From: Calothrix sp. PCC 6303
GTDB taxonomy: Bacteria; Cyanobacteriota; Cyanobacteriia; Cyanobacteriales; Nostocaceae
Reading direction: 5' to 3'
Length of the DNA stretch: 64,000 bases
NCBI RefSeq assembly: GCF_000317435.1
Contig: NC_019751.1
Span: 6,262,001-6,326,000, forward strand
Made by a program: the position numbers and the translations under genes. Positions within the stretch are counted from its first letter, which is position 1. The number at the start of each line of letters is the position of its first letter. The notes beneath the pieces were generated by a model. The model had not been told where the DNA came from and ran no database searches. It was given only the letters and a program-made list of their open reading frames with translations. Shown here one piece after another: positions 1-64,000 of this stretch.

Positions 1-590
1 GATTCCGTCACCCAAATCCTTAATTCTCCCTCCTCATCAACAGGTAACTTACTTTCCTCCAACCAAGTTGCTTTCCCCTCCAACTTCACCTTTGCACCTG
101 CAAGTAAATCAGCAATAAACCCCTTTGCTGCTTCCGGATTTGCCAACTCATACCCTGGTGGAGGGGACAGTAAAGCAGTACGAAACCGGATATCTCCTGC
201 TGTGGTAATTGCCGCTTCCACACCCAACCCTGTGGCAATTTGCCTAGCTAAATCGTTCACCCCCCTAAGTCCCCCCAACAAAGGAACTACCGCACTCCCA
301 TCCTCCCCTATAGCCAAAACTGGAGGTTCTTGACGCTTATCAGAGATAATTGGTGCTAGGGTACGAATCAAAATTCCCGCTGCACAGATACCAATAATTG
401 GGACTCCATCTGTAAATAATTTTCGTAAAGTTTCACCAAAATTGTCGAAACTCACATCAACACCCGATGTTCTCCCCACCAAACCATAGATTGTCACTTT
501 GGGTGCGACTGTAGCTAATACTGTCGCAATTTTCCGAGCAAGGGAGACACTATTTTGATTGAGAACAACAATTGCAGCAGATGAAAACAT
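1..590 (-). CDS. cobJ: CbiG/CobJ (precorrin-3B C17-methyltransferase, CbiG-type N-terminus), partial
   Basis: Reading from an ATG at 590, the frame stays open to the left edge, so only the first ~196 residues are here. They match the CbiG-like N-terminal region that cyanobacteria fuse to the CobJ/CbiH precorrin-3B C17-methyltransferase: 'AIVVLNQNSVSLARKIA' start, a central 'GICAAGILIRTLAP' segment, then 'AIGEDGSAVVPLLGG' and 'GVNDLARQIA', which are hallmark CbiG motifs (GxAVRAxAP and DxxGxxVIPLLGGH-like). CbiG opens the delta-lactone ring and CobJ methylates C17 during ring contraction in cobalamin synthesis, in the cytoplasm. The methyltransferase half would lie outside the window, so the CobJ fusion is inferred from the family rather than seen. 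No clear Shine-Dalgarno sequence precedes the ATG. A cobalamin riboswitch 3.5 kb away makes the region cobalamin-themed. Confidence 0.8.
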   Translation of the reverse strand, partial: MFSSAAIVVLNQNSVSLARKIATVLATVAPKVTIYGLVGRTSGVDVSFDNFGETLRKLFTDGVPIIGICAAGILIRTLAPIISDKRQEPPVLAIGEDGSAVVPLLGGLRGVNDLARQIATGLGVEAAITTAGDIRFRTALLSPPPGYELANPEAAKGFIADLLAGAKVKLEGKATWLEESKLPVDEEGELRIWVTE

Positions 591-881
591 TTTTATGCTT
601 ATACTTAAGTCCCTATCAAAGATAGTATCTGTCATTGCCACCAGAGGGAAGCATAAGAAGTGGAAGGATGTAGAGACGCAAAATTTTGCCTCTCTAAAAG
701 TGTTTTGGCACCCAACTAACCCAGTAGTCAGACAAAATTAATTACACAATGTCATTGCGAACACAAGGTTTTGGACTGCTTCGCTTTACTCAAAATGAAT
801 GTAAAATGTTTGCGCGACTACTTATGAAGTCCAGGATATAGAAGGTTTTGATACCAACAATAGGACTTTTCAAACATCCTC
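591..881. other. Intergenic spacer with a dispersed palindrome
   Basis: No convincing gene. At 671-696 is a palindrome of the GTAGAGACG...CGTCTCTAC family that recurs elsewhere in the window (with GCAAAATTTTGC at its centre). The short open frame across 559-741 overlaps the start of the cobJ gene on the other strand and this palindrome and is unlikely to be coding. Confidence 0.5.
671..696. repeat. Dispersed palindromic repeat (GTAGAGACG family)
   Basis: Imperfect inverted repeat, arms TAGAGACGC / GCCTCTCTA around AAAATTTT. Same family as copies at 3624-3652, 23432-23460, 33744-33773 and more diverged ones at 7386-7411 and 39463-39490. Confidence 0.6.
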
Positions 882-1655
882 TTAGGCTGTCTTAAAAAAT
901 CGAATAATTTCGCGTACATGATCTAAAAATTGTCCATCTGTAGAAAGTTGCGCGATCGCTTGTTCTGTTTCGCGGGATAATTGCTGGTGTTCGCTGTGGT
1001 TTGTTGCCCCTAGTCTTTCCAAATTATTTGCTAAACGTGCCAATTCTTTGCGGGTTTCATCTACATAGCTTTGCTGGGTTGCAACCACAGAGTAGGGGAA
1101 TTCTGGATTTAGTTGTTCTTCGAGAATACGTATTTTTTCTTCTAATGTGCTGAAACGTCCACGCAATTCGTAGATATCTTCGCGGGGATATTGTAACTCT
1201 TGACGAATCATCGTTAATCTTGCGTATACATACTCATAAGCGCTAATAGCAGGACGTAATCCAGTTAATAATAAAGCTGCACCCGATGAGATGTAACCCA
1301 CAGTACTAATACCAGTGGCAGCCAGAGTATATAGAGTAGCAGCGGAGATGACGTGTAATGCGATCGCTATAATCAACGAACGCTTTGCCAGCAACCTAAC
1401 ATACTTTTGCTGCTTCTCATCAACTGTAATTCCTTTCTCTTTTGATTGCGCTCCCTGTGCTAAAACTTCTTTAGCTTGAAAATGAATATTCCAGGGTACA
1501 GTTACAATCACCAACAACCACCAAAAGCTTGCCCCTGCAATTACCCAGTCTAAAAAGTTACCTGATGGAATATGAAACCATTGAAAACAAGCAAAAACTA
1601 ATGCCATCAAAGCGACAATTCCAACACTTGAACCCACAAATAGATTTAGATACAT
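882..1655 (-). CDS. Conserved cyanobacterial membrane protein with C-terminal coiled coil
   Basis: I do not recognise a named family. Starting at the ATG at 1655 the product is 257 residues; AGAGG sits about 8 bases upstream, which favours this start over the longer frame opening at 1706. Residues ~4-25 and ~35-55 are hydrophobic, and another hydrophobic pair at ~95-140 follows a charged loop, giving about four membrane segments. The remaining ~115 residues are charged and heptad-like ('RGRFSTLEEKIRILEEQL'), consistent with a cytoplasmic coiled coil. Stands alone between two spacers; convergent with nothing. Could be a scaffold or a stress-sensing membrane protein, but no function can be assigned. 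Confidence 0.75.
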   Translation of the reverse strand: MYLNLFVGSSVGIVALMALVFACFQWFHIPSGNFLDWVIAGASFWWLLVIVTVPWNIHFQAKEVLAQGAQSKEKGITVDEKQQKYVRLLAKRSLIIAIALHVISAATLYTLAATGISTVGYISSGAALLLTGLRPAISAYEYVYARLTMIRQELQYPREDIYELRGRFSTLEEKIRILEEQLNPEFPYSVVATQQSYVDETRKELARLANNLERLGATNHSEHQQLSRETEQAIAQLSTDGQFLDHVREIIRFFKTA

Positions 1656-1910
1656 CAGGCAACCTCTTTTACTATTGGTATTCCCCACATCATGGCTTTT
1701 CAGCATAAATATCTAAAAAATACCTGTGATACTTTCTTGAGTTACACACATACTACATAGTTAATTGGGAATTTTAGTTCGGCACTTTAACTTGAGATGT
1801 CTCCCCAGGGTGGTTTTAACTTAGGGTAAATTAATTATTATTAAGAATATGATTGTGACACTTGCAGCATATGCATGTTCAGAGCTGAAGACTAAATAGG
1901 AATAAAAGCT

Positions 1911-3398
1911 ATGACTAATGAAACTCGCGGACAATGGGATTTAGGTAGATTTATTCAAACACTCAACTATTTTGAAGTTGTACCACCTTTAAATTGGATT
2001 CAAAATATACTACAGGGTAAGTTCTTTCAGAATAGCCAAAATCAGCCAGATGGAGCCAAAAAAATGGGTGTAATCTTAGTTGCAGGGGCAACAGGTGGTG
2101 TGGGTAAACGAGTTGTACAACGCTTACTTCAGCAGGGTTATCGAGTGAGATGTCTAGTGCGTGACATCGAAAAAGCTAGAAATATTCTTGGTAACGATAC
2201 TGATTTAATAGTTGCCGATATTACCAAACCTGAAACTTTAAACGAATTAGTTATGTCAAATATCCAAGCTGTAATTTGCTGTACATCAGTGCGTGTGCAG
2301 CCTGTAGAAGGCGATACACCTAATCGTGACAAATATAACCAAGGTATTAAATTTTATCAACCGGAAATAGTCGGTGACACACCTGAAAATGTTGAATATC
2401 AAGGTGTCAAAAATTTAGTTGAGGCAGCGGCAAAATACCTCCCCCAAGGAGACGAGAAGCTAGTTTTCGACTTTACTAACCCATCAACAGATTTGAAAAA
2501 TATTTGGGGTGCTTTGGATGATGTGGTGATGGGTGGAGTTAGTAGCAGTAATATGAGTTTTCTTGATAGTTCAGCTATATTCGCTGGAAATATTTCCATT
2601 GCCAATTCTGGAGGTTTTGCCTCAGTTAGAACTAAAAACTTTGATCCAGCAATCAATTTATCTGGTTATGAAGGAATTGATTTAAAAGTTAAAGGTGATG
2701 GCAAACGCTATAAATTATTTTTGCGTTCTGATTCTGCCTGGGATGGTGTTGGTTATAGTTATTCCTTTGACACAGAAGCAGATACTTGGATTAATATTAA
2801 AGTTCCCTTCAGTAATTTAATTCCTGTATTTCGTGCCAAAGTTGTTAGGGATCGTCCTCCAATAGATACCAGTAAAATTTGCTCTTTACAATTAATGTTA
2901 AGTAAATTTGAGTATGATGGTGAACTAAATCCCAAGTTTTCTGCTGGTGCTTTTGCTTTGGAAGTAGAATCAATCAAAGCCTACGGAGGTAGCAAATTAC
3001 CTAGATTTGTCCTCATTAGTTCCGCAGGTGTCACCCGTCCTGGAAGAGAGGGAATTAACTTAGAAGAAGAACCCCCCGCAGTTAGATTAAATGATCAATT
3101 GGGAGGAATATTAACTTGGAAACTGAGAGGAGAAGATAGTTTAAGGACAAGTGGTATTCCTTATACAATTATTCGTCCTTGTGCTTTAACTGAGGAAACT
3201 GGTGGTAAAGAATTATTAGCTGAACAAGGTGATAATATTCGCGGCAAAATCAGCCGGGATGATGTTGCTGAATTGTGTTTACAGGCATTACAAGAAACAG
3301 CAGCATCTAATGTCACTTTTGAAGTGAAACAAGGAGAAAATCAAATGGGGAATCCAGGATGGAAAACCTTATTTTCTCAGTTAAAAAGTGATAGCTGA
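1911..3398 (+). CDS. CIA30-domain / NAD(P)-binding atypical SDR fusion
   Basis: 495 residues. After a ~45-residue N-terminal extension comes a Rossmann start 'LVAGATGGVGKRVVQRLL' (residues ~55-75), typical of NmrA/atypical short-chain dehydrogenases. A complex-I intermediate-associated protein 30 (CIA30) domain is inserted at ~180-355 ('DDVVMGGVSSSNM', 'DGKRYKLFLRSD', 'PFSNLIPVFRAKVV'). The SDR fold then resumes with 'FVLISSAGVTRPGR' and 'SGIPYTIIRPCALTEE'. In eukaryotes CIA30 helps assemble respiratory complex I; cyanobacterial and plant fusions of this type have been linked to photosynthetic membrane or NDH assembly, but the reaction is not established. AGGA lies ~12 bases before the ATG. 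The stop is followed one base later by a GNAT remnant on the same strand. Confidence 0.85.
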   Translation: MTNETRGQWDLGRFIQTLNYFEVVPPLNWIQNILQGKFFQNSQNQPDGAKKMGVILVAGATGGVGKRVVQRLLQQGYRVRCLVRDIEKARNILGNDTDLIVADITKPETLNELVMSNIQAVICCTSVRVQPVEGDTPNRDKYNQGIKFYQPEIVGDTPENVEYQGVKNLVEAAAKYLPQGDEKLVFDFTNPSTDLKNIWGALDDVVMGGVSSSNMSFLDSSAIFAGNISIANSGGFASVRTKNFDPAINLSGYEGIDLKVKGDGKRYKLFLRSDSAWDGVGYSYSFDTEADTWINIKVPFSNLIPVFRAKVVRDRPPIDTSKICSLQLMLSKFEYDGELNPKFSAGAFALEVESIKAYGGSKLPRFVLISSAGVTRPGREGINLEEEPPAVRLNDQLGGILTWKLRGEDSLRTSGIPYTIIRPCALTEETGGKELLAEQGDNIRGKISRDDVAELCLQALQETAASNVTFEVKQGENQMGNPGWKTLFSQLKSDS

Positions 3399-3399
3399 A

Positions 3400-3489
3400 A
3401 TGAGCAATGACTTAAATCTACGTGTTGCCACCCCCAACGACATAGATTTGCTAGGACACTGGGATGATATCTATCTGATGTGGGCTTAG
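3400..3489 (+). pseudogene. Truncated GNAT acetyltransferase remnant
   Basis: An ATG one base after the stop of the CIA30 gene opens a 29-codon frame, 'LRVATPNDIDLLGHWD' then a stop. That stretch matches the first beta strand and helix of aminoglycoside-6'-acetyltransferase-like GNAT proteins, which normally run 150-180 residues. After the 'HWD' the match ends and the DNA turns into a repeat with GCGGGC/GCCCGC arms. I read it as the 5' stub of a gene lost to deletion or repeat insertion. Also comparable to the complete GNAT at 15995, which begins 'IRVATPDDLGLV'. Confidence 0.55.
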
Positions 3490-3623
3490 GGACTTCCAAT
3501 TAAAAAAATACCCACAAATTTCTTGTGGTGCGGGCATCTTGCCCGCAAATTATCAAGGATGGGCAGGATGCCAATACATATCTGCGTTACTTCGGATTAA
3601 ATAAGACATCTAGTGAAAATGAA

Positions 3624-3652
3624 TGTAGAGACGTTCTGGTGGAACGTCTACA
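3624..3652. repeat. Dispersed palindromic repeat (GTAGAGACG family)
   Basis: Arms TGTAGA(G)ACGTTC and GAACGTCTACA around a TGGTG-like loop, nearly perfect; a small hairpin if transcribed. Confidence 0.65.
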
Positions 3653-3829
3653 CAAAATTTGGGTATTGATGTGTGATTCAAAGACATTAAAATTGCTGTA
3701 ATTACTGGAGATGTTAAATGGATTACGCGATCGCATAACCCATTTAACACCGATTAAGAGCAGAAGTACATCGCAATATAAACTATTTGTCGGACAAATT
3801 GCCTCACAAGTATTGACAATCACCTCAAA

Positions 3830-3848
3830 GAGAATGATAATCATTTTA
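3830..3848 (+). promoter_or_regulatory. Fur box
   Basis: The 19-mer agrees at 16 of 19 positions with the E. coli consensus GATAATGATAATCATTATC and has a perfect 13-bp palindromic core AATGATAATCATT (3833-3845). It lies about 400 bases upstream of the TonB-dependent receptor and upstream of the riboswitch, where iron-dependent repression of the operon transcript would act. Seen directly; Fur binding is inferred. Confidence 0.75.
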
Positions 3849-4077
3849 CTCATTTTAAGTAAATATTATTACAGTCAAAACTTTTACAGGTATGAATCAG
3901 TGGTTATTTGTCAAGTACTGAACATCATCAAAATCGATATATTCTGCTTTATAGGTTGGATAATCAAATCTACTCAGTTGCTTTTTACCCTCACTTTCGA
4001 GATCCTCTACGCAAAGCATACTTACGAATGTAATATTTCGACATTAATCACCAAATATATCCGTGCTATTGTGCGAA

Positions 4078-4214
4078 AATGCATTGGTTCTAATCAGAAT
4101 TATTCATTAAAAATAACGGGGAAAGTTTGGTGAAAATCCAGCGCTGTCCCGCAACTGTGACGAGGCAAATTTTTCTTTTTAATCTTTGTCTCTAAGTCAG
4201 AACACCCGCCAATC
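4078..4214 (+). promoter_or_regulatory. Cobalamin (AdoCbl-type) riboswitch
   Basis: Contains the conserved cobalamin-element blocks in order and spacing: ATTGGTTC, then AACGGGGAAAGTTTGGTG followed by AAAATCCAGCGCTG, the core CCCGCAACTGTGACG, and the closing AAGTCAGAACACCCGCC. It ends ~35 bases before the start codon of the TonB-dependent receptor, so the expression platform is short and probably works by hiding the GAGG ribosome binding site at ~4239. Known role: B12 binding lowers expression of B12 uptake and synthesis genes. Confidence 0.93.
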
Positions 4215-4247
4215 GCCACAAAAAACATAATTATCTGCGAGGTACAG

Positions 4248-6431
4248 ATGAGAAATAATATGTTTAATTCCCAATTGGGAACTAAGTTTGCTGTGTCTAG
4301 TTTGGCAGCAATATTGGGGATATTCTCTGGAAGTTACAAAGCTAGGGCAACGGAAATCCCCCTAATATCCAACTTTCCCAAAAACGAAGGTACTGCTTCA
4401 GATTTACAACCAGCTACACAAGTCATACCCAACAACAAAATAGCAGAAGTCGCTCAAGAATCGACACCAACAGAAGAACAAAAAGAAGAGAAAGAACCCG
4501 ACATCGAAATAAACGTCGTCGATAAATTATTGAATGAACCTGTGTACTCTCCTTTTCGTCGGGAAGGGACAGTTAAAGATTCTACCCGTCCCATATATGT
4601 GATTACGGGTGAAGAAATGGAAGCACAGGGTGTGAGAACAGTCCGAGAAGCACTCAAATTTGTTCCTGGTATCTTACCAGATGGAACTGTTGGAACTGAA
4701 CCCCATGCATTAAGTGGTCAATTTATTCGTGGTTCTAATGGTGAACAGGTGCTAATTCTGCTTGACGGCAGACCAATTAATAACTTAGGTAGTGGTCGTT
4801 TTGATCTGTCAGAATTCACTACCAATAACATTGAGCGAGTCGAAGTGTTACCAGGTGGTGGTTCAACTCTTTATGGTTCTGATGCAATTGGTGGAGTAAT
4901 TAATATTATTACCCGTCGTCCCACAGATAAAACCACAACTGAAGCAAAGGTAAATGTTGGTGCTTATGGATTGAATCAACAGACTATTCAAAATAGTGGA
5001 AAAGCTGGGGATATTGGTTGGGTAGTGGGATATAATCGCACTCAATCCCAATATAATTATCCTTTTTCAATTCCCGAAGCTAACTTTAGGGGAACCAGAA
5101 AAAATAACGATGCTCTCTTCAATAACTTTAACGTTAAATTAGAAGCAAATTTAGGTAAGCGTAATACTCTAACTTTTTCCACACAATACTTAGGAAAAGA
5201 ACAAGGAACACCAGGAGGAGTTCCCATACTTGTACCACAATTTGGTCAAGGTTCTGGTAATGTACTAACCGATAAAAACCGCAAATATACAGACCAAGTT
5301 TTAAATGATTTAAGCTGGAGTTCTAAGCTTGGAGGGGGAAATGATTCGCTATTAACAGCCAGATTCTACACCGATTTTCTCAATACTCGCTTTGACTCTA
5401 ACTCCATCACTAATCCACCTCAATTCAACAGAAGATTCGAGACAAAACAAAGTTCTTACGGTTTTCAAGCTACCCATAGCTGGAACTTCAGCAAAAATCA
5501 CAGTATAGTTTATGGTTTTGACTATCGAAATGTGAATGTTGTTAGTAGTGCAATCAGAAATTCTACAGGTGTCAACACAATTAACTATGACGATAATATT
5601 GGGCAAAGTGCTATTTTTGCCAGATACGAAACAAGTCTTATTCCTAACGTCAAATTCAATTTAGGTTTGCGTCAAGATTTCAACACTTTAGCCAATGCTT
5701 CTGCAACATCACCATCAATTGGTGCAAAATGGGATATCAGCAACTCTACTACTATACGGGCAAACTACATCAGAAATTTTCGTGTCCCAACGGTAAGCAA
5801 CTTATTTAGTCTTAACCCAACATTTATCGGGAATCCCAACCTTAAACCAGAAAAAGGAGATAGTTTTGATATTGGTATCGACCAAAAATTAGGGGACATT
5901 GGTTTGTTGCGCTTAACTTTTTTCCAAAATAACATATCAGACCTAATTGCTTTCAAATCTATTAGACCAGCCGTGAATGGAGTAACGGGAACTTGGGAAA
6001 ATATCGGCTTAGTTGAAACTTCAGGAATTGAAGCGGCATTAAATTTACAAATTGCTAAAAATATCTATGCTTTTGTAAATTATACGGCAAATGATCCACG
6101 CATCAAAAAAAGTTCTAATCCGGCAGAAATCAACAAAGAGTTACGATTTGCAGGTGCAGATAAACTAAATTTGGGTGTTTCCTATGAAAATACTCAAGGT
6201 TTATATCTTGGACTATTGATGAATTCTCTGGGGAAATATCCTACGAATAATACCAACACTGAGTCATTAGCAGGTTACACAACTTTTGATGCAAAAACTC
6301 GCATTCCCCTCAGTCAGAACTTCACCCTTAATGCTAGTGTAGATAATATCTTTAATCAAAGATATCAATTATTTGCTGGATTTCCGGATGCGGGTAGAGT
6401 ATTTCAAGTTGGTTTAAGTGCTAATTTCTAA
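4248..6431 (+). CDS. btuB: TonB-dependent outer-membrane receptor, BtuB-like
   Basis: 727 residues. Signal peptide region to ~35 (ends near 'KARATE'), a linker rich in E/K/P with a TonB-box-like 'EINVVDK' (~95), then the plug: 'RPIYVITGEEMEAQGVRTV', 'LILLDGRPINN', 'IERVEVLPGGGSTLYGSDA', 'GGVINIITRRP'. The rest is a 22-strand barrel ending in the expected aromatic 'FQVGLSANF'. Receptors of this size and sequence move cobalamin or siderophores across the outer membrane with energy from TonB. The riboswitch directly upstream points to cobalamin (or cobinamide); the Fur box leaves room for an iron ligand. GAGG sits ~6 bases before the ATG. First gene of a four-gene plus-strand cluster. Confidence 0.88.
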   Translation: MRNNMFNSQLGTKFAVSSLAAILGIFSGSYKARATEIPLISNFPKNEGTASDLQPATQVIPNNKIAEVAQESTPTEEQKEEKEPDIEINVVDKLLNEPVYSPFRREGTVKDSTRPIYVITGEEMEAQGVRTVREALKFVPGILPDGTVGTEPHALSGQFIRGSNGEQVLILLDGRPINNLGSGRFDLSEFTTNNIERVEVLPGGGSTLYGSDAIGGVINIITRRPTDKTTTEAKVNVGAYGLNQQTIQNSGKAGDIGWVVGYNRTQSQYNYPFSIPEANFRGTRKNNDALFNNFNVKLEANLGKRNTLTFSTQYLGKEQGTPGGVPILVPQFGQGSGNVLTDKNRKYTDQVLNDLSWSSKLGGGNDSLLTARFYTDFLNTRFDSNSITNPPQFNRRFETKQSSYGFQATHSWNFSKNHSIVYGFDYRNVNVVSSAIRNSTGVNTINYDDNIGQSAIFARYETSLIPNVKFNLGLRQDFNTLANASATSPSIGAKWDISNSTTIRANYIRNFRVPTVSNLFSLNPTFIGNPNLKPEKGDSFDIGIDQKLGDIGLLRLTFFQNNISDLIAFKSIRPAVNGVTGTWENIGLVETSGIEAALNLQIAKNIYAFVNYTANDPRIKKSSNPAEINKELRFAGADKLNLGVSYENTQGLYLGLLMNSLGKYPTNNTNTESLAGYTTFDAKTRIPLSQNFTLNASVDNIFNQRYQLFAGFPDAGRVFQVGLSANF

Positions 6432-6499
6432 TGATATGTATAGATGCTATGTATATGTAGCGTCTATACAATTAACCTACATATTGCGAGAAAATTGCC

Positions 6500-7366
6500 A
6501 TGATTGAATTCAATCCTTGTGTTATCCCACTCAATCAGAAAACAACTGAAGCAACAGGAAACGGTTGGACAATTGAATATGAGTATTTTGATTGTCGATG
6601 TGATGTACTTGCTTGTTTAACTTACACATTATTTCAACAAAATTGGCATCAAATTGGTTTAGGACATTTAGAACAAGGTAGCGTTTTAGAGTTAGAATTT
6701 CACGAAGCACCAAAAAAATGCGTTCTCTATGATGGATATCTGACTGTGATTACACAGGGTTGGCATTTTCACTTGTGTATTGAAGAAACTATAGGTGGTC
6801 CAAATTCAGAGACTCCACTAGAAGTAAGGCAGCAAAGATTAATTAATAAAGGTGCATTTTATAGACGTATTAATTCAGAAGGAGAACCCCACAGTTGGGG
6901 TATTCAGTTTTGGAATGGTGCGGGTGAAAAAGTAATGACTATATTTTTGCCAAATCCATATGTAGAAGATGAAAATTTATTACCTGATGGTAAAGCAAAT
7001 TTTAGCAAATTAGAGCTATATAAACAACTTCGAGAAATTTATGTGTTAGGAACAAAGGAAATTCCTTTTACTAAAAATCCTTTTAAGTGTTCTTATATAG
7101 CTGTTTGTACATCCGGACGCTGTTACCCCTCGCGGAAATGGCAACCTACATTTGATGCACTTTCTGCGGCAGTTGAAAAAGCAGGTTTGGATATAGAAGT
7201 GCGAACAACCGGTTGTTTGCAGGTTTGTAAATTGGGTCCGGTGGCATTTTATTCTGATGATAAAACTTGGTACAGTCGGGTGAAACCAGAAGTTGCCAAA
7301 AAGATTGTTAATGAACATTTAGTTGAAGGGAAAAAGGTGACAGAGTATATCTATCCACCTGTATAG
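6500..7366 (+). CDS. [2Fe-2S] thioredoxin-fold ferredoxin with unknown N-terminal domain
   Basis: 288 residues. The C-terminal ~90 residues are a thioredoxin-like [2Fe-2S] ferredoxin: 'VCTSGRCYPSRKW' supplies two Cys and 'TTGCLQVCKLGPVAF' two more, followed by 'WYSRVKPEVAKKIV', which is typical of that family. The N-terminal ~190 residues hold a separate conserved module with 'FDCRCDVLAC', 'YDGYLTVITQGWHFHLCIEE' and 'PHSWGIQFWNG'; its several Cys and His residues could bind a metal or cofactor but I do not recognise a named fold. It sits 68 bases after the receptor and before the binding protein, so it is probably co-regulated by the riboswitch. A likely role is intracellular reduction or handling of the imported corrinoid or iron chelate; this is inference. 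Confidence 0.8.
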   Translation: MIEFNPCVIPLNQKTTEATGNGWTIEYEYFDCRCDVLACLTYTLFQQNWHQIGLGHLEQGSVLELEFHEAPKKCVLYDGYLTVITQGWHFHLCIEETIGGPNSETPLEVRQQRLINKGAFYRRINSEGEPHSWGIQFWNGAGEKVMTIFLPNPYVEDENLLPDGKANFSKLELYKQLREIYVLGTKEIPFTKNPFKCSYIAVCTSGRCYPSRKWQPTFDALSAAVEKAGLDIEVRTTGCLQVCKLGPVAFYSDDKTWYSRVKPEVAKKIVNEHLVEGKKVTEYIYPPV

Positions 7367-7385
7367 TTGCCATTTTTGATTAATT

Positions 7386-7411
7386 GTAGAGATGTAATAT
7401 TTTACCTCTCC
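7386..7411. repeat. Diverged GTAGAGACG-family palindrome
   Basis: GTAGAGATGTAA-TATTTTACCTCTCC, a weaker member of the family described at 671; lies just outside the inverted-repeat element that follows. Confidence 0.35.
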
Positions 7412-7416
7412 TATAA

Positions 7417-7595
7417 ATACAGCAGATTACAGGTAAATGAGGTATAAAGATCAAGAATAAAACTGTGGTGGTACGGGCAGCGTTCGATGGTTCCTGAGCC
7501 TGTCGGAACGAAGTGTACCGGAGGTAAGGACTGAGCGCTCACGCCGAAGTCTTGCCCGCTACAGGTGTACCTTACCAAGATAAAATCTGCTGTAT
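7417..7595. repeat. MITE-like element with 12-bp terminal inverted repeats
   Basis: ATACAGCAGATT at 7417-7428 is repeated exactly in inverted orientation at 7584-7595, bracketing ~155 bases that contain further inverted blocks (ACGGGCA...TGCCCG, GGTAC...GTACC). No open frame inside. A single end of the same sequence appears alone near 17015-17030. The size and structure fit a non-autonomous miniature element, but no target-site duplication is evident. Confidence 0.5.
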
Positions 7596-7642
7596 ATTCT
7601 TTTTTCTAAAAGACATCTATAACTAAACAGCAATTGAACAAG

Positions 7643-8872
7643 ATGTTATATAAGCTGCAACATTTAAAACTAATTAATTTAATTTTCATTATATTTATTG
7701 TTTCTACATTAATCATTGCTTGCGAAAGTCCGAAAGTTAATCATCTTGAAAAAAAATCCCTTAATCCAGCCTGTATTCAACAATACGACGCAAACCGCGA
7801 TTATTTCCCTGATAAAGTGACTATTACCCGCGCTCAGGGTTTTACTGTGGAATATCATAAAAACTATAAAGTGATTACAATTAATAATCCTTGGAAGGAT
7901 GCAAAAACTGGCTTTAAATATGTTTTAGTTCAATGCGGCACTCCTACACCGAAAGATATTCTAGAAAATAACAAAAATGCCCAAGTAATTACTGTCCCAG
8001 TTAATTCTGTGGTTTCCCTTTCCACAACTCATTTACCCCATTTAGCGAAACTGGGAGTTGTCGATAAATTACTTGGAGTCAGCGATACGAAAACAGTCAA
8101 TACCTCTGAGGTTGTAGAAAAAATTAAAACTGGCATTATTGCAAATGTTGGCAATAATGCCAGCGTTAATATTGAGAAAATATTAGAATTAAATCCAGAA
8201 TTAATTACAACTTATGGAACTGGAAACACCCAAATCGATAGTTATCCAAAGTTGTTAGAAGCAGCTTTAAAAGTGGCAATCAATGCCGAATATATGGAAG
8301 ATTCACCTTTGGGTAGAAGCGAATGGTTAAAATTTACGGCTTTATTCTTTAATAAAGAGAAAGAGGCAGAACAAATATTTGGGGAAGTAGAACAAAAGTA
8401 TCAACAAATAGCAACTAAGGCAAAAGCAGCAAAATCACGTCCAAGTGTGTTTGTGGGATTTAATTTTAAAGGCACTTGGTATATGCCGGGTGGTAATAGT
8501 TATACTGCCAAGTATTTAGAGGATGCAGGGGCAAACTATCTTTGGAGTAATGAAGAGTCTTCGGGAAGTTTACCTTTATCTTTTGAGGCAATTATCGAAC
8601 GGGCAACAAATGCTGATTTCTGGTTGAATCTTAGCCAAAAATGGAATTTAAAGCAAGATATTCTAGCCGAAGATAATCGATATGCTGATTTTAAAGCTGT
8701 TAAAAATGGGAATATCTATAATAATAATTTGCGGATAAATAAAGGTGGAGGAAATGACTACTGGGAAGGGGGAATTAGTAATCCTGATGCGGTTTTATCT
8801 GATTTAATTAAGATTTTTCATCCAGAGATTTTACCGCAGCATGAGTTAGTTTTTTATCGTCGTGTTCAGTAA
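7643..8872 (+). CDS. ABC transporter substrate-binding lipoprotein (BtuF/FecB-like)
   Basis: 409 residues from the ATG at 7643 (a TTG three codons earlier is also open). N-terminal signal with lipobox 'STLIIAC' makes it a lipoprotein anchored to the membrane. An unusual ~55-residue segment 'TITRAQGFTVEYHKNYKVIT' precedes the canonical class III periplasmic-binding fold: 'VVSLSTTHLPHLAKLGVVDKL', 'NIEKILELNPELITTYG', a long helix, then 'YMPGGNSYTAKYLEDAGANY'. Such proteins bind cobalamin, cobinamide or ferric siderophores. It lies 17 bases before the permease, clearly an operon pair; an element of ~180 bases separates it from the ferredoxin gene upstream. Confidence 0.85.
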   Translation: MLYKLQHLKLINLIFIIFIVSTLIIACESPKVNHLEKKSLNPACIQQYDANRDYFPDKVTITRAQGFTVEYHKNYKVITINNPWKDAKTGFKYVLVQCGTPTPKDILENNKNAQVITVPVNSVVSLSTTHLPHLAKLGVVDKLLGVSDTKTVNTSEVVEKIKTGIIANVGNNASVNIEKILELNPELITTYGTGNTQIDSYPKLLEAALKVAINAEYMEDSPLGRSEWLKFTALFFNKEKEAEQIFGEVEQKYQQIATKAKAAKSRPSVFVGFNFKGTWYMPGGNSYTAKYLEDAGANYLWSNEESSGSLPLSFEAIIERATNADFWLNLSQKWNLKQDILAEDNRYADFKAVKNGNIYNNNLRINKGGGNDYWEGGISNPDAVLSDLIKIFHPEILPQHELVFYRRVQ

Positions 8873-8889
8873 GGATTGAAAACTGTCAG

Positions 8890-9951
8890 ATGTATATTAT
8901 TAAAGATTTCTATAAGGCTTTAATTGCAAGAGAATATTTAGTTTTTGTGTTGTTGATTGGGGTATTAATTCTGGCTTTTTTGTTAGATATTGCTGTTGGT
9001 TCGGTGCAAGTCCCTATTACTGATGTTGTTAAGGTTTTATTTGGTGGGGATGCGGAAAAGATTAGTTGGACAAATATTATTTTTAAGTTTAGATTACCCA
9101 AAGCTATAACCGCTATGCTTGCTGGTGCTGCTTTGGGTGTGAGTGGATTGCAGATGCAAACTATTTTTAAAAATCCACTTGCGGGACCTTTTGTGTTAGG
9201 AATTAGTTCTGGTGCTTCCTTGGGTGTAGCTTTAGTTGTGTTGACAGCAAATGTTGTTGGTGCGGGGGCAATTTTTCAAACTTTGGGTGTTTTTGGGGAT
9301 TTAAGTTTGGTAATTGCGTCAAGTTTGGGTGCTGCTGCTGTGCTAGGGTTGGTATTACTTGTGTCGCGTCGGGTTCAAGATACAATGACGCTATTGATTT
9401 TGGGATTGTTGTTTGGATATGCCACAAGTGCGTTAGTTAGCATCTTATTACAATTTAGCGATCGCCAACAAATTCAAACATATCTGCAATGGACTTTTGG
9501 TAGCTTTGGGGGAGTGACATGGAAACAAATTCCTATTTTAGGAAGTGTAGTACTACTGGGGTTAGTAGTTGCTGCTTTGTTGTCGAAACCGTTGAATGTT
9601 TTACTGGTGGGTGAATCCTATGCTTTGACGCTGGGATTAAATTTAAAAAGAACCAGATTTTGGGTAATTACCAGCGCTTCCATTTTAGCAGGTGTAGTTA
9701 CGGCATTTTGTGGTCCGATTGCCTTTCTCGGTGTAGCAGTTCCCCATTTGTGTCGCAGTATGTTTAATAGCTACGACCATCGTATTTTAGTACCTGGGGT
9801 GATGATTATGGGGGCAATTATGGCGTTATTTGCTGATTTGATGTGTGTAGCACCGGGAAACGAAATGGTGTTACCACTTAACTCTGTAACTGCCCTAGTT
9901 GGTACACCTGTTGTTTCTTGGGTGATATTACGAAGATATTACACAAAGTAA
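8890..9951 (+). CDS. FecCD/BtuC-family ABC transporter permease
   Basis: 353 residues with about ten hydrophobic segments. Family marks: 'LPKAITAMLAGAALGVSGLQMQTIFKNPLAGPFVLGISSGASLGVA' region near residues 70-115 and the cytoplasmic coupling segment 'GPIAFLGVAVPHLCRS' near 275-290, which docks the ATPase. Forms the homodimeric channel for cobalamin or ferric-chelate import together with the binding protein just upstream. AAGGA precedes the ATG. No ATPase gene follows; the next 450 bases are a transposon relic and a tRNA. The partner ATPase must be encoded elsewhere or was lost. Confidence 0.9.
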   Translation: MYIIKDFYKALIAREYLVFVLLIGVLILAFLLDIAVGSVQVPITDVVKVLFGGDAEKISWTNIIFKFRLPKAITAMLAGAALGVSGLQMQTIFKNPLAGPFVLGISSGASLGVALVVLTANVVGAGAIFQTLGVFGDLSLVIASSLGAAAVLGLVLLVSRRVQDTMTLLILGLLFGYATSALVSILLQFSDRQQIQTYLQWTFGSFGGVTWKQIPILGSVVLLGLVVAALLSKPLNVLLVGESYALTLGLNLKRTRFWVITSASILAGVVTAFCGPIAFLGVAVPHLCRSMFNSYDHRILVPGVMIMGAIMALFADLMCVAPGNEMVLPLNSVTALVGTPVVSWVILRRYYTK

Positions 9952-9954
9952 GGT

Positions 9955-10265
9955 GAAGTACCCCATCTTGCCTTTGGCTGAAAATGGGGCTTCCAATTTC
10001 AACTAGCACAAGGACGGTTTTATTCGTCTACGGAGTTTCCCGTCTCATTCGCAATTGCCTCCACCAGCCGTCTAGCTTTTGGTCTTACACCGCGTCCACA
10101 GGCAGCAATCCCACTTCCTGAGATTGTTTGATTATTTTGTCGGCAGACTTACCTTGGAATTACAGCAATAGCTTACCAGCTGGGTTTATGTCTCTTCCCC
10201 AATCTTAGCCGAGTACCGTAGCCTCTTAGTCTTCTGGGTGGGTCGCAACCACTGTAATCTTACCA
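9955..10265 (-). pseudogene. Decayed tnpB (IS200/IS605 family) C-terminal remnant
   Basis: Read on the minus strand, 'SGSGIAACGRGVRPKARR' continuing 'LVEAIANETGNSVDE' resembles the 'ACGxG...RPKxR' tail of cyanobacterial TnpB proteins; frame-disrupting stops occur before and after it, and no zinc-finger or RuvC motif survives. At the distal end CCCCAT (9961-9966) and ATGGGG (9984-9989) can pair, as in IS605-type right ends. In functional elements the 3' end of tnpB also encodes the guide (omega) RNA, so this is what an old copy would leave behind. Identification rests on recall of the family tail and is moderate. Confidence 0.45.
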
Positions 10266-10300
10266 TTTTTCTACAATCAAATCAAATCAAATCAAATATT
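10266..10300. repeat. ATCAA pentanucleotide tandem repeat
   Basis: Four to five tandem copies of ATCAA at about 10274-10297, between the tnpB relic and tRNA-Gly. Possible slippage site; no function visible. Confidence 0.5.
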
Positions 10301-10398
10301 TTAGATGCTGGATGGAGCATCTGTTGCTATCCATCCCCAGGCAATAGAGCGGTGGGGAATTCCGCAAGTTTGGTTAAAGCTGGTTATACAAAAAATAA

Positions 10399-10469
10399 AG
10401 CGGGTGAGGGGAATCGAACCCCTATCATTAGCTTGGAAGGCTAAGGTTTTACCACTAAACTACACCCGC
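10399..10469 (-). tRNA. tRNA-Gly (UCC anticodon)
   Basis: The complementary strand reads GCGGGTGTAGTTTAGTGG..., with acceptor arm GCGGGTG/CACCCGC, D-arm, anticodon loop CTTCCAA (anticodon UCC), and T-arm AGGGGTTCGATTCCCCT. 71 nt including the discriminator base; CCA not encoded. It lies downstream of tonB on the same strand. Confidence 0.95.
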
Positions 10470-10541
10470 AGGCTTCGAGTCATAAATCATAACTACATTT
10501 TACATCATAACACCACCACATGGAAAACACAAGTATCAAAT

Positions 10542-11612
10542 TTAAGGTTGTTTGCCATTTGCTTCAATCACAATGCGAACAACCATCTGGCTTTCTGGTG
10601 GAATAATACCGTCTTTGGTGGAACCCGGTGTAAATCTGGCATTTCTGAAAATTTGGTTGACAATTTCTAAATATTTGTTGCTACTTGCTTTTGGATCTTG
10701 ATTTTTAGGAATATTTGCGGCAACGAAGCTACCTTTATCACTAACCGACAAAATTACGTTGAATTCAATGGGTTGAACGTTGGATGCTTCTATGGAAATT
10801 CCATCTACACCACTAATGATTTGAGGTAGTTTATCAAGTAAATTAAATCGAATTATTTTATTTTGGTCGGCATTTGTTAGTAATTTGAAACTAGCCGTAA
10901 AAGTTTGGGGAAGAATTGGAGGTGTGGTGGGACTGGGGGAAAAGCTGGGGGTGAAGTCTGGTAATGGTGTTTCTTTGCCTGTAGTAATATCACCTGGTTG
11001 TTCTGGATATGTTGGTGTAAATGTTGGGGTTGGGGTTGGAGTTGGGGTTGGGGTTGGAGTTGGGGTTGGGGTTGGAGTTGGGGTTGGGGTTGGGGTTGGA
11101 GTTGGTGTGGAAGTTGGTGTGGAAGTTGGTGTGGAAGTTGGTGTGGAAGTTGGTGTGAAAGTTGGGGTTGGTGTGAAAGTTGGGGTTGGTTTCGGAGGAA
11201 TCAGAGGTTGTTTCTGTACAGGTTGAATTACGATTTTTGGAGGTTTTGTTTTAGGGATTGGTTTAGGTTTGGTTGCTATTAAAGGGGGAAAATTGCGTTT
11301 TTTTATAGTTGGTTTAGGTGCGTAGCCAAAGTTTATACCTTCTCCATCCGATTGCGCGGAGTTTACTTGAGATTTAGACGGGAGTGTAGTGACTTTTGGA
11401 GGAGTTTCTAAAATCTCAATGGGAATAGGATTATTTGATTGCTGACGCGGAATAGAATTTGACTTTGGTTGTGAACTGTAAAAAATCTGCGCGGCAAGAA
11501 CATGTAGTGAGAAAGAGAACACACCCAAAGATGCCCACAGAAAAGGTGGATCTGTATGTCGTCGTAATATTTTGACTGGAGTTGGTGTTTGATCGGCAAC
11601 TGATTGTTTCAT
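10542..11612 (-). CDS. tonB: TonB-like energy transducer with long Pro-Thr linker
   Basis: 356 residues. A single N-terminal membrane helix (~24-46) carries the TonB hallmark Ser-x3-His (S33, H37), which contacts ExbB/ExbD. A periplasmic linker starts with 'SKSQVNSAQ'-type sequence and Lys-Pro pairs, then contains about 25 Pro-Thr dipeptides (residues ~140-200). The C-terminal ~110 residues ('[19 protein letters not shown]', '[19 protein letters not shown]', '[11 protein letters not shown]') fit a TonB C-terminal domain, which grips receptor TonB boxes. Function: couples proton motive force to outer-membrane receptors such as the one at 4248. It starts 46 bases after the cyaC stop on the same strand. 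ExbBD are not in the window. Confidence 0.8.
11018..11195. repeat. Hexa-/dodecanucleotide tandem repeat in tonB
   Basis: GTTGGGGTTGGA-type units (11029-11105) followed by GTTGGTGTGGAA units (11100-11160) on the plus strand, encoding (Pro-Thr)n on the minus strand. Unit boundaries are exact multiples of 6, so copy-number change keeps the frame and only alters linker length. Confidence 0.85.
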
Positions 11613-11658
11613 AAATCATTAGTTCAAGGTGTAATGCTAGTTCACACCAACTGCCATT

Positions 11659-14600
11659 TTAACGATTTACGGCGATTTCTGGCGCAACAACAAAAGTTAA
11701 AACTGTTTCATCAACTCCCTTAAGTTCAAGTGAACTACCTTTAGTAATTTCTTCATCTTGGAGGTAATCGGCTACTGCTGCCGAGGCTAAAATTGTACCA
11801 GGGCTAGCGGCTTGCTGCAAGCGAGCGGCAATGTTAACACTGGGACCAATTGCTGTGTAGTCAGCGCGTTCGGCACTACCAAACATTCCCACAACTGCTG
11901 TACCTTGGTGGATTCCACAACGGAACTGCACCCCACTTATTCCTTGACTATCAAATATACCTTGTTCGCACCAACGTTGGTTTAGTTGTTCAAGCGATCG
12001 CAACATGGCTCTAGCGGTATTAATTGCGCGTCTAACTTGCTCGTTGGGGGTAAGTTCTTCGGGAGCACCAAATAGGGCTAAAATCGCGTCTCCCATGAAT
12101 TTATCCACGGTACCACCATTACTAAATACGGCTCTAGTCATGGCTTCGAGGTATTCATTTAGCAGTTCAGCAACTTTACGCGATCGCAGTGTGTTAGAAA
12201 GCTGGGTAAAACCAACGATATCACTAAATAAAACAGTAATTAAACGGGGTTCTGGACGTAGGTCTAATACTAAATCACCTACAGCAGCTTTTTGTACCAA
12301 TCCTGGGGGTAAAAATCTCTGAAGTACCGATTCAGTTAAGTATGTATTTAACTCCAATACCCGCCGCTCGTTTGCTTTCAATGCCAGTAAATTACGAACC
12401 TCTGCTAGTAATTCCCGATCATTAAATGGTTTAGCTAGGTATGCATCAGCACCCAACTCAGTCCCAGCAATTCGAGTTTCTTCATCGATTTTCGCTGTCA
12501 GTAAGATAATGGGTATTCCCTTCAACTTACTTTCTTTGCGAATCATCTCAATCATTTCCAAACCTGTCACCAATGGCATCATTAAATCGGTGACAATTAA
12601 ACTGGGTACAAACTTTTCAGCGATGCGGAAACCTTCAGCACCGTTACGAGCTAAATATACTTGGTATCCATGGGTGTGGAGAATTCCCGATACATAACCC
12701 CGTAAATCTGGATTATCATCAACCACCAAGATAGAGTGTCCAGCGGTGTTTTCTCCCCCTTGAGATTCTAATATCAATGGCTCATCACCAACAGTTTCTA
12801 GCAATTCCAAATCGGCTAATTCTACACTGGCACGACTGAGATTAATTTCAGCAGTAGTTTCTAACACCTGTTGTTCCGGTAAGTGTGTACTACCAGGAGG
12901 CAGTGAGATGGTAAAAGTTGTTCCTTGACCATATACCGATTCAACAGAAACTTGACCACCATGTATTTCTACAAGTTCCTTCACCAAAGCTAATCCTAAA
13001 CCACTACCCTCATAGGAACGGTTTTCAGAACCCTCAGCTTGACGGAAGCGTTCAAATAAGTAGGGAATTTGTTCTGCGGCAATGCCAATACCTGTATCTC
13101 TGACTTTGAGAATACAATTTCCCATATCTTTTTGTAGAGTAACAGTAATACTACCGTCCTCTGGTGTAAACTTCATGGCATTGGATAGGAGATTGTAAAT
13201 CACCTTATCAAATTTTTCCAAATCTAAATACACAGTTGGACATGGAGCTAAATTGGCAATTAGTTTTAGCCCTTTTTTCTCACAGTAGTGACGGAAAGAG
13301 TCGATAATTTGGCTGGTGAAATCTACCAAATCACAGGGACGGAAACTAGGCTGCATTCTCCCAGCATCCAGACGTTGTAAATCGAGTAATTGGTTAACTA
13401 GACGTAACAATCGGCGAGAATTCCGGAGTGCGATCGCGCTTTGCTCAAAACTCAAGCCTGCTTTTGTTGCCACCGCTGATTCCAAGGGACCTTGAATCAA
13501 AGTAATTGGTGTTCGGAATTCATGGGAAATATTCTGGAAAAATTCGGTTTTCTGCCTATCTAAGGTGATTAATCGCTCGGCTTGATCACGGGTTTTTTGA
13601 TACAAACGCGACTGTTGCACGGCAATTGCGGCTTGAGATGCCACGGCTTTAGCTAACTCTACCTCCGATGGTAGCCATTTCCTAGCTTTGCCAGCCTCCC
13701 GTAGGGTAATACTACCAATACTCTTACCATCCGCTAATAGTGGCACCACCATCAACGAGCGACTAGTACCCCGCAATGGTAAATCAATATGCTCCAACTC
13801 CCATGGCAAATTAAAATCATTCATATCCACAACCAAAACAGGTTCGTGGGTGCGTAGCATTTCTTGGAGTAGGGGATTTCCTTTAATAGGTGCCAAAGAC
13901 TGGGGTAATTCTTGATTGTTTTTGTTACTATTTATACTTTTTATTTCAATATTTTCTAAATGTATTTCGGTATAGTCAGAGCCATCATATAAACCGACAC
14001 ATTGGACATATTGATCCTCCTCAGTCCACAGTGATAGTACACAACCATCAACCTGTAAGGCTTGTCCCAGTTGCTGAGTAATCGCCGCAAAAATATCTTG
14101 AGGATCAAGACTAGAACGAATTGCATTTGTAATGGTGTTAATTAGGCTCTCGCGTTTGGCAAGCGATCGCACTTGTTCTAAAGCGTAAGCCTGGGATAAA
14201 GCCAGTGCCGCCTGATCCGCCACCATCTCTGTCAATTTGACCTCATCATCGCTCCAGAAACGTGTAACTCCACTTTGGTGCAACGCCAACACCGCCATCA
14301 ATTCTCCTCTAAAAATTAGCGGTACTACCAAGCTAGAACAAATTTCAGCTGCGGCAAAGGTTGCTGAACGTTCTTGGAGTTCATTTGTATCACCTTGGAT
14401 TCGCTGATCGTGAGCAATATCATTAATAACTTGAACTTCCCGCGTTTCCCAAATTGTATGTGCTAACAACGACGTTGAAGAAACAACAGAAAGCTGAGGT
14501 GATTGCTGAGTTTCTAGAGCATTTTCCAGTATCGCCTTTTGATAAATGAATCCCTCATCTACCAACTGCCCATCCTGAAATGGTCGTAATAAGCACACAT

Positions 14601-15135
14601 CAACTTCCAACATAAGCCCGACAGTATCGACAATTATCTGTAAAATTTGCCGATAGTCTAAGGTACTACGAATTGTATTTGTAACTGTATTGAGAATTGA
14701 TTCTTGCCGCAGAGTGCGAGTTAACTCGCGGGTACGTGCCTTAAGAACATTATGGGTATCCAAAGCCTGCCGAACTACAGCCTTTAAGTCTTCCGCTTCC
14801 CAAGGCTTAGTTACATATTTAAATACTTTACCTGCATTAATAGCTTCTACCAAATCTTCGATATCGGTATAGCCAGTTAAAATAATCCGAATAATATCTG
14901 GATATTTGGTTGCCGTCATACTCAAAAATTCTGTACCGCTCATCATCGGCATCCGCTGATCGGAGATGATTACAGAAACATCTCCTTCTTCTGCCAACAA
15001 ATCTAACGCGGCAAGACCAGAATTTGCCCTCAATACCTGGTATTCACGATAAAAGGTACGATAAAGCAAGTCGAGATTGTCGGGTTCATCATCAACAACC
15101 AAAATTTTAGGCTTACTGTTTGCTGGGGATTTCAT
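11659..15135 (-). CDS. cyaC: CyaC-type hybrid sensor kinase / adenylate cyclase
   Basis: 1158 residues, almost the length of Anabaena CyaC. Domains in order: receiver 1 (~9-130, acceptor D59 in 'IISDQRMP'), GAF 1 (~150-315), GAF 2 (~330-510), HisKA with 'FFQNISHEFRTPITLIQGP' (H ~545), HATPase ('NAMKFTPEDGSITV', 'GIGIAAEQIPYLFERF', 'GSGLGLALVKELV'), receiver 2 (~800-920, 'LIVTDLMMPLVTG'), and a class III cyclase (~960-1150) with metal-binding 'TVLFSDIVGFTQLS' and 'DKFMGDAILALFG' and substrate segment 'ADYTAIGPSVNIAARL'. All catalytic marks look intact. In Anabaena and Arthrospira this protein makes most cellular cAMP, activated by phosphorelay from the kinase to the receivers. Monocistronic or co-transcribed with tonB downstream (46-base gap). 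Confidence 0.93.
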   Translation of the reverse strand: MKSPANSKPKILVVDDEPDNLDLLYRTFYREYQVLRANSGLAALDLLAEEGDVSVIISDQRMPMMSGTEFLSMTATKYPDIIRIILTGYTDIEDLVEAINAGKVFKYVTKPWEAEDLKAVVRQALDTHNVLKARTRELTRTLRQESILNTVTNTIRSTLDYRQILQIIVDTVGLMLEVDVCLLRPFQDGQLVDEGFIYQKAILENALETQQSPQLSVVSSTSLLAHTIWETREVQVINDIAHDQRIQGDTNELQERSATFAAAEICSSLVVPLIFRGELMAVLALHQSGVTRFWSDDEVKLTEMVADQAALALSQAYALEQVRSLAKRESLINTITNAIRSSLDPQDIFAAITQQLGQALQVDGCVLSLWTEEDQYVQCVGLYDGSDYTEIHLENIEIKSINSNKNNQELPQSLAPIKGNPLLQEMLRTHEPVLVVDMNDFNLPWELEHIDLPLRGTSRSLMVVPLLADGKSIGSITLREAGKARKWLPSEVELAKAVASQAAIAVQQSRLYQKTRDQAERLITLDRQKTEFFQNISHEFRTPITLIQGPLESAVATKAGLSFEQSAIALRNSRRLLRLVNQLLDLQRLDAGRMQPSFRPCDLVDFTSQIIDSFRHYCEKKGLKLIANLAPCPTVYLDLEKFDKVIYNLLSNAMKFTPEDGSITVTLQKDMGNCILKVRDTGIGIAAEQIPYLFERFRQAEGSENRSYEGSGLGLALVKELVEIHGGQVSVESVYGQGTTFTISLPPGSTHLPEQQVLETTAEINLSRASVELADLELLETVGDEPLILESQGGENTAGHSILVVDDNPDLRGYVSGILHTHGYQVYLARNGAEGFRIAEKFVPSLIVTDLMMPLVTGLEMIEMIRKESKLKGIPIILLTAKIDEETRIAGTELGADAYLAKPFNDRELLAEVRNLLALKANERRVLELNTYLTESVLQRFLPPGLVQKAAVGDLVLDLRPEPRLITVLFSDIVGFTQLSNTLRSRKVAELLNEYLEAMTRAVFSNGGTVDKFMGDAILALFGAPEELTPNEQVRRAINTARAMLRSLEQLNQRWCEQGIFDSQGISGVQFRCGIHQGTAVVGMFGSAERADYTAIGPSVNIAARLQQAASPGTILASAAVADYLQDEEITKGSSLELKGVDETVLTFVVAPEIAVNR

Positions 15136-15994
15136 GCACCGCTTTCCTGCTGCAATGACAATTGGATAAAAAACAAACCGATCGGCTTAGGGTGAGATTG
15201 AGTCAGGTAATAGCAGAGCATTTCGACTCCATAGGCGATTTTCCTAAATAACTTCTGAGCCAAAAAGAGTATTGGTTCACAAATGTTTACCTCAATAACT
15301 GACGCTGATACGCCATTAACTATTTGTATGGCACCTCCAAAATAAATCAATGGTAGGATGCGAACGACTCACGTCGCGCAAGCTTCGCATATGATTCATC
15401 GGCATTGACAAAATTTGCTCTGACCTCCACTAAGTAAATATCGATCGTCCAACTAAGTCTTCAACCTCCATCGAAAACAGAAACCAGGTTGAAGGTGCAT
15501 ATTAATTTTTCCCATCGCAGTCCCAACACTAACATCTGTAAGCAAATTTTCTTGATTAAAGTCATTTTTCAGTAAAAATATCATAAGTCAGCATATTTTA
15601 AAGTCAGTATACTATTAGACAATAGTCACACTACTAATCTAGCAATTCAAGTCAAGATTGTAGTTTCAATCTTGGCAACTTGGGTTAACATACTGTGATA
15701 AGTTCAGTAATTTAAGCTAGTGCTAACTTCACAGAGCTTAAATATTTAAACTACACATCTTGTCTAAAATCCGGGCAAATGAGGTTCGTTTTTCCGGTAA
15801 GATGATACTGAATATATCCGCAATTATACGGTTGAATATATCTCACTGATCTCCCACAAAACTTGAATTAAAAGCTATCTACCGTTGGTGACTAACTAAA
15901 ACTGTGTAGCTACTATTGCATAATCAAGCAAGAGAAATCAGTGGAGATATTAGCCAAGTTTTCTTTGTTGTGTAGACTCAATTACTAATTAACT
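15136..15994. other. Intergenic region between cyaC and the GNAT gene
   Basis: Divergent promoters of cyaC (minus) and the GNAT gene (plus) must lie here. A 72-codon frame on the minus strand (15132-15350) overlaps the cyaC start codon by ATGA, a coupling-like arrangement, but its composition and lack of similarity to anything I know make it doubtful. AT-rich with no clear hairpins otherwise. Confidence 0.4.
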
Positions 15995-16606
15995 TTGACA
16001 TCCTGGTTTTCTGAACACCCTCATCAACCCCCAAGCAACTCTGACACCGAAAAAACTACCTGTCAGCTGTCGATTCGTGTTGCTACTCCAGATGACTTAG
16101 GTCTAGTTGCTCAAATTATCGCCGAAAGCTTTCATAGCCAAAATGGATTTTGGGGCTGGCTTTTTCCCCTGCTACGTATAGGAATTCAAGAAGATCTAAA
16201 ACACCGTTTGGCAACAGCTTCACCCCATCATGTTTGTTTAGTTGCCATTGACAATACAGATGGGGCTGATAACATAGTCGGTACCGTTGAATTAGGAGTG
16301 CGATTTAGTGATAGTTGGACTCGTGTTGGTAAAAGCTTTCCATACCTTTCTAATTTGGCTGTTCTGCCTCAGCATCGACGACAAGGTGCGGCATCTAAGC
16401 TGTTAAAACGGGGTGAAAAATTTATCCGGGAATGGGGCTTTGTGGATGTTTATCTTCATGTATTGGAAGAAAATCATCAAGCTCGGCAGTTATATTTAAA
16501 GTTGGGATACCGAGTGCATCTCATTGAAAATAATTGGAGTAATTTTTTGTTTAAGCGATCGCGTCAAATTTTTTTACATAAGCAAATATCGACGGATCAA
16601 AAATAG
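15995..16606 (+). CDS. GNAT family N-acetyltransferase
   Basis: 203 residues using a TTG start; no ATG is available anywhere in the frame, so a non-ATG start (this TTG or a later GTG such as at residue ~29) must be used. The GNAT fold spans ~26-190: 'SIRVATPDDLGLVAQIIAESF', a central beta-4 'YLSNLAVLPQHRRQGAASKLL' with the acetyl-CoA pyrophosphate loop QxxRxxG/A, and 'VYLHVLEENHQARQLYLKLGYRV', the classic NxxAxxLYxxxGF motif. Transfers acetyl from acetyl-CoA to an amine; the acceptor (small molecule or protein such as RimI-type targets) is unknown. Stands alone. Confidence 0.85.
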   Translation: MTSWFSEHPHQPPSNSDTEKTTCQLSIRVATPDDLGLVAQIIAESFHSQNGFWGWLFPLLRIGIQEDLKHRLATASPHHVCLVAIDNTDGADNIVGTVELGVRFSDSWTRVGKSFPYLSNLAVLPQHRRQGAASKLLKRGEKFIREWGFVDVYLHVLEENHQARQLYLKLGYRVHLIENNWSNFLFKRSRQIFLHKQISTDQK

Positions 16607-17541
16607 GAAAGTAAACTTTAGCTGCCTATTTCCAAATTAATTCCCGTAATATAACTTTACAAAAAAGCTACTACCACGTTACCATGCTGTAACTCGCTTG
16701 CCCTAAAAGTCAGCGGTAGCCCAAAATATTTGCATTCATTCTAAGTAAAGCAAGGCTTTTTTAAACCTTGCGATCGCTAAAATTGATAAATTAATTATAG
16801 ATTTTCAAACGTTGAAACCCTTGCATACGCCCACCATCACAATCTTCGTAAATCCCCCGAAATCGACACCGTTTTTTGTCTCCGCTGATTAACGGGGATT
16901 TTATAAAGAGATTTGCCCCCTTAGTAAGATGATTGGGGGATAAAAAGCCTGTGAGGCAGATGGTAGTCACTTTCACAGAGGAAAGGTTAGGGTGTTTTTT
17001 TGTAACTCACGAAGTTAAAATCTGCTGTATATAACGGGCAGGGAGTATATAAAAGTAATAATTTATGCCCACTCACCAAGAAATACAGTAAAGTCGAGAT
17101 TTTTTCCCTTTTCCAGCAATTTATCTATGTAATTAGATAGAAATCTCCATTTTTGTTCATAAATTCCTTTCATTCTTAACAAAGAATCCATAATCAATAT
17201 GATATACGTAAATATACTTTGATCAATTGAAAATAGCTCAAAATACCTCACAAGATCTTTGTATTAAAAATCTTACACTTTATAAAAGCTTTAAGAAAAT
17301 ACACTGATTTCAGCAGACAATGTTAAATAGATCAAATAAAATGGGATCACTCAGACAATAGATGAGTAAACTTCGTTCTCGTTTGTATCTTAGCTAAACT
17401 ACGTTGTTAGACTCTTGACTACAAAAAAAATCAAAATCCAAATCTAAAAAACTACTGCTATTTAAGTTTACATTGACTACTTAATACATTAAATATTTGA
17501 GAACAAATGGATAGCGAAAAAAAGGACGCTATCAAACAAAT
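16607..17541. other. Long intergenic region
   Basis: Contains an inverted repeat GCAAGG...CCTTGC with a T-run (16752-16772) that could terminate the GNAT transcript, a copy of the AAAATCTGCTGTAT end found in the 7417-7595 element (near 17015-17030), and AT-rich DNA up to the next gene. Short frames at 16791-16976 and 17063-17251 (minus) look like chance. Confidence 0.45.
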
Positions 17542-18045
17542 ATGGTATTTACTTATTACCCTGACACCAGTTTCCTTGAATATCTCGTGATGCCAGATGG
17601 AACCGAGCGTTGCTATAGCTCTGATCTTCTGACAATGTTACACAGTGGAAAAGTTTTCATGGTTAACAGTCGTAGGCGGAATGGATTAATCCTCCTCAAG
17701 CCTTTCCACGCTGAGTTTGCTGGACCGGGAGCTGCTGTAGGTGGTGATTGCGATCATGATTGCTTGGGAGCGCTACCAATTGGCAATCTTTCATTACTCA
17801 CTCCTGACTCTCATGATGAGCGTCAGAAAGCTTATTTGATTCGTCGACAATGGACTCGTTTAACTCGACAAATCACAGAAAATTCTTTACCTCAAAAACG
17901 AGTGCAGAAAATTCTCGATCAATTTGAGCAATATTTCCCGCTAGAAACGGTTGCTCGATTGCCGGATGAAATATTTGCACTTTTGGTAGGGGTATTACCC
18001 CAAACGGTGAAGGTTGTTCGCCGTCAAGGTGTTGCCAGTGATTAA
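17542..18045 (+). CDS. Conserved cyanobacterial protein of unknown function
   Basis: 167 residues; not recognised. N-terminal half has 'FLEYLVMPDGTERCYSSDLL' and 'MLHSGKVFMVNSRRRNGLIL', suggesting a small beta-rich domain; a short loop 'VGGDCDHDCLG' has a C-x3-C with Asp/His between, which could bind metal. The C-terminal half is helical and basic ('YLIRRQWTRLTRQI', 'KRVQKILDQFEQYFP') and could bind nucleic acid or a partner. No membrane segment or signal peptide. Composition matches neighbours and a terminator follows, so it is a genuine gene. Confidence 0.7.
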   Translation: MVFTYYPDTSFLEYLVMPDGTERCYSSDLLTMLHSGKVFMVNSRRRNGLILLKPFHAEFAGPGAAVGGDCDHDCLGALPIGNLSLLTPDSHDERQKAYLIRRQWTRLTRQITENSLPQKRVQKILDQFEQYFPLETVARLPDEIFALLVGVLPQTVKVVRRQGVASD

Positions 18046-18069
18046 TTAAATTACCAAAAATGTGGGTCT

Positions 18070-18100
18070 AAAGCCCCGTGTCCTTCTATGACGGCTTTTT
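18070..18100. terminator. Rho-independent terminator
   Basis: AAAGCCCCGT and ACGGCTTTTT can pair with one bulge around a ~10-base loop and end in a T-run, 25 bases after the stop of the gene at 17542. Works on the plus strand; the complement also gives an A-to-T tract. Confidence 0.55.
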
Positions 18101-18109
18101 GTGATAGAA

Positions 18110-18295
18110 TTAGATTGTCTTAGGTAGAATATCCGCCGATACAGGACGACTCAAATGAGTGAAACACGACAGATCGGGAAACAATAAAGACAACTCGGTG
18201 GCGAAAACGAGTGTAATCATAGCTAGCGAAATCAACAAAGTAGCACCAACCAGAAAACAAAAGATTTTTGTCCATAAACGTATCGTGGGGCGCAC
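18110..18295 (-). CDS. Possible small membrane protein
   Basis: 61 codons from a GTG. One strong hydrophobic segment ('FCFLVGATLLISLAMITLVF', residues ~12-31) preceded by basic residues, as in a single-pass or secreted peptide. No family recognised and no clear Shine-Dalgarno sequence. May be chance; listed because the hydrophobic profile is gene-like. Confidence 0.25.
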   Translation of the reverse strand: MRPTIRLWTKIFCFLVGATLLISLAMITLVFATELSLLFPDLSCFTHLSRPVSADILPKTI

Positions 18296-18300
18296 GAAAT

Positions 18301-18509
18301 CACTAGGCTTAGTATCCTAGTAAGTCTCTGGAGATATAGCCCTCTGGGGTCAGCTAAGTTGAGCTATTTAATTGGTTCTATTGAACGGTTAATTGGTTTA
18401 AGCATTGCCAGTAATGGATAGTTGATTTTAAGGTGTGTCAATGAAAGAGAACGCCTAAAAAGTGATTTTTAGAATCACCGCACTTTAACGGCGGTGAGAA
18501 CGTCAATTA
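18301..18509. other. Intergenic hairpins downstream of hisC
   Basis: GTGATTTTTAGAATCAC (~18461-18478) and CACCGC...GCGGTG (18476-18496) are overlapping inverted repeats just after the hisC stop on the minus strand, probably a transcription end structure, though no long T-tract follows. Confidence 0.35.
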
Positions 18510-19673
18510 TTAACTGATCAATTGAGTAGTTTGAAGATTTAAGATTGGAGTTTGCAGCCGATTTAGCAAACTCTTGTTTTCTTCGGGGGTACCAATTGTG
18601 ATTCTTAACCCACCTCCAGTGTGGCGGATGGATGTTCCTTGAGACTTCAGTTGTTGAGTAAGTTGAGCTAAATTTTGTTCAACTGCATCCGTAGTTGTAG
18701 ATTTAGGTCGTAAATAGATAAAGTTAGCGGCACTATCCCAAACTTGTAGTTCTGGCATTTGAGAGAGAACATTAAAAACTTTTGTGCGTTCCTCTAACAT
18801 TTGGGAAATGGGGGCAAGTAGGGTTTGGCGATTTTGAATTGCTAGCAATGCTGCGGTAATAGAGAAACTAGGAAGATTGTAGGGTAAACGAACTTTTTCT
18901 AAAACCTCAATTAATCCTGCATGGGCAACACAATACCCAACACGCATTCCTGCCAAGCGGAAAGCTTTAGAAAATGTTCGCATGATCAGCCAGTTGGGGT
19001 GTTGAGTTACTAAACCAACCAAGCTGTCTTGGCTAAATTCAAAATAAGCTTCATCAATTACCACCAAAATATCTTCAGGTAAGCTTCTAAGCCATCTGAT
19101 TTCCGCTATTGTGAGGGGGTTGGCGGTGGGAGAATTGGGGTGAACCATAAAAACAACCCGGATTGGTATGTTTCCGGGGTTTTGGATGGCATTTGCCGCC
19201 GCTTGGAGATCTATTTCAAAATTGGCTTCATTTCTGCCAATTTTGTGGACAGGGATGCCCAAAGTTTCGGCAAGAATTGCGTACATAGAAAATGTCGGAT
19301 TAGCTACCAAAATTGATCCTTGGTTGCATAAGCAGCAAGCGATTAATAAGGAGCGAATAATTTCATCAGAACCGCTACCAACAGAAATATTTTCGGCACT
19401 GAAAGTTGATGATGCTAGATTTGATGACTCATTGACGTAAAGTGCGATCGCGCTTTTTAATTCTCCATGTCCACCATCAGGATAACGATTGGTTTCGATC
19501 TGCTGTTTATATTCATCAGCTAGCTTTTGCTTAATTTCACTTGGCAAATCGTAAGGACTTTCATTTGCATCCAATCGATCTATCTTAGCTGGAACTGCCT
19601 CCCCATTTTCTCCGCTGGGGTGAGGTTTGTAAGCATTGAACTGAACTAAATCTTCTCGAATAAAGGGAAACAT
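18510..19673 (-). CDS. hisC: Histidinol-phosphate aminotransferase
   Basis: 387 residues from the ATG at 19673; the 15 extra codons of the longer frame (to 19718) come from a 'CAGTTATCAGTAAACAG'-type intergenic repeat and are not conserved. Fold type I PLP enzyme: N-terminal '[11 protein letters not shown]', '[17 protein letters not shown]', '[10 protein letters not shown]', '[10 protein letters not shown]', and the PLP lysine in '[17 protein letters not shown]' (~K230). Converts imidazole acetol phosphate and glutamate to histidinol phosphate in histidine synthesis. The C-terminal '[19 protein letters not shown]' has the substrate-phosphate Arg. No other his genes nearby, as usual in cyanobacteria. 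Confidence 0.93.
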
Positions 19674-19774
19674 AGGGGAATCAGTTATCAGTAAACAGTT
19701 ATCAAAGGGGAAAATCAACTTAACACCAAGTACAAAAATTAAGTTGTAGTCATCTGTTTTAGTTGTGATATAGC

Positions 19775-20440
19775 CTATAACTTGCCAGAGTTTGAGATTG
19801 TACCGCTTTCAGATAATTGGCAAAACTGTACAATTTCTTGCCAAATATCATTAGTTACATTGCCCAATGCGTGATCGCTATCAAGTTCAACTAATTTTAC
19901 CCAAGGTCGCATACTTGCAAAGTCTTTACTAGCTTGGATTGGAATCACTTCGTCATCAGTACCATGTAATATCAGTGTAGGTAAAGGACGCTGTAATATT
20001 TCTTCTGAATATTTTTGAGCATCAGTAACAAAATCATAATGTAGGGGTAATTCCCGTTTTTCCCCGTGATGATAAACTTGTAAATACTTTTGCTGCTGCC
20101 ATTGGTTGATGGTTGTTTCACCCAACTTTGGTAGCCAATGGGATAGAAATCCAAATGCAGGTGCTAGCAAAATAAGCTGCTGAATTTGGGAATATTTTTG
20201 TCCTAGATGCGCTGCTGTTAAACCACCTAAACTAGAGCCAATTAAAGTTATTGGTGATGATTTCGGAAATAATAGAGAAGTTTGATTGATTTGTCGAGAA
20301 ATTGTCAGTTGGGAGAAGCCCTCGGCATTCAAATCGGGAATAGTTAAGTTTATTTGGATTTGTGCAAAACGGCTATTTAAATCTTTGGCTTTGGTAGAGT
20401 TGGGACTAGAAGCAAAACCATGTAGGTAGATGTAGTTCAA
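19775..20440 (-). CDS. YqiA/YcfP-like alpha/beta-hydrolase esterase
   Basis: 221 residues with a TTG start that falls exactly at the conserved opening '[17 protein letters not shown]'; no ATG is available. Catalytic triad visible: Ser in '[14 protein letters not shown]', Asp in '[12 protein letters not shown]', His in '[12 protein letters not shown]'. Small cytoplasmic esterases of the YqiA/YcfP (UPF0227) group act on short-chain acyl or thioester substrates; the natural substrate is unknown. Follows hisC's start by ~100 bases on the same strand, possibly read in one transcript with it. Confidence 0.82.
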
Positions 20441-20475
20441 GTTCTTACGTGAGGGTTACTAATTTTACAATCCCT

Positions 20476-20542
20476 GGTTGGTGCGTGACGCTACAATTTC
20501 TACTGTTACGTACAATATTTATCCAAGCGTCACACACCCTAC
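20476..20542. repeat. REP-like palindrome
   Basis: GGTGCGTGACGCT near 20481 is inverted as AGCGTCACACACC near 20524 (one mismatch), forming a stem with a ~30-base loop between gor and the esterase. A GTGCGTTA...ACACACCC relative appears near 39240-39320. Confidence 0.5.
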
Positions 20543-20645
20543 GGTGATTAATGTGCCAGCTGCGTAAGTTTTATTAGTATTTAGCTTAACAGTTATACGT
20601 CTCAGACTTAAAGTTTGATAACTGTTTACTGATAGCTGATTTAAA

Positions 20646-22022
20646 TTACCGCATCGTGACAAATTCTTCAGCAGCAGAGGGATGAATACCTACCGTTGCA
20701 TCAAAGTCTTTCTTTGTTGCTCCCATTTTCACAGCTATTGCTACCCCTTGAATAATCTCGGCTGCACTATCTCCTACCATGTGCGCTCCCAGAATCTTGT
20801 CGGTTTCAGAATGTACAATTAGTTTCATCATTGTTTTTTCCTGTTTCCCTGCTAGGGTGTAGTACATGGGGCGAAAACGAGTCCGAAATATTTTAATTGC
20901 TTCCCCATATTTCTCCTTTGCTTGTGCTTCGGTGAGTCCGACGGTTGATGCTTCGGGTGTGGAAAATACAGCGGTGGCTACATCTTCATGGCTAAATACT
21001 CGGCTATTGTCTCCATACTCGCTATCTGCAAAGGCGCGACCCTCACCAATTGCTACTGGTGTGAGGTTGATTCTATCAGTGACATCACCGACAGCGTAGA
21101 TATTAGGTTGGGAAGTTTGACTGTATTCATTAACACTTATTGCATTACTGGTACTGTAACCAGGTCCATCCATCTCGGTTGATTTTAATTCAACTCCAGC
21201 GTTTTCTAAACCTAGTTCTGCTGTGTTGGGAATACGTCCGGTGGCAATTAGGAATACATCAGCAACCACTGGTTCGAGGCTTTCGTCAGCTAAAGTTAGC
21301 TTTAAACCGTCATCCATTTTTTCCACATTTGTAACCGTGGTGTTGGAAATCATTTTGATTCCATGATTTTGCATTCCTTCCTGAATTTCGTTGCGAACAT
21401 CGTCATCAAAACCTTTTAAGATTTTCTCTCCACGATTGATGTGAGTGACTTCGCACCCTAAACCACGCATAATACAAGCAAATTCGATACCAATATAACC
21501 AGCCCCAATAATTGCGATGTGTTTAGGTTTTTCTTGAAGGTGAAAGATTTCATTGGAGGTAATTCCATATTCAAACCCTGGAATATCTGGTTTAACAGGA
21601 CGACCACCTACAGCGATGAGGATTTTGTCGGCAGTATATTTTTTACCGTTTGCTTCGACAGTGTGAGCATCTATTAATTTAGCACGGGTGGGGATGAGTG
21701 TAACTCCAGCCTTTTCCAGCAGACTAATGTGCATCTGCGAGAGTCGGTTGACTTCATTATCAATTGCAGTAATGAAGTGTTGCCAATCTAACTCCGATTC
21801 ACCAACTTTCCACCCATAACCCGCTGCTTCCTCAAAAATGCTTGGGAAATGGGAAGCGTAAACCATGAGTTTTTTGGGGACACAACCGCGAATTACACAG
21901 GTTCCCCCTACTAGATCATTTTCTGCGATCGCTACTTTAGCACCATAGCTGGCAGCTCGTTTAGAAGCAGCTAAACCACCTGAACCTGCCCCAATAACAA
22001 ACAAGTCATAATCGTATGTCAT
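20646..22022 (-). CDS. gor: Glutathione-disulfide reductase
   Basis: 458 residues from the ATG at 22022 (AGGATT ~10 bases upstream; the longer frame to 22052 adds nothing conserved). FAD-binding 'DLFVIGAGSGGLAASKRAA', redox-active disulphide 'GGTCVIRGCVPKKLMVYAS', NADP-binding 'IAIIGAGYIGIEFACIMRGL' followed by 'HINRGEKILKGFD', FAD-contact 'NIYAVGDVTDRINLTPVA', and C-terminal 'VGIHPSAAEEFVTMR' with the proton-relay His-x4-Glu. Reduces GSSG with NADPH in the cytoplasm. The GKSRE-like NADPH loop is replaced, as typical of cyanobacterial enzymes with the 'VIRGCVP' variant. Transcribed divergently from the retropepsin gene. Confidence 0.95.
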   Translation of the reverse strand: MTYDYDLFVIGAGSGGLAASKRAASYGAKVAIAENDLVGGTCVIRGCVPKKLMVYASHFPSIFEEAAGYGWKVGESELDWQHFITAIDNEVNRLSQMHISLLEKAGVTLIPTRAKLIDAHTVEANGKKYTADKILIAVGGRPVKPDIPGFEYGITSNEIFHLQEKPKHIAIIGAGYIGIEFACIMRGLGCEVTHINRGEKILKGFDDDVRNEIQEGMQNHGIKMISNTTVTNVEKMDDGLKLTLADESLEPVVADVFLIATGRIPNTAELGLENAGVELKSTEMDGPGYSTSNAISVNEYSQTSQPNIYAVGDVTDRINLTPVAIGEGRAFADSEYGDNSRVFSHEDVATAVFSTPEASTVGLTEAQAKEKYGEAIKIFRTRFRPMYYTLAGKQEKTMMKLIVHSETDKILGAHMVGDSAAEIIQGVAIAVKMGATKKDFDATVGIHPSAAEEFVTMR

Positions 22023-22196
22023 AAAATAGAATCCTGATTGAATTTGCAGCAAGTTATAGCAAGCTTATATTTATCTAAACAAAAATTCGCCCTGATTGGG
22101 GCGTAATTAATGTCTTGACTGTGCTAGTTTAAGCGTTCACCCCAGTTTTAAGTTAAAACAATAACAGTGTAAACGGTGGTTTAACTCTTAAGCCTG

Positions 22197-23420
22197 ATGA
22201 ATAGAGTATTTGAATTCAATTTAATTGGTTATTGGCTGAAAAAACCCAACCAAGTTCTAGGTATATTTTTGTTTGCAGCCATTTTTATGGCATATATGTT
22301 TGATTTTGCCAGGTTTTCAGTTGCTAATGCTCAAGAAACACCAGCAACATCTGCACCAACGAGTAATTTAGGACAAGAGTTAGTTCAACAGGTGAGGGGT
22401 TGCGTGCAGGCAAAATTTGCCAACTCCACCACCAAAAAGCCAGAAATCTCCGCTTTAGCGATGCAATGCACCTACGAAGTGGTTATTCTTAACAAAGATG
22501 GTAGCGTGCGCGTTGACGCAAGCGATCGCATAAATGCTATGTTCGTTGCTACGGGGGCAAAAGTACCACTACCAGTTAGTAAGGGTACATCCACTAACAT
22601 CAAAATGGGATATCTTCCCCAAAGTCGAGTTTTTACTGTTCCTGTTACGATTGCTGGCAAAACCAATAGTTTCTTGTTAGATACGGGTGCTTCTTCATCC
22701 ATTATTAATAGTGAAACAGCCAAACAACTCCAACTCCCAGGGAATCCAATTCCTGGAGACGTATTGAAATATATGGGTGTAGGTAACAACTGCACCAAAG
22801 TTCAAGCAACTGTTCACCAACTACCAGCAATTACCGTCAATTCTGTCTCTGTTTCGGGATTAAATGGTTTAGGACTTTCCCCAAATTCAATTCCTGGGAA
22901 AACTGCGGGGGTTTTAGGTTTGGATTTTTTAAGTCAGTTTGATATGCTTGTAAATCCAAAACAGCAACAACTCAAACTTTTATCACCTTCTAAATTAACC
23001 ACATCTGCCATCCCTTTACAAGGTAAATTGGGAGCGATGATTGTAGAAGTGCAGGTAAATGGAAAAGGTCCATTTAAATTTCTCTTAGATACTGGTGCTG
23101 ATGTGATGGTATTGTCTCACCCTTTGGCAAAACAATTGGGAATCAATAATTTACAAGCTAAAAAAACTGATGTTGAAGGTTTTTGTGGAATTGAAAAAGC
23201 TAGAGAAATCAAATTAAATCAGTTTAGTTTACAACAGCACCAAGCAACTAAATTAGATGCTGTCATCCTTGAAAGTGATGGTTTATTTAATATGTTGGGT
23301 ATTCAAGGAATCGTCGGGCAAAATTTCTTAAATAAATATCAACAGCATTGGCGTTTTGGTGAACGTAATCCCCTGGGTTTTCCTAATAATGGGAGTTTAG
23401 TATTAACTCCAGTCAAATAG
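22197..23420 (+). CDS. Two-domain retropepsin-like aspartic protease, exported
   Basis: 407 residues. N-terminal hydrophobic segment (~20-38, 'GIFLFAAIFMAYMFDFARF') followed by a spacer is a signal anchor or signal peptide. Two tandem retropepsin halves each carry a catalytic Asp: 'TNSFLLDTGASSSIINSETA' (~D164) and 'PFKFLLDTGADVMVLSHPLA' (~D303), so a pseudo-symmetric monomeric active site can form in one chain rather than by dimerisation. Closing 'GIQGIVGQNFLNKY' and 'GVLGLDFLSQFDML' are the Gly-containing flap-supporting motifs of each half. Relatives are common in cyanobacteria with no known substrate. Confidence 0.85.
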   Translation: MNRVFEFNLIGYWLKKPNQVLGIFLFAAIFMAYMFDFARFSVANAQETPATSAPTSNLGQELVQQVRGCVQAKFANSTTKKPEISALAMQCTYEVVILNKDGSVRVDASDRINAMFVATGAKVPLPVSKGTSTNIKMGYLPQSRVFTVPVTIAGKTNSFLLDTGASSSIINSETAKQLQLPGNPIPGDVLKYMGVGNNCTKVQATVHQLPAITVNSVSVSGLNGLGLSPNSIPGKTAGVLGLDFLSQFDMLVNPKQQQLKLLSPSKLTTSAIPLQGKLGAMIVEVQVNGKGPFKFLLDTGADVMVLSHPLAKQLGINNLQAKKTDVEGFCGIEKAREIKLNQFSLQQHQATKLDAVILESDGLFNMLGIQGIVGQNFLNKYQQHWRFGERNPLGFPNNGSLVLTPVK

Positions 23421-23431
23421 AGCCATCATAA

Positions 23432-23460
23432 TGTAGAGACGAGACATGTCACGTCTCTCT
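23432..23460. repeat. Dispersed palindromic repeat (GTAGAGACG family)
   Basis: GTAGAGACGAGAC-ATGTCACGTCTCTCT, 12 bases after the retropepsin stop and before the convergent GST gene; may double as a bidirectional terminator. Confidence 0.6.
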
Positions 23461-23481
23461 TAATATTTAATATTCTCTATT

Positions 23482-24498
23482 TCAATGCAGTTTTTCACGA
23501 TGATGAGGTGTTAGTAAATAACTCATATCTGGACTAGAGGGAATAATCCCCCCAGGATTTAAAGGAAACAAATTACCATAATAATCACGTTGTACACTTG
23601 CTAAGTCACAAGTATCAGCAACACCTGGAAGCTGATACAAATCCCGCAAATAATTCCCTAAATTTTCATAATCTTGAATTCGTCGCCGATTACACTTAAA
23701 TAAGCTGTAATAAACAACATCAAACCGGAATAAAGTTGTGAATAATCGCACATCGGCAAGGGTGACTTGTTCGCCGCATAGATATCTATTTGTTGCCAAA
23801 TTTGCATCAATTTCATCTAACATTGTAAACAACTCATTACAAGCTTCTATATAAGCTGTTTGAGTTTGAGCAAATCCACAGCGGTATACTCCATTATTCA
23901 CAGCATCGTAAATTTTCTCGTTCCAAATATCTATTTTTTCCCGTATTTCTTCAGGATATAAATCCAAGCTGGAATTTTTGGCAAATTCATTAAACTCGCT
24001 ATTTAAAATGACAATAATTTCTGCACTTTCATTGTTTACTATGGTTTTGGTTTGCGTATCCCACAACACCGGAACTGTACATCTACCTTGATAACCAGGT
24101 TGCGCCAACTGATACAATTCAGGAACTGTTTGACAACCTTCTTCCGCTTGCTGCAAAACCCAAGCCCCAGTATCACCAGAGGGGTAAACAATTGATACCT
24201 GTATGGCATCTTCCAAACCTTTAATTGCCCTGGTAACTAGCGCCCTATGCGCCCAAGGGCAACCTAACCCAACATATAAACGATAACGATTTAATTCGGG
24301 TTTATATGCACTTTCACTTAAATTACTAACTGAATTTCTAAACTGACTGCTAGGACGTACATACTCACCTGATTTACTACGGGGTGCCAGTTGTGACATC
24401 ATTGTATGCCACATAGTAGACCAGATAAACTTACCCAGCTTGATAATAAACCCCGATGGGAGAGATTTAGGTTTTTTCGGCTGTGTAGTTTGGGACAT
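23482..24498 (-). CDS. Xi-class GST, glutathionyl-hydroquinone reductase
   Basis: 338 residues, usual length for the YqjG/Ecm4 group. Active-site Cys in 'YVGLGCPWAHRALVTRAI' (C~74), then 'VYPSGDTGAWV', 'TVPVLWDTQTKTIVNNESAEII' (GSH-binding Glu-Ser), and C-terminal helical domain with 'RYLCGEQVTLADVRLFTTLFRFDVVY'. Reduces glutathionyl-hydroquinones back to hydroquinones using GSH in the cytoplasm. Begins only 19 bases after the DGQHR gene on the same strand, so it is probably transcribed with the CHAT operon, yet the family is housekeeping and may be incidental. With gor 1.5 kb away it fits a glutathione theme. Confidence 0.9.
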   Translation of the reverse strand: MSQTTQPKKPKSLPSGFIIKLGKFIWSTMWHTMMSQLAPRSKSGEYVRPSSQFRNSVSNLSESAYKPELNRYRLYVGLGCPWAHRALVTRAIKGLEDAIQVSIVYPSGDTGAWVLQQAEEGCQTVPELYQLAQPGYQGRCTVPVLWDTQTKTIVNNESAEIIVILNSEFNEFAKNSSLDLYPEEIREKIDIWNEKIYDAVNNGVYRCGFAQTQTAYIEACNELFTMLDEIDANLATNRYLCGEQVTLADVRLFTTLFRFDVVYYSLFKCNRRRIQDYENLGNYLRDLYQLPGVADTCDLASVQRDYYGNLFPLNPGGIIPSSPDMSYLLTPHHREKLH

Positions 24499-24517
24499 GA
24501 TAACTTAGTGATAACTG

Positions 24518-26155
24518 TTATGTAATCTCGTTTCTAGACTTTTTGGATTTCCGATTGCGGTAATTCTGATAAATCTTATCTCCACCCCAGATTAATAAAC
24601 CAATTGCGATCGCAAATCCCAAACTGTACAGTATTGATAAGGAAAAACGGTTGGGTAAGGGGTGAGGTACGAGTTTTGCGGTGGTGTTCTCTAGTACTGT
24701 CCGAATGTAAAATGGGTCATATGGTGGTTTTTTCTCGTTGTTCATTAATCCATAACTGGATGATATAATTCCACCGACACCAATACCACTACCTATAGCA
24801 AGAATGGAGACTTGGAGATTGCGATCGCGTATTTGTTGCTTTTCTTCGCTGATGCGATCGCGTTGTGACTGATCTATAGATACTCTACCGCGAATTGATG
24901 CGATAGTTTTATCGAGCAAGCTGGAACCGTGGTTAAAATAACCTAAGTCGAATTTAATTTGTTCACGAAAATATGAGCAGTTTTTTTGGCTAAATTCTTC
25001 CAAAAAGCTAATATCTTCATCTGGTTGAATATTGCGGATCTGTTGCAATCTATCGTTATAGTTACTTGCATGGATAGAAATCGTATTTTGGCAAGCTTCT
25101 AATTCTCGTAATAATTCGGCATAGTCTAGGGCTATTTTAGGTAATTTTTTGAGTTTTTTCTTGAATTCATCTAATTGTTCTTCAGTTAATATTTCGTTTT
25201 CGCTGTATTTATCTAAACTATCGATTTCAGTTTTAATAGTTTGATGATAGTTATTTGTATCTTGATAAAATTTACGACTATTTTTAAATGCTTTGATGGC
25301 TTTATTGCGAAACAAGAATAAGTCAAATAATTGTTCTTGATACTCTCCAAACTTTTTATCGGTATCAGAACTTAGAAAAAACCAAACTAAAATATGACGA
25401 TAATTTGATATTTGGCTCAACCAACCATATTCATAAATCGGACTACCAAATAAAGTTGATGTGCGAGAAAGTTGAGGTATTTGATAACCATTTGGAAAAA
25501 ATTGTTGTAAACATTCGTCAGCTAGATTTTTGATGCTTGTTAAGTCATTTGGGTTGTAATTTGCTGGTAGATAAGCAGTAATAATTAGAGTTTGACCTAG
25601 AAAGTTCTCATTTCCTCCTAACATCATGCAGTTATCAGGATTTAGCTTTCTCAGAAAGTAAGTATCAACATCCTCTGTCTGTTGATTATTTTCTTTTTCT
25701 GGTCGTCGTAAATTGAGCCATAATCCATAAGTATCGTCAATTTTTACAGGACGAGCAAAACCAGTTATGCCCAGTGTATATTTATCTATATCTACTATAA
25801 AATTATGAGATTTTTTTAACTTTCTACAAAACTCTTGTAAAGACTTTATTCTATGCTGACCATCAATTACAGTATAAGGATTTGAGCTAATTTCATATAA
25901 GCTAATTTTTCCCTCTACTGGAATTTCCTCAAAATCAATAAATCGATCGTCTGGCTTTCTATCTAAATCTAGCCAGTCTAATATATTCAAATTCTGGTGA
26001 AGAATTTTACTGATAATATCATCACATTTTAGCCATAGCCAATCTCTATTTACTTGATATCTATTTGCTTCATCTACATCACTTAAATCATTACTACTTG
26101 AATGAAGATAAAAGGCAAACAAATGGACATTGGGAGCATAAATTTTTGAAAGCAT
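24518..26155 (-). CDS. DGQHR-motif protein with two C-terminal membrane segments
   Basis: 545 residues. The motif 'YTVIDGQHRIKSLQEF' (DGQHR at 98-102) defines the DGQHR family, related to the ParB/DndB-like fold seen in phosphorothioation (DndB) and other mobile-defence loci. Middle region (~250-420) is helical and charged ('LTEEQLDEFKKKLKKLPKIA'). Two hydrophobic segments follow, 'VSILAIGSGIGVGGIISSSYG' class (~448-468) and 'LSILYSLGFAIAIGLLIWGG' (~507-526), ending with a basic tail, so the C-terminus is membrane-embedded, which is unusual for the family. The ATG overlaps the stop of the 121-residue gene by one base (TAATG). With the CHAT protease upstream it could be the substrate or membrane effector of the operon; function unknown. 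Confidence 0.8.
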   Translation of the reverse strand: MLSKIYAPNVHLFAFYLHSSSNDLSDVDEANRYQVNRDWLWLKCDDIISKILHQNLNILDWLDLDRKPDDRFIDFEEIPVEGKISLYEISSNPYTVIDGQHRIKSLQEFCRKLKKSHNFIVDIDKYTLGITGFARPVKIDDTYGLWLNLRRPEKENNQQTEDVDTYFLRKLNPDNCMMLGGNENFLGQTLIITAYLPANYNPNDLTSIKNLADECLQQFFPNGYQIPQLSRTSTLFGSPIYEYGWLSQISNYRHILVWFFLSSDTDKKFGEYQEQLFDLFLFRNKAIKAFKNSRKFYQDTNNYHQTIKTEIDSLDKYSENEILTEEQLDEFKKKLKKLPKIALDYAELLRELEACQNTISIHASNYNDRLQQIRNIQPDEDISFLEEFSQKNCSYFREQIKFDLGYFNHGSSLLDKTIASIRGRVSIDQSQRDRISEEKQQIRDRNLQVSILAIGSGIGVGGIISSSYGLMNNEKKPPYDPFYIRTVLENTTAKLVPHPLPNRFSLSILYSLGFAIAIGLLIWGGDKIYQNYRNRKSKKSRNEIT

Positions 26156-26520
26156 TATTGATTAGCTGCTGGTTGATTTTGATTCGGATTTTGGTCAGCT
26201 TCTGGCTGTGTATTATTAATCTGTTTATCAGTTTTTTCCTTATATTCTGGAAATTGGTTAGATAAAGTAGTTTCTCGGTTAACTGGGTTACGTGATTTAG
26301 CTGTAATTTCTCTAGCTGTAAATAAAACTGCATCACGGATCGTTTCATGTTCCTTGCACCAATTAATAATTGCATCGGCAGCAACTTGTAAGGGTTGGTT
26401 TTCGACTTCAATCAATGTTTGTTCGATGCTCTTTAAATCTTCTCGACTTTGTTTATCAAAAACATAATCTTGTGTACCAACAACTTCTAAAAAAGCCGAA
26501 ATAATTTGATTAGCTTCCAT
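26155..26520 (-). CDS. Small CHAT-operon protein, unknown family
   Basis: 121 residues; not recognised. The N-terminal ~85 residues look like a compact helical domain ('SAFLEVVGTQDYVFDKQS', 'DAIINWCKEHETIRDAVL'), and the last ~35 are low-complexity N/Q/P/E ('QINNTQPEADQNPNQNQPAA'). GGAG lies ~9 bases before the ATG. It is 37 bases from the CHAT gene upstream and overlaps the DGQHR start by one base, so the three are surely co-translated. The flexible tail next to a folded domain suits a protease substrate or an adaptor that tethers CHAT to its target; both are inference. Confidence 0.75.
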   Translation of the reverse strand: MEANQIISAFLEVVGTQDYVFDKQSREDLKSIEQTLIEVENQPLQVAADAIINWCKEHETIRDAVLFTAREITAKSRNPVNRETTLSNQFPEYKEKTDKQINNTQPEADQNPNQNQPAANQ

Positions 26521-26557
26521 AATTTTTCTCCGGTGATAAATAGTAATAAATTCTTGC

Positions 26558-29500
26558 CTAATCTCCGATTGAACAAAAACCTGCCCATGCTTCGGGATTT
26601 TTTAAGGGTATTTCGTCGGTTTTAAACCAGGTTTGCAGGTATTCTGTAATTGTTTGTTTATGTTCTGCATCGATTTTCTGGTGATTTTGCGTCCATGTGA
26701 TTAATTCTGTTTGGGTAGAAGTTCGTAACCAGTATTGTGCTTCTGCTAATGCTTTTGCTGTGGATAAAGAAGGGGATTTAGTGGCAGAATCATCATAAAA
26801 AATATCATAAAAACGAATCATTAATAATGTAGTGGCAAAATCATCCACTGACCACAAACTACTAATGACACTAGAACTGCCAGCTTTGAGGAAACCACTT
26901 GGTAAACCAATGTATTCATCACTGGAATTTACGTCAATGCGTCCAGTTTCACAAGCTGAAAGTGTCACCAAACGACATTCCGGTAAGGAAAGATTAAAAA
27001 TATCTCCAAGTGTGAGGCACTTATTTAAATCTATTTGATTGCCATTTGCTAAACGACGATAACTATAGCTTTCAGTTGTATTTCCGCTACTATTGTCGTG
27101 ATTTACCCCACAACCCGCAAGTGCGATCGCGCTTTCTGCTGGAGAATCGGTGTTAAAGTAACCATGGCAGGAAAAATGTAAGACTTGGGCAGTTTGCAAG
27201 CTGTCAGCATGAGGCTTTTGTTGTAAAGCATCGCTAGTTGCATCACCTTTTTTCAAGACTGTTGTCGGTTGAAAATGACGTTCGATGGTTTCGACTTCGA
27301 TATTGGTGTAAAGTAAATTGTCATTCGGGTCTTGTACTGCAAAAAAGCTTTGAGATTGGTTATTAATATCTTGCCGTTCTCGCTGTTTTCTTACAAGTTT
27401 TAATAATTGACTGCTGGGTGCATACTTCACACCACAAGCAAAGCGATCAAGTAACACCTGTTGTGAGGTTAATTCAGGGATTTGCCGAGTTGAATTAGCG
27501 ATGGGTAATGCATGAAGCGGGTATAAATGCAGAAACCGATGGGGAACAAGGATCAAGGTTTCGCAACAGTCGGGAATTAGTTCGAGAACTTCATCAATAT
27601 GGAGAATACTAGCTAATTCTCCCAGTAGCGAAGCTAATTTAAACCTCCATTTAGGTTTGTTGGTATTGTAGATGTGGAGAGATTCATTCGAGAAATTATT
27701 TAATTTTTCCAAATCTTCCCTTGTAGATTCCCATTTTAAAAGCTTTTCAGCATCTTGGATAATGATAAAAGCTCGAAAACACTCAGCAAAAATATACCAT
27801 TCCACAATTGCAGTGCGATTATCGATTAAAAGTGATTTTATTTCAGTAAAACCCATTGGTGGCAACGGGATAATTTTATCTATCTTGTTGTTGCGTTCTT
27901 TCCGTAATTGATTGAGTCGAGTGGTTTCTGTGTTTTCTTCCCCACCTTGAGTTTGCAGTTCCTTTGCAGCTGCTAACCGTCGCTTTTCTTCCTCAATTTC
28001 TAATCCTACCTGTTGTAAAGCTTGGCTTTGGTTTGCTAACAGTTCGACTAAATTCCGGGTTTTGCTGCGTTCGATATATTCAATAGCTTCTCCATCTTTA
28101 CCCAATTGTAGGCAAACTTCAGCCATTCCTTGATAAAGCTTATTCCATTCCTCCGCAAGCTTTTGTTTCGCTTCCGCACCAGAGAAAATTTCACCCCGCA
28201 GTAACTCGACTGTATCAATACTCGATTTATAGGTTTGATGTGCATTTTCCCACTGTTGAGCATATTGATAGGTTAAACCCAGGTTGTATGCTGCCTCAAC
28301 ATGTATGTGGGGAAAGCTATTACGAGTGAAGATTTCTAATGAAGCTTGTAAAGGTTGAATCGCATCTTCCCAATTCTCTGTTTTATTCTCGCGGATATAT
28401 TCCCGGTAAGCTAAACCAAGATTGCTTTGAGTTTTTGCCCACATTTCGGAATTACGATCCTGTTTAAATTCTTCCAAAGCTATTTTATAAAAGTGGATCG
28501 CATCTTTCAAATTCTCTGCTTCTTCTCCCCGAATCCTATGCAAGTAAGCAGAACCAAGGTTGCTTTGAATTTCTGTCCAATCTTGAGGAAAACGATCGCG
28601 TTTATATTCTTCTAATGCTGCGTTATAGTAGCGAATCGCAACTTCCAAATTCTCCGCTTTTTCTCCCCTAATCCTATACAAGTAAGCATTACCAAGGTTC
28701 ATTTGGGTACTTGCCCACGTTTCGGGATTGCGATCGCGTTTACGTTCTTCTAATGCTGCATTATAGTAGCGAATCGCATTTTCCAAATTCTCCGCTTTTT
28801 CTCCCCTGATCCTATACAAGTAAGCATTACCAAGATTGTTTTGAATTTTTGCCCAATCTTGAGGAAAATAATCGCGTTCAAATACTTCCAAAGCTGCATT
28901 ATATTGTCCAATCGCAGCTTCCAAATTCTCCGCTTTTTCTCCCCTAATCCTCTCCCAATAAGCATTACCCAGGTTCATTTGGGCTGTTGCCCAATTTCCG
29001 GGATTGCGATCACGTTTAAATTCATGCAAAGCTAGTTTATGGTAGCGAATCGCAACTTCCAAATTCTCGGCTTTTTCTCCCCTGATCCTATTTCTGTAAG
29101 CTTCACCAAGGTTAAGTTGGACTTTTGCCCAATCTTCGGGAAAGTGATCGCGTTTAAATTCATGCAAAGCTAGTTTATAGAAGCGAATCGCATCTTCTAA
29201 ATTCTCGGCTTTTTCTCCCCTGATCCTATTTGAGTAAGCATTACCAAGGTTCATTTGGAATGTTGCCCAATTTTCAGGAGAGTACGAACGAGTAAAAATT
29301 GTTAGTAATATTTCATAACCAGCAATAACTATTTCTAAATTATTAGCTTTTTCCCCTAAAGGAAACTCACGAAGCAAAACACAAAAATTACCAATATTTG
29401 CAGCGATGTTTACAGCTTCCCTACTACTTGCTTGCGACAGTTCTGACTCTCCCCACCGCTTAAATACCGTCAGAAATTGCTCATCAAGCAGGTGTAGATT

Positions 29501-29626
29501 TTCTTCCAGCAGCGAGTGGACTTTTTTCTTATTGTTCTTGGATTTCTCAACCACCCGCAAGATTTCTTTAATTAACCCGGTATAGGATTGCTTTTCTGGC
29601 TTTGCGTTCCCAAATCCCTTTGCCAT
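26558..29626 (-). CDS. TPR-CHAT domain caspase-like protease
   Basis: 1022 residues from the ATG at 29626 with GGGAA ~8 bases upstream; the longer frame to 29686 adds 20 unconserved residues. Residues ~1-120 are a helical N-terminal region; ~120-450 carry six near-identical 46-residue TPR units ('NLGNAYLYRIRGEKAENLE' pattern) and a diverged seventh; ~500-600 is coiled-coil-like ('LEIEEEKRRLAAAKELQ'); the CHAT domain fills ~630-1020. The catalytic His is in 'VLHFSCHGYFNTDSP' (~821) and Cys in 'LVTLSACETGRID' (~892), both present, then 'GLPSGFLKAGSSSVISSLW' and the terminal 'PEAWAGFCSIGD'. CHAT proteases are caspase relatives; TPR-CHAT Csx29 is the protease of Craspase. Here there is no CRISPR locus, so the sensor input must be through the TPRs. 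First gene of the operon. Confidence 0.9.
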   Translation of the reverse strand: MAKGFGNAKPEKQSYTGLIKEILRVVEKSKNNKKKVHSLLEENLHLLDEQFLTVFKRWGESELSQASSREAVNIAANIGNFCVLLREFPLGEKANNLEIVIAGYEILLTIFTRSYSPENWATFQMNLGNAYSNRIRGEKAENLEDAIRFYKLALHEFKRDHFPEDWAKVQLNLGEAYRNRIRGEKAENLEVAIRYHKLALHEFKRDRNPGNWATAQMNLGNAYWERIRGEKAENLEAAIGQYNAALEVFERDYFPQDWAKIQNNLGNAYLYRIRGEKAENLENAIRYYNAALEERKRDRNPETWASTQMNLGNAYLYRIRGEKAENLEVAIRYYNAALEEYKRDRFPQDWTEIQSNLGSAYLHRIRGEEAENLKDAIHFYKIALEEFKQDRNSEMWAKTQSNLGLAYREYIRENKTENWEDAIQPLQASLEIFTRNSFPHIHVEAAYNLGLTYQYAQQWENAHQTYKSSIDTVELLRGEIFSGAEAKQKLAEEWNKLYQGMAEVCLQLGKDGEAIEYIERSKTRNLVELLANQSQALQQVGLEIEEEKRRLAAAKELQTQGGEENTETTRLNQLRKERNNKIDKIIPLPPMGFTEIKSLLIDNRTAIVEWYIFAECFRAFIIIQDAEKLLKWESTREDLEKLNNFSNESLHIYNTNKPKWRFKLASLLGELASILHIDEVLELIPDCCETLILVPHRFLHLYPLHALPIANSTRQIPELTSQQVLLDRFACGVKYAPSSQLLKLVRKQRERQDINNQSQSFFAVQDPNDNLLYTNIEVETIERHFQPTTVLKKGDATSDALQQKPHADSLQTAQVLHFSCHGYFNTDSPAESAIALAGCGVNHDNSSGNTTESYSYRRLANGNQIDLNKCLTLGDIFNLSLPECRLVTLSACETGRIDVNSSDEYIGLPSGFLKAGSSSVISSLWSVDDFATTLLMIRFYDIFYDDSATKSPSLSTAKALAEAQYWLRTSTQTELITWTQNHQKIDAEHKQTITEYLQTWFKTDEIPLKNPEAWAGFCSIGD
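28430..29275. repeat. Tandem 138-bp repeats encoding TPR units
   Basis: Six to seven direct repeats of 138 bp within the CHAT gene; the block TTCTC(C/G)GCTTTTTCTCCCC recurs nearly unchanged in each unit. Frame-preserving, and near-identity at the DNA level points to recent duplication or gene conversion. Confidence 0.85.
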
Positions 29627-29719
29627 GTGAGTTCCCTTTTCCCCGCACTGACTTGCTGCGTATTTACCCGTAGTAGTGATACTCATTCATACTACATGAT
29701 CCCGGAGAAAGTGCAGAAA

Positions 29720-29843
29720 CCCCACCCCCTTAACCCGCTTGCGGGGAGGGGGAATAAAAAAAATCTAGTTTTATCCTCGCAAGCTGTAGGGTAAATAAAA
29801 TCTAGTTCCCTCCTCGCAAGCGGGGAGGGTTAGGGTGGGGTTA
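29720..29843. repeat. G/C-rich inverted-repeat element
   Basis: CCCACCCCCTTAACCCGCTTG at the left and CAAGCGGGGAGGGTTAGGG at the right are inverted copies, with a second pair in between (GCGGGGAGGG / CCTCGCAAGC). A relative sits at 59517-59610. Lies in the promoter region of the CHAT operon and downstream of nothing else, so could affect its expression. Confidence 0.65.
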
Positions 29844-29913
29844 TTCGAGAACAGGGTGTAAACCCCATAAGCGCTTGATTCCGGCTAAAGCCCAACTACG
29901 AAACTAGTGCTAA

Positions 29914-32445
29914 TTACCCCTCCACTACAATCGCCTCTTCCTCCCTCTCCACAAACGATTGCACACGCGCTCGATAATCTCTCATTGTCTGATCAACCCA
30001 TTCCCGATCATTACTATTAACGTACAAATGTACAATTGGCTCACTAGCATCTGGTAATACCAATATCCAACTGTCATCATAAGGTTGGCAAATCTTCACC
30101 CCATCAATCAATTCCAGGTTTTGTGCTGGGTGAGTTTCCACCAAATACCGCATCAAAGCACCTTTGATAGTCCAAGGACAACGAATTGAATAGCTTTTGT
30201 GGACTACACGAGGCAATTCTGTTCGCACCGAAGTTAAAGAACGTTCCTGAATTGTCAGCATTTCGATTAACTTACCAATACAAAACATGGCATCAAATCC
30301 TGGATGTAACTCCGGGAAAATGAAGCCGATGTCACCACTACCACCTAAAACAACATGGTTTCGATTTTGTTGACATGTTTCCATCAAAGCTGTGGGATTT
30401 GCTTTGGTGCGGATAACTCTAGCGTCATGACGACGGGCGATTTGTTCAACTGCGCTGGATGTATGAACAGGAACCACAACACTACTGCGAGGATTGGCAG
30501 TTAGCATCATATCCACCATCAAAGCGGTGAGGATTTCACCACGAATGGGTGTACCTGATTCATCCACGAGGATCATTTGTTCGCCATTTGCGGAAACTTG
30601 GACACCGAAGTTTGCCTTCAGTGCTTCCACCACATGACCTAACTGTATAATTAAGCCTTCACGATTGGTTATAGACATTGCGGTTTGATTCAAACTGGCG
30701 TTTAGTACCACTACATCCGCGCCGAATCGATCTAGCATTTGGGGTAACACTGCACCAGACACCGCATACACATAATCGACTACAACTTTGGCGCGACTAT
30801 TACGAATTGTGTCAATGTGGATAAATTTCTCAAAAGCTGTGCAGTAAAGGTCAGCAACTTGGCTAGGGTACGCAACATCGCCAATCTCATGAATCTGCGA
30901 TCGCCTCATGTCTTCTTTGAAGAAAGCACCCTCAATTTTCTTCTCTTTGGATTTGGAAATATTAATTCCCTGGACATCAATAAACTCAATCAGGATATAA
31001 TCTGGGCGATCGGGATGGACGCGAACATGAATCCCCCCAGCAACACCCATTGTGGGGATAATTGTCCGAGCAATTGGTATTGCTGTAGCATCCAGGTTTT
31101 GGATATTTATCCCCACCGACATCAAACCCGCAATTAGGGATCTTGTCACCATCCGCGATACATTACGTTGATCACGGGAAACTGTCACTTTCGCACCAGG
31201 TTTGAGGGTTGAACCATAAGCTGCTCCCAATTTCACGGCAAATTCGGGAGTAATATCAACATTGGCTAAACCTTGGACACCCCGCTGACCAAATAAATTC
31301 CGTAGTGCTGTACTCCCCCAAATCAGGTTAATATTAAGGATTGCGCCCGATTCGATTTTTTTACTGGGCCACACCCTTACAAATGGGCTAATTTGTGCCT
31401 CTTCACCAACTGTAGAAAGTGACCCAACTATTGCCCCTTCTAAAACATGCGCTCTGCGATCAACACGGGCACCTCGTGAAATAACGCAAGCAGAAAGGTG
31501 TACTTCGTCACCAATTATACCTCCATTCCAAATGATTGGACGCTTGAGGTTAGCATCCGAACCAATGGTGACATTATCACCAATTGCTGTTCCAGCTTCA
31601 ATCTGTACTCTGGCACCAATGCGGCAGTTATCACCAATTACCGTCGGAGTTTCAATTACAGCGGAGTGGTCTATGTAAGTATTTTGACCTACCCATAAAC
31701 CGGGTGAAACCTGATTGTATGCAAAATCAAGCTTGACTTTTTGTTCTAAACCGTCGTACTGTGCCTGACGATAGGCATCCAAACTGCCAACATCACACCA
31801 ATAACCGTCAGCAACATATCCATACATTGGATCATTTTTTTCCAATAGTAGAGGAAATAGATCTTTGGAAAAATCACATTCGGTATTTGTTGGCAAATAT
31901 CCCAAAACTTCTGGTTCTAGAATATAAATACCAGTATTAACGGTATCGGAAAAAATTTCGCTAGTAGAAGGCTTTTCTAAAAATCTGTTAATGCGTCCAT
32001 GCTTGTCGGTAATCACCACTCCAAATTCAATTGGATTGGGGACGCGGGTTAAAATCAAAGTTGCTTTCGATTTTTTTTCTTTGTGAAATTGAATCGCTGT
32101 GGTTAAATCAAAATCTGTTATGCTATCGCCACTAATTACTAAAAATGTTTCGTCTAAAAGTTCGGCAATGTTTTTCACACAACCTGCTGTTCCTAAAGGC
32201 TGATCTTCTTCAACCGCATAGGTCATTTGTACTCCAAAATCGCTACCATCTTGGAAATAATCTCTTAGTGCATCAGGTAAATAATGCAAAGTTGCGATTA
32301 CTTCGTTGATATTATGCCGTTTCAGCAAATTAATGATGTGTTCGGCAATTGGTCGATTGAGAATTGGTACCATTGGCTTGGGTAAGTCGCATGTGAGGGG
32401 ACGTAACCGAGTCCCTGAACCACCTGCCATGAGCACTGCACGCAT
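29914..32445 (-). CDS. Mannose-1-phosphate guanylyltransferase / phosphomannomutase fusion
   Basis: 843 residues. The ATG at 32445 is chosen because AGGAGGA lies ~7 bases upstream and the protein then starts with the nucleotidyltransferase motif '[18 protein letters not shown]'. Domains: NTP_transferase (1-235), left-handed beta-helix hexapeptides (~250-365, e.g. '[17 protein letters not shown]'), then an alpha-D-phosphohexomutase-like region (~385-830) with '[18 protein letters not shown]' and '[16 protein letters not shown]'. The usual phosphoserine loop TASHNP is replaced ('[15 protein letters not shown]'), as in other cyanobacterial members, so mutase activity is uncertain. Supplies GDP- or other activated sugars for polysaccharide. 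Monocistronic; its 5' spacer is 600 bases long. Confidence 0.88.
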
Positions 32446-33051
32446 AAATCCTCCTAAGCTATTTACACCAGTTAGCTTTCGTTGTGTCACAAAGAAATGG
32501 TACTAAAAAAAGTCTGAACTTTTATCTCGACTGGGGAACCAGTGAGGGTAAAGTCTGTGTTTTAATTTAGTCCGATTCGTGTGAGAGAACCCTTGCCCTG
32601 TAATGACGAGTGACTCCCTTTGACTTTGTAAACATTCAACGAAATTGGCTTTCCTTTTAGTCTCCTACGAAGGCTCATTTTTATAAACTTCCGCAAGATG
32701 CATCTGGCGAGAGAATGAGTCTAGCTACTTGACACCCTAGCTTGTTTGTGAAGATAAAATCAAGAAGAGTGAATTTTAACTTGGTGGAATTTGGTTGGTT
32801 AGCCCTGGTGAATTATGATTTGTAGAGAGGAGCAAACAGGGAATAGGAAGTAAGCTAAGTTTATCGGCGCAAGTGCTATTGTCTGATTGACGCATAAATT
32901 GCCTAACTTGTCACTAGTTGTTATTGATAAACCTGATTTAACATAGTAAGTACTCACGACTTCTATTTTTGGCTGTATAAATTCAGCCATTATTTAAGCA
33001 ATACTGAACATATAATTTCGCAATAAGCAATTACTTCTGGAGTAAATTGGA
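32446..33051. other. Intergenic region, divergent promoters
   Basis: About 600 bases between the minus-strand sugar-nucleotide gene and a plus-strand small membrane protein. No palindrome of note or convincing frame (the 63-codon one at 32799-32990 is unlikely). Confidence 0.4.
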
Positions 33052-33243
33052 ATGTCGTCTTTAATTGTAGTTATCTTAGTTGGGCTATATGGTGCTGGTG
33101 CTTGGAAATTTTGGCAGGGATTTGAGCGGACAAATTTTCAACGCAGTTTATTAAATCGTTTAAGTTTATCTTTATTATGGCCCGTGTTATTAGTTGCGAA
33201 TAAGTCCTATCGTCGTAATTTTAGAAAAGCTCTTAAAGGATAG
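33052..33243 (+). CDS. Small conserved membrane protein
   Basis: 63 residues. One N-terminal hydrophobic helix ('SLIVVILVGLYGAGAWKFW') and a second weaker one ('LSLSLLWPVLLVANKSY') followed by a basic tail 'RRNFRKALKG', giving a likely two-segment inner-membrane or thylakoid protein. TGGAG lies ~12 bases before the ATG. Proteins of this shape occur across cyanobacteria without assigned role. Gene-like composition and position after a long spacer support it. Confidence 0.6.
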   Translation: MSSLIVVILVGLYGAGAWKFWQGFERTNFQRSLLNRLSLSLLWPVLLVANKSYRRNFRKALKG

Positions 33244-33353
33244 GGTAAATCTAATAGGGCTACGTTCTAACTCGTTCCTTGTCTCCGGCAAGGAATGCAT
33301 ATCCTTTGGCTCTGCTTCCATTCTGGATAAGAGGCGGGGTTCTTCAAAATGAG

Positions 33354-33378
33354 GGTTCCTAGGCTCTCCCTAGGAACC
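33354..33378. repeat. Perfect 10-bp palindrome
   Basis: GGTTCCTAGG-CTCTC-CCTAGGAACC, a perfect 10-bp stem with 5-base loop, between two convergent genes; a dispersed cyanobacterial-type hairpin that may stop transcription from either side. Confidence 0.7.
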
Positions 33379-33449
33379 AGTCTATGACACAAAAAGCGTA
33401 TGGAAGAAAAGCTAAAGTAAGTATTTGCTAAATCAAGATTGACGTTGTA

Positions 33450-33719
33450 CTAGAATGCTTGAATCCATTCTTTGATGGTGTATTCTGTCCAAATTTGGTG
33501 TCGCCAGTATGGATCATTTTCTACTAGTTGACGTACTATTTCTTCGCTTTCAGCTTCGTAAATTCCAAAGACTTTGGTTACGTCTTTAGTAGGTCCTAGG
33601 GTGATTAAAGTACCTGATTCTTTTTGTTTTGCGAGTCCGTCAAGATGTGCTTGTCGGTAAGGGGCACGTTTTTCTAAAACGTCTTCGCAATAACTACCCC
33701 ACATGATGTATTTTGCCAT
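33450..33719 (-). CDS. YciI family protein
   Basis: 89 residues, family length. Dimeric ferredoxin-like fold marks: 'YCEDVLEKRAPYRQAHLDGL' with the conserved R/H pair, 'GTLITLGPT', 'GIYEAESEEIVRQLVENDPY'. The His-Asp dyad of YCII (H in 'QAHLDGL', D in 'VENDPY') is retained. YciI proteins are small enzymes or lyase-like folds of poorly defined activity. 110 bases downstream of pheT on the same strand, with a palindrome between them. Confidence 0.88.
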   Translation of the reverse strand: MAKYIMWGSYCEDVLEKRAPYRQAHLDGLAKQKESGTLITLGPTKDVTKVFGIYEAESEEIVRQLVENDPYWRHQIWTEYTIKEWIQAF

Positions 33720-33743
33720 ATTTTAATGTGATTGGGAAATGGA

Positions 33744-33773
33744 AGAGAGACGCGATATATCTCGTCTCTACAT
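33744..33773. repeat. Dispersed palindromic repeat (GTAGAGACG family)
   Basis: AGAGAGACG(CGATATATCT)CGTCTCTAC, between the pheT stop and the yciI-family start; sits where a pheT terminator would be. Confidence 0.6.
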
Positions 33774-33828
33774 TCTTTTTCGGTTGTCGATGTATCTGAT
33801 GTACTTGAATTCTACTGTTAACTGATTT

Positions 33829-36267
33829 TTAGCTTCTGAGGTTGACTCCAAATTTCTCAACTAAGGTGTCACGTACTTGTTGATGTACAGGTTCTACCTC
33901 GGTTTCGGTGAGAGTGCGATCGCGTGAACGATATACTAACCTAAATGCTAAACTGCGTTGCCCTTGGGGGACGTGTTCTCCTCGGTATTCGTCGAATAAT
34001 TCCACGGAATCTAAGAGTTCTTTTCCAGCTTTGGTGATGGCTTTTTCAATTTCGGCTACACTGACTTTCACTGGGGCAAAGAAAGCGATATCACGGTCGG
34101 ATGCGGGATATGTGGAGTATGCTTGGAATTTGGGTGTTTGGATGGAATCACTATCTACTGCATCCAAAAGCACATCTAAGTCTAGTTGAAATACATATAC
34201 GGAATCTGGGAAACCCCTATCATTGCGTAGTTGTGGATGCAGTTGTCCAAATGTTCCGAGTCGATTACCACCTACCCAGAGGGAGGCTGTACGTCCAGGA
34301 TGTAAATGGGTGTCGCGGTGATCTGGTTGATATTCTACCTTTAAACCTAGTTGCCCAAAGACGTTTTCTAGGATGCCTTTAGCTTCAAACCAAGTCATCG
34401 GCTGTTCTTTACCACTCTGCGACCATTTTCCCACAGTGCGATCGCCTCCCATGATGCCAGCTATTGCATCTGCTTCAGTGAAACCGCTTTCTTCTTGCCA
34501 AAAAATTCTGCCAATTTCAAAGCCGTTGAGTGCTCCATTTCCCTGTTCTAAGTTATACTGGAAGGCATCAATTAAGCCTGCAACTAAGTCGGTGCGGAGG
34601 GCTGAATATTCTGCAAATAGGGGATTACTCAAAACTACTTGTCTTTCTTCTCCCGGTTTGACTAAGGAGTAGTGAACTAGTTCGGTTAATCCTTCTCCCC
34701 GGAATAAATAACGGAGTTTACGAGTAGTTTCTTGCTCAAAGGGTAAAAAACCGGCTTCGGCTTTCTCTGGGAGTGTGTCGCAGAAATTATCATAACCGTA
34801 AAGACGGGCAACTTCTTCAATTAAGTCAATTTCCCTTTCCAAATCCCGGTAGCGATAGGGGGGAACTGTCACCATCCAGGTGTTTTTACCACTAACTGTT
34901 AATTGACATCCTAAAGCTGATAATGTGCGTTCGACATCAGCAGGTTTGAGTTCGGCAATATCTTCTTCGTCTATTTTTACAGGTCCCAGGATATCATTTA
35001 GTCGTTCTAACCGTAGTTCTACTTGACGACTCCAAGTTTTGGGATCTGGGCGATGGTCTACTATTTCCTGGGTAATAATTATGGCACCAGCCAACTCTGT
35101 AAATAGGCTCAAGGCTCGATTATTTGCGGTTTCCAAACTAGCAAAGTTGACACCTCGCTCGTATCTTGTGGAGGCTTCACTGCGTAATCCTACTGAACGT
35201 GAGGAACGACGAATCGCCACACTATCAAATAAAGCTGCCTCTAAAATTAGACTTTGGGTACCTGGATGAACTTCACTTTCCTCACCACCCATCACACCTG
35301 CTAGGGCAACAGGGGTATTATTAGCAGTAATCAATAAATTTTGAGTCGTTAAATTTCGGGTTTGCCCATCCAAAGTTTTGAGAGTTTCCTTGGCATTAGC
35401 AAAACGCACCCCCATAGTAATTTCATTTTTGCCCGTTAGAGATTTTAAGCGATCGCTATCGAAGGCATGTAGGGGTTGTCCCCATTCCAACAACACATAA
35501 TTGGTAATATCTACAACATTATTGATCGGACGTGTCCCCGCAGAGCGTAACCGCTGCTGCAACCATTCGGGTGATGGAGCAATTGTGACATTTTCCACTA
35601 ATGTGCCGATGTATGTGGGGCAAGCTTTGGATTCATCAATTTTCAAACTCAAACTTGCGGCACCAGGAGACACATCTACCTGGGGAGGTTCCGGAATCGA
35701 TAGTTTCCCACCAGTTAATGCTGCAACTTCCCGCGCAATTCCCACCATACTCAGTGCATCCGCACGGTTTGCTGTGGCAGTTACATCCAAAACCACATCA
35801 TCCAAACCTAACAAAGGACGTACATCGCTACCTATTTGCAGGTTTTCTTCGGAAAAAATGTGAATTCCATCCACATCAGTTGGTAAACCCAATTCCTTCA
35901 AAGAACAAATCATCCCATTTGAAGGAACACCCCGTAGTTTCGCAGGTTTGATTTTCAAATCGATATTTGGCAAGAATGTGCCAACAGTGGCAACTGCGAC
36001 AAAAATATCTGCCCGTACATTCGACGCACCGCAAACAATATTTACAGCTTCACCCTTACCAATATCAACCTGACAAACACTTAATTTATCAGCATTTGGG
36101 TGTTGTTCCCGCTGTAAAACACGTCCAATTACCACACCATCAGCCCAAGTGCGACGATCTTCAATTTCTTCTACCTCAAACCCTGCCATCGTCAGGGTTT
36201 CAGCCAATTCCTCTGGTTTTAGCTTGATTTCTACCAGTTCCCGTAGCCAATTTAACGAAATACGCAT
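33829..36267 (-). CDS. pheT: Phenylalanyl-tRNA synthetase beta subunit
   Basis: 812 residues, normal for the bacterial subunit. Order: '[20 protein letters not shown]' start, tRNA-binding EMAP/OB domain (~40-155, '[20 protein letters not shown]', 'IVCGASNVR'), B3/B4 editing domain ('[20 protein letters not shown]'), B5 domain, catalytic-like core ('[20 protein letters not shown]'), and C-terminal anticodon-fold ferredoxin domain ('[20 protein letters not shown]'). Forms alpha2beta2 with PheS to charge tRNA-Phe; pheS is not here, which is usual for cyanobacteria. Start is the only ATG near the conserved N-terminus. Confidence 0.97.
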
Positions 36268-36435
36268 GAATCTTGTGTTGGTGCGATTAAAATCAGTGAA
36301 CAGTGAACAGGGGATAGGGAACAGGGAACAGTTAGTTCTCGCAGTTTCAGTTTTTCTATAGGTTCAGTAGTCATCGGGGATTTAACCTTATGACTGCTGC
36401 CTTCTGCCTCCTGTCTTGTGCCTTTCCTAAAGAAA
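36268..36435. other. Spacer with CAGTGAACAGTG-type direct repeats
   Basis: At ~36295-36335 tandem GTGAACAG/GGGAACAG units, the same kind of repeat that extends the hisC frame at ~19690. Upstream of pheT; nothing coding. Confidence 0.45.
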
Positions 36436-38280
36436 TTATTCTCCTCTAGGAGAACCCTCTCCCCTAGGAGAGGCAGCACCTTCTAAACTACCATCAGGTT
36501 TAACAATAATCGTATTGGCGTTTCCCCAGGTGGCAGTTTCTTTGATATTTTGTCCACGACGACGCAGTTCATTGAGTGTCATGATATCTAAACCGAATGG
36601 TTCAACTCGCAACTCGTCGGGAAGCCATTGGTGATGAATATGGGCAGCGGAAACAGCAGCGCCTGCATCCATATTGTATTCTAAAACATTAAGGATTACT
36701 TGGAGTACCTGAGTAATAATGGTACTACCTCCAGGGGCACCCACAACCATCCGCAGTTGACCTTTTTCGGTGATGATGGTTGGTGTCATACTAGATAAGG
36801 GTGTTTTTTTAGGAGCTATAGCGTTTTTCAAATTACCCACTAATCCAAAACTGTTGGGGACTCCTGGGGCAACAGCAAAGTCATCCATTTCGTTGTTTAA
36901 TAATATCCCTGTACCCGTAGCCACTACCCCAGCACCAAACCCGGTATTAACTGTAAATGTCAAACTCACAGCATTACGCTGACTATCAATAACGTTGATA
37001 TGACTGGTTTCGGGAGATTCGTAACCTGGGAATTTCGCATTCGTAACTAAATTACTTGACAAAAACTGCTTTCTCTGATTCTCTCCTTCTTCCCCTGCAC
37101 CTCTTCTCCCCCTGCCCCTCTTCTCCCCCTGCACCCTGCCCCTCTGCTTCTTCTCAAATATCCCCGGTTTAACTTCACTAGCTGGTTTTGCCATTTGCAT
37201 ATCGATTTGGGCGCGACGCAGTTTAGCGTAGGCTGGACTAATTAATTGCGTAACGGGTACCTTTACAAAGTCAGGATCTCCCAAATGTTCTGCACGATCT
37301 GCGTAGGCGATTTTCATCGCTTCTACTAACAAGTGTAAACTGTCGGGGTTATGCCATCCTAAAGTTTTCAGGTCGGTATCACCCAGAATATTCAGTATCT
37401 GTAGCAGGTGAACACCTCCCGATGAGGGTGGTGGCATTGAACACACTCGTACCTTGCGGAAATCACCACATACAGGAGTTCGCCAAATTGGTTTATATGT
37501 CCTCAAATCCTCCAGGTTAATCAATCCACCATTTTTTTGCATATCGGCGGTGATGAACCTGGCAGTTTTGCCAGTATAAAAACTTTGGGGATTGCGGCTA
37601 AGTTCGGTGAGGGTTTGGGATAAATCGATTTGGATGAGTTTTTCCCCTGGCTGGTAAAAGTCACCATTGCGGGTAAAAATTGCCTTGGCAGCGGGATTAC
37701 TGAGAATTACTTTTTTGCGTTCTTCATAGGCATACATCGAACGTGGTGTCACCACTTTGTTGATAATAAAGCCTTGACGCGCCAGTGCGATCGCTGGTTG
37801 AAAAAGATCCGCCCAGGGCAACTTTCCATAGCGTTGATGAACTTCATACAACCCGGCAATTGTTCCCGGCACCCCTACCGCCAAATGTCCGTTTGTACTG
37901 CCACCGACACGTACTTTACCCTGTGCATCTAGATACATGTTTTTTGTGGCTTTGAGGGGGGCGCGTTCTCTAAAATCAAGGCTTTTGATTTCCCCAGTTT
38001 TCGCATCCCGTATCAATAAAAACCCTCCCCCACCAATTCCCGCAGCAAAGGGTTCCACGACAGAAATCGCCAAGGTTGTAGCAACGGCTGCATCAACTGC
38101 GTTACCTCCTTTTTGCAACATTGCTAACCCTGCATCGCTAGCTAAAGGGTTTGCCGACACAACCATTGCCTTTTTGGTACGCAAGGGGGAAACGAAAGCT
38201 GCAAGTGTAATTTGATGGGAGAAAATAACACCAATGGCAACAATAGTAGATACAAGCTGTTGATATTTTTTCAAAGCCAT
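36436..38280 (-). CDS. ggt: Gamma-glutamyltransferase (exported)
   Basis: 614 residues from the ATG at 38280 (a TTG at 38295 is also open). Signal peptide to ~28 ('TIVAIGVIFSHQITLAAF'). Large subunit: 'VSANPLASDAGLAMLQKGGNAVDAAVA', 'IGGGGFLLIRDAKTG', 'LDFRERAPL' with the gamma-glutamyl-binding Arg. Autoprocessing/nucleophile Thr is T~425 in 'ESPETSHINVIDSQRNAVSL' (TTH in E. coli is TSH here), followed by 'GILLNNEMDDFAV' and 'PLSSMTPTIITEKGQLRMVV'. Two oddities: a ~25-residue basic, Gly/Arg/Glu-rich insertion ~30 residues before T425, and a C-terminal tail 'ASPRGEGSPRGE' translated from a repeat. Cleaves the gamma-glutamyl bond of glutathione in the periplasm. 54 bases after the phytochelatin-synthase gene. 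Confidence 0.92.
   Translation of the reverse strand: MALKKYQQLVSTIVAIGVIFSHQITLAAFVSPLRTKKAMVVSANPLASDAGLAMLQKGGNAVDAAVATTLAISVVEPFAAGIGGGGFLLIRDAKTGEIKSLDFRERAPLKATKNMYLDAQGKVRVGGSTNGHLAVGVPGTIAGLYEVHQRYGKLPWADLFQPAIALARQGFIINKVVTPRSMYAYEERKKVILSNPAAKAIFTRNGDFYQPGEKLIQIDLSQTLTELSRNPQSFYTGKTARFITADMQKNGGLINLEDLRTYKPIWRTPVCGDFRKVRVCSMPPPSSGGVHLLQILNILGDTDLKTLGWHNPDSLHLLVEAMKIAYADRAEHLGDPDFVKVPVTQLISPAYAKLRRAQIDMQMAKPASEVKPGIFEKKQRGRVQGEKRGRGRRGAGEEGENQRKQFLSSNLVTNAKFPGYESPETSHINVIDSQRNAVSLTFTVNTGFGAGVVATGTGILLNNEMDDFAVAPGVPNSFGLVGNLKNAIAPKKTPLSSMTPTIITEKGQLRMVVGAPGGSTIITQVLQVILNVLEYNMDAGAAVSAAHIHHQWLPDELRVEPFGLDIMTLNELRRRGQNIKETATWGNANTIIVKPDGSLEGAASPRGEGSPRGE
37070..37155. repeat. Low-complexity C/T-rich in-frame insertion in ggt
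   Basis: CCCCTGC and CTTCTCC words tandemly repeated on the plus strand, e.g. CTTCTCCCCCTG units around 37100-37140. Reads without a stop through ggt on the minus strand as basic/acidic residues ('EKRGRGRRGAGEEGE'). Confidence 0.75.
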
Positions 38281-38334
38281 TTTTGGTAAATTCAATAGAT
38301 TTATAATCCCTGAAGCCCTGTCGCGCCCGTCTTT

Positions 38335-39072
38335 CTATTTTTTACTAGCAATCACAAATCCACGAGTTTTATTTACAGATGTGTCAGTAGTATTCATCGC
38401 TTTCCACAAATCGGCTGCTTTTACCCAAATTGGCGGATATTTATAGCGAGATACATCCAAAATCAAAAATCGATCAGTTTGCTCATTGTATGCCGCCAAA
38501 GGTGAAATATGTCCACCAGTTTCTTGACCGATGGCTTTGCGTAAATAGTTGATGATAATATAATTATTAGGTTGTTTGAGATTGTTGATCGCTAATTTGC
38601 GAAATTCATCAATCGATGAATCGGCAGCATGATATACCTGAGCTTGAACATCATAACTACTAATTAATCCGCCTATTTGTTCCAAAGTCATTCCTTCGCG
38701 GGAAACAATCTCAGCGGTGGTAATTTTTTTAGTTTTTTCTAAATCAAAAAGATTCTGCTGAGTAAAAATTTTAAAAGGCTTATATTGCGATGCTTCCGGT
38801 GCGGTGATACCTAAGCTATTCAGCACCATTACAATGCTGGCAACCCCACAATAAGCTTGATTATCTTGGGTAATAAATTGACTACTGAGGGGAAAGAAAT
38901 CTGCTCTCGATTTACTTTCAACTAGTAATTTTTCCCCTGATTCAGAATTAAAGTTAATCAGATTTTCTGTCAGGGGAAGAGTTTGAGCTATTGCACTTCC
39001 AGCAGCGACAACTGTACTAAACAAGAGAGTTGGTAGATAACCCTTAGCTAATTTCATTTTCAAAAACTTCAT
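38335..39072 (-). CDS. Primitive phytochelatin synthase-like glutathione gamma-glutamylcysteinyl transferase
   Basis: 245 residues, the size of Nostoc Alr0975 (NsPCS). Signal peptide at ~10-30 ('LPTLLFSTVVAAGSAIAQ'), so exported. Papain-like triad present: C75 in 'NQAYCGVASIVMVLNSL', H188 in 'TGGHISPLAAYNE', D206 in 'RFLILDVSRYKYPP'. Lacks the Cys-rich C-terminal domain of plant enzymes. The Nostoc protein mainly hydrolyses glutathione to gamma-Glu-Cys plus Gly and makes little phytochelatin. Immediately upstream of ggt on the same strand, so the two can degrade glutathione in sequence on the same side of the membrane. Confidence 0.92.
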   Translation of the reverse strand: MKFLKMKLAKGYLPTLLFSTVVAAGSAIAQTLPLTENLINFNSESGEKLLVESKSRADFFPLSSQFITQDNQAYCGVASIVMVLNSLGITAPEASQYKPFKIFTQQNLFDLEKTKKITTAEIVSREGMTLEQIGGLISSYDVQAQVYHAADSSIDEFRKLAINNLKQPNNYIIINYLRKAIGQETGGHISPLAAYNEQTDRFLILDVSRYKYPPIWVKAADLWKAMNTTDTSVNKTRGFVIASKK

Positions 39073-39624
39073 CAGAACATCTTGAGAATATTATTTTAAA
39101 TTAAAACATTTTCTGGTTATTAAAGCAGACTTTAGCCGATATATACAAAGGAACCTAAAACCCTATATAGAATTCATATTTGATTTATGAAACACACGTA
39201 GGGGAGCCAGCACTGTTGGCGGGTTCCCCGACATAAGGTGACTGGCGTTGTGTTATCACGAAGTGTAACGCACCGTCTTCTGGATTTTGGTGCGTTAGGC
39301 TAAAGCCATAACACACCCTACATATAATTAAATTTCTAATTAAATTTTTAAGTGCAAAGCGCAGGCTACGCCAACAATAATCAAATCGGATTCTTATATA
39401 TGGCAATTATAGATGATAACTCATGTGAATCAGCTACGCGAATATGGAAAATAGAACCTCGCAGAGACTTAGCAATGCTACGTCTCTACAATTCTGGTTT
39501 AAGCACAAGCGCGGCTATGGCAATACAGATGATTTAGGATTGCTAGAGAGACATCTCAATGGAATCTCACTCTGTATTTCGTCAAAGTTCATGCATTAAT
39601 CAAAAATAATATCACAACTGTGGT
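39073..39624. other. Intergenic region with dispersed repeats
   Basis: Contains a GGGGAGCC...GGTTCCCC-type inverted repeat (39198-39228), a GTGCGTTA/ACACACCC element (39240-39320) and a diverged GTAGAGACG-type palindrome (39463-39490). Short frames at 39185-39406 and 39352-39537 are products of these repeats. Confidence 0.5.
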
Positions 39625-41184
39625 TTAAAGCTTTATATTGGCTTCTATTTCGACTTCTGAACTTTGTTGCCCAAGAAGGGAAGCATTACTCAACAGCGTC
39701 ATCATTTCTGATTTGCTGCGAAGAAAAACCCAAACAAATATGATGACAAATTGATAATTAATTAGTATGGATGCATCACCCATGCCAATAGCTATTGTCA
39801 GACACAAGAAACTATAGACAAATAGCCGGAAAATTTCTGGTTGAAATGTCTGACGATTTCCACCACATCTATATATACTGTATGGAATCCATTCAACGAA
39901 TAATTGTGCCAATAACAAGGCAACACCAATAGAGTTGCTAGCACTTATAACTAAAAATCCAAAGAATTTCCAAACCTGTAATATTGGATATATCCAAATT
40001 CTCGTTTTCTCATCCAGGTAGTTATAAGCAACGTAAGTCAATCGAGTTAATGCAAGTACACCTAGCCACAGAAATAATTTAATAAATACCTCTGTAATAT
40101 GCTCTGTGGTAAGTAGTCCTAAAATTCCTCGATTATCACTTTTCCATATATCAGTTTGGCTAGCCTCTATCAACACAATTCCCAAAAATGATAATGTGAC
40201 TGCCCATATCCATGGCTCCCATTGATTCATTTTTGATTTATATTTATGATAAGTTGCTGATAGCACAGGGTTCTTTTCAAATTTTTCTGCAACCTGATCG
40301 TTTTCATGATATCCAACTTCGTAAATACACCAGAAAGCAAAAACAAGTAAGGTAATTCCTGGAATGTGTAAAATAGGTGTAGGGCTGATCCAACTCAGCG
40401 CTAAAATCAGTGATATAAGGTGATTTTTTAAGATAATTTCTTGGATACTCCGCTTACCTGGACGTTTGACTTTTTCAAGGTAAAAGAAAGGAACATAAGC
40501 ATCTTGCATCGCTGCGATATATTTTGCTTGACTCCATATCACAAGAAAAGGATGTTTCACGATTGCCAGTAGCGATGCATCATCTAAAGAATCTGTGACA
40601 ACTATGCTTTCTCTAATTTCTGTACAACTAATTTTGCTAGCAATCAAATCTTCTTTATTTTGATTTCTATCTACACACCCCATCCAAAATCGGCAACCAA
40701 TAATTTCATCTATTGTAGTATTGAGATGTTGAATAATTGGTCTAACTATAAAGTTAAATCCTTTTGTCGCTACCACAATTCGATGATTTTTATGAATATT
40801 AATTGCTTCTATAAGCTCAGTATTTATAGATGTTTCTGCCAGTTTTTGGGCGTGACTTCTCCAAAGTAATATATTCCAGGGAAAAATAATTGTTACTAGC
40901 AGTACCCTAATCCAATCCCTAGAGGTTTCTGTGGCAATTTTCTTTGGTAAAAATCTCCAAGGTTTAACTGCATCTAAAATGATTAGTAAGATTGCAGCTA
41001 TAGGTCGTGGTTGTATTATATTTAGATACTCTTCTGTTGAATTCCTGAGTAATAATGTTTCATCAAAATCCAAGATAATTAAACTTTTTTCAGATTTATT
41101 TTTGAAAAAAGACACAACTTCTGTAGCGGAAGATTCACTAAGTTTCTCAAGCTTAAATGTATTATCCAATTGTTTGATACTCAT
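39625..41184 (-). CDS. HAD-family phosphatase fused to a multi-span membrane domain
   Basis: 519 residues. N-terminal HAD-like domain (~30-225): motif I 'LIILDFDETLLLRN' (nucleophile D40 and D42), motif II 'RIVVATKGF' (Ala-Thr in place of Ser/Thr-Gly), motif III/IV 'NKEDLIAS' ... 'IVVTDSLDDASLL'. The rest (~250-510) holds about eight hydrophobic helices with a conserved-looking 'CIYEVGYHENDQVAEKFEKN', reminiscent of the Asp-rich polar loops of UbiA-type prenyl-processing proteins, though without a clear DxxxD pair. Possible role: dephosphorylating a lipid- or isoprenoid-linked substrate at the membrane. Codon use and AT content slightly higher than neighbours. Monocistronic. Confidence 0.75.
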   Translation of the reverse strand: MSIKQLDNTFKLEKLSESSATEVVSFFKNKSEKSLIILDFDETLLLRNSTEEYLNIIQPRPIAAILLIILDAVKPWRFLPKKIATETSRDWIRVLLVTIIFPWNILLWRSHAQKLAETSINTELIEAINIHKNHRIVVATKGFNFIVRPIIQHLNTTIDEIIGCRFWMGCVDRNQNKEDLIASKISCTEIRESIVVTDSLDDASLLAIVKHPFLVIWSQAKYIAAMQDAYVPFFYLEKVKRPGKRSIQEIILKNHLISLILALSWISPTPILHIPGITLLVFAFWCIYEVGYHENDQVAEKFEKNPVLSATYHKYKSKMNQWEPWIWAVTLSFLGIVLIEASQTDIWKSDNRGILGLLTTEHITEVFIKLFLWLGVLALTRLTYVAYNYLDEKTRIWIYPILQVWKFFGFLVISASNSIGVALLLAQLFVEWIPYSIYRCGGNRQTFQPEIFRLFVYSFLCLTIAIGMGDASILINYQFVIIFVWVFLRSKSEMMTLLSNASLLGQQSSEVEIEANIKL

Positions 41185-41830
41185 GAGTTGTACTAGTCAT
41201 TAGTTCGAGCAATGAAGTTTAACTATGAATTTGATTGTGATAATTTAGCCAATGATAAGAAGTCCATAAAGATAGAAAAGTTCCTGTATTTAGAATGCTT
41301 TCACAAAAACACGCAATGAAGATTTACTTTTGTGAATTTCAATTATTGCTACCCTGAGAATATGTTTGAAAAGCCTTCTAGTGAGTAGGCGAAACGCTTT
41401 AGATCACCCTAAATCTCCCTAGCTCTTTCAGAGCGACTGAGGCTTCGCCACGCCAAGGGCGAACGCCAAGAAAAATGGGAACTTTGAGAGGCATTTACCT
41501 CCTTTTTCTGGTGAATCTGCTCTGCAATATGTAGGGGATTGGGGATCTATAAGTACCTAAAATCATCGCTAAATACTTTCCAAACGACCTCTTAGACTTT
41601 GGCGATTATATTACATCAAAATCACATTTTATCTGAAGGTTTTAAACTCCTGCTTTTTATGAAAATTAGCGATAAATATGTCTAAAATTTCTCAGCTAGA
41701 TTTTGAAATTATGACATATATATTATGGTTATAAATTTTAGAACAGATTGAAAGGGTAAATATAAATTTTTGATGTTGATGAATTGTGATTAATTAAAAA
41801 TATGATGAGACTCGCGTAAATCCCGATAAA
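41185..41830. other. Intergenic region
   Basis: AT-rich with a repeat block near 41385-41475 ('AGGCTTCGCCACGCCAAGG' and 'GGGCGAACGCCAAG' words). No gene seen. Confidence 0.4.
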
Positions 41831-41849
41831 AAGTGAAGTTTTAGCAAAT

Positions 41850-42061
41850 AGCCAATCAGCCTAAAAGCCTGGGGCTAAACAAACAAAGCCCACATTTGTT
41901 GGTTAAAAAAATTCTAGCCCACCAAGGTTGTCTCTGCTCCTGTAACAATAGCCTATGGGGGTATTTCTTCCAAAACGGGATGCTCTCGTTTTGTGATTGT
42001 ATAGTTTACTTTCCGTTAAGATCGAGTAAATAGATTTAGTTTGAACAAAAATATATAAAAT
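41850..42061 (+). other. Structured leader candidate before the 90-residue gene
   Basis: GGGCT (41872-41876) can pair with AGCCC (41887-41891) around the loop AAACAAACAA; alternatively GGGCTA can pair with TAGCCC (41915-41920), and AACAAA with TTTGTT (41895-41900). The mutually exclusive pairings in a ~200-base leader look regulatory. No known riboswitch class is recognised. Confidence 0.3.
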
Positions 42062-42334
42062 ATGCCTCTATATACTTACGTCATAAGTTACAAAGGTGAT
42101 ACTTATGTCGCTCAGGATAAAAAAAGCAATTTCAAGGGGTTTGTTTCCTCGTGGACAAGTGAAATTCCATCTGGTGCGATGAAGTCGTTAACTCCGAGTC
42201 TCGCTAAGGAACTACATAAAATCGCCTATTCGGGAGAATTTACGCCTGTTATGGGACGTACTAATGTTTGGCGCAAGACTATTATGCTTGAAGATAGTGA
42301 ATTTGTTGTGATTGCGGTACAAACGGAAGCTTAA
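42062..42334 (+). CDS. Conserved cyanobacterial small protein, unknown function
   Basis: 90 residues; no family name recalled. Starts 'MPLYTYVISYKGDTYVAQDK' and ends 'VWRKTIMLEDSEFVVIAVQ', i.e. a beta-strand-rich N- and C-terminus around a helical 'SLTPSLAKELHKIAYSG'. No signal or membrane segment. Gene-like third-position bias and a long, possibly structured 5' leader support expression. Confidence 0.6.
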   Translation: MPLYTYVISYKGDTYVAQDKKSNFKGFVSSWTSEIPSGAMKSLTPSLAKELHKIAYSGEFTPVMGRTNVWRKTIMLEDSEFVVIAVQTEA

Positions 42335-42444
42335 TCCGTTGTAGTTGCGGATTAGGGGGTGGTAATAAGTTGAAAATTTTATAGATAAAACTAAAGTTGA
42401 TTATTATCAAGATAATTTTAACAGCAATCTAATTATATTTTTCC

Positions 42445-43116
42445 CTAACTCCCAACAATAGCTTTAAGTTTAGATGCAAATGCGTCAGCGCGATCGCTTT
42501 CTTCCGGGATGAACTGCTGGATGGGAGAATGGATGGTTGCGGGGGGTAAAAGTTTACTCAGTTGAGTGTTAATCCGCGACTGATTCTCATCATTCTCTAT
42601 TTTGATGTGGGGAATACCCGTATGGGTAATTCCTTTAAGTGTTTTTACTGTTGTATTTTCAGTTGTTTCTATGTTGGTGGTTAATTTGAGTGTTTCTACT
42701 GTTGCTGTCTGGGTTTCCAGCTTCCCGCCACTGTCAGTAGCAGTAATCTGGGGTAATCTGGGAGATGAAGGCGAAGTGATTAGGCTTTCGGGAAATTTTC
42801 GACAAATCAAGCACTCAAATTCCATGTTGAAATGAAAGCTGGCTTGTCCCCGACGTTGCCACATCGTTAGAATTTGCTCCACTGAAAAGGCTTTATAACG
42901 TCCTTGATACAGTGCTTCAATGGCGGCTAGGTGCAGCCAATTTGCCGGAAATTGTTTTTGCCAACGCCAAACTATCTCCCTGGCAATGTAGCCACCGAGA
43001 TCAAAACTATAGTGAGTTAGTAAGGCTACTGCCAAGTCGATGTAATTGTTCGTAGATGGTACGAACGCCTGATAATCATTTTCTGGTACTATACAGAGGT
43101 TTTGCTCTCGTCGCAT
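42445..43116 (-). CDS. Conserved cyanobacterial hypothetical protein
   Basis: 223 residues, not recognised. The first ~115 are the conserved-looking part: 'YIDLAVALLTHYSFDLGGYI' and 'PANWLHLAAIEALYQGRYKA' then 'VEQILTMWQRRGQASFHFNM' and a 'CLICRKFP' with C-x2-C. The second half is low-complexity Thr/Glu/Asn-rich and probably disordered, ending in a short helix 'SDRADAFASKLKAIVG'. All-helical N-terminus and Trp pattern suggest protein-protein binding. 70 bases downstream of the SLH gene on the same strand. Confidence 0.65.
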   Translation of the reverse strand: MRREQNLCIVPENDYQAFVPSTNNYIDLAVALLTHYSFDLGGYIAREIVWRWQKQFPANWLHLAAIEALYQGRYKAFSVEQILTMWQRRGQASFHFNMEFECLICRKFPESLITSPSSPRLPQITATDSGGKLETQTATVETLKLTTNIETTENTTVKTLKGITHTGIPHIKIENDENQSRINTQLSKLLPPATIHSPIQQFIPEESDRADAFASKLKAIVGS

Positions 43117-43189
43117 ATAGCTAGTGGTGCTTTTTGCTACAGTTTGCTATCCCAATTAATTCCTTTTGAAAAAGGAAGTGTTCTTAATT

Positions 43190-45307
43190 CTACTTGGCAA
43201 AGGCAAAATTAGAAACGATATACGGTGAATTAATTTTTGCTGTGCGGTTAATTGCTGTTAGCGCTTGATACACCATGGCAGCGACTTCGCCGCGACTTGC
43301 TTCGCGGTTGGGTTGAATTTGCTTGATGTCTGGGTAATTAATGATGATATTTTGGGCGGTAGCGGTTGCCACTGCGGTAACTGCGGAATTGGGTATGAGG
43401 TTTTTGTCGCCGTAGGGTAGTGGGGTATTATTTGCTTGAGGTGCAATTCCTAAGCCACTGACAAGGGAAACAATTACCTGCAAACGTTGCACATTCTGGT
43501 TTGGTTTAAAAGTGCGATCGCTAAATCCTCCCACGAACCCACCAGCTGCGGCAACTTTAATTGCTTGGTATGCCCAAAAATTCTGGGGAACGTCCCTAAA
43601 GTCAGGAATTTGACGTTTTGCGACAGGCTTGAAGGCAACTGCAACTAATGCCGCATATTGAGCGCGTGTCATGGGTTTATCAGGTTGGTATGTCCCATCT
43701 GCATAACCGCTGCTAAGGTTCATACTCACCAATGCCCGGATAAATTCTTCTGCCCAATGTCCAGTTAAGTCGCGGAAAGATGTAATTTCGGCGGCGTTGG
43801 GAGAGACGATATAGGGGGAGAGAATAGGTTTTGATTTACCTTTGAGAACTAAAGCTTGGTTAATGAGTACAGCAACCTCTGCCCGGGTAATTTCCTTGAG
43901 GGGTTCTAGGAATTCAGTTTGGGGATAATTTACTATTAGGAGTGATGATGTGGCAGTGGCAATGGCGTTGGTGGCATAGCTGGGAATCTGAGCGCGATCG
44001 CTATACACTGACAATAGGCTTGGACTACCACCATTGAGTTTTAAGCCGTTAACGAGGGCAATAATTGCCTGAATTTTAGTAATATTTTGACTGGGACGAA
44101 ATGTTTTATCAGGAAAACCACTGATAAAACCGTTGCTAACTGCCGCATTAATTGGGGTTACTGCCCAGAAGTCCGATTTAACGTCGGTAAAATTAGCAAC
44201 TCTTGCCCCAGGAGTTAAATTAAAGGCTTTAGTAATTACGGCTGCATATTGAGCGCGATTAATGGGTGCATCCGGGGCAAAACTCCCATCTGGTAAACCC
44301 CCCATCACACCTTGATTAACTAAACCTTCAATAAATGCAGCTGCCCAATGCCCAATGGTATCAGCAAAGCGGCTATTTACTATTTTGATTTGGGCTGCTT
44401 GGGTAATGGCAACAAAATCGACTTTTCCTTTTACCTGACTGGGATTTAATTGATTTCCCGCTGAAACCAAATTATTGGATGTGACATTTTGCAAATCATA
44501 TCCACCATTATCTTGAAACAAATTCCCGGCTGGATCTTGGGAATTACCTAAATCAGGATTAGCATTGCCATTTACCAATAATCCCCCTTGAGTATTGTTG
44601 GTAATTAGATTATTGCGTAATACCGGAGAGGCTTCACGGGAAAGCGCGATGCCTACAGTGGGCGAAGCCACCGCATTTTGGCTTCCACTAACTTTATTAT
44701 TCGCCACTAAGGGAGCAGCAAAGTCACTGATTGCTAAACCGAGGGGATTATCTTGGAATGTATTTCGTAGTACCTCACCTTTGCTATTACGGGAAAATAC
44801 TAATCCGCTAGCGGTATTTTTAGTAAATAAATTACCAGAAATTAATGGCTTGGCTTTGCCGCTAACAAATACACCTTCCCTTCCACAACCTGTAAAGGTG
44901 TTATTACATACAATTGGGGCTGTTGATTCAATCCAAACACCAGTTCCCTTAGCAGTACTATTAGTCACAGTTACTCCCAATAAACTAGCATCATCCAACA
45001 GCATCAGTGCCATGTTTTGGATCCCAAAGGTGGAACTATTATATTCGCCACCACCAGAAATCAAAATACCTTGTCCTTTAGTGGCTTCATTTCCCAGCAA
45101 TATCACACCTTCTGGGATGACTAAAGGGAAGCGATCGCCATTCGCTTTACTATAAGTACCAAGGGAAAGCTGAATAATTGCAGGTGTCGTTGTGATCTTT
45201 AAAGCTTGAGTGATAGTTTTGAGTGGTGCTAACCGTGAACCAGCATTCGCATCGTTTCCAGTCGCCGGATTGACGTAGATTGTGGCAATGAGGGTAAAGT
45301 CAGACAT
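43190..45307 (-). CDS. DUF1565 beta-helix protein with SLH domains
   Basis: 705 residues. N-terminal DUF1565 opening 'IYVNPATGNDANAGSRLAPLKTIT' and a right-handed parallel beta-helix (~20-290) with Asn-ladder repeats ('GNLFTKNTASGLVFSRN'). Then two pairs of S-layer homology repeats: 'GHWAAAFIEGLVNQGVMGG' (~320), 'DFWAVTPINAAVSNGFISG' (~375), 'GHWAEEFIRALVSMNLSSGY' (~515), 'NFWAYQAIKVAAAGGFVGG' (~580). SLH repeats bind peptidoglycan-linked polymer, so a cell-surface role is likely, yet no classical signal peptide is seen, as in other cyanobacterial members. Carbohydrate binding or lysis by the beta-helix is possible. Confidence 0.85.
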   Translation of the reverse strand: MSDFTLIATIYVNPATGNDANAGSRLAPLKTITQALKITTTPAIIQLSLGTYSKANGDRFPLVIPEGVILLGNEATKGQGILISGGGEYNSSTFGIQNMALMLLDDASLLGVTVTNSTAKGTGVWIESTAPIVCNNTFTGCGREGVFVSGKAKPLISGNLFTKNTASGLVFSRNSKGEVLRNTFQDNPLGLAISDFAAPLVANNKVSGSQNAVASPTVGIALSREASPVLRNNLITNNTQGGLLVNGNANPDLGNSQDPAGNLFQDNGGYDLQNVTSNNLVSAGNQLNPSQVKGKVDFVAITQAAQIKIVNSRFADTIGHWAAAFIEGLVNQGVMGGLPDGSFAPDAPINRAQYAAVITKAFNLTPGARVANFTDVKSDFWAVTPINAAVSNGFISGFPDKTFRPSQNITKIQAIIALVNGLKLNGGSPSLLSVYSDRAQIPSYATNAIATATSSLLIVNYPQTEFLEPLKEITRAEVAVLINQALVLKGKSKPILSPYIVSPNAAEITSFRDLTGHWAEEFIRALVSMNLSSGYADGTYQPDKPMTRAQYAALVAVAFKPVAKRQIPDFRDVPQNFWAYQAIKVAAAGGFVGGFSDRTFKPNQNVQRLQVIVSLVSGLGIAPQANNTPLPYGDKNLIPNSAVTAVATATAQNIIINYPDIKQIQPNREASRGEVAAMVYQALTAINRTAKINSPYIVSNFAFAK

Positions 45308-45537
45308 TGGGAATTTGGGAAAAAGTCATTGAAATGTTACTATATCTTAGGCACGGTAATTAAGGCACGGATCAAAAATGCGATCGCCTCAAAAATAAGC
45401 ACTTCATCCTAGTACGCGGAATACGGTAAACTCACGGTCTAAAGACTCTAAGAGTTCAAAAAAAACTTTCGTTGCCGACTTTTGACAGTCAACAACGATC
45501 GGTAAAATAGTATTTAATCTTATATCTATTGTAGCCT
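45308..45537. other. Intergenic region
   Basis: Short AT-rich spacer with one HIP1 octamer; no other feature seen. Confidence 0.4.
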
Positions 45538-46170
45538 TTACTTTTGCAAAGCATCACATAGACACTTCAGCATGATATAACATGAAGTCGCGCCGGGATC
45601 TTGATTCCCAATGCTACGTTCACCTAAGTAGCTAGCACGTCCTTTTTTAGCAATCATGGGGATGGTGTCCTTCATTCCTTGTTCCGCAGCAACAACAGCT
45701 AGTTGCATTGCATCACGCATCACCTTTCCATCATTCACAGCTTGCTGAAAAGCAATCACAGCGGGTGATAGTGTATCTACCATAGTTTTATCACCCAGTT
45801 GGGTTTTACCCCGTTCTACCAAACCTGCAAAACCAGCTTGTAGCATTTCCAACATGTCTTGCTCAGTTAAATCAAACTTCCCTTCCACCACCGCACTCGC
45901 TCGCAGAAAGAAAGTACCATAAAGGGGTCCGCTCGCACCACCAACATGGGAAATCAGAATCATGCTCACGTTTTTGAGGATGGTGCCAATATCTTTATCC
46001 CTGTAGCCTAAACTTGGCAGATTACTGAGCAGTTTTTTACAACCACGCTCCATATTAATACCATGGTCAGCATCACCAATTGCCGCGTCCAACTGCATTA
46101 AATATTCTTTATTTTGTTCAATTTTGGTAGCGAATCTTTGCAACCACAACAAAATCTGTTCTTTAGTCAT
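45538..46170 (-). CDS. dhaL: Dihydroxyacetone kinase subunit DhaL
   Basis: 210 residues from the ATG at 46170, which is one base past the dhaK stop; the longer frame to 46224 overlaps dhaK. ADP-binding fold marks: 'LDAAIGDADHGINMERGCKK' (Mg-binding Asp residues and the DADHG motif), 'SHVGGASGPLYGTFFLRAS', 'GDKTMVDTLSPAV', and 'RASYLGERSIGNQDPGATSC'. DhaL carries the ADP that is re-phosphorylated by DhaM in PTS-linked enzymes and transfers phosphate to dihydroxyacetone on DhaK. Cotranscribed with dhaK. Confidence 0.93.
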   Translation of the reverse strand: MTKEQILLWLQRFATKIEQNKEYLMQLDAAIGDADHGINMERGCKKLLSNLPSLGYRDKDIGTILKNVSMILISHVGGASGPLYGTFFLRASAVVEGKFDLTEQDMLEMLQAGFAGLVERGKTQLGDKTMVDTLSPAVIAFQQAVNDGKVMRDAMQLAVVAAEQGMKDTIPMIAKKGRASYLGERSIGNQDPGATSCYIMLKCLCDALQK

Positions 46171-46171
46171 T

Positions 46172-47245
46172 TTAAATTCCCCAACGCCAGGTTGCTGTCT
46201 TAACAGGGGCATCCCATAACCCAATCATCTCATCATTAAGTTTTAGCAATGTTATTGAGCAACCTTGCATCTCTAGGGAGGTGATATATGAACCTACTAG
46301 ATTTCTAATTATTTTTAATCCGTGTCTATCGCAAATTTGGATGAGTTTGCGATAAATAATATACAGTTCGGAAACAGGAGTTCCACCCATCCCATTGACT
46401 AAAGCTAAGACTTGATCGCCTTTTTTAAATGCAGGGCTGGTTAATTCTATATCCATCCATCCACCCTTGTCCTCATTCCATTCTCGGAGGATACGAGTAT
46501 AGGTTGAGTCTCCAATAATTGATTTTGCGAGGATTTCGGTAATCATATCAGCCGATTTCATGTTTAGGCGATCGCGTCCTGCTTCCCCGTGAATACCAAT
46601 CCCCATTTCTATATCTTGATTACCCAATTCAAATGTCGGTTTTCCCCTCGCTGGAACCGTACAGGAACTCAGTGCCATTCCCATACTTCTACCGTTTAAA
46701 TTGACATCTCGACACAAATTGGCAATCTGTTGCAAATTATACCCCTTTTCCGCAGCCGCCCCACAGATTTTTTCCGCCAAAATTGTTGTTCCTACACCCC
46801 TACGTCCCTGGGTATAAAGACCATCTGTCACCGCTACATCATCATCTATTAAAATGTTCAGCACGCGCACACCTTGAGCGCGTGCTAATTCCGTTGCCAT
46901 CTCAAAGTTCATCACATCCCCACTGTAATTTTTCACAATCAGCAATATGCCTTTGCTACTATTTACATACTTAGCTGCTGCTAAAATTTGGTCAGGAGTT
47001 GGAGAGGTAAAAATCTCGCCAGGGCAGGCAGCATCAAGCATTCCCATCCCCACAAATCCCGCGTGCATTGGTTCATGACCACTTCCGCCACCAGAAATAA
47101 TTGCTACCTTTCTCGGAACTGGCGCATCTGCACGATAGATAAAAGTTGGATCGAAGTTAACTTTTATTAAATCTTTGTGTGCTGCTGCCATTCCTTCGAG
47201 ACTTTCCTGTACAAAGTCTTCAGGTTTATTAATCAGCTTTTTCAT
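46172..47245 (-). CDS. dhaK: Dihydroxyacetone kinase subunit DhaK
   Basis: 357 residues. N-terminal '[20 protein letters not shown]', '[20 protein letters not shown]' Gly-rich substrate site, and '[19 protein letters not shown]' containing the His that binds dihydroxyacetone as a hemiaminal. Typical length. Works with DhaL in the cytoplasm to make dihydroxyacetone phosphate. No dhaM or phosphotransferase gene is in the window; many cyanobacteria lack a full PTS, so the phosphoryl donor is uncertain. First gene of the pair. Confidence 0.94.
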
Positions 47246-47412
47246 GGTGGTAGCGAGCTATTGACCTTTTTAATTCAGTCTAACTCGCTCTCCCTCTCAA
47301 ATTCTTATTCAGACTTGACATGTAATATCTCTATAGCTTTCGCTATATTCTTAAATCAAATTTACGAATTTTCAAAAAGCTGGAAATTTACGTTGTACTT
47401 AATTAATTATTG

Positions 47413-47937
47413 CTAAGATATCAGCTTTTGATACTCAGCTTCACTGAACAAGTCATCATCACTTTCTATCCGATCAACAAATAGAATTCCTTCCAAATGG
47501 TCATATTCATGTTGAAAAATTCGAGCGATAAAATCAGTAATTTGACACTGCTGAATTTCTCCATTGATGTCAGTGTATTCTATATTAATCCATTGATACC
47601 TAGGAACTAATCCCCGGATATTAGGAACACTTAAACAGCCTTCCCAACCTTTTACTACTTCTTGTGAGTGCTCAATAATGTGGGGGTTAATCATTGCTGT
47701 GGGTTCCATCAGTGGTGCATCTGGATATCTGGGATTTGGACGGGAAGCAACAATAAATAAACGTAGTGATTCTGCTATTTGTGGGGCTGCAATTCCCACG
47801 CCATTTGCAGCTAAAGTAGTATCAATCAATTCGCTGATTAATTCTTGGATTTGCGGAGATTGAATATTTTCTACTGGTAACGACTTTTGGCTTAAAATTG
47901 GATTGCCTTGATGAATAATTTTTCTAGATTGACTCAT
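47413..47937 (-). CDS. def: Peptide deformylase
   Basis: 174 residues, usual size. The three conserved motifs are intact: 'GVGIAAPQIAES' (GxGxAAxQ), 'GWEGCLSVPNIRGLVPRY' (EGCLS, metal Cys), 'FQHEYDHLEGILFVDRI' (HEYDH, metal His pair and catalytic Glu). Removes the N-formyl group from nascent proteins. 165 bases downstream of the dhaK start region on the opposite side; monocistronic. Cyanobacteria often have two deformylases; which one this is cannot be told here. Confidence 0.95.
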   Translation of the reverse strand: MSQSRKIIHQGNPILSQKSLPVENIQSPQIQELISELIDTTLAANGVGIAAPQIAESLRLFIVASRPNPRYPDAPLMEPTAMINPHIIEHSQEVVKGWEGCLSVPNIRGLVPRYQWINIEYTDINGEIQQCQITDFIARIFQHEYDHLEGILFVDRIESDDDLFSEAEYQKLIS

Positions 47938-48308
47938 AATAAAAGTAACCGTTCACACTATTTATTAGGATGGGTGAAAACTTACGTAGCTTGCTTCCCG
48001 AAGGATAGATTTACCACACAGTTATCTGATAAAGAAACTAAAAATCAGAAGCTTTTAGAAAAAATCAACCGCACATCAAATAATTCATCATCTCTCCTGT
48101 CAACACAATTCAAAATTAATGCCCACGGATAAATCCGGGGGCTTGTAGTTTACTTCTCGCTCTGCGAGTACCAAGCAAAGTTTAAAATTTATTCCATAAA
48201 TGAATTTAGGGGCTTGTACCATCAAGGAATAATTGGTCATTTTGATTCTGGAAATCAACTTAGCGATCGCACTTTCCCCACAGATACGAAAATGCGATCG
48301 CTCTCAAG
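47938..48308. other. Intergenic region
   Basis: Contains two HIP1-type octamers near 48263 and 48294 flanking ACTTTCCCCACAGATACG, and no gene seen on either strand. Confidence 0.4.
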
Positions 48309-51110
48309 CTAAATATTAGCTTGCTGACGTTGATACAAGGAGTAATACAAGCCTTTATCCCGGAGTAAACCTTCGTGGGTTCCCCGTTCAGCAATTACCC
48401 CCCGTTCCATAACGATAATTTGGTCGGCACGTTTGAGGGGTGCGAAACGGTGAGCGATAATGAACACAGTGCGTCCCTGGGAAACCTTTTGCAGGTTTTG
48501 CAGTACCTGTTGTTCTGTCTCCGCATCCAGTGCGCTTGTGGCTTCGTCCAATACTAGTACGGGTGCATTGGAAAGGAACAACCGAGCTAAAGCTATGCGT
48601 TGTCGCTGTCCCCCAGATAAAGCTGTACCGCGTTCCCCAACGTTGGTTTCATAGCCTTGGGGCTGTTGACTGATAAAATCATGGGCTACTGCCATACGTG
48701 CAGCTTGTACGACTTCTTCGGCGCTGATATCGGGATTACCGAGGGTGATATTCTCTAAAATAGAAGCATTAAAAAGGAAATCTTCTTGGAGAACAACCGC
48801 TATTTGCTGCCTTAGGGAGGCTAAATCTGCACTTTTGATATCAAAACCATCAACGAGAATCCTACCAGATTCTATGGTATAGAGACGTTGTAGCAGTTTG
48901 GAAAGGGTGCTTTTACCGGAACCACTGCGTCCAACTATGCCAATAAATTGTCCTGGCTTCACATCAAAGGAAATGCCCCGTAGCACAGGTTCATTTTCAG
49001 GTTTGTAACGGAAAAATACCTGTTCAAATGATACTTGACCTTTTAGAGGTGGCAAAACCAAACCAGTTCCAGATTCAGCTTCGGGAGCAACGTTGAGGAT
49101 ATCACCAATTCTATCTACTGACAGTAGTACCTGTTGTAAATTTTGCCATAACTGCACCAGTCGTAGTAACGGACCAGTTACACGTCCTGAAAGCATTTGA
49201 AAGGCTACCAATTGTCCCACTGTTAGCTTTTGCTCGATTACTAATTTGGCACCAAACCAGAGAATCAACAAACTGGAAAAGTTGGTGAGGAAGTCACCAA
49301 TGTTGCTACTGATGTTGGAGGTGGTGGAAGCTTTGAAACCTGTGCGAATAAAGCGGGCAAATAAACCTTCCCATCGATCTCTGGCTACGGGTTCGGCTGC
49401 ATGTGCTTTAACTGAGTGAATTGCGGTGATTGTTTCTACTAAGAACGATTGACTGTCAGCGCTACGGTTGAAGGTTTCATTCAGCCATCTGCGGAGGATG
49501 GGGGTAGCCACCAAAGTTAAAATGGCGAATAGGGGTAGTACAGCCAAAGCGGCGGCGGTGAGGGGAATACTGTAGTAGAACATCAATGCCAGATAAACTA
49601 CAGCAAAGACACTATCAAGGACTACAGTTAAAGCTGTTCCTGTGAGGAATTGGCGAATTTGTTCTAATTCCTGGACTCTGGCGACAGTATCCCCAACACG
49701 ACGAGATTCAAAGTAAGCTAGGGGCAACCGCATCAAATGACGGAATAACTGTGCCGACAAACTTAAATCGAGACGACGGGCAGTATGTGTAAAAATAAAT
49801 AGTCTAAGAATCCCTAATGCTGCTTCAAAAGTCGCTACAGACAATAACGCGATCGCCATCACGTCCAAAGTGGGTAAACTCTCCTGTACCATCACCTTAT
49901 CAATTACCACTTGGGTAATCAAAGGTGTGGTTAAACCCAACAATTGCAGGGTAAAGGAAGCAATTAGAACCTCAGTTAATAGTCCTTTGTATCTCCAAAC
50001 AGCCGGGGTAAACCAGCCCAGGTTAAATTTTTCCTGTTTACTAATTAATTCCGCTTGCCAAAGTTGTCCATCCCAAACTTCTGCTAACTGTAATTGGGAG
50101 AGGTTTTCACATACCTGTTCCGGATTTAAAGGGTTTGCAACAATTAAGCGCTCGCCTTTAGTGGCAAATGCCACTACCCAACCACCTTCTCTCTCAGAAG
50201 TAGCACCCAAATACAGCAGACATGGAAACGACAACTGCCGCATTTCAACCCAACTCACCTGGATTCTTCGTAACAAAAACCCCAGTTTATCGGCGGTTTC
50301 CACCAAATTTTTGGGCTTTTGTCCCCGCAACTGCCGCTGCACCAATTCCAACTGTACCGGATTCTGCAATTGCTGTGCCACCATCGTCAAACAGGCAGCA
50401 GCAGTATTTTGACCACCAACAAAGGGATAAGCCGAAAAATCTTGAGATGTGGAGGGGATTAGTAATTCCCTTTGAAATTGGGGTTTTTGGGAGGAAACAG
50501 GTGTTGTTGGGGTTATGGGGATAGAATCCTGGGCAAATTGCCGCTCATATATCTCCGATTGGGAAGGAGATTCCCCATCCAGATCAATTACTTCAGGTCT
50601 CGTTGGTGCCATCACACCCTTAGCATTACCAAAGCTAGGACTGTCAGATGCAATAGCAGTACTTTCAGCACTTTCCCAAAATGCTCGTACTTCTGGGGTA
50701 GAAATTTCATCCCACAGTGAAGTGATCCAACTAGCAACAATCACCTCTTTACTGGCTGCATTTGCTTTACAGTCAACTGCTGATGACAACAAATCTCCAA
50801 ACCAATCCCCAGCATCCAAAGTTGCCAACGGGATACTAGTTTCTTCTTCCCGTAAGCGAACTTTACCAATCACTAAAAAATGCTGAAAACCTCGGATATC
50901 TTTTGACCAGATTTTTTCGCCAATTGCAAAGCGACGTATTTCCAGGTTATTTCTTAATAAATCTTGCCCTTGGGCACTTAAGCAACTAAATGGTGCCTCA
51001 TCCCAAGGTATAGATGCTAGCACCCTTTCTCGTAGTTCTTCTTGGTCTGCTGCTGTGGTTAACCTACTTGCAGCTTGACCGTTAACTTTTGAATCTTCTC
51101 TGCTAGCCAT
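48309..51110 (-). CDS. Type I secretion ABC transporter with cNMP-like and degenerate C39 domains
   Basis: 933 residues. Order: cyclic-nucleotide-binding-like domain (~45-160, 'LRNNLEIRRFAIGEKIWS'), C39-like domain (~215-340), six-helix ABC transmembrane domain (~385-660), ATPase (~690-930) with Walker A 'GIVGRSGSGKSTLSKLL', signature 'LSGGQRQRIALARLFL', Walker B 'VLVLDEATSALDAET' and H-loop 'IIAHRFAPLK'. In C39 peptidases the catalytic Cys lies in DCGxACL; here the line reads 'GGQNTAAACLTM', so Cys is Thr and Asp is Asn: a non-cleaving CLD as in HlyB, which docks unprocessed substrates. Its start overlaps the parvulin gene by 52 bases. No HlyD-type adaptor is adjacent. Confidence 0.9.
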   Translation of the reverse strand: MASREDSKVNGQAASRLTTAADQEELRERVLASIPWDEAPFSCLSAQGQDLLRNNLEIRRFAIGEKIWSKDIRGFQHFLVIGKVRLREEETSIPLATLDAGDWFGDLLSSAVDCKANAASKEVIVASWITSLWDEISTPEVRAFWESAESTAIASDSPSFGNAKGVMAPTRPEVIDLDGESPSQSEIYERQFAQDSIPITPTTPVSSQKPQFQRELLIPSTSQDFSAYPFVGGQNTAAACLTMVAQQLQNPVQLELVQRQLRGQKPKNLVETADKLGFLLRRIQVSWVEMRQLSFPCLLYLGATSEREGGWVVAFATKGERLIVANPLNPEQVCENLSQLQLAEVWDGQLWQAELISKQEKFNLGWFTPAVWRYKGLLTEVLIASFTLQLLGLTTPLITQVVIDKVMVQESLPTLDVMAIALLSVATFEAALGILRLFIFTHTARRLDLSLSAQLFRHLMRLPLAYFESRRVGDTVARVQELEQIRQFLTGTALTVVLDSVFAVVYLALMFYYSIPLTAAALAVLPLFAILTLVATPILRRWLNETFNRSADSQSFLVETITAIHSVKAHAAEPVARDRWEGLFARFIRTGFKASTTSNISSNIGDFLTNFSSLLILWFGAKLVIEQKLTVGQLVAFQMLSGRVTGPLLRLVQLWQNLQQVLLSVDRIGDILNVAPEAESGTGLVLPPLKGQVSFEQVFFRYKPENEPVLRGISFDVKPGQFIGIVGRSGSGKSTLSKLLQRLYTIESGRILVDGFDIKSADLASLRQQIAVVLQEDFLFNASILENITLGNPDISAEEVVQAARMAVAHDFISQQPQGYETNVGERGTALSGGQRQRIALARLFLSNAPVLVLDEATSALDAETEQQVLQNLQKVSQGRTVFIIAHRFAPLKRADQIIVMERGVIAERGTHEGLLRDKGLYYSLYQRQQANI

Positions 51111-51817
51111 TTCTCAAACAACTCATTTTGTAGTGCTTGTTTTAACTGAGTATCTTCTAAAGATGCTAAAAGGAATTGTTCCACTCGAAACAAACCATAG
51201 CGTCCTTCCAATTCAATTGGTCCGATCAAACTGCCGGGAGTTGCCATATCAATAGCAGCCCTTAGTATATCTGGCAGGGTACCCCGACTGACTGGTCCCA
51301 TCATCCCATTTACTACCCGGTCATCTGCTAATGAATACTCCTTAGCTATTTGTTCAAAACTTGCTCCCTCCTGGATTTGAGCTTGCAGTTCCTCTGCTAG
51401 TTCTAAACTATCAATAATAATTCGAGATAAAACCACTCGATCAAGGAAAATCTTTCTTTCGATAAAATATTCTTGAAGTTTTGGTTCACTGATTGCAGTT
51501 TTGAGCTTTTCTAGTTTGAAACCAGAAGCAACCGAACTATGGAAAGCGTCATAACTTAAACCATTAGTTTTCAGCCACTCTTGAAAGCGTGCTTGATCTG
51601 TGAGTTGGTTTTTTAAACGAAAATCAATAATTGCTTGTTCAGTTACAGCAGAACTGACTGCCACATCTTCCCGTTGCGTAATTTCTTGTTCAATTACATA
51701 CTGACGTAAAATATCGCCGATATATTGCCCCAGTTTTCCCCCTGCTTGCAGGTACTTGACCGCTTCAGCAATGGAAACAGGTTGATCATCGACTGTCAAA
51801 AAAGATGAAGACTCCAT
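51059..51817 (-). CDS. Parvulin-type peptidylprolyl isomerase
   Basis: 252 residues from the ATG at 51817 (the longer frame opens with TTG at 51871). N-terminal half resembles SurA/PrsA helices ('LTVDDQPVSIAEAVKYLQ', 'ERKIFLDRVVLSRIIID'); C-terminal parvulin domain: 'GASFEQIAKEYSLADDRVV', 'GMMGPVSRGTLPDILRAAI', 'IGPIELEGRYGLFRVEQFL'. No signal peptide, so cytoplasmic or membrane-associated. Overlaps the ABC transporter start by 52 bases, an arrangement seen in cyanobacterial secretion loci where the isomerase may keep the export substrate unfolded or help its release. Role in export is inferred from context. Confidence 0.85.
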   Translation of the reverse strand: MESSSFLTVDDQPVSIAEAVKYLQAGGKLGQYIGDILRQYVIEQEITQREDVAVSSAVTEQAIIDFRLKNQLTDQARFQEWLKTNGLSYDAFHSSVASGFKLEKLKTAISEPKLQEYFIERKIFLDRVVLSRIIIDSLELAEELQAQIQEGASFEQIAKEYSLADDRVVNGMMGPVSRGTLPDILRAAIDMATPGSLIGPIELEGRYGLFRVEQFLLASLEDTQLKQALQNELFEKWLAEKIQKLTVKLQVG

Positions 51818-51967
51818 AGATTTTAAGTACGTAAAAATACGTTTAAAAATTATACTATTGTTTCTAATCAAATCGCCTTACTATCGCTCTATAAGCGAAA
51901 AAGCTGTAGCAATCCTAAGTGCTTATGAGTAGAAACGACAACCGCACTCAATTAGATAATGTATAAA

Positions 51968-52747
51968 TTAAGCAATTACACTTACCCAGATATAGCTAAA
52001 CAGAACAGCAGCCACAGCCCCAATCAAGGTGTTGATCACATTCACTAGTTCATTAGTTAACCAATTATATTTTGATTGTAATGTTGCCCCAATTACACTT
52101 TCCAAATTAGTGGCAACAAATGCAGCCAGAATGCACCACAATAACCCAAAGCCATCAATTAAACCAACACCCCAACCGACTAGTGCCTGTAGTAACGATG
52201 CCCCGATACCAGCAATTGTACCCTCCAAACTAACTGCACCTTCGGTGCCACGGGGTACGGGTTGTAAAGTGGTAATTAAAAATGTTCTTTTTCCGTAGGC
52301 TTTGCCAATTTCACTTGCACAGGTATCGGAAAGCTTGGTACTAAAACTAGCGACATAGCCTAGCAAAAATAGAGATTTGGCTATGGAGTTGGGCAAAATT
52401 TGATAACTGACTAAACCTGCACCAACGGCACACAATGCCCCGATTAAAGCTGAACCCCAGACATTTTCTGGTCCTCTGGCACCTGAACGTTTTTCGGCGA
52501 TGCCTTCAGCTTCTTTTTGTGCCATGCCAATGCGGGTGACAGAAGAACCGACGAGGAAATAAAACATTACGACTACATAACCTTGCCAGCCGAGGGTTCC
52601 CCAGATTAATACACCCAGCAACCAAGCATGAAAAAATCCTGCCGGGGTTAATAGTTTTTTTGGTAAAAACCAGGCAATACTCAACAAAAAAGCATTCAGA
52701 ATAATTCCGGTCAGCCAGGGATTGAAATTTTCGATTAAACCCAACAT
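51968..52747 (-). CDS. DUF92 / phytyl-phosphate kinase-like (VTE6) membrane protein
   Basis: 259 residues from the ATG at 52747; the longer frame to 52801 only adds repeat-derived residues. Six to seven hydrophobic helices. Family marks of TIGR00297/DUF92: 'LTPAGFFHAWLLGVLIWGT', 'GMAQKEAEGIAEKRSGARG' region, 'SFSTKLSDTCASEIGKAYG' and 'PVPRGTEGAVSLEGTIAG'. Plant and cyanobacterial VTE6 phosphorylates phytyl phosphate to phytyl diphosphate to reuse chlorophyll phytol for tocopherol. The exact substrate of this copy is inferred from the family. Confidence 0.85.
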   Translation of the reverse strand: MLGLIENFNPWLTGIILNAFLLSIAWFLPKKLLTPAGFFHAWLLGVLIWGTLGWQGYVVVMFYFLVGSSVTRIGMAQKEAEGIAEKRSGARGPENVWGSALIGALCAVGAGLVSYQILPNSIAKSLFLLGYVASFSTKLSDTCASEIGKAYGKRTFLITTLQPVPRGTEGAVSLEGTIAGIGASLLQALVGWGVGLIDGFGLLWCILAAFVATNLESVIGATLQSKYNWLTNELVNVINTLIGAVAAVLFSYIWVSVIA

Positions 52748-53122
52748 AGGCGAAGCACCACTAGTTTGTTGAAAGGAGCGTACTCCGAAGCAAATAAGCA
52801 AGCTACGCTCTTAGCGAACCATTGGTTTATCGCTTTAGCGAACCATTTCTTGATTGCATTCGCATGGTTAGTTTAGTCTACTTGCTAGATAAAATTCAAT
52901 AAATAAATATAAATCTAATTCTATTGTGTTTTTATATACTATTCTTTAGTAGTAGTAAGCAAAAACACTCATCGTGTTTTGGCTCAAGTTAAAGTTAAAA
53001 TAAACCCAGTATATTTTTTATGTAAAATTTGTGACAATTTTTGGTATTTATCCCCAAAAACAGAGATGATCGACTTTCATAAAAATATGTAAAACTCTAA
53101 AAATTTTATAAACTTTATAAAG
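52748..53122. other. Intergenic region between divergent genes
   Basis: Three copies of 'AGCGAACCAT' (~52813-52846) and a GCTTCGGAGTACG word near 52775, then AT-rich DNA with T-runs before the protease gene. Promoters of both neighbours expected here; nothing coding seen. Confidence 0.4.
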
Positions 53123-54868
53123 ATGCCTACTACTCCTGGTGGTTCTCTGAGTACAGCTACAGATATAAATTTATTGTCATCAAATAGCCTTTTTACTGAT
53201 CGGGTGGATAGGCTGCAAAAACAGGATTTTTATCGATTCAGCTTAAGTAGTAGCAGTAGTTTCAATCTTCACCTTGATGAACTCAGTGCCGATGCAGATG
53301 TCCAGTTAGTAAAAGATGGAAATGGCAATGGTATTATTGACTCAGGAGAGGTCATTAAAGAATCACGTCTAGGTGGTACTTCGGCAGAAACAATTGCACT
53401 ACCGAATCTTGATTTCGGAACCTATTATATTCAAGTCTATGCTTACGGTGGAGCCGAAACCAACTACAAACTCACAGTCTCGGCAACATCTAACGAATCT
53501 ATTCCCATATCCACTAGTGGCGGTAGTTCTCGTTGGGAAAAAGGAACTTTGCGGGCTGATATCTTCACCTATCAACGCAATAGTCAGATTACCTTCATAT
53601 CAGGTAATGGCAACGTTGATTTTGGTAGTGGCAAACGGGATGTTCTTAACCTCAAAGATGCGGGTGTATTTAGGAATCAAGTTACTTTTGATTGGGCAAC
53701 AGCTAGTGGAGGGGGTGTTGTTGCTAACCCAGGTAATAAGAGTCGGTTATTCGATGAGATTAGACTTAACGGCGGCGATGGTAGGCGAATACTCTTTGAA
53801 GGGATTGAGAAAATTGAATTTGCTGGTGGTGTCACCTATGATTTAACTCAACAAGTTCCCGATAACAACATCACACCTGTAGTAGTACCAAACGATGAAG
53901 CATTTAATCAGCAGTGGAACTTGCACATCACAGGTGTTCATAATGCGTGGCGATTTACCACTGGTTCGGCAGATAAGGTATTAATTGGGATTGAAGATTC
54001 CGGCTTAGGAACTGATAGTAATGGTAATATCCACCCCGATTTACGTAGAACTTTCTTTAATGGCAATAACTATTTAGATGAATCCTCAAGCTATTCCCAC
54101 GGAACTTTAGTTCAGAGTACTATTGCGGCTAGAGGTAATAATCAACAAGGTATTGCGGGTATCAACTGGTCATCTGATAGTTACATGGTGGATGTTCTTG
54201 GTGGTGATAACGGAGATTATGATCTTGCTTCGGCTACACAATCAATTATTGATAAGGCAGTTAGTCTAGGTAGGCGTTTAGTTATTAATTTTAGTTTGGT
54301 TGGTGGTTCATCCAAAGAACTACAAAACATTATTGCTAGTAATCAAGATGTTCTCTTTGTATTTGCGGCTGGGAATGACAACAAAGATAGTATTTCCAGT
54401 CCTGGTTCATTTGCCCAATCATACAGTAATGTTATTTCCGTAGGTTCCTCGTGGGGATTGACAGATTGGTATCGAAATGCCAAAAACCCTGGAGACAGGG
54501 CTTACTATGAAAACTGGTGGGGTTCAAACTATGCGAGTCAGGCAGATATCAATGCAGGTTTACGACCATTGACTTTAATGGCACCTACTGAATTTATTGC
54601 TGGAAATGCCGAACGGAACACATCGGGTACTTATAACTTTAACTACGATAATAAATTTAATGGTACGTCTGCATCTACACCGATGGTTTCGGGAATTGCG
54701 TCATTAGTTTGGAGTGCTAATCCTAATCTTTCAGCAAGTGAGATTAAGGCTATTTTGGCGGAAACAGCGTATGATTTGGGTGAGCAAGGATACGATCAAT
54801 ATTATGGATACGGGTTCGTTAATGCTGATGCTGCTGTGCGGACTGCGTTAGCTTTAGCTAGAGGCTAA
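53123..54868 (+). CDS. Subtilisin-like (S8) serine protease with N-terminal PPC domain
   Basis: 581 residues. Residues ~1-125 are a pre-peptidase C-terminal-like beta domain ('DRLQKQDFYRFSLSSSSSFN', 'FGTYYIQVYAYGGAETNYKL') and ~150-250 a second beta region. The S8 catalytic domain follows (~265-578): Asp in 'LIGIEDSGLGTDSNG', His in 'SSYSHGTLVQSTIAARG', oxyanion Asn in 'FVFAAGNDNKDSISS', Ser in 'FNGTSASTPMVSGIASLVW'. All residues intact. No Sec signal peptide, so secretion by a type I or similar route, or none, must be considered; a type I ABC transporter gene lies 2 kb away. Ends with 'AAVRTALALARG', typical. Confidence 0.9.
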   Translation: MPTTPGGSLSTATDINLLSSNSLFTDRVDRLQKQDFYRFSLSSSSSFNLHLDELSADADVQLVKDGNGNGIIDSGEVIKESRLGGTSAETIALPNLDFGTYYIQVYAYGGAETNYKLTVSATSNESIPISTSGGSSRWEKGTLRADIFTYQRNSQITFISGNGNVDFGSGKRDVLNLKDAGVFRNQVTFDWATASGGGVVANPGNKSRLFDEIRLNGGDGRRILFEGIEKIEFAGGVTYDLTQQVPDNNITPVVVPNDEAFNQQWNLHITGVHNAWRFTTGSADKVLIGIEDSGLGTDSNGNIHPDLRRTFFNGNNYLDESSSYSHGTLVQSTIAARGNNQQGIAGINWSSDSYMVDVLGGDNGDYDLASATQSIIDKAVSLGRRLVINFSLVGGSSKELQNIIASNQDVLFVFAAGNDNKDSISSPGSFAQSYSNVISVGSSWGLTDWYRNAKNPGDRAYYENWWGSNYASQADINAGLRPLTLMAPTEFIAGNAERNTSGTYNFNYDNKFNGTSASTPMVSGIASLVWSANPNLSASEIKAILAETAYDLGEQGYDQYYGYGFVNADAAVRTALALARG

Positions 54869-55122
54869 AAGCGCGGAAATTAAGGTATATCAAAAGAATT
54901 ACCCCTGTTAAGGTGTACCAATAATGTACTAGCCAGAAGTCTCATTCTTACGTTCTACCTCTAATCACAGAACCTAGATTTTTAACGCAAGCATTATTTT
55001 TTGCCTTCAATTTTTAATGGATGCGATGCTGAAACCCTTATAAATCGTCAGTACAAATATTCACCTTAACAGGGGTAGTGTCAATGAACTTATGGGATTT
55101 AGCGGCGTAGCAACTTATCTGA
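54869..55122. other. Spacer containing an inverted-repeat element
   Basis: Most of this spacer (54900-55077) is the MITE-like element listed separately. Confidence 0.5.
54900..55077. repeat. MITE-like element with perfect 16-bp inverted ends
   Basis: TACCCCTGTTAAGGTG (54900-54915) is matched exactly in inverse by CACCTTAACAGGGGTA (55062-55077), framing a 178-bp AT-rich segment with no open frame. Sits just after the S8 protease stop, between convergent genes. No obvious target duplication. Confidence 0.65.
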
Positions 55123-55524
55123 TTACTGTTTTTCGGCGCTGTATGTGTAGAAGTTGTTAAAAGCGCCGACACTTTCAAATTTATATGAAGGGAGTGCGGG
55201 AATCAAGGAACTGAATTGAAACTCTGTGCGGTAGATGCTGAAAAATATAAAATCTTGTCGTTGTGTGGTGGCTGCGATCGCATCTTCAATCTGAGGCTTG
55301 GCATTGTTGATAATTTCATCACACTTAACAGCTATTTTGATTTTTGTCAACCTTTCTATAAAGCCAGGTGCCTTATTACAACCGTTTTTCTTGGCATAAT
55401 CGCTAATTTGAGATACTGCATAATCCTGATATTGCGATTCAACAGGGTTAGTTTTGAACATTGCCACCCCCAACAAGGATAATCCGATGATGCCGATACT
55501 GGTAATGATAGTTGAGACTTTCAT
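55123..55524 (-). CDS. DUF4359 family protein
   Basis: 133 residues. N-terminal hydrophobic segment ('IITSIGIIGLSLLGVAMF', ~5-23) is a signal or anchor; the rest is 'NPVESQYQDYAVSQISDYA', 'CNKAPGFIERLTKIKIAVKC' and 'FSIYRTEFQFSSLIPALPSY', matching the cyanobacterial DUF4359 pattern. Two Cys could form a disulphide in the periplasm. Function unknown. Convergent with the S8 protease gene across the inverted-repeat element. Confidence 0.75.
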   Translation of the reverse strand: MKVSTIITSIGIIGLSLLGVAMFKTNPVESQYQDYAVSQISDYAKKNGCNKAPGFIERLTKIKIAVKCDEIINNAKPQIEDAIAATTQRQDFIFFSIYRTEFQFSSLIPALPSYKFESVGAFNNFYTYSAEKQ

Positions 55525-55641
55525 TTTAGCTGATTGAGATTAGCAGTACTTATTAGACTTCAAATTGTCTGAGTCTATTCCGTAAAAAACAATTCTAGAC
55601 TAATTAGAATATATCTGTTATACTAATAAACATGATTCTAT

Positions 55642-55715
55642 GGCGAGCGTAGCCAAGTGGTTAAGGCAGTGGTTTGTGGTACCACCATTCGTGGGTTCGA
55701 GCCCCATCGTTCGCC
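55642..55715 (+). tRNA. tRNA-His (GUG anticodon)
   Basis: Acceptor arm GGCGAGCG/CGTTCGCC includes the extra G at -1 pairing with C73, the tRNA-His identity element. Anticodon loop TTTGTGGT (GUG), T-arm GTGGGTTCGAGCCCCAT. CCA not encoded. AT-rich DNA precedes it. Confidence 0.95.
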
Positions 55716-56038
55716 CTTCTAAATCTAATTCAGGTTTAAGCATCTGAAAGCAGAACTTGTAAGCACAGTTTTGCTTTCTGAGTTTGTACCACATCTTAAT
55801 CTATTACCTCTGGGAAAACTGCGGGATTGAACATTTCCCTAAGCGATCGCGTATTTCGTTCCCTAGTACAAGAAGGCAGAAGTAAATAGGCAGAGAGCAG
55901 CGCGTTGCGGTGGTTCCCAAGGCAGCTTTGCGGAGTCGGATGAACCCGCAAACGTGCCGCCCCGTTGTAGCGACTGCGGAGAGGAACCTAAGGAATAAAG
56001 CTCATAAAACAAACTTTTTGGTTGTGGGTTAATTTTAA
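55716..56038. other. Intergenic region with mixed repeats
   Basis: A G/C-rich block at ~55895-55990 ('GCGTTGCGGTGGTTCCC' and 'GGATGAACCCGCAAACG') shows words also seen inside the 7417-7595 element. No gene seen. Confidence 0.4.
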
Positions 56039-57727
56039 TCAAAATTTGGAATCACCCTTACTTTTTTTATCAGGAAAACTAACATTACCCATACCTTGAA
56101 GAATACCACGACCAATCAGACCAATTCCCCGACCAACAATTTTGGTGAGGACGAAAATAATTGTATTACCTAGTAATGATACCAAGGCTTTGAGCCGTGG
56201 TGCGATCGCGTCCCGGAATTCCAGTAGTAATGTCACCGTTAGGGGAATACCTGTGAGTTGGGTTAATTCTTGTTGACGAGAAGTATAAATAGAAGTTTTA
56301 GCAATTCCCCTGGGTGTAATTACAAATAATTCATAACGACTTTCAAAAATTGCTTGAGCTTCGGTAACGTAGTTTTGCCAACGATATTTCCAAGAAAGAT
56401 CATTTCTGAAGCGTTCAATTTCCCTAGTGGAAATGAAGTGATGATGATAAAAACTTTGTTTAATATATTCCGAATCTGCTAATCGATTTAATAGTGGTTG
56501 AATCGTAGCATTTCCAATTTGAATCAAGAGATTTTCTAAAATATTCAAAGCATAGGATTTTGCTTCAAGGCTATGAATTGGATAAAATGTATTCTCTATA
56601 CATATATCACCAGGAAACATCAGATATATGATTAATTCATCAAATAGGGGAATTTGGCGTAAAATTTGGGATTTGACTATTTCTGCATCTTGTAAAAGTA
56701 GAGTTACAATTTCCACCGAATCATTACCAACTTCTATCCGGGAAAATTTGCCAAAAAAATCCCTAATGGTGATTTGCCACAAATCTAATATAATTCTTTC
56801 TTTGATTTCAGCTACTTGAGTTATACCCAACTGAGAAATCCTTAACTCATCAACTATCTGGGCAAATTTCTGTAAAACTAGATTTAGCAGTTCAGTTTTT
56901 TTATCAACCCGTAAAATATCAATTTCTAAAGGTGTAGCGCTAATATTTTCTAAGGATGATTGTAGCTGAGTAATACATTCTGCAAATAAAACTGATTGAA
57001 CACCACGTAAACTGTTAAAAGCTACCGAACTAGTAACTGGTTGTAACTGCGAATAGTTACTTGTCTCCTTAGTGGGGGAAATTTGTAAACTAGTTTCCGT
57101 TGGCAATGATGGCAGTAGATGATTAATCACCCAACGTGCTGCTAACAATTCCCGTTGCTTACCAGCTAGGATAGCCTTTTCCCAGATATTTAGCCCAGGG
57201 GAACGCAAATGCGATCGCACTTGTTGTAGATTGGTACTGATTTGGTTATTTCCCGATAATCGCAGATGAGAAAATCGCTGATTAATTTTTCCAGACAAAC
57301 CAAGTTGACGTGGAGAAGCATCTTGTGTAGTTTCTTCCCAAAATTCGCCCCCAGTAGCAATATTCTCAATCACCATCACCAACTCAGAAATAGGTATCCC
57401 CTTGTGGCAATATCCATTTACTCCCATTTTTCTGACAGTTTCACGAAAAGCCCAATCTTGAACTGAAGTCAAGATTAATATAGCTAAACTGGGATATTCA
57501 GCTTGTAAATGCTGCAAAGATGCTAAATTTCGATCACCATTGGCAAATTCTAGAATCAACAAATCCACCGACAGCGACTTTAACTCTGTTAGCAACGGTA
57601 AAGCAGCCATAATTGTCTCAGTTTCCCCCACAACTTGTAAGCTTGGGATTTTTGCCAACGATACCTGCAAACCCAAGCGAAAAATGGGGTCTTGATCAAT
57701 TAGGACAATTCTGAGAATATCACTCAT
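56039..57727 (-). CDS. DUF3685 protein with degenerate receiver domain
   Basis: 562 residues. N-terminal receiver-like domain (~5-125): acidic pair D11/D13 in 'VLIDQDPIFRLGL', but the phospho-acceptor position reads 'VDLLILEFANGD', with Glu (E60) in place of Asp; Thr and Lys are kept in 'AILILTSVQDW' and 'GYCHKGIPISEL'. The remainder is the DUF3685 region with long helices and a C-terminal hydrophobic segment ('LKALVSLLGNTIIFVLTKIV', ~520-540), ending basic. Known only as cyanobacterial; some relatives are linked to photosynthetic-membrane biology. No output HTH. A natural phospho-mimic receiver would be constitutively on. Confidence 0.82.
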   Translation of the reverse strand: MSDILRIVLIDQDPIFRLGLQVSLAKIPSLQVVGETETIMAALPLLTELKSLSVDLLILEFANGDRNLASLQHLQAEYPSLAILILTSVQDWAFRETVRKMGVNGYCHKGIPISELVMVIENIATGGEFWEETTQDASPRQLGLSGKINQRFSHLRLSGNNQISTNLQQVRSHLRSPGLNIWEKAILAGKQRELLAARWVINHLLPSLPTETSLQISPTKETSNYSQLQPVTSSVAFNSLRGVQSVLFAECITQLQSSLENISATPLEIDILRVDKKTELLNLVLQKFAQIVDELRISQLGITQVAEIKERIILDLWQITIRDFFGKFSRIEVGNDSVEIVTLLLQDAEIVKSQILRQIPLFDELIIYLMFPGDICIENTFYPIHSLEAKSYALNILENLLIQIGNATIQPLLNRLADSEYIKQSFYHHHFISTREIERFRNDLSWKYRWQNYVTEAQAIFESRYELFVITPRGIAKTSIYTSRQQELTQLTGIPLTVTLLLEFRDAIAPRLKALVSLLGNTIIFVLTKIVGRGIGLIGRGILQGMGNVSFPDKKSKGDSKF

Positions 57728-58081
57728 AAGAAGATTAGCAGTTATCAGAAATCAACTAAAACAGAGCGGAGTTGAGATTTTATCAATACAGATGCTACGG
57801 GTAGTAGGGTTGCAATCGGTGAATGTATAGACAAAATCGGTCTTTTCTGCCGATAACCATTGAGCAATTAGCCAGTAACAGCAGAATAACTAATATTTAC
57901 TTTAGAGTAACTGGAACTATTTATCGCGTTAACAGCAAATATAGACACAAATATCGGAACAATTGCACTAAGATATAGTTTCTGTATAAATTCACGTATA
58001 TTTTGAGCTAAAGTTGCTGAGAATCTATGACTCGATTGCGACTGATAACCTAGCATAAACACGGGTTAAATTCTCAACCCC
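57728..58081. other. Intergenic region between divergent genes
   Basis: About 350 bases between the DUF3685 gene (minus) and the amidase (plus). A 64-codon frame on the minus strand (57868-58062) has one hydrophobic stretch but no other sign of being a gene. Confidence 0.4.
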
Positions 58082-59503
58082 ATGTACCCGTACACCCTTA
58101 TTGAAATGAATTCAATCGATTTAGCCTTTACCCCAGCACTCAAGCAAGCACAATTAATTAGTCAGCGGCAAATATCACCATTAGAATTGGTGGAAATTTA
58201 CTTAGAAAGAATTCAGCGCTTAAATCCCCAGTTAGGAAGTTATTTTACCGTTTGTGGTGAACAGGCGATCGCTGATGCCAAAATCAAGACTGAACAACTA
58301 GTTAAAGATAGCTTTGAATTACCGCCATTTTTTGGTGTTCCTATTTCCATTAAAGATTTAAATCCAGTATTAAATATTCCCTGCACATACGGAACACCAG
58401 CATTACTAAATAATATTCCTAATTACGAAGATATAATTATTACTAAGATTCGCCACGCCGGATTTACTATTCTTGGGAAAACTGCCACCTCAGAACTAGG
58501 TTCTTTTCCTTACACAGAACCTACCTGTTTTCCTCCATCTCGAAATCCCTGGAACCTAGAATATACTTCCGGTGGTTCCAGTGGAGGTGCAGCCGCAGCG
58601 GTAGCTGCTGGATTATCCCCCATTGCTCAAGGATCAGATGGTGGTGGTTCGATTCGCGGTCCTGTGGCTTGTTGTGGGGTTGTTGGTATTAAACCATCAC
58701 GGGGAAGAGTATCATGCGCTCCCGCAGGCGATCGCTTTAGTGGGATAGCCACTAATGGTTCGATAGGCAGAACAGTTGCTGATGCGGCTTCTTTGTTAGA
58801 TATTATGTCTGGATCAGTAATTGGGGACTCCCATTGGTTGCCAAAACCAGAAGTATCATTTTTGGAACATAGTCGCCAACATTCCGAAAAATTACGGATT
58901 GCCTATGCCACTAAAATTCACCCAATTGGTAACGCAGATTCCATCTGTCAGGAAGCTGTAGCCAAAACCGTTAAACTATTGGCGGAAATGGGACATGAAA
59001 TCGAAGAAAAAATTCCCGACATTACAGCATTAATTGAACCATTTCAAATTGTTTGGCAATCAGGATTAGCAGCATCAGGAATCCCCATAGAAGCACTCCA
59101 ACCCCTCAACCGTTGGTTAATATCCAAAAAACATACAGCTAGCGACTATGTGATTGCAGTTTCCCAAATACAAATATTTACCCGGAAGATACTAACGTAT
59201 TATGCAGACTTTGATGTTTTAGTCTTACCAGTTTATTTACATCCTCCCATTCGGGTGGGTGAATGGTCACATCTGAGTCCCGAAGATACCTTCCAAAATA
59301 TTATTCAATGGATTGCACCATGCCCATTAATCAATGCTACAGGACAACCAGCGATCGCACTTCCGGTAGGATTCGATTATCAAGGTTTACCCATGGGTGT
59401 GCAACTAATTGGGAAACCCGCAGATGAAGCCACTATTATCAAGTTAGCAGCACAACTTGAAGCTGCAAATCCTTGGATTGGGCAACGTCCAAATTTAAAC
59501 TAA
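58082..59503 (+). CDS. Amidase signature (AS) family enzyme
   Basis: 473 residues (a second ATG at 58106 is also possible). Ser-Ser-Lys triad visible: Lys in 'FGVPISIKDLNPV' (~K85), cis-Ser and nucleophile in 'EYTSGGSSGGAAAAVAAGLS' (~160-170), with the Gly-rich 'GSDGGGSIRGPVACCGVVGIKPSRG' following. Ends 'MGVQLIGKPADEATIIKLAA', typical. Related to GatA and indole-acetamide/aliphatic amidases; lack of gatB/gatC nearby and the differing C-terminus argue against GatA. Substrate unknown. Convergent with the haemagglutinin gene; a G/C-rich inverted repeat lies between the two stops. Confidence 0.88.
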   Translation: MYPYTLIEMNSIDLAFTPALKQAQLISQRQISPLELVEIYLERIQRLNPQLGSYFTVCGEQAIADAKIKTEQLVKDSFELPPFFGVPISIKDLNPVLNIPCTYGTPALLNNIPNYEDIIITKIRHAGFTILGKTATSELGSFPYTEPTCFPPSRNPWNLEYTSGGSSGGAAAAVAAGLSPIAQGSDGGGSIRGPVACCGVVGIKPSRGRVSCAPAGDRFSGIATNGSIGRTVADAASLLDIMSGSVIGDSHWLPKPEVSFLEHSRQHSEKLRIAYATKIHPIGNADSICQEAVAKTVKLLAEMGHEIEEKIPDITALIEPFQIVWQSGLAASGIPIEALQPLNRWLISKKHTASDYVIAVSQIQIFTRKILTYYADFDVLVLPVYLHPPIRVGEWSHLSPEDTFQNIIQWIAPCPLINATGQPAIALPVGFDYQGLPMGVQLIGKPADEATIIKLAAQLEAANPWIGQRPNLN

Positions 59504-59516
59504 GTTAAAATCAACA

Positions 59517-59610
59517 ACCCCACCCTAACCCTCCCCGCTTGCGGAGAGGGAAAAAGAAAAGAATTTAGTTCCCCCTCCCCGCAAGCGGGGCAGGGGGCAG
59601 GGGGTGGGGT
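59517..59610. repeat. G/C-rich inverted-repeat element, second copy
   Basis: CCCCACCCTAACCCTCCCC at the left and CCCGCAAGCGGGGCAGGGGG through GGGGTGGGG at the right; same family as 29720-29843. Lies between the convergent amidase and haemagglutinin genes and may act as a terminator. Confidence 0.65.
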
Positions 59611-59629
59611 TCTGGGAGATTTAGCTGAA

Positions 59630-62600
59630 TCAATTACTCCCAACATCAGCACAAGCAGATACCGCAGGACGAGAATTTGGTGTCACACTTGGTGCTTCCG
59701 CTACTAAGTGTAAAGTTCCATCGGCATCCCGAACTATAGCTTGAGCCTCCACAATCCTGTTGGGTGTGGTTTTTTGTACCATCAACCTATCTGGAATTGA
59801 ATTAACTTTTTCAGTAAAATTAGTTTCATTCAATGTAGCAAGTTCACTAAAATCGGCTCCACCCTGCATCAAGTTAATAACCGGATTAGTTGGTAAAGTA
59901 CCTTGCTTTCCAGTGATAATAAACTCACCTAAAGGCTTTTTACCTCTACCGCAAAGTTGATCTATTTCATCGCTTTTATCTTTGAAGGCTTCAGGTGACT
60001 GTATTAAAACTCGATTGGAATCTACATCAGGTTTGCGGATGGAAATTTGCCCTTGTAAACCACGTTCGGAACTTGCAGTAATGTCGCTTTGTTCTGTGGG
60101 TTTGGGACGTGCTTCGATACCAAAGAGGTTTTGGGCTTGGATGTTGATATTACCACCAGTACCCGTGAAAGCATTGGCTAAGATATCGCTGTTTTCCTTG
60201 GGTACAGCAACGATAAATTTTGTGTTGAGATTAATGTTACCGCCATCGCCACCAGATTGTGCCGTACCTGCTGTTGCTGAGATTTCACCACCGCGACGTA
60301 GTAGCAGTACATCACTGTTGAGGTTGATGTTACCACCGTTACCTGATGCGGATTCAGCGTTGAGTTTACCTTGGTTATCCAAAGTGATTCTCGGTGAATT
60401 GACTTCGATGTCACCCGTAACACCCGCACCAGTGGAACTAACGAAAAAGCCACTGTTAGCGCCGATATTGCCGATGCGATTTGGAAAATTAGCTAGCCTA
60501 TCATTATAGTTAGGATCGTTTGCACTGATTGTCACCCTGTCTTTGGCGTTAACTGTAATTTTACCCGCACTTCCATTGCCGGATGTAGTTGTAGTCAGTT
60601 GTCCACCATTAAGTGCTTCCACCACATTTGCAGTGATGGTTATATCACCACCCCGATTATTATTGAAGGTGCCTGCATCTAATAAAGCACCATCTCTCAC
60701 CTTGAATGAATTGGAATTGATCGTAATATTCCCCCCATTTCCTTCCGTACCTGGTTGTACACGACTGAAAATAGCACTGGATAATCCATTTTTGACACCA
60801 GCAATATCAACTACCCCAGAAACCTTCACATTCACATTCCCCGCATCACCCTTCCCTGGAGGTTGGGTATCAGATGCACCACGGGTAATAGTTAGCAGTT
60901 GAGCGCCATCAGTGAGGGATAAGCTAGCTGCATCGATGTCGATATTACCACCTTTACCCACACCCCCTGCTTCCACTGTGCTGAAGATGTAGGCACCTGT
61001 AAGGGAAACAGCATCTGTAGCTGTGATTTTCACACTCCCCGCATTCCCCTGTCCACGGGTTGAGGTATTAAGTTCAGCTTCATCAGTAAGGGATAAACTA
61101 GCTGCATTGATGTCGATATTGCCACCCTTACCCACACCCCCTGCTCGTACTGTGCTGAAGATATCGGCATCTGTAAGAGAAACAGCATCTTTTGTAGTAA
61201 CTGTAATATTTCCAGCCTGACTGTAAGGTGACTCCAAACCTTTTCCAGCAGTACTAGCAACAAGTCGAGCACCATCACTGAGGAAAAATGAACCACTAGA
61301 AATATTAATATTTCCCCCATTACCTCTTGCTCCCTCTTCCACATCGGTGAAAATTGCACTAGGAAGTTTGCCGTTAGTTCCAGAGATAGTTACAGCACCA
61401 GTAACATTAATATCAATATTTCCACTATTACCTTGTCCACCTGGTTCCTCAGCGTTTGATCCATTGATTCCACTTTGGAGTTGAGCACCATCAGTTAGGG
61501 AGAGAGAACTTCCTCGGATGTTTATACCTCCACTACTGCCCACACCTCCTCTTCCAATATTACTGAATATCTTGGCATCTGTAAGGGAAACAGCATCTGT
61601 GGCAGTGATTTTCACACTCCCCGCATTCCCCTGTCCAAAGGTTGAGGCAGTAAGTTGAGCACCATCTCGCAGTTGGAAAGAGCCTGCACCAATGGTAATA
61701 TTACCCCCATTCCCTTCGGCACCTGTTCCTACATTACTGAAAATAGCACTGGAAAATCCATTTTTGACACCAGCAATATCCACTACCCCAGAAACCTTCA
61801 CATTTACATTCCCCGCATCACCCTTCCCTGGGGGTTGAGTATCAGATGCACCACGGGTAATAGTTAGCAGTTGAGCGCCATCAGTGAGGGATAAACTAGC
61901 TGCATTGATGTCGATATTCCCACCTTTACCCACACCCCCTGCTCGTACTGTGCTGAAGATGTTAGCACCTGTAAGGAAAATAGCATCTGTAGCGGTGAGT
62001 ACCACATTTCCTGCCTGGCTGTTAGGTGACTCCAAACCTTTTCCAGCAGTACTAGCAACAAGTTGAGCACCATCACTGAGGAAAAACGAACCACTAGAAA
62101 TATTAATATTTCCCCCGTTACCTCTTGCTCCATTTTCCACATCAGTGAAAATTGCGCTAGGATTTCCACTTCCACCTTTTCTTCCAGAGATGTTTACTGC
62201 ACCAGTAACATTAATATCAATATTTCCACTATTACCTTGTCCACCTATTTCCTCAGTGTTTGATCCACTGATTCCACTTTGGAGTTGAGCACCATCAGTT
62301 AGGGAGAGAGAACTTCCTCGGATGTTTATACCTCCACTACTGCCCACACCTCCTCTTCCAATATTACTGAAGATGTCACCATCTGTAAGGGAAATAGCAT
62401 CTGTAGCTGTGATTTTCACACTCCCCGCATTCCCTTCTCCAAAGGTTGAGGCAGCAAGTTGAGCGCCATCTCGTAGTTGGAAGGAGCCTGCACCAATGGT
62501 AATATTCCCCCCATTCCCTTCCGCACCTATACCTACAGTACTGAAAATCCCACTGGGAAAAGTATCTTTCTTCCCAGCAATATCCACTACCCCAGAAACC

Positions 62601-64000
62601 TTCACATTCACATTCCCCGCATCACCCTTCCCTGGGGGTTGAGTATCAGATGCACGACGGGTAATAGTTAGCAGTTGAGCGCCATCAATGAGGGATAAAC
62701 TTGCTGCATCAATGTCGATATCACCACCCTTACCCACACCCCCTGCTTCCACTGTGCTGAAGATGTAGGCACCTGTAAGGGAAACAGCATCTGTAGCTGT
62801 GATTTTCACACTCCCCGCATTCCCTTCTCCAAAGGTTGAGGCAGAAAGTCCAGCACCATCTCGCAGTTGGAAGGAACCTGCACCAATTGCAATATTCCCC
62901 CCATTCCCTTCCGTACCTGTTTCTACACTACTGAAAATAGCACTGGATAATCCATTTCTGACACCAGCGATATCAACTAATCCAGAAACCTTCACATTCA
63001 CATTCCCCGCATCACCCTTCCCTGGAGGTTGGGTAGCAGATGCACCACGGGTAATAGTTAGCAGTTGAGCGCCATCAGTGAGGGATAAACTAGCTGCATC
63101 AATGTCGATATTGCCACCCTCACCCACACCCCCTGCTTCCACTGCGCTGAAGATGCTGGCATTACCTGTAAGGGAAACAGCATCTGTGGCTGTGATTTTC
63201 ACACTCCCCGCATTCCCCTTTCCAAAAGTTGAGGCAGAAAGTCGAGCGCCATTGGTAAGTTCAAGGGAGCCTGAAGTGATACTAATGTCACCGCCTTTAC
63301 CTATTGCTCCAGTATTTACCCAGCTATAAGCACCACTTTCGTAAGTGCCTTTACCGTCAAAGGACACTGCATCTTTCGCTGTAATAGCAATATTTCCTGC
63401 ATTGCCTTGACCATAAATAGTTGTGTCAAAGTATGCCCCATTGGTGAGGGAGACATTGCTTGCAGTGATGTTAATATCGCCAGCATTACCTATGCCGCCA
63501 ACATTACCTATATCGCCAACTATATTTTCAACAGTGCTCTCATCAAGGTTAATAGCTCCTGTAGTGTTGATGTCAATGTCTCCTGCTTGAGCATTCACAG
63601 ATCCTGAGTCTGTTGCAATACCTGCACGAAGTCTTGTTCCTGCTCCTGTTCCCGTGAAGTTACGTGCAGTAATGGCAATGCTGCCGCCTCCACCAGCACG
63701 AACATTCACGATCGCATCATTCCTGATTGCCACATCATCTCTTGCTACATTATCAGGAAAACTCAAACTGCGATCGCTATTCAAGCTAACCGTCCCTGAT
63801 GCTGAAACAGCTCCTAATTCAACTCGTCCTCCAGGTGCTAGTAACTGCCCACCATCAACATTTACAGTCCCACCCGCCAAGGTTAAAGTCTGACCATTAG
63901 GAACCTGTAAACTTGCTCCCTGGACTTGAATCGCCTCCGGATTGTTGCCATACTGCAACCCCAAAGGTACACTCACCACCAGTAATGAAGGGGCTTGGGG
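59630..64000 (-). CDS. Filamentous-haemagglutinin-type adhesin, C-terminal part
   Basis: The frame stays open past the right edge ('PSLLVVSVPLGLQYG' continues leftward in the protein), so the N-terminal signal and most of the two-partner-secretion (TPS) domain are missing; ~1456 residues are here. Start is therefore not in the window. The visible part begins with the end of the TPS-like region ('LAGGTVNVDGGQLLAPGGRV') and continues as parallel beta-helix with 'GNAGSVKITATDAVSLTG' type units in higher-order repeats (~residues 260-1170). The Cys-containing C-terminus ('LCGRGKKPLGEFIITGKQG') and 'NPVINLMQGGADFSEL' are typical of cyanobacterial TPS exoproteins. Function: secreted surface adhesin exported by a TpsB partner outside the window. 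The stop lies 20 bases beyond a repeat. Confidence 0.9.
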   Translation of the reverse strand, partial: PQAPSLLVVSVPLGLQYGNNPEAIQVQGASLQVPNGQTLTLAGGTVNVDGGQLLAPGGRVELGAVSASGTVSLNSDRSLSFPDNVARDDVAIRNDAIVNVRAGGGGSIAITARNFTGTGAGTRLRAGIATDSGSVNAQAGDIDINTTGAINLDESTVENIVGDIGNVGGIGNAGDINITASNVSLTNGAYFDTTIYGQGNAGNIAITAKDAVSFDGKGTYESGAYSWVNTGAIGKGGDISITSGSLELTNGARLSASTFGKGNAGSVKITATDAVSLTGNASIFSAVEAGGVGEGGNIDIDAASLSLTDGAQLLTITRGASATQPPGKGDAGNVNVKVSGLVDIAGVRNGLSSAIFSSVETGTEGNGGNIAIGAGSFQLRDGAGLSASTFGEGNAGSVKITATDAVSLTGAYIFSTVEAGGVGKGGDIDIDAASLSLIDGAQLLTITRRASDTQPPGKGDAGNVNVKVSGVVDIAGKKDTFPSGIFSTVGIGAEGNGGNITIGAGSFQLRDGAQLAASTFGEGNAGSVKITATDAISLTDGDIFSNIGRGGVGSSGGINIRGSSLSLTDGAQLQSGISGSNTEEIGGQGNSGNIDINVTGAVNISGRKGGSGNPSAIFTDVENGARGNGGNINISSGSFFLSDGAQLVASTAGKGLESPNSQAGNVVLTATDAIFLTGANIFSTVRAGGVGKGGNIDINAASLSLTDGAQLLTITRGASDTQPPGKGDAGNVNVKVSGVVDIAGVKNGFSSAIFSNVGTGAEGNGGNITIGAGSFQLRDGAQLTASTFGQGNAGSVKITATDAVSLTDAKIFSNIGRGGVGSSGGINIRGSSLSLTDGAQLQSGINGSNAEEPGGQGNSGNIDINVTGAVTISGTNGKLPSAIFTDVEEGARGNGGNINISSGSFFLSDGARLVASTAGKGLESPYSQAGNITVTTKDAVSLTDADIFSTVRAGGVGKGGNIDINAASLSLTDEAELNTSTRGQGNAGSVKITATDAVSLTGAYIFSTVEAGGVGKGGNIDIDAASLSLTDGAQLLTITRGASDTQPPGKGDAGNVNVKVSGVVDIAGVKNGLSSAIFSRVQPGTEGNGGNITINSNSFKVRDGALLDAGTFNNNRGGDITITANVVEALNGGQLTTTTSGNGSAGKITVNAKDRVTISANDPNYNDRLANFPNRIGNIGANSGFFVSSTGAGVTGDIEVNSPRITLDNQGKLNAESASGNGGNINLNSDVLLLRRGGEISATAGTAQSGGDGGNINLNTKFIVAVPKENSDILANAFTGTGGNINIQAQNLFGIEARPKPTEQSDITASSERGLQGQISIRKPDVDSNRVLIQSPEAFKDKSDEIDQLCGRGKKPLGEFIITGKQGTLPTNPVINLMQGGADFSELATLNETNFTEKVNSIPDRLMVQKTTPNRIVEAQAIVRDADGTLHLVAEAPSVTPNSRPAVSACADVGSN
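60700..63230. repeat. Higher-order tandem repeats in the adhesin gene
   Basis: Two kinds of ~400-bp module alternate. Type A contains 'TITRGASDTQPPGKGDAGNV' and 'VSGVVDIAG', type B contains 'FSNIGRGGVGSSGGINIRG'. Read N- to C-terminal the order is A, A, B, A, B, short spacer, A, with A copies at ~63.2-62.8, 62.8-62.4, 62.0-61.6 and 61.05-60.7 kb. Near-identity of the DNA points to recent duplication or conversion and makes assembly errors possible. Confidence 0.8.

What the first reader, a model, noticed from the sequence alone, without database searches (positions are those of the whole stretch)
37006..37155. Low-complexity insertion just before the autocleavage threonine of gamma-glutamyltransferase
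C/T-rich repeats at 37070-37155 add ~25 charged residues ('EKRGRGRRGAGEEGE') about 30 residues before T425, the nucleophile of self-processing. In E. coli GGT this stretch is flexible and moves on cleavage, so it may tolerate expansion. The frame is kept and downstream active-site residues are intact.
Basis: partly seen in the sequence, partly recalled or inferred. Interest (0 to 1): 0.52.

Follow-up and report, generated by a model that had tools for sequence, protein, structure and literature searches.

The report
Genome repeat inside self-cutting enzyme linker
In this cyanobacterium a scrap of scattered repeat DNA is read in frame as part of the loop just before the self-cutting site of an enzyme (gamma-glutamyltransferase), and several related species carry other scattered repeats at the same spot, so the loop looks like a recurrent safe place for repeat DNA inside a protein.

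Summary
The insertion is real: a purine-rich tract (about 37068-37155, minus strand, 17-nt units) lies in frame in a full-length gamma-glutamyltransferase (GGT), in a 51-residue linker before the self-cleavage threonine. The linker has 9 residues in the three non-cyanobacterial GGTs compared and 10-67 in cyanobacteria. It is by far the most length-variable site in 95 cyanobacterial GGTs, and the only stretch that AlphaFold leaves disordered.

The tract belongs to a dispersed repeat: 12 other matches in this genome, at least 5 of them inside open frames of known families. Five other GGT linkers, picked because they look repetitive, match 42-63 further places in their own genomes, from different repeat families. 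Two long linkers without obvious repeats match nowhere else. Best reading: recurrent in-frame capture of dispersed repeats in a tolerated loop, comparable to Rickettsia palindromic elements but of another sequence type.

'Active-site residues intact' needs correction. The catalytic core is intact, but this is the only one of 95 GGTs that lacks both partners of a conserved Arg-Asp pair (here H552/S609). In H. pylori GGT that pair is a salt bridge, and mutating its arginine impaired self-processing. Whether this enzyme still cleaves itself is open.

The parts
36436..38295 (-). gamma-glutamyltransferase gene (619 aa from TTG; ATG at residue 6)
   Evidence: AlphaFold model closest to the E. coli T391A precursor 2e0w
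37009..37161 (-). linker (residues 379-429) before the self-cleavage Thr; corresponds to the C-terminal P-segment of the large subunit
   Evidence: pLDDT under 50 for residues 382-424
37068..37155 (-). purine-rich repeat tract read in frame (EKKQRGRVQGEKRGRGRRGAGEEGENQRKQ)
   Evidence: 12 other matches in the genome
37006..37008 (-). codon of Thr430, the self-cleavage nucleophile (E. coli T391)
36640..36642 (-). codon of His552, where 92 of 95 cyanobacterial GGTs have Arg (E. coli R513, H. pylori R502)
36469..36471 (-). codon of Ser609, where the other 94 of 95 have Asp (H. pylori D562)

Best explanation
A copy of a short dispersed purine/pyrimidine-rich repeat of this genome lies in frame in the loop (P-segment) that precedes the self-cleavage threonine of GGT. 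The loop tolerates it because it is disordered, lies outside the Ntn fold, and after cleavage is only the C-terminal tail of the large subunit. In Nostocales this loop repeatedly takes up short dispersed repeats, of different families in different lineages, while selection keeps the reading frame. Shown: dispersed copies, hotspot, disorder, other repeats at the same place in other species, same repeat in frame in other proteins. Inferred: that the repeats arrived by insertion or copying rather than growing in place, that they are close to neutral, and that the protein still processes itself.
For: The window tract matches 12 other places in its genome (40 of 44 candidates scored), while the 1133-nt rest of the 5' part of the gene and the 81-nt non-repetitive end of the linker region match only themselves. 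Five other linkers, chosen because they look repetitive, match 42, 47, 63, 49 and 61 further places in their own genomes. In 95 non-redundant cyanobacterial GGTs the linker has length SD 13.55 and 34 distinct lengths; the next site has SD 3.72 and lies in the signal-peptide region. Without picking: 11 of 48 linkers of 20 aa or more match flanking DNA of the loci, against 3 of 240 coding segments of equal length. On a tree built without the linker, long/short needs at least 10 changes, 8 forced by starred branches. The AlphaFold model leaves only residues 382-424 under pLDDT 50. Of the 12 other matches in the window genome 5 lie in open frames of known families: 3 in a CobN/Mg-chelatase protein, 1 in a polyketide synthase, 1 in the C-terminal tail of TrmD. 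At the first CobN site 10 of 13 relatives have 15 residues against 51 here; in the other 3 the recovered frame did not reach the site.
Against: Two of two long linkers without an obvious repeat match nowhere else in their genomes, and 37 of 48 have no match (the window's own among them; that set is only 0.46 Mb), so much of the length variation is unexplained or too decayed. The AAAATCC-type repeat gives 43 matches in Microcoleus, whose linker is nevertheless only 14 aa, so having a repeat in the genome is not enough. No empty site in a close relative, no target-site duplication and no inverted repeats were found for the window tract; its sister in the tree, with a 13-aa linker, is placed with support 80 only. 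I expected such repeats to be stop-free in all frames; over whole linkers they are not (77 of 96 alternative plus-strand frames hold a stop, about the rate of shuffles).
Confidence: 0.8

Rival explanations
1. Local expansion: the tract grew in place by replication slippage of a short purine-rich seed, and resemblance to tracts elsewhere is convergence of low-complexity DNA.
For: The tract has 17-nt tandem units. The close pair L033/L034 differs in number of a 9-nt unit (CATCCCCCT 1 against 5 times), so unit number does change within the linker.
Against: A 35-nt piece matches elsewhere in the genome at 97% identity. The linkers hold elements that are not simple repeats, with 47-61 further matches in their own genomes and none in the window genome. 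Slippage after arrival remains likely.
Confidence: 0.15
2. Functional linker: the long charged tail is selected, for example to slow self-cleavage or to bind the large subunit to membrane or partner.
For: The window linker is basic (12 K/R, 7 D/E). The frame in use is the most hydrophilic of the three in 23 of 48 long linkers and the least in 9 (related sequences, not independent).
Against: Neither sequence nor length is conserved between lineages: 34 lengths in 95, with acidic, basic, Ser-Pro and other tails.
Confidence: 0.1
3. Decaying enzyme: the gene is losing function, so insert and changed maturation residues are signs of relaxed selection.
For: Both partners of the conserved Arg-Asp pair are changed, in 1 of 95. 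GGT is dispensable in the group: 5 of 60 relatives have no match, and three more hold only fragments. It is the only GGT match in this genome.
Against: Intact frame, complete catalytic core, 4 changes at sites conserved in 97% or more (rank 8 of 95, median 1), end branch 0.24 against 0.22 in its sister. Most species with repeat-filled linkers keep the pair (92 of 95 have Arg/Asp).
Confidence: 0.2
4. Assembly or sequencing artefact.
For: Low-complexity DNA is error-prone (general knowledge).
Against: The genome is held as 4 contigs of 6.96 Mb, 99.98% complete; the frame is kept; comparable tracts occur at the same place in other assemblies.
Confidence: 0.02

Closest known systems
Rickettsia palindromic elements (RPE) in protein-coding genes
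   Same: Short dispersed repeats translated in frame inside conserved proteins; one such enzyme (guanylate kinase, gmk) was reported to stay active (PMC10969869 and PMC2229807, passages).
   Different: RPEs are about 100-150 bp palindromes with inverted repeats and a conserved peptide; the window tract has no inverted repeat and no stable fold, and the GGT site holds different repeat families in different lineages.
STRR and other short repeats of heterocystous cyanobacteria
   Same: Dispersed short tandem repeats in this group; described as usually 7-bp units (PMC2670836, passages). [quoted passage not shown] inside a gene (seen only in reference lists; paper not held).
   Different: The units here are 17 nt, and the tract is translated inside a protein.
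REP elements (GTAG/CGTC families) inside genes
   Same: REPs located inside genes, also as translated clusters, are reported in several species; the families occur in cyanobacteria (PMC3733652, abstract and passages).
   Different: Those are palindromic and tagged with GTAG or CGTC; the window tract is not palindromic.
Bacterial gamma-glutamyltranspeptidases (E. coli, H. pylori, B. licheniformis)
   Same: Fold, catalytic core and lid-loop region.
   Different: Linker of 51 aa instead of about 9; H552/S609 instead of the Arg/Asp pair. Cyanobacterial GGTs lacking other processing residues (the threonine dyad, in Calothrix PCC 7507 and two more strains) have been reported (PMC3826126, passages).

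Membership tests
gamma-glutamyltranspeptidase (PF01019) | Full-length match to the family profile | tested here: met
   579 bits, residues 58-614 against profile 2-512 of 512
gamma-glutamyltranspeptidase (PF01019) | Ntn-hydrolase GGT fold | tested here: met
   Model mean pLDDT 86.1; best PDB match 2e0w_B, E 2.0e-49, TM-score 0.92 over the target
gamma-glutamyltranspeptidase (PF01019) | Nucleophile Thr and catalytic core (E. coli T391, T407, T409, N411, D433, S462, S463, G483, G484, R114) | tested here: met
   Each identical in 95 of 95, the window included; mapping; the numbers of D433, S462, S463, G483 and R114 are recalled
gamma-glutamyltranspeptidase (PF01019) | Conserved Arg-Asp pair (R502/D562 in H. 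pylori GGT) reported as important for processing | tested here: not met
   H552/S609; R/D in 92 of 95, H/D and L/D in one each; role of the pair from PMC8062742, passages
gamma-glutamyltranspeptidase (PF01019) | Self-cleavage and enzyme activity | not testable with these tools
   Needs purified protein
Rickettsia palindromic element-type repeats | Palindrome with inverted repeats | tested here: not met
   0 inverted pairs; fold z-scores -0.09 and -0.62
Rickettsia palindromic element-type repeats | Dispersed copies, in frame in unrelated proteins | tested here: met
cyanobacterial STRR | Tandem units of usually 7 bp | tested here: not met
   Period 17; definition from PMC2670836, passages

The most novel reading that the evidence does not exclude
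The loop before the self-cleavage site of GGT is a recurrent safe harbour for dispersed repeats in heterocyst-forming cyanobacteria, so that unrelated mobile or slipping repeats keep entering one spot of one enzyme in many lineages. In the window species the long basic tail goes together with loss of the conserved Arg-Asp maturation pair, giving a GGT whose self-cleavage is changed or replaced by another route.
Probability: 0.2. Interest if true: 0.75.

Novelty: new variant of a known kind. Interest (0 to 1): 0.55.

Why it matters
It turns a 'low-complexity insertion' into a natural experiment. One loop in one self-processing enzyme has been filled with different repeat DNA in different lineages, which shows where a protein can absorb new sequence and how repeats become coding DNA outside Rickettsia. 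The loss of both partners of the Arg-Asp pair in the same protein makes a clear test of whether that pair is needed for self-cleavage.

Tried and rejected
Pseudogene or artefact as the main reading: rejected. 'Repeats are tolerated because they are stop-free in every frame': rejected for whole linkers (77 of 96 alternative plus-strand frames hold a stop; shuffled frames 74%). 'All long linkers are repeats': rejected (0 of 2; 37 of 48 without a match). A second repeat family in the non-repetitive end of the window linker: none found. RPE- or MITE-like structure of the tract: none found. Rows dropped before counts: of 110 loci (80, 30), L082 (no C-terminal part), L083 and L116 (frame breaks) and L040 and L076 (stops) were left out; then L089 (the window's own gene), L085 (partial), L086-L088 (not cyanobacteria) and 6 duplicates, leaving 94 plus the window. 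In the four broken genes with both parts the linker itself has a length divisible by three (coordinates), so the breaks lie elsewhere.

Full report
OBSERVATION. The gene 36436-38295 (-) encodes a GGT of 619 aa from TTG or 614 from the internal ATG. [quoted passage not shown] Between Gly378 and Thr430 lie 51 residues encoded by 37009-37161, of which about 37068-37155 is a purine-rich tract with 17-nt units. Within the 64-kb window no other 30-nt purine tract (up to 2 mismatches) was found; shuffles give 0.08 matches on average against 12 overlapping ones here.

COMPARISON WITH ORTHOLOGUES. I compared 80 loci from named genomes (capped list) and 30 from relatives. The linker is 9 aa in the three non-cyanobacterial GGTs and 10-67 aa in the cyanobacterial ones. 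Low values (10-16) hold for most non-heterocystous forms, with exceptions such as L068 (28) and L049 (34); long ones are mainly Nostocales by organism name (the grouping by name is mine). In 95 non-redundant sequences the region 380-425 has length SD 13.55, range 57 and 34 distinct lengths; the next most variable place (residues 24-25) has SD 3.72 and 7 lengths. The window's nearest row in the tree by topology is L113 (G009), with a 13-aa linker, at support 80. Long (20 aa or more; 48 rows) against short (47 rows) needs at least 10 changes, 8 forced by starred branches; shuffled labels need 31.9 on average, so length is also inherited within clades.

THE LINKER DNA IS DISPERSED REPEAT DNA IN SEVERAL GENOMES. 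The window tract has 12 other matches (E up to 0.001) in its own genome, two of them overlapping (40 of 44 candidates scored). The 1133-nt rest of the 5' part of the gene matches only itself, and so does the 81-nt non-repetitive end. I then picked five other linkers because they look repetitive, from different parts of the tree. Further matches in the genome of origin: L034 42 (40 of 504 candidates scored, so a lower bound), G004/L071 47, G018/L093 63, G022/L110 49, L020 61. In other genomes the same queries gave: L034 12 in Calothrix brevissima, 5 in Microcoleus, 3 in Oscillatoria; L071 37 in G001 and 0 in the window genome and Microcoleus; L093 5 in the window genome and 43 in Microcoleus; L110 and L020 0 in both. 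Two long linkers without an obvious repeat (L094/G007, L101/G017) matched only themselves. A test without picking: all 48 linkers of 20 aa or more against 0.46 Mb of flanking DNA gave matches for 11 of 48, against 3 of 240 coding segments of equal length; the window tract had none in that small set. So repeats explain a share of the long linkers, not all.

THE SAME REPEAT IN OTHER PROTEINS OF THIS GENOME. Of the 12 other matches 3 lie in a 1383-aa CobN/Mg-chelatase protein, 1 in a polyketide synthase between domains (HglE-like by recall), 1 in the C-terminal tail of TrmD. Two lie in N-terminal extensions whose start codon is doubtful (GH8, KdpD), 2 in open frames without a tested or found family, and 3 overlap no frame of 80 aa or more. 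In CobN, 10 of 13 relatives have 15 residues where the window genome has 51; the frames recovered from the other 3 did not reach the site. A second CobN site varies in length among relatives too (16-42 against 48) and again looks repeat-like. Tolerant linkers in general, not GGT alone, take up such DNA.

STRUCTURE AND MECHANISM. The AlphaFold model (46 sequences, mean pLDDT 86.1, pTM 0.88) has one segment under 50, residues 382-424. Its best PDB match is the E. coli T391A precursor. In E. coli the C-terminal P-segment of the large subunit flips out after cleavage and a lid loop takes its place (PMC8062742, passages). I infer that the insert is tolerated because it extends a segment that is loose before cleavage and a free tail after it.

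MATURATION RESIDUES. The catalytic core is identical in 95 of 95. Position 552 (E. coli R513, H. pylori R502) is Arg in 92, His in the window and L020, Leu in L077; position 609 (H. pylori D562) is Asp in 94 and Ser only in the window. The review reports that E. coli R513A blocks processing and that in H. pylori the Arg502/Asp562 salt bridge matters, R502L impairing processing and activity. The window GGT thus lacks both partners. It is not otherwise decayed: 4 changes at strongly conserved sites, rank 8 of 95, median 1. Whether His/Ser can stand in is unknown. Cyanobacterial GGTs lacking the threonine dyad have been reported (PMC3826126, passages).

KNOWN KINDS. In-frame repeats in proteins are known from Rickettsia and for REP elements, short tandem repeats from heterocystous cyanobacteria. 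The window tract lacks inverted repeats and stable folding and does not have 7-bp units, so I do not file it as RPE or STRR. Searches for print on this listed no paper whose title or abstract start describes repeats in the GGT linker; only open-licence papers are held, lists were capped, and key older papers were not held.

Noticed in passing
38335-39072 (-): Phytochelatin synthase homologue (PF05023, 3.2e-80) directly upstream of GGT; both enzymes act on glutathione-type compounds. A homologue lies in the short flanks of 13 of 109 other GGT loci.
   Followed up: partly
L119, L120, L121 (genomes G006, G008, G014): Only C-terminal fragments of GGT remain; in G006 the fragment lies next to phytochelatin-synthase-like remnants. 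GGT has no match in 5 of 60 relatives.
   Followed up: partly
L129:3830-7981 (genome G000): CobN/Mg-chelatase protein with three low-complexity stretches; one site looks like a second repeat-filled hotspot across relatives.
   Followed up: partly
L127:806-1543 (genome G000): TrmD, usually an essential enzyme (recalled), ends in a tail encoded by the same purine-rich repeat.
   Followed up: no
36290-36430: Repeat-like DNA downstream of GGT (GGGATAGGGAACAGGGAACAG, CTGCCTTCTGCCTCCTG), seen by eye.
   Followed up: no
36438-36475: The 3' end of GGT encodes ASPRGEGSPRGE from two near-palindromes (TCTCCTAGGGGAGA, TTCTCCTAGAGGAGAA); related endings occur in many orthologues.
   Followed up: no
11011-11190; 28415-29353; 62343-63252: Other tandem arrays in the window: GTTGGG-type, 138-bp units, 390-bp units.
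   Followed up: no
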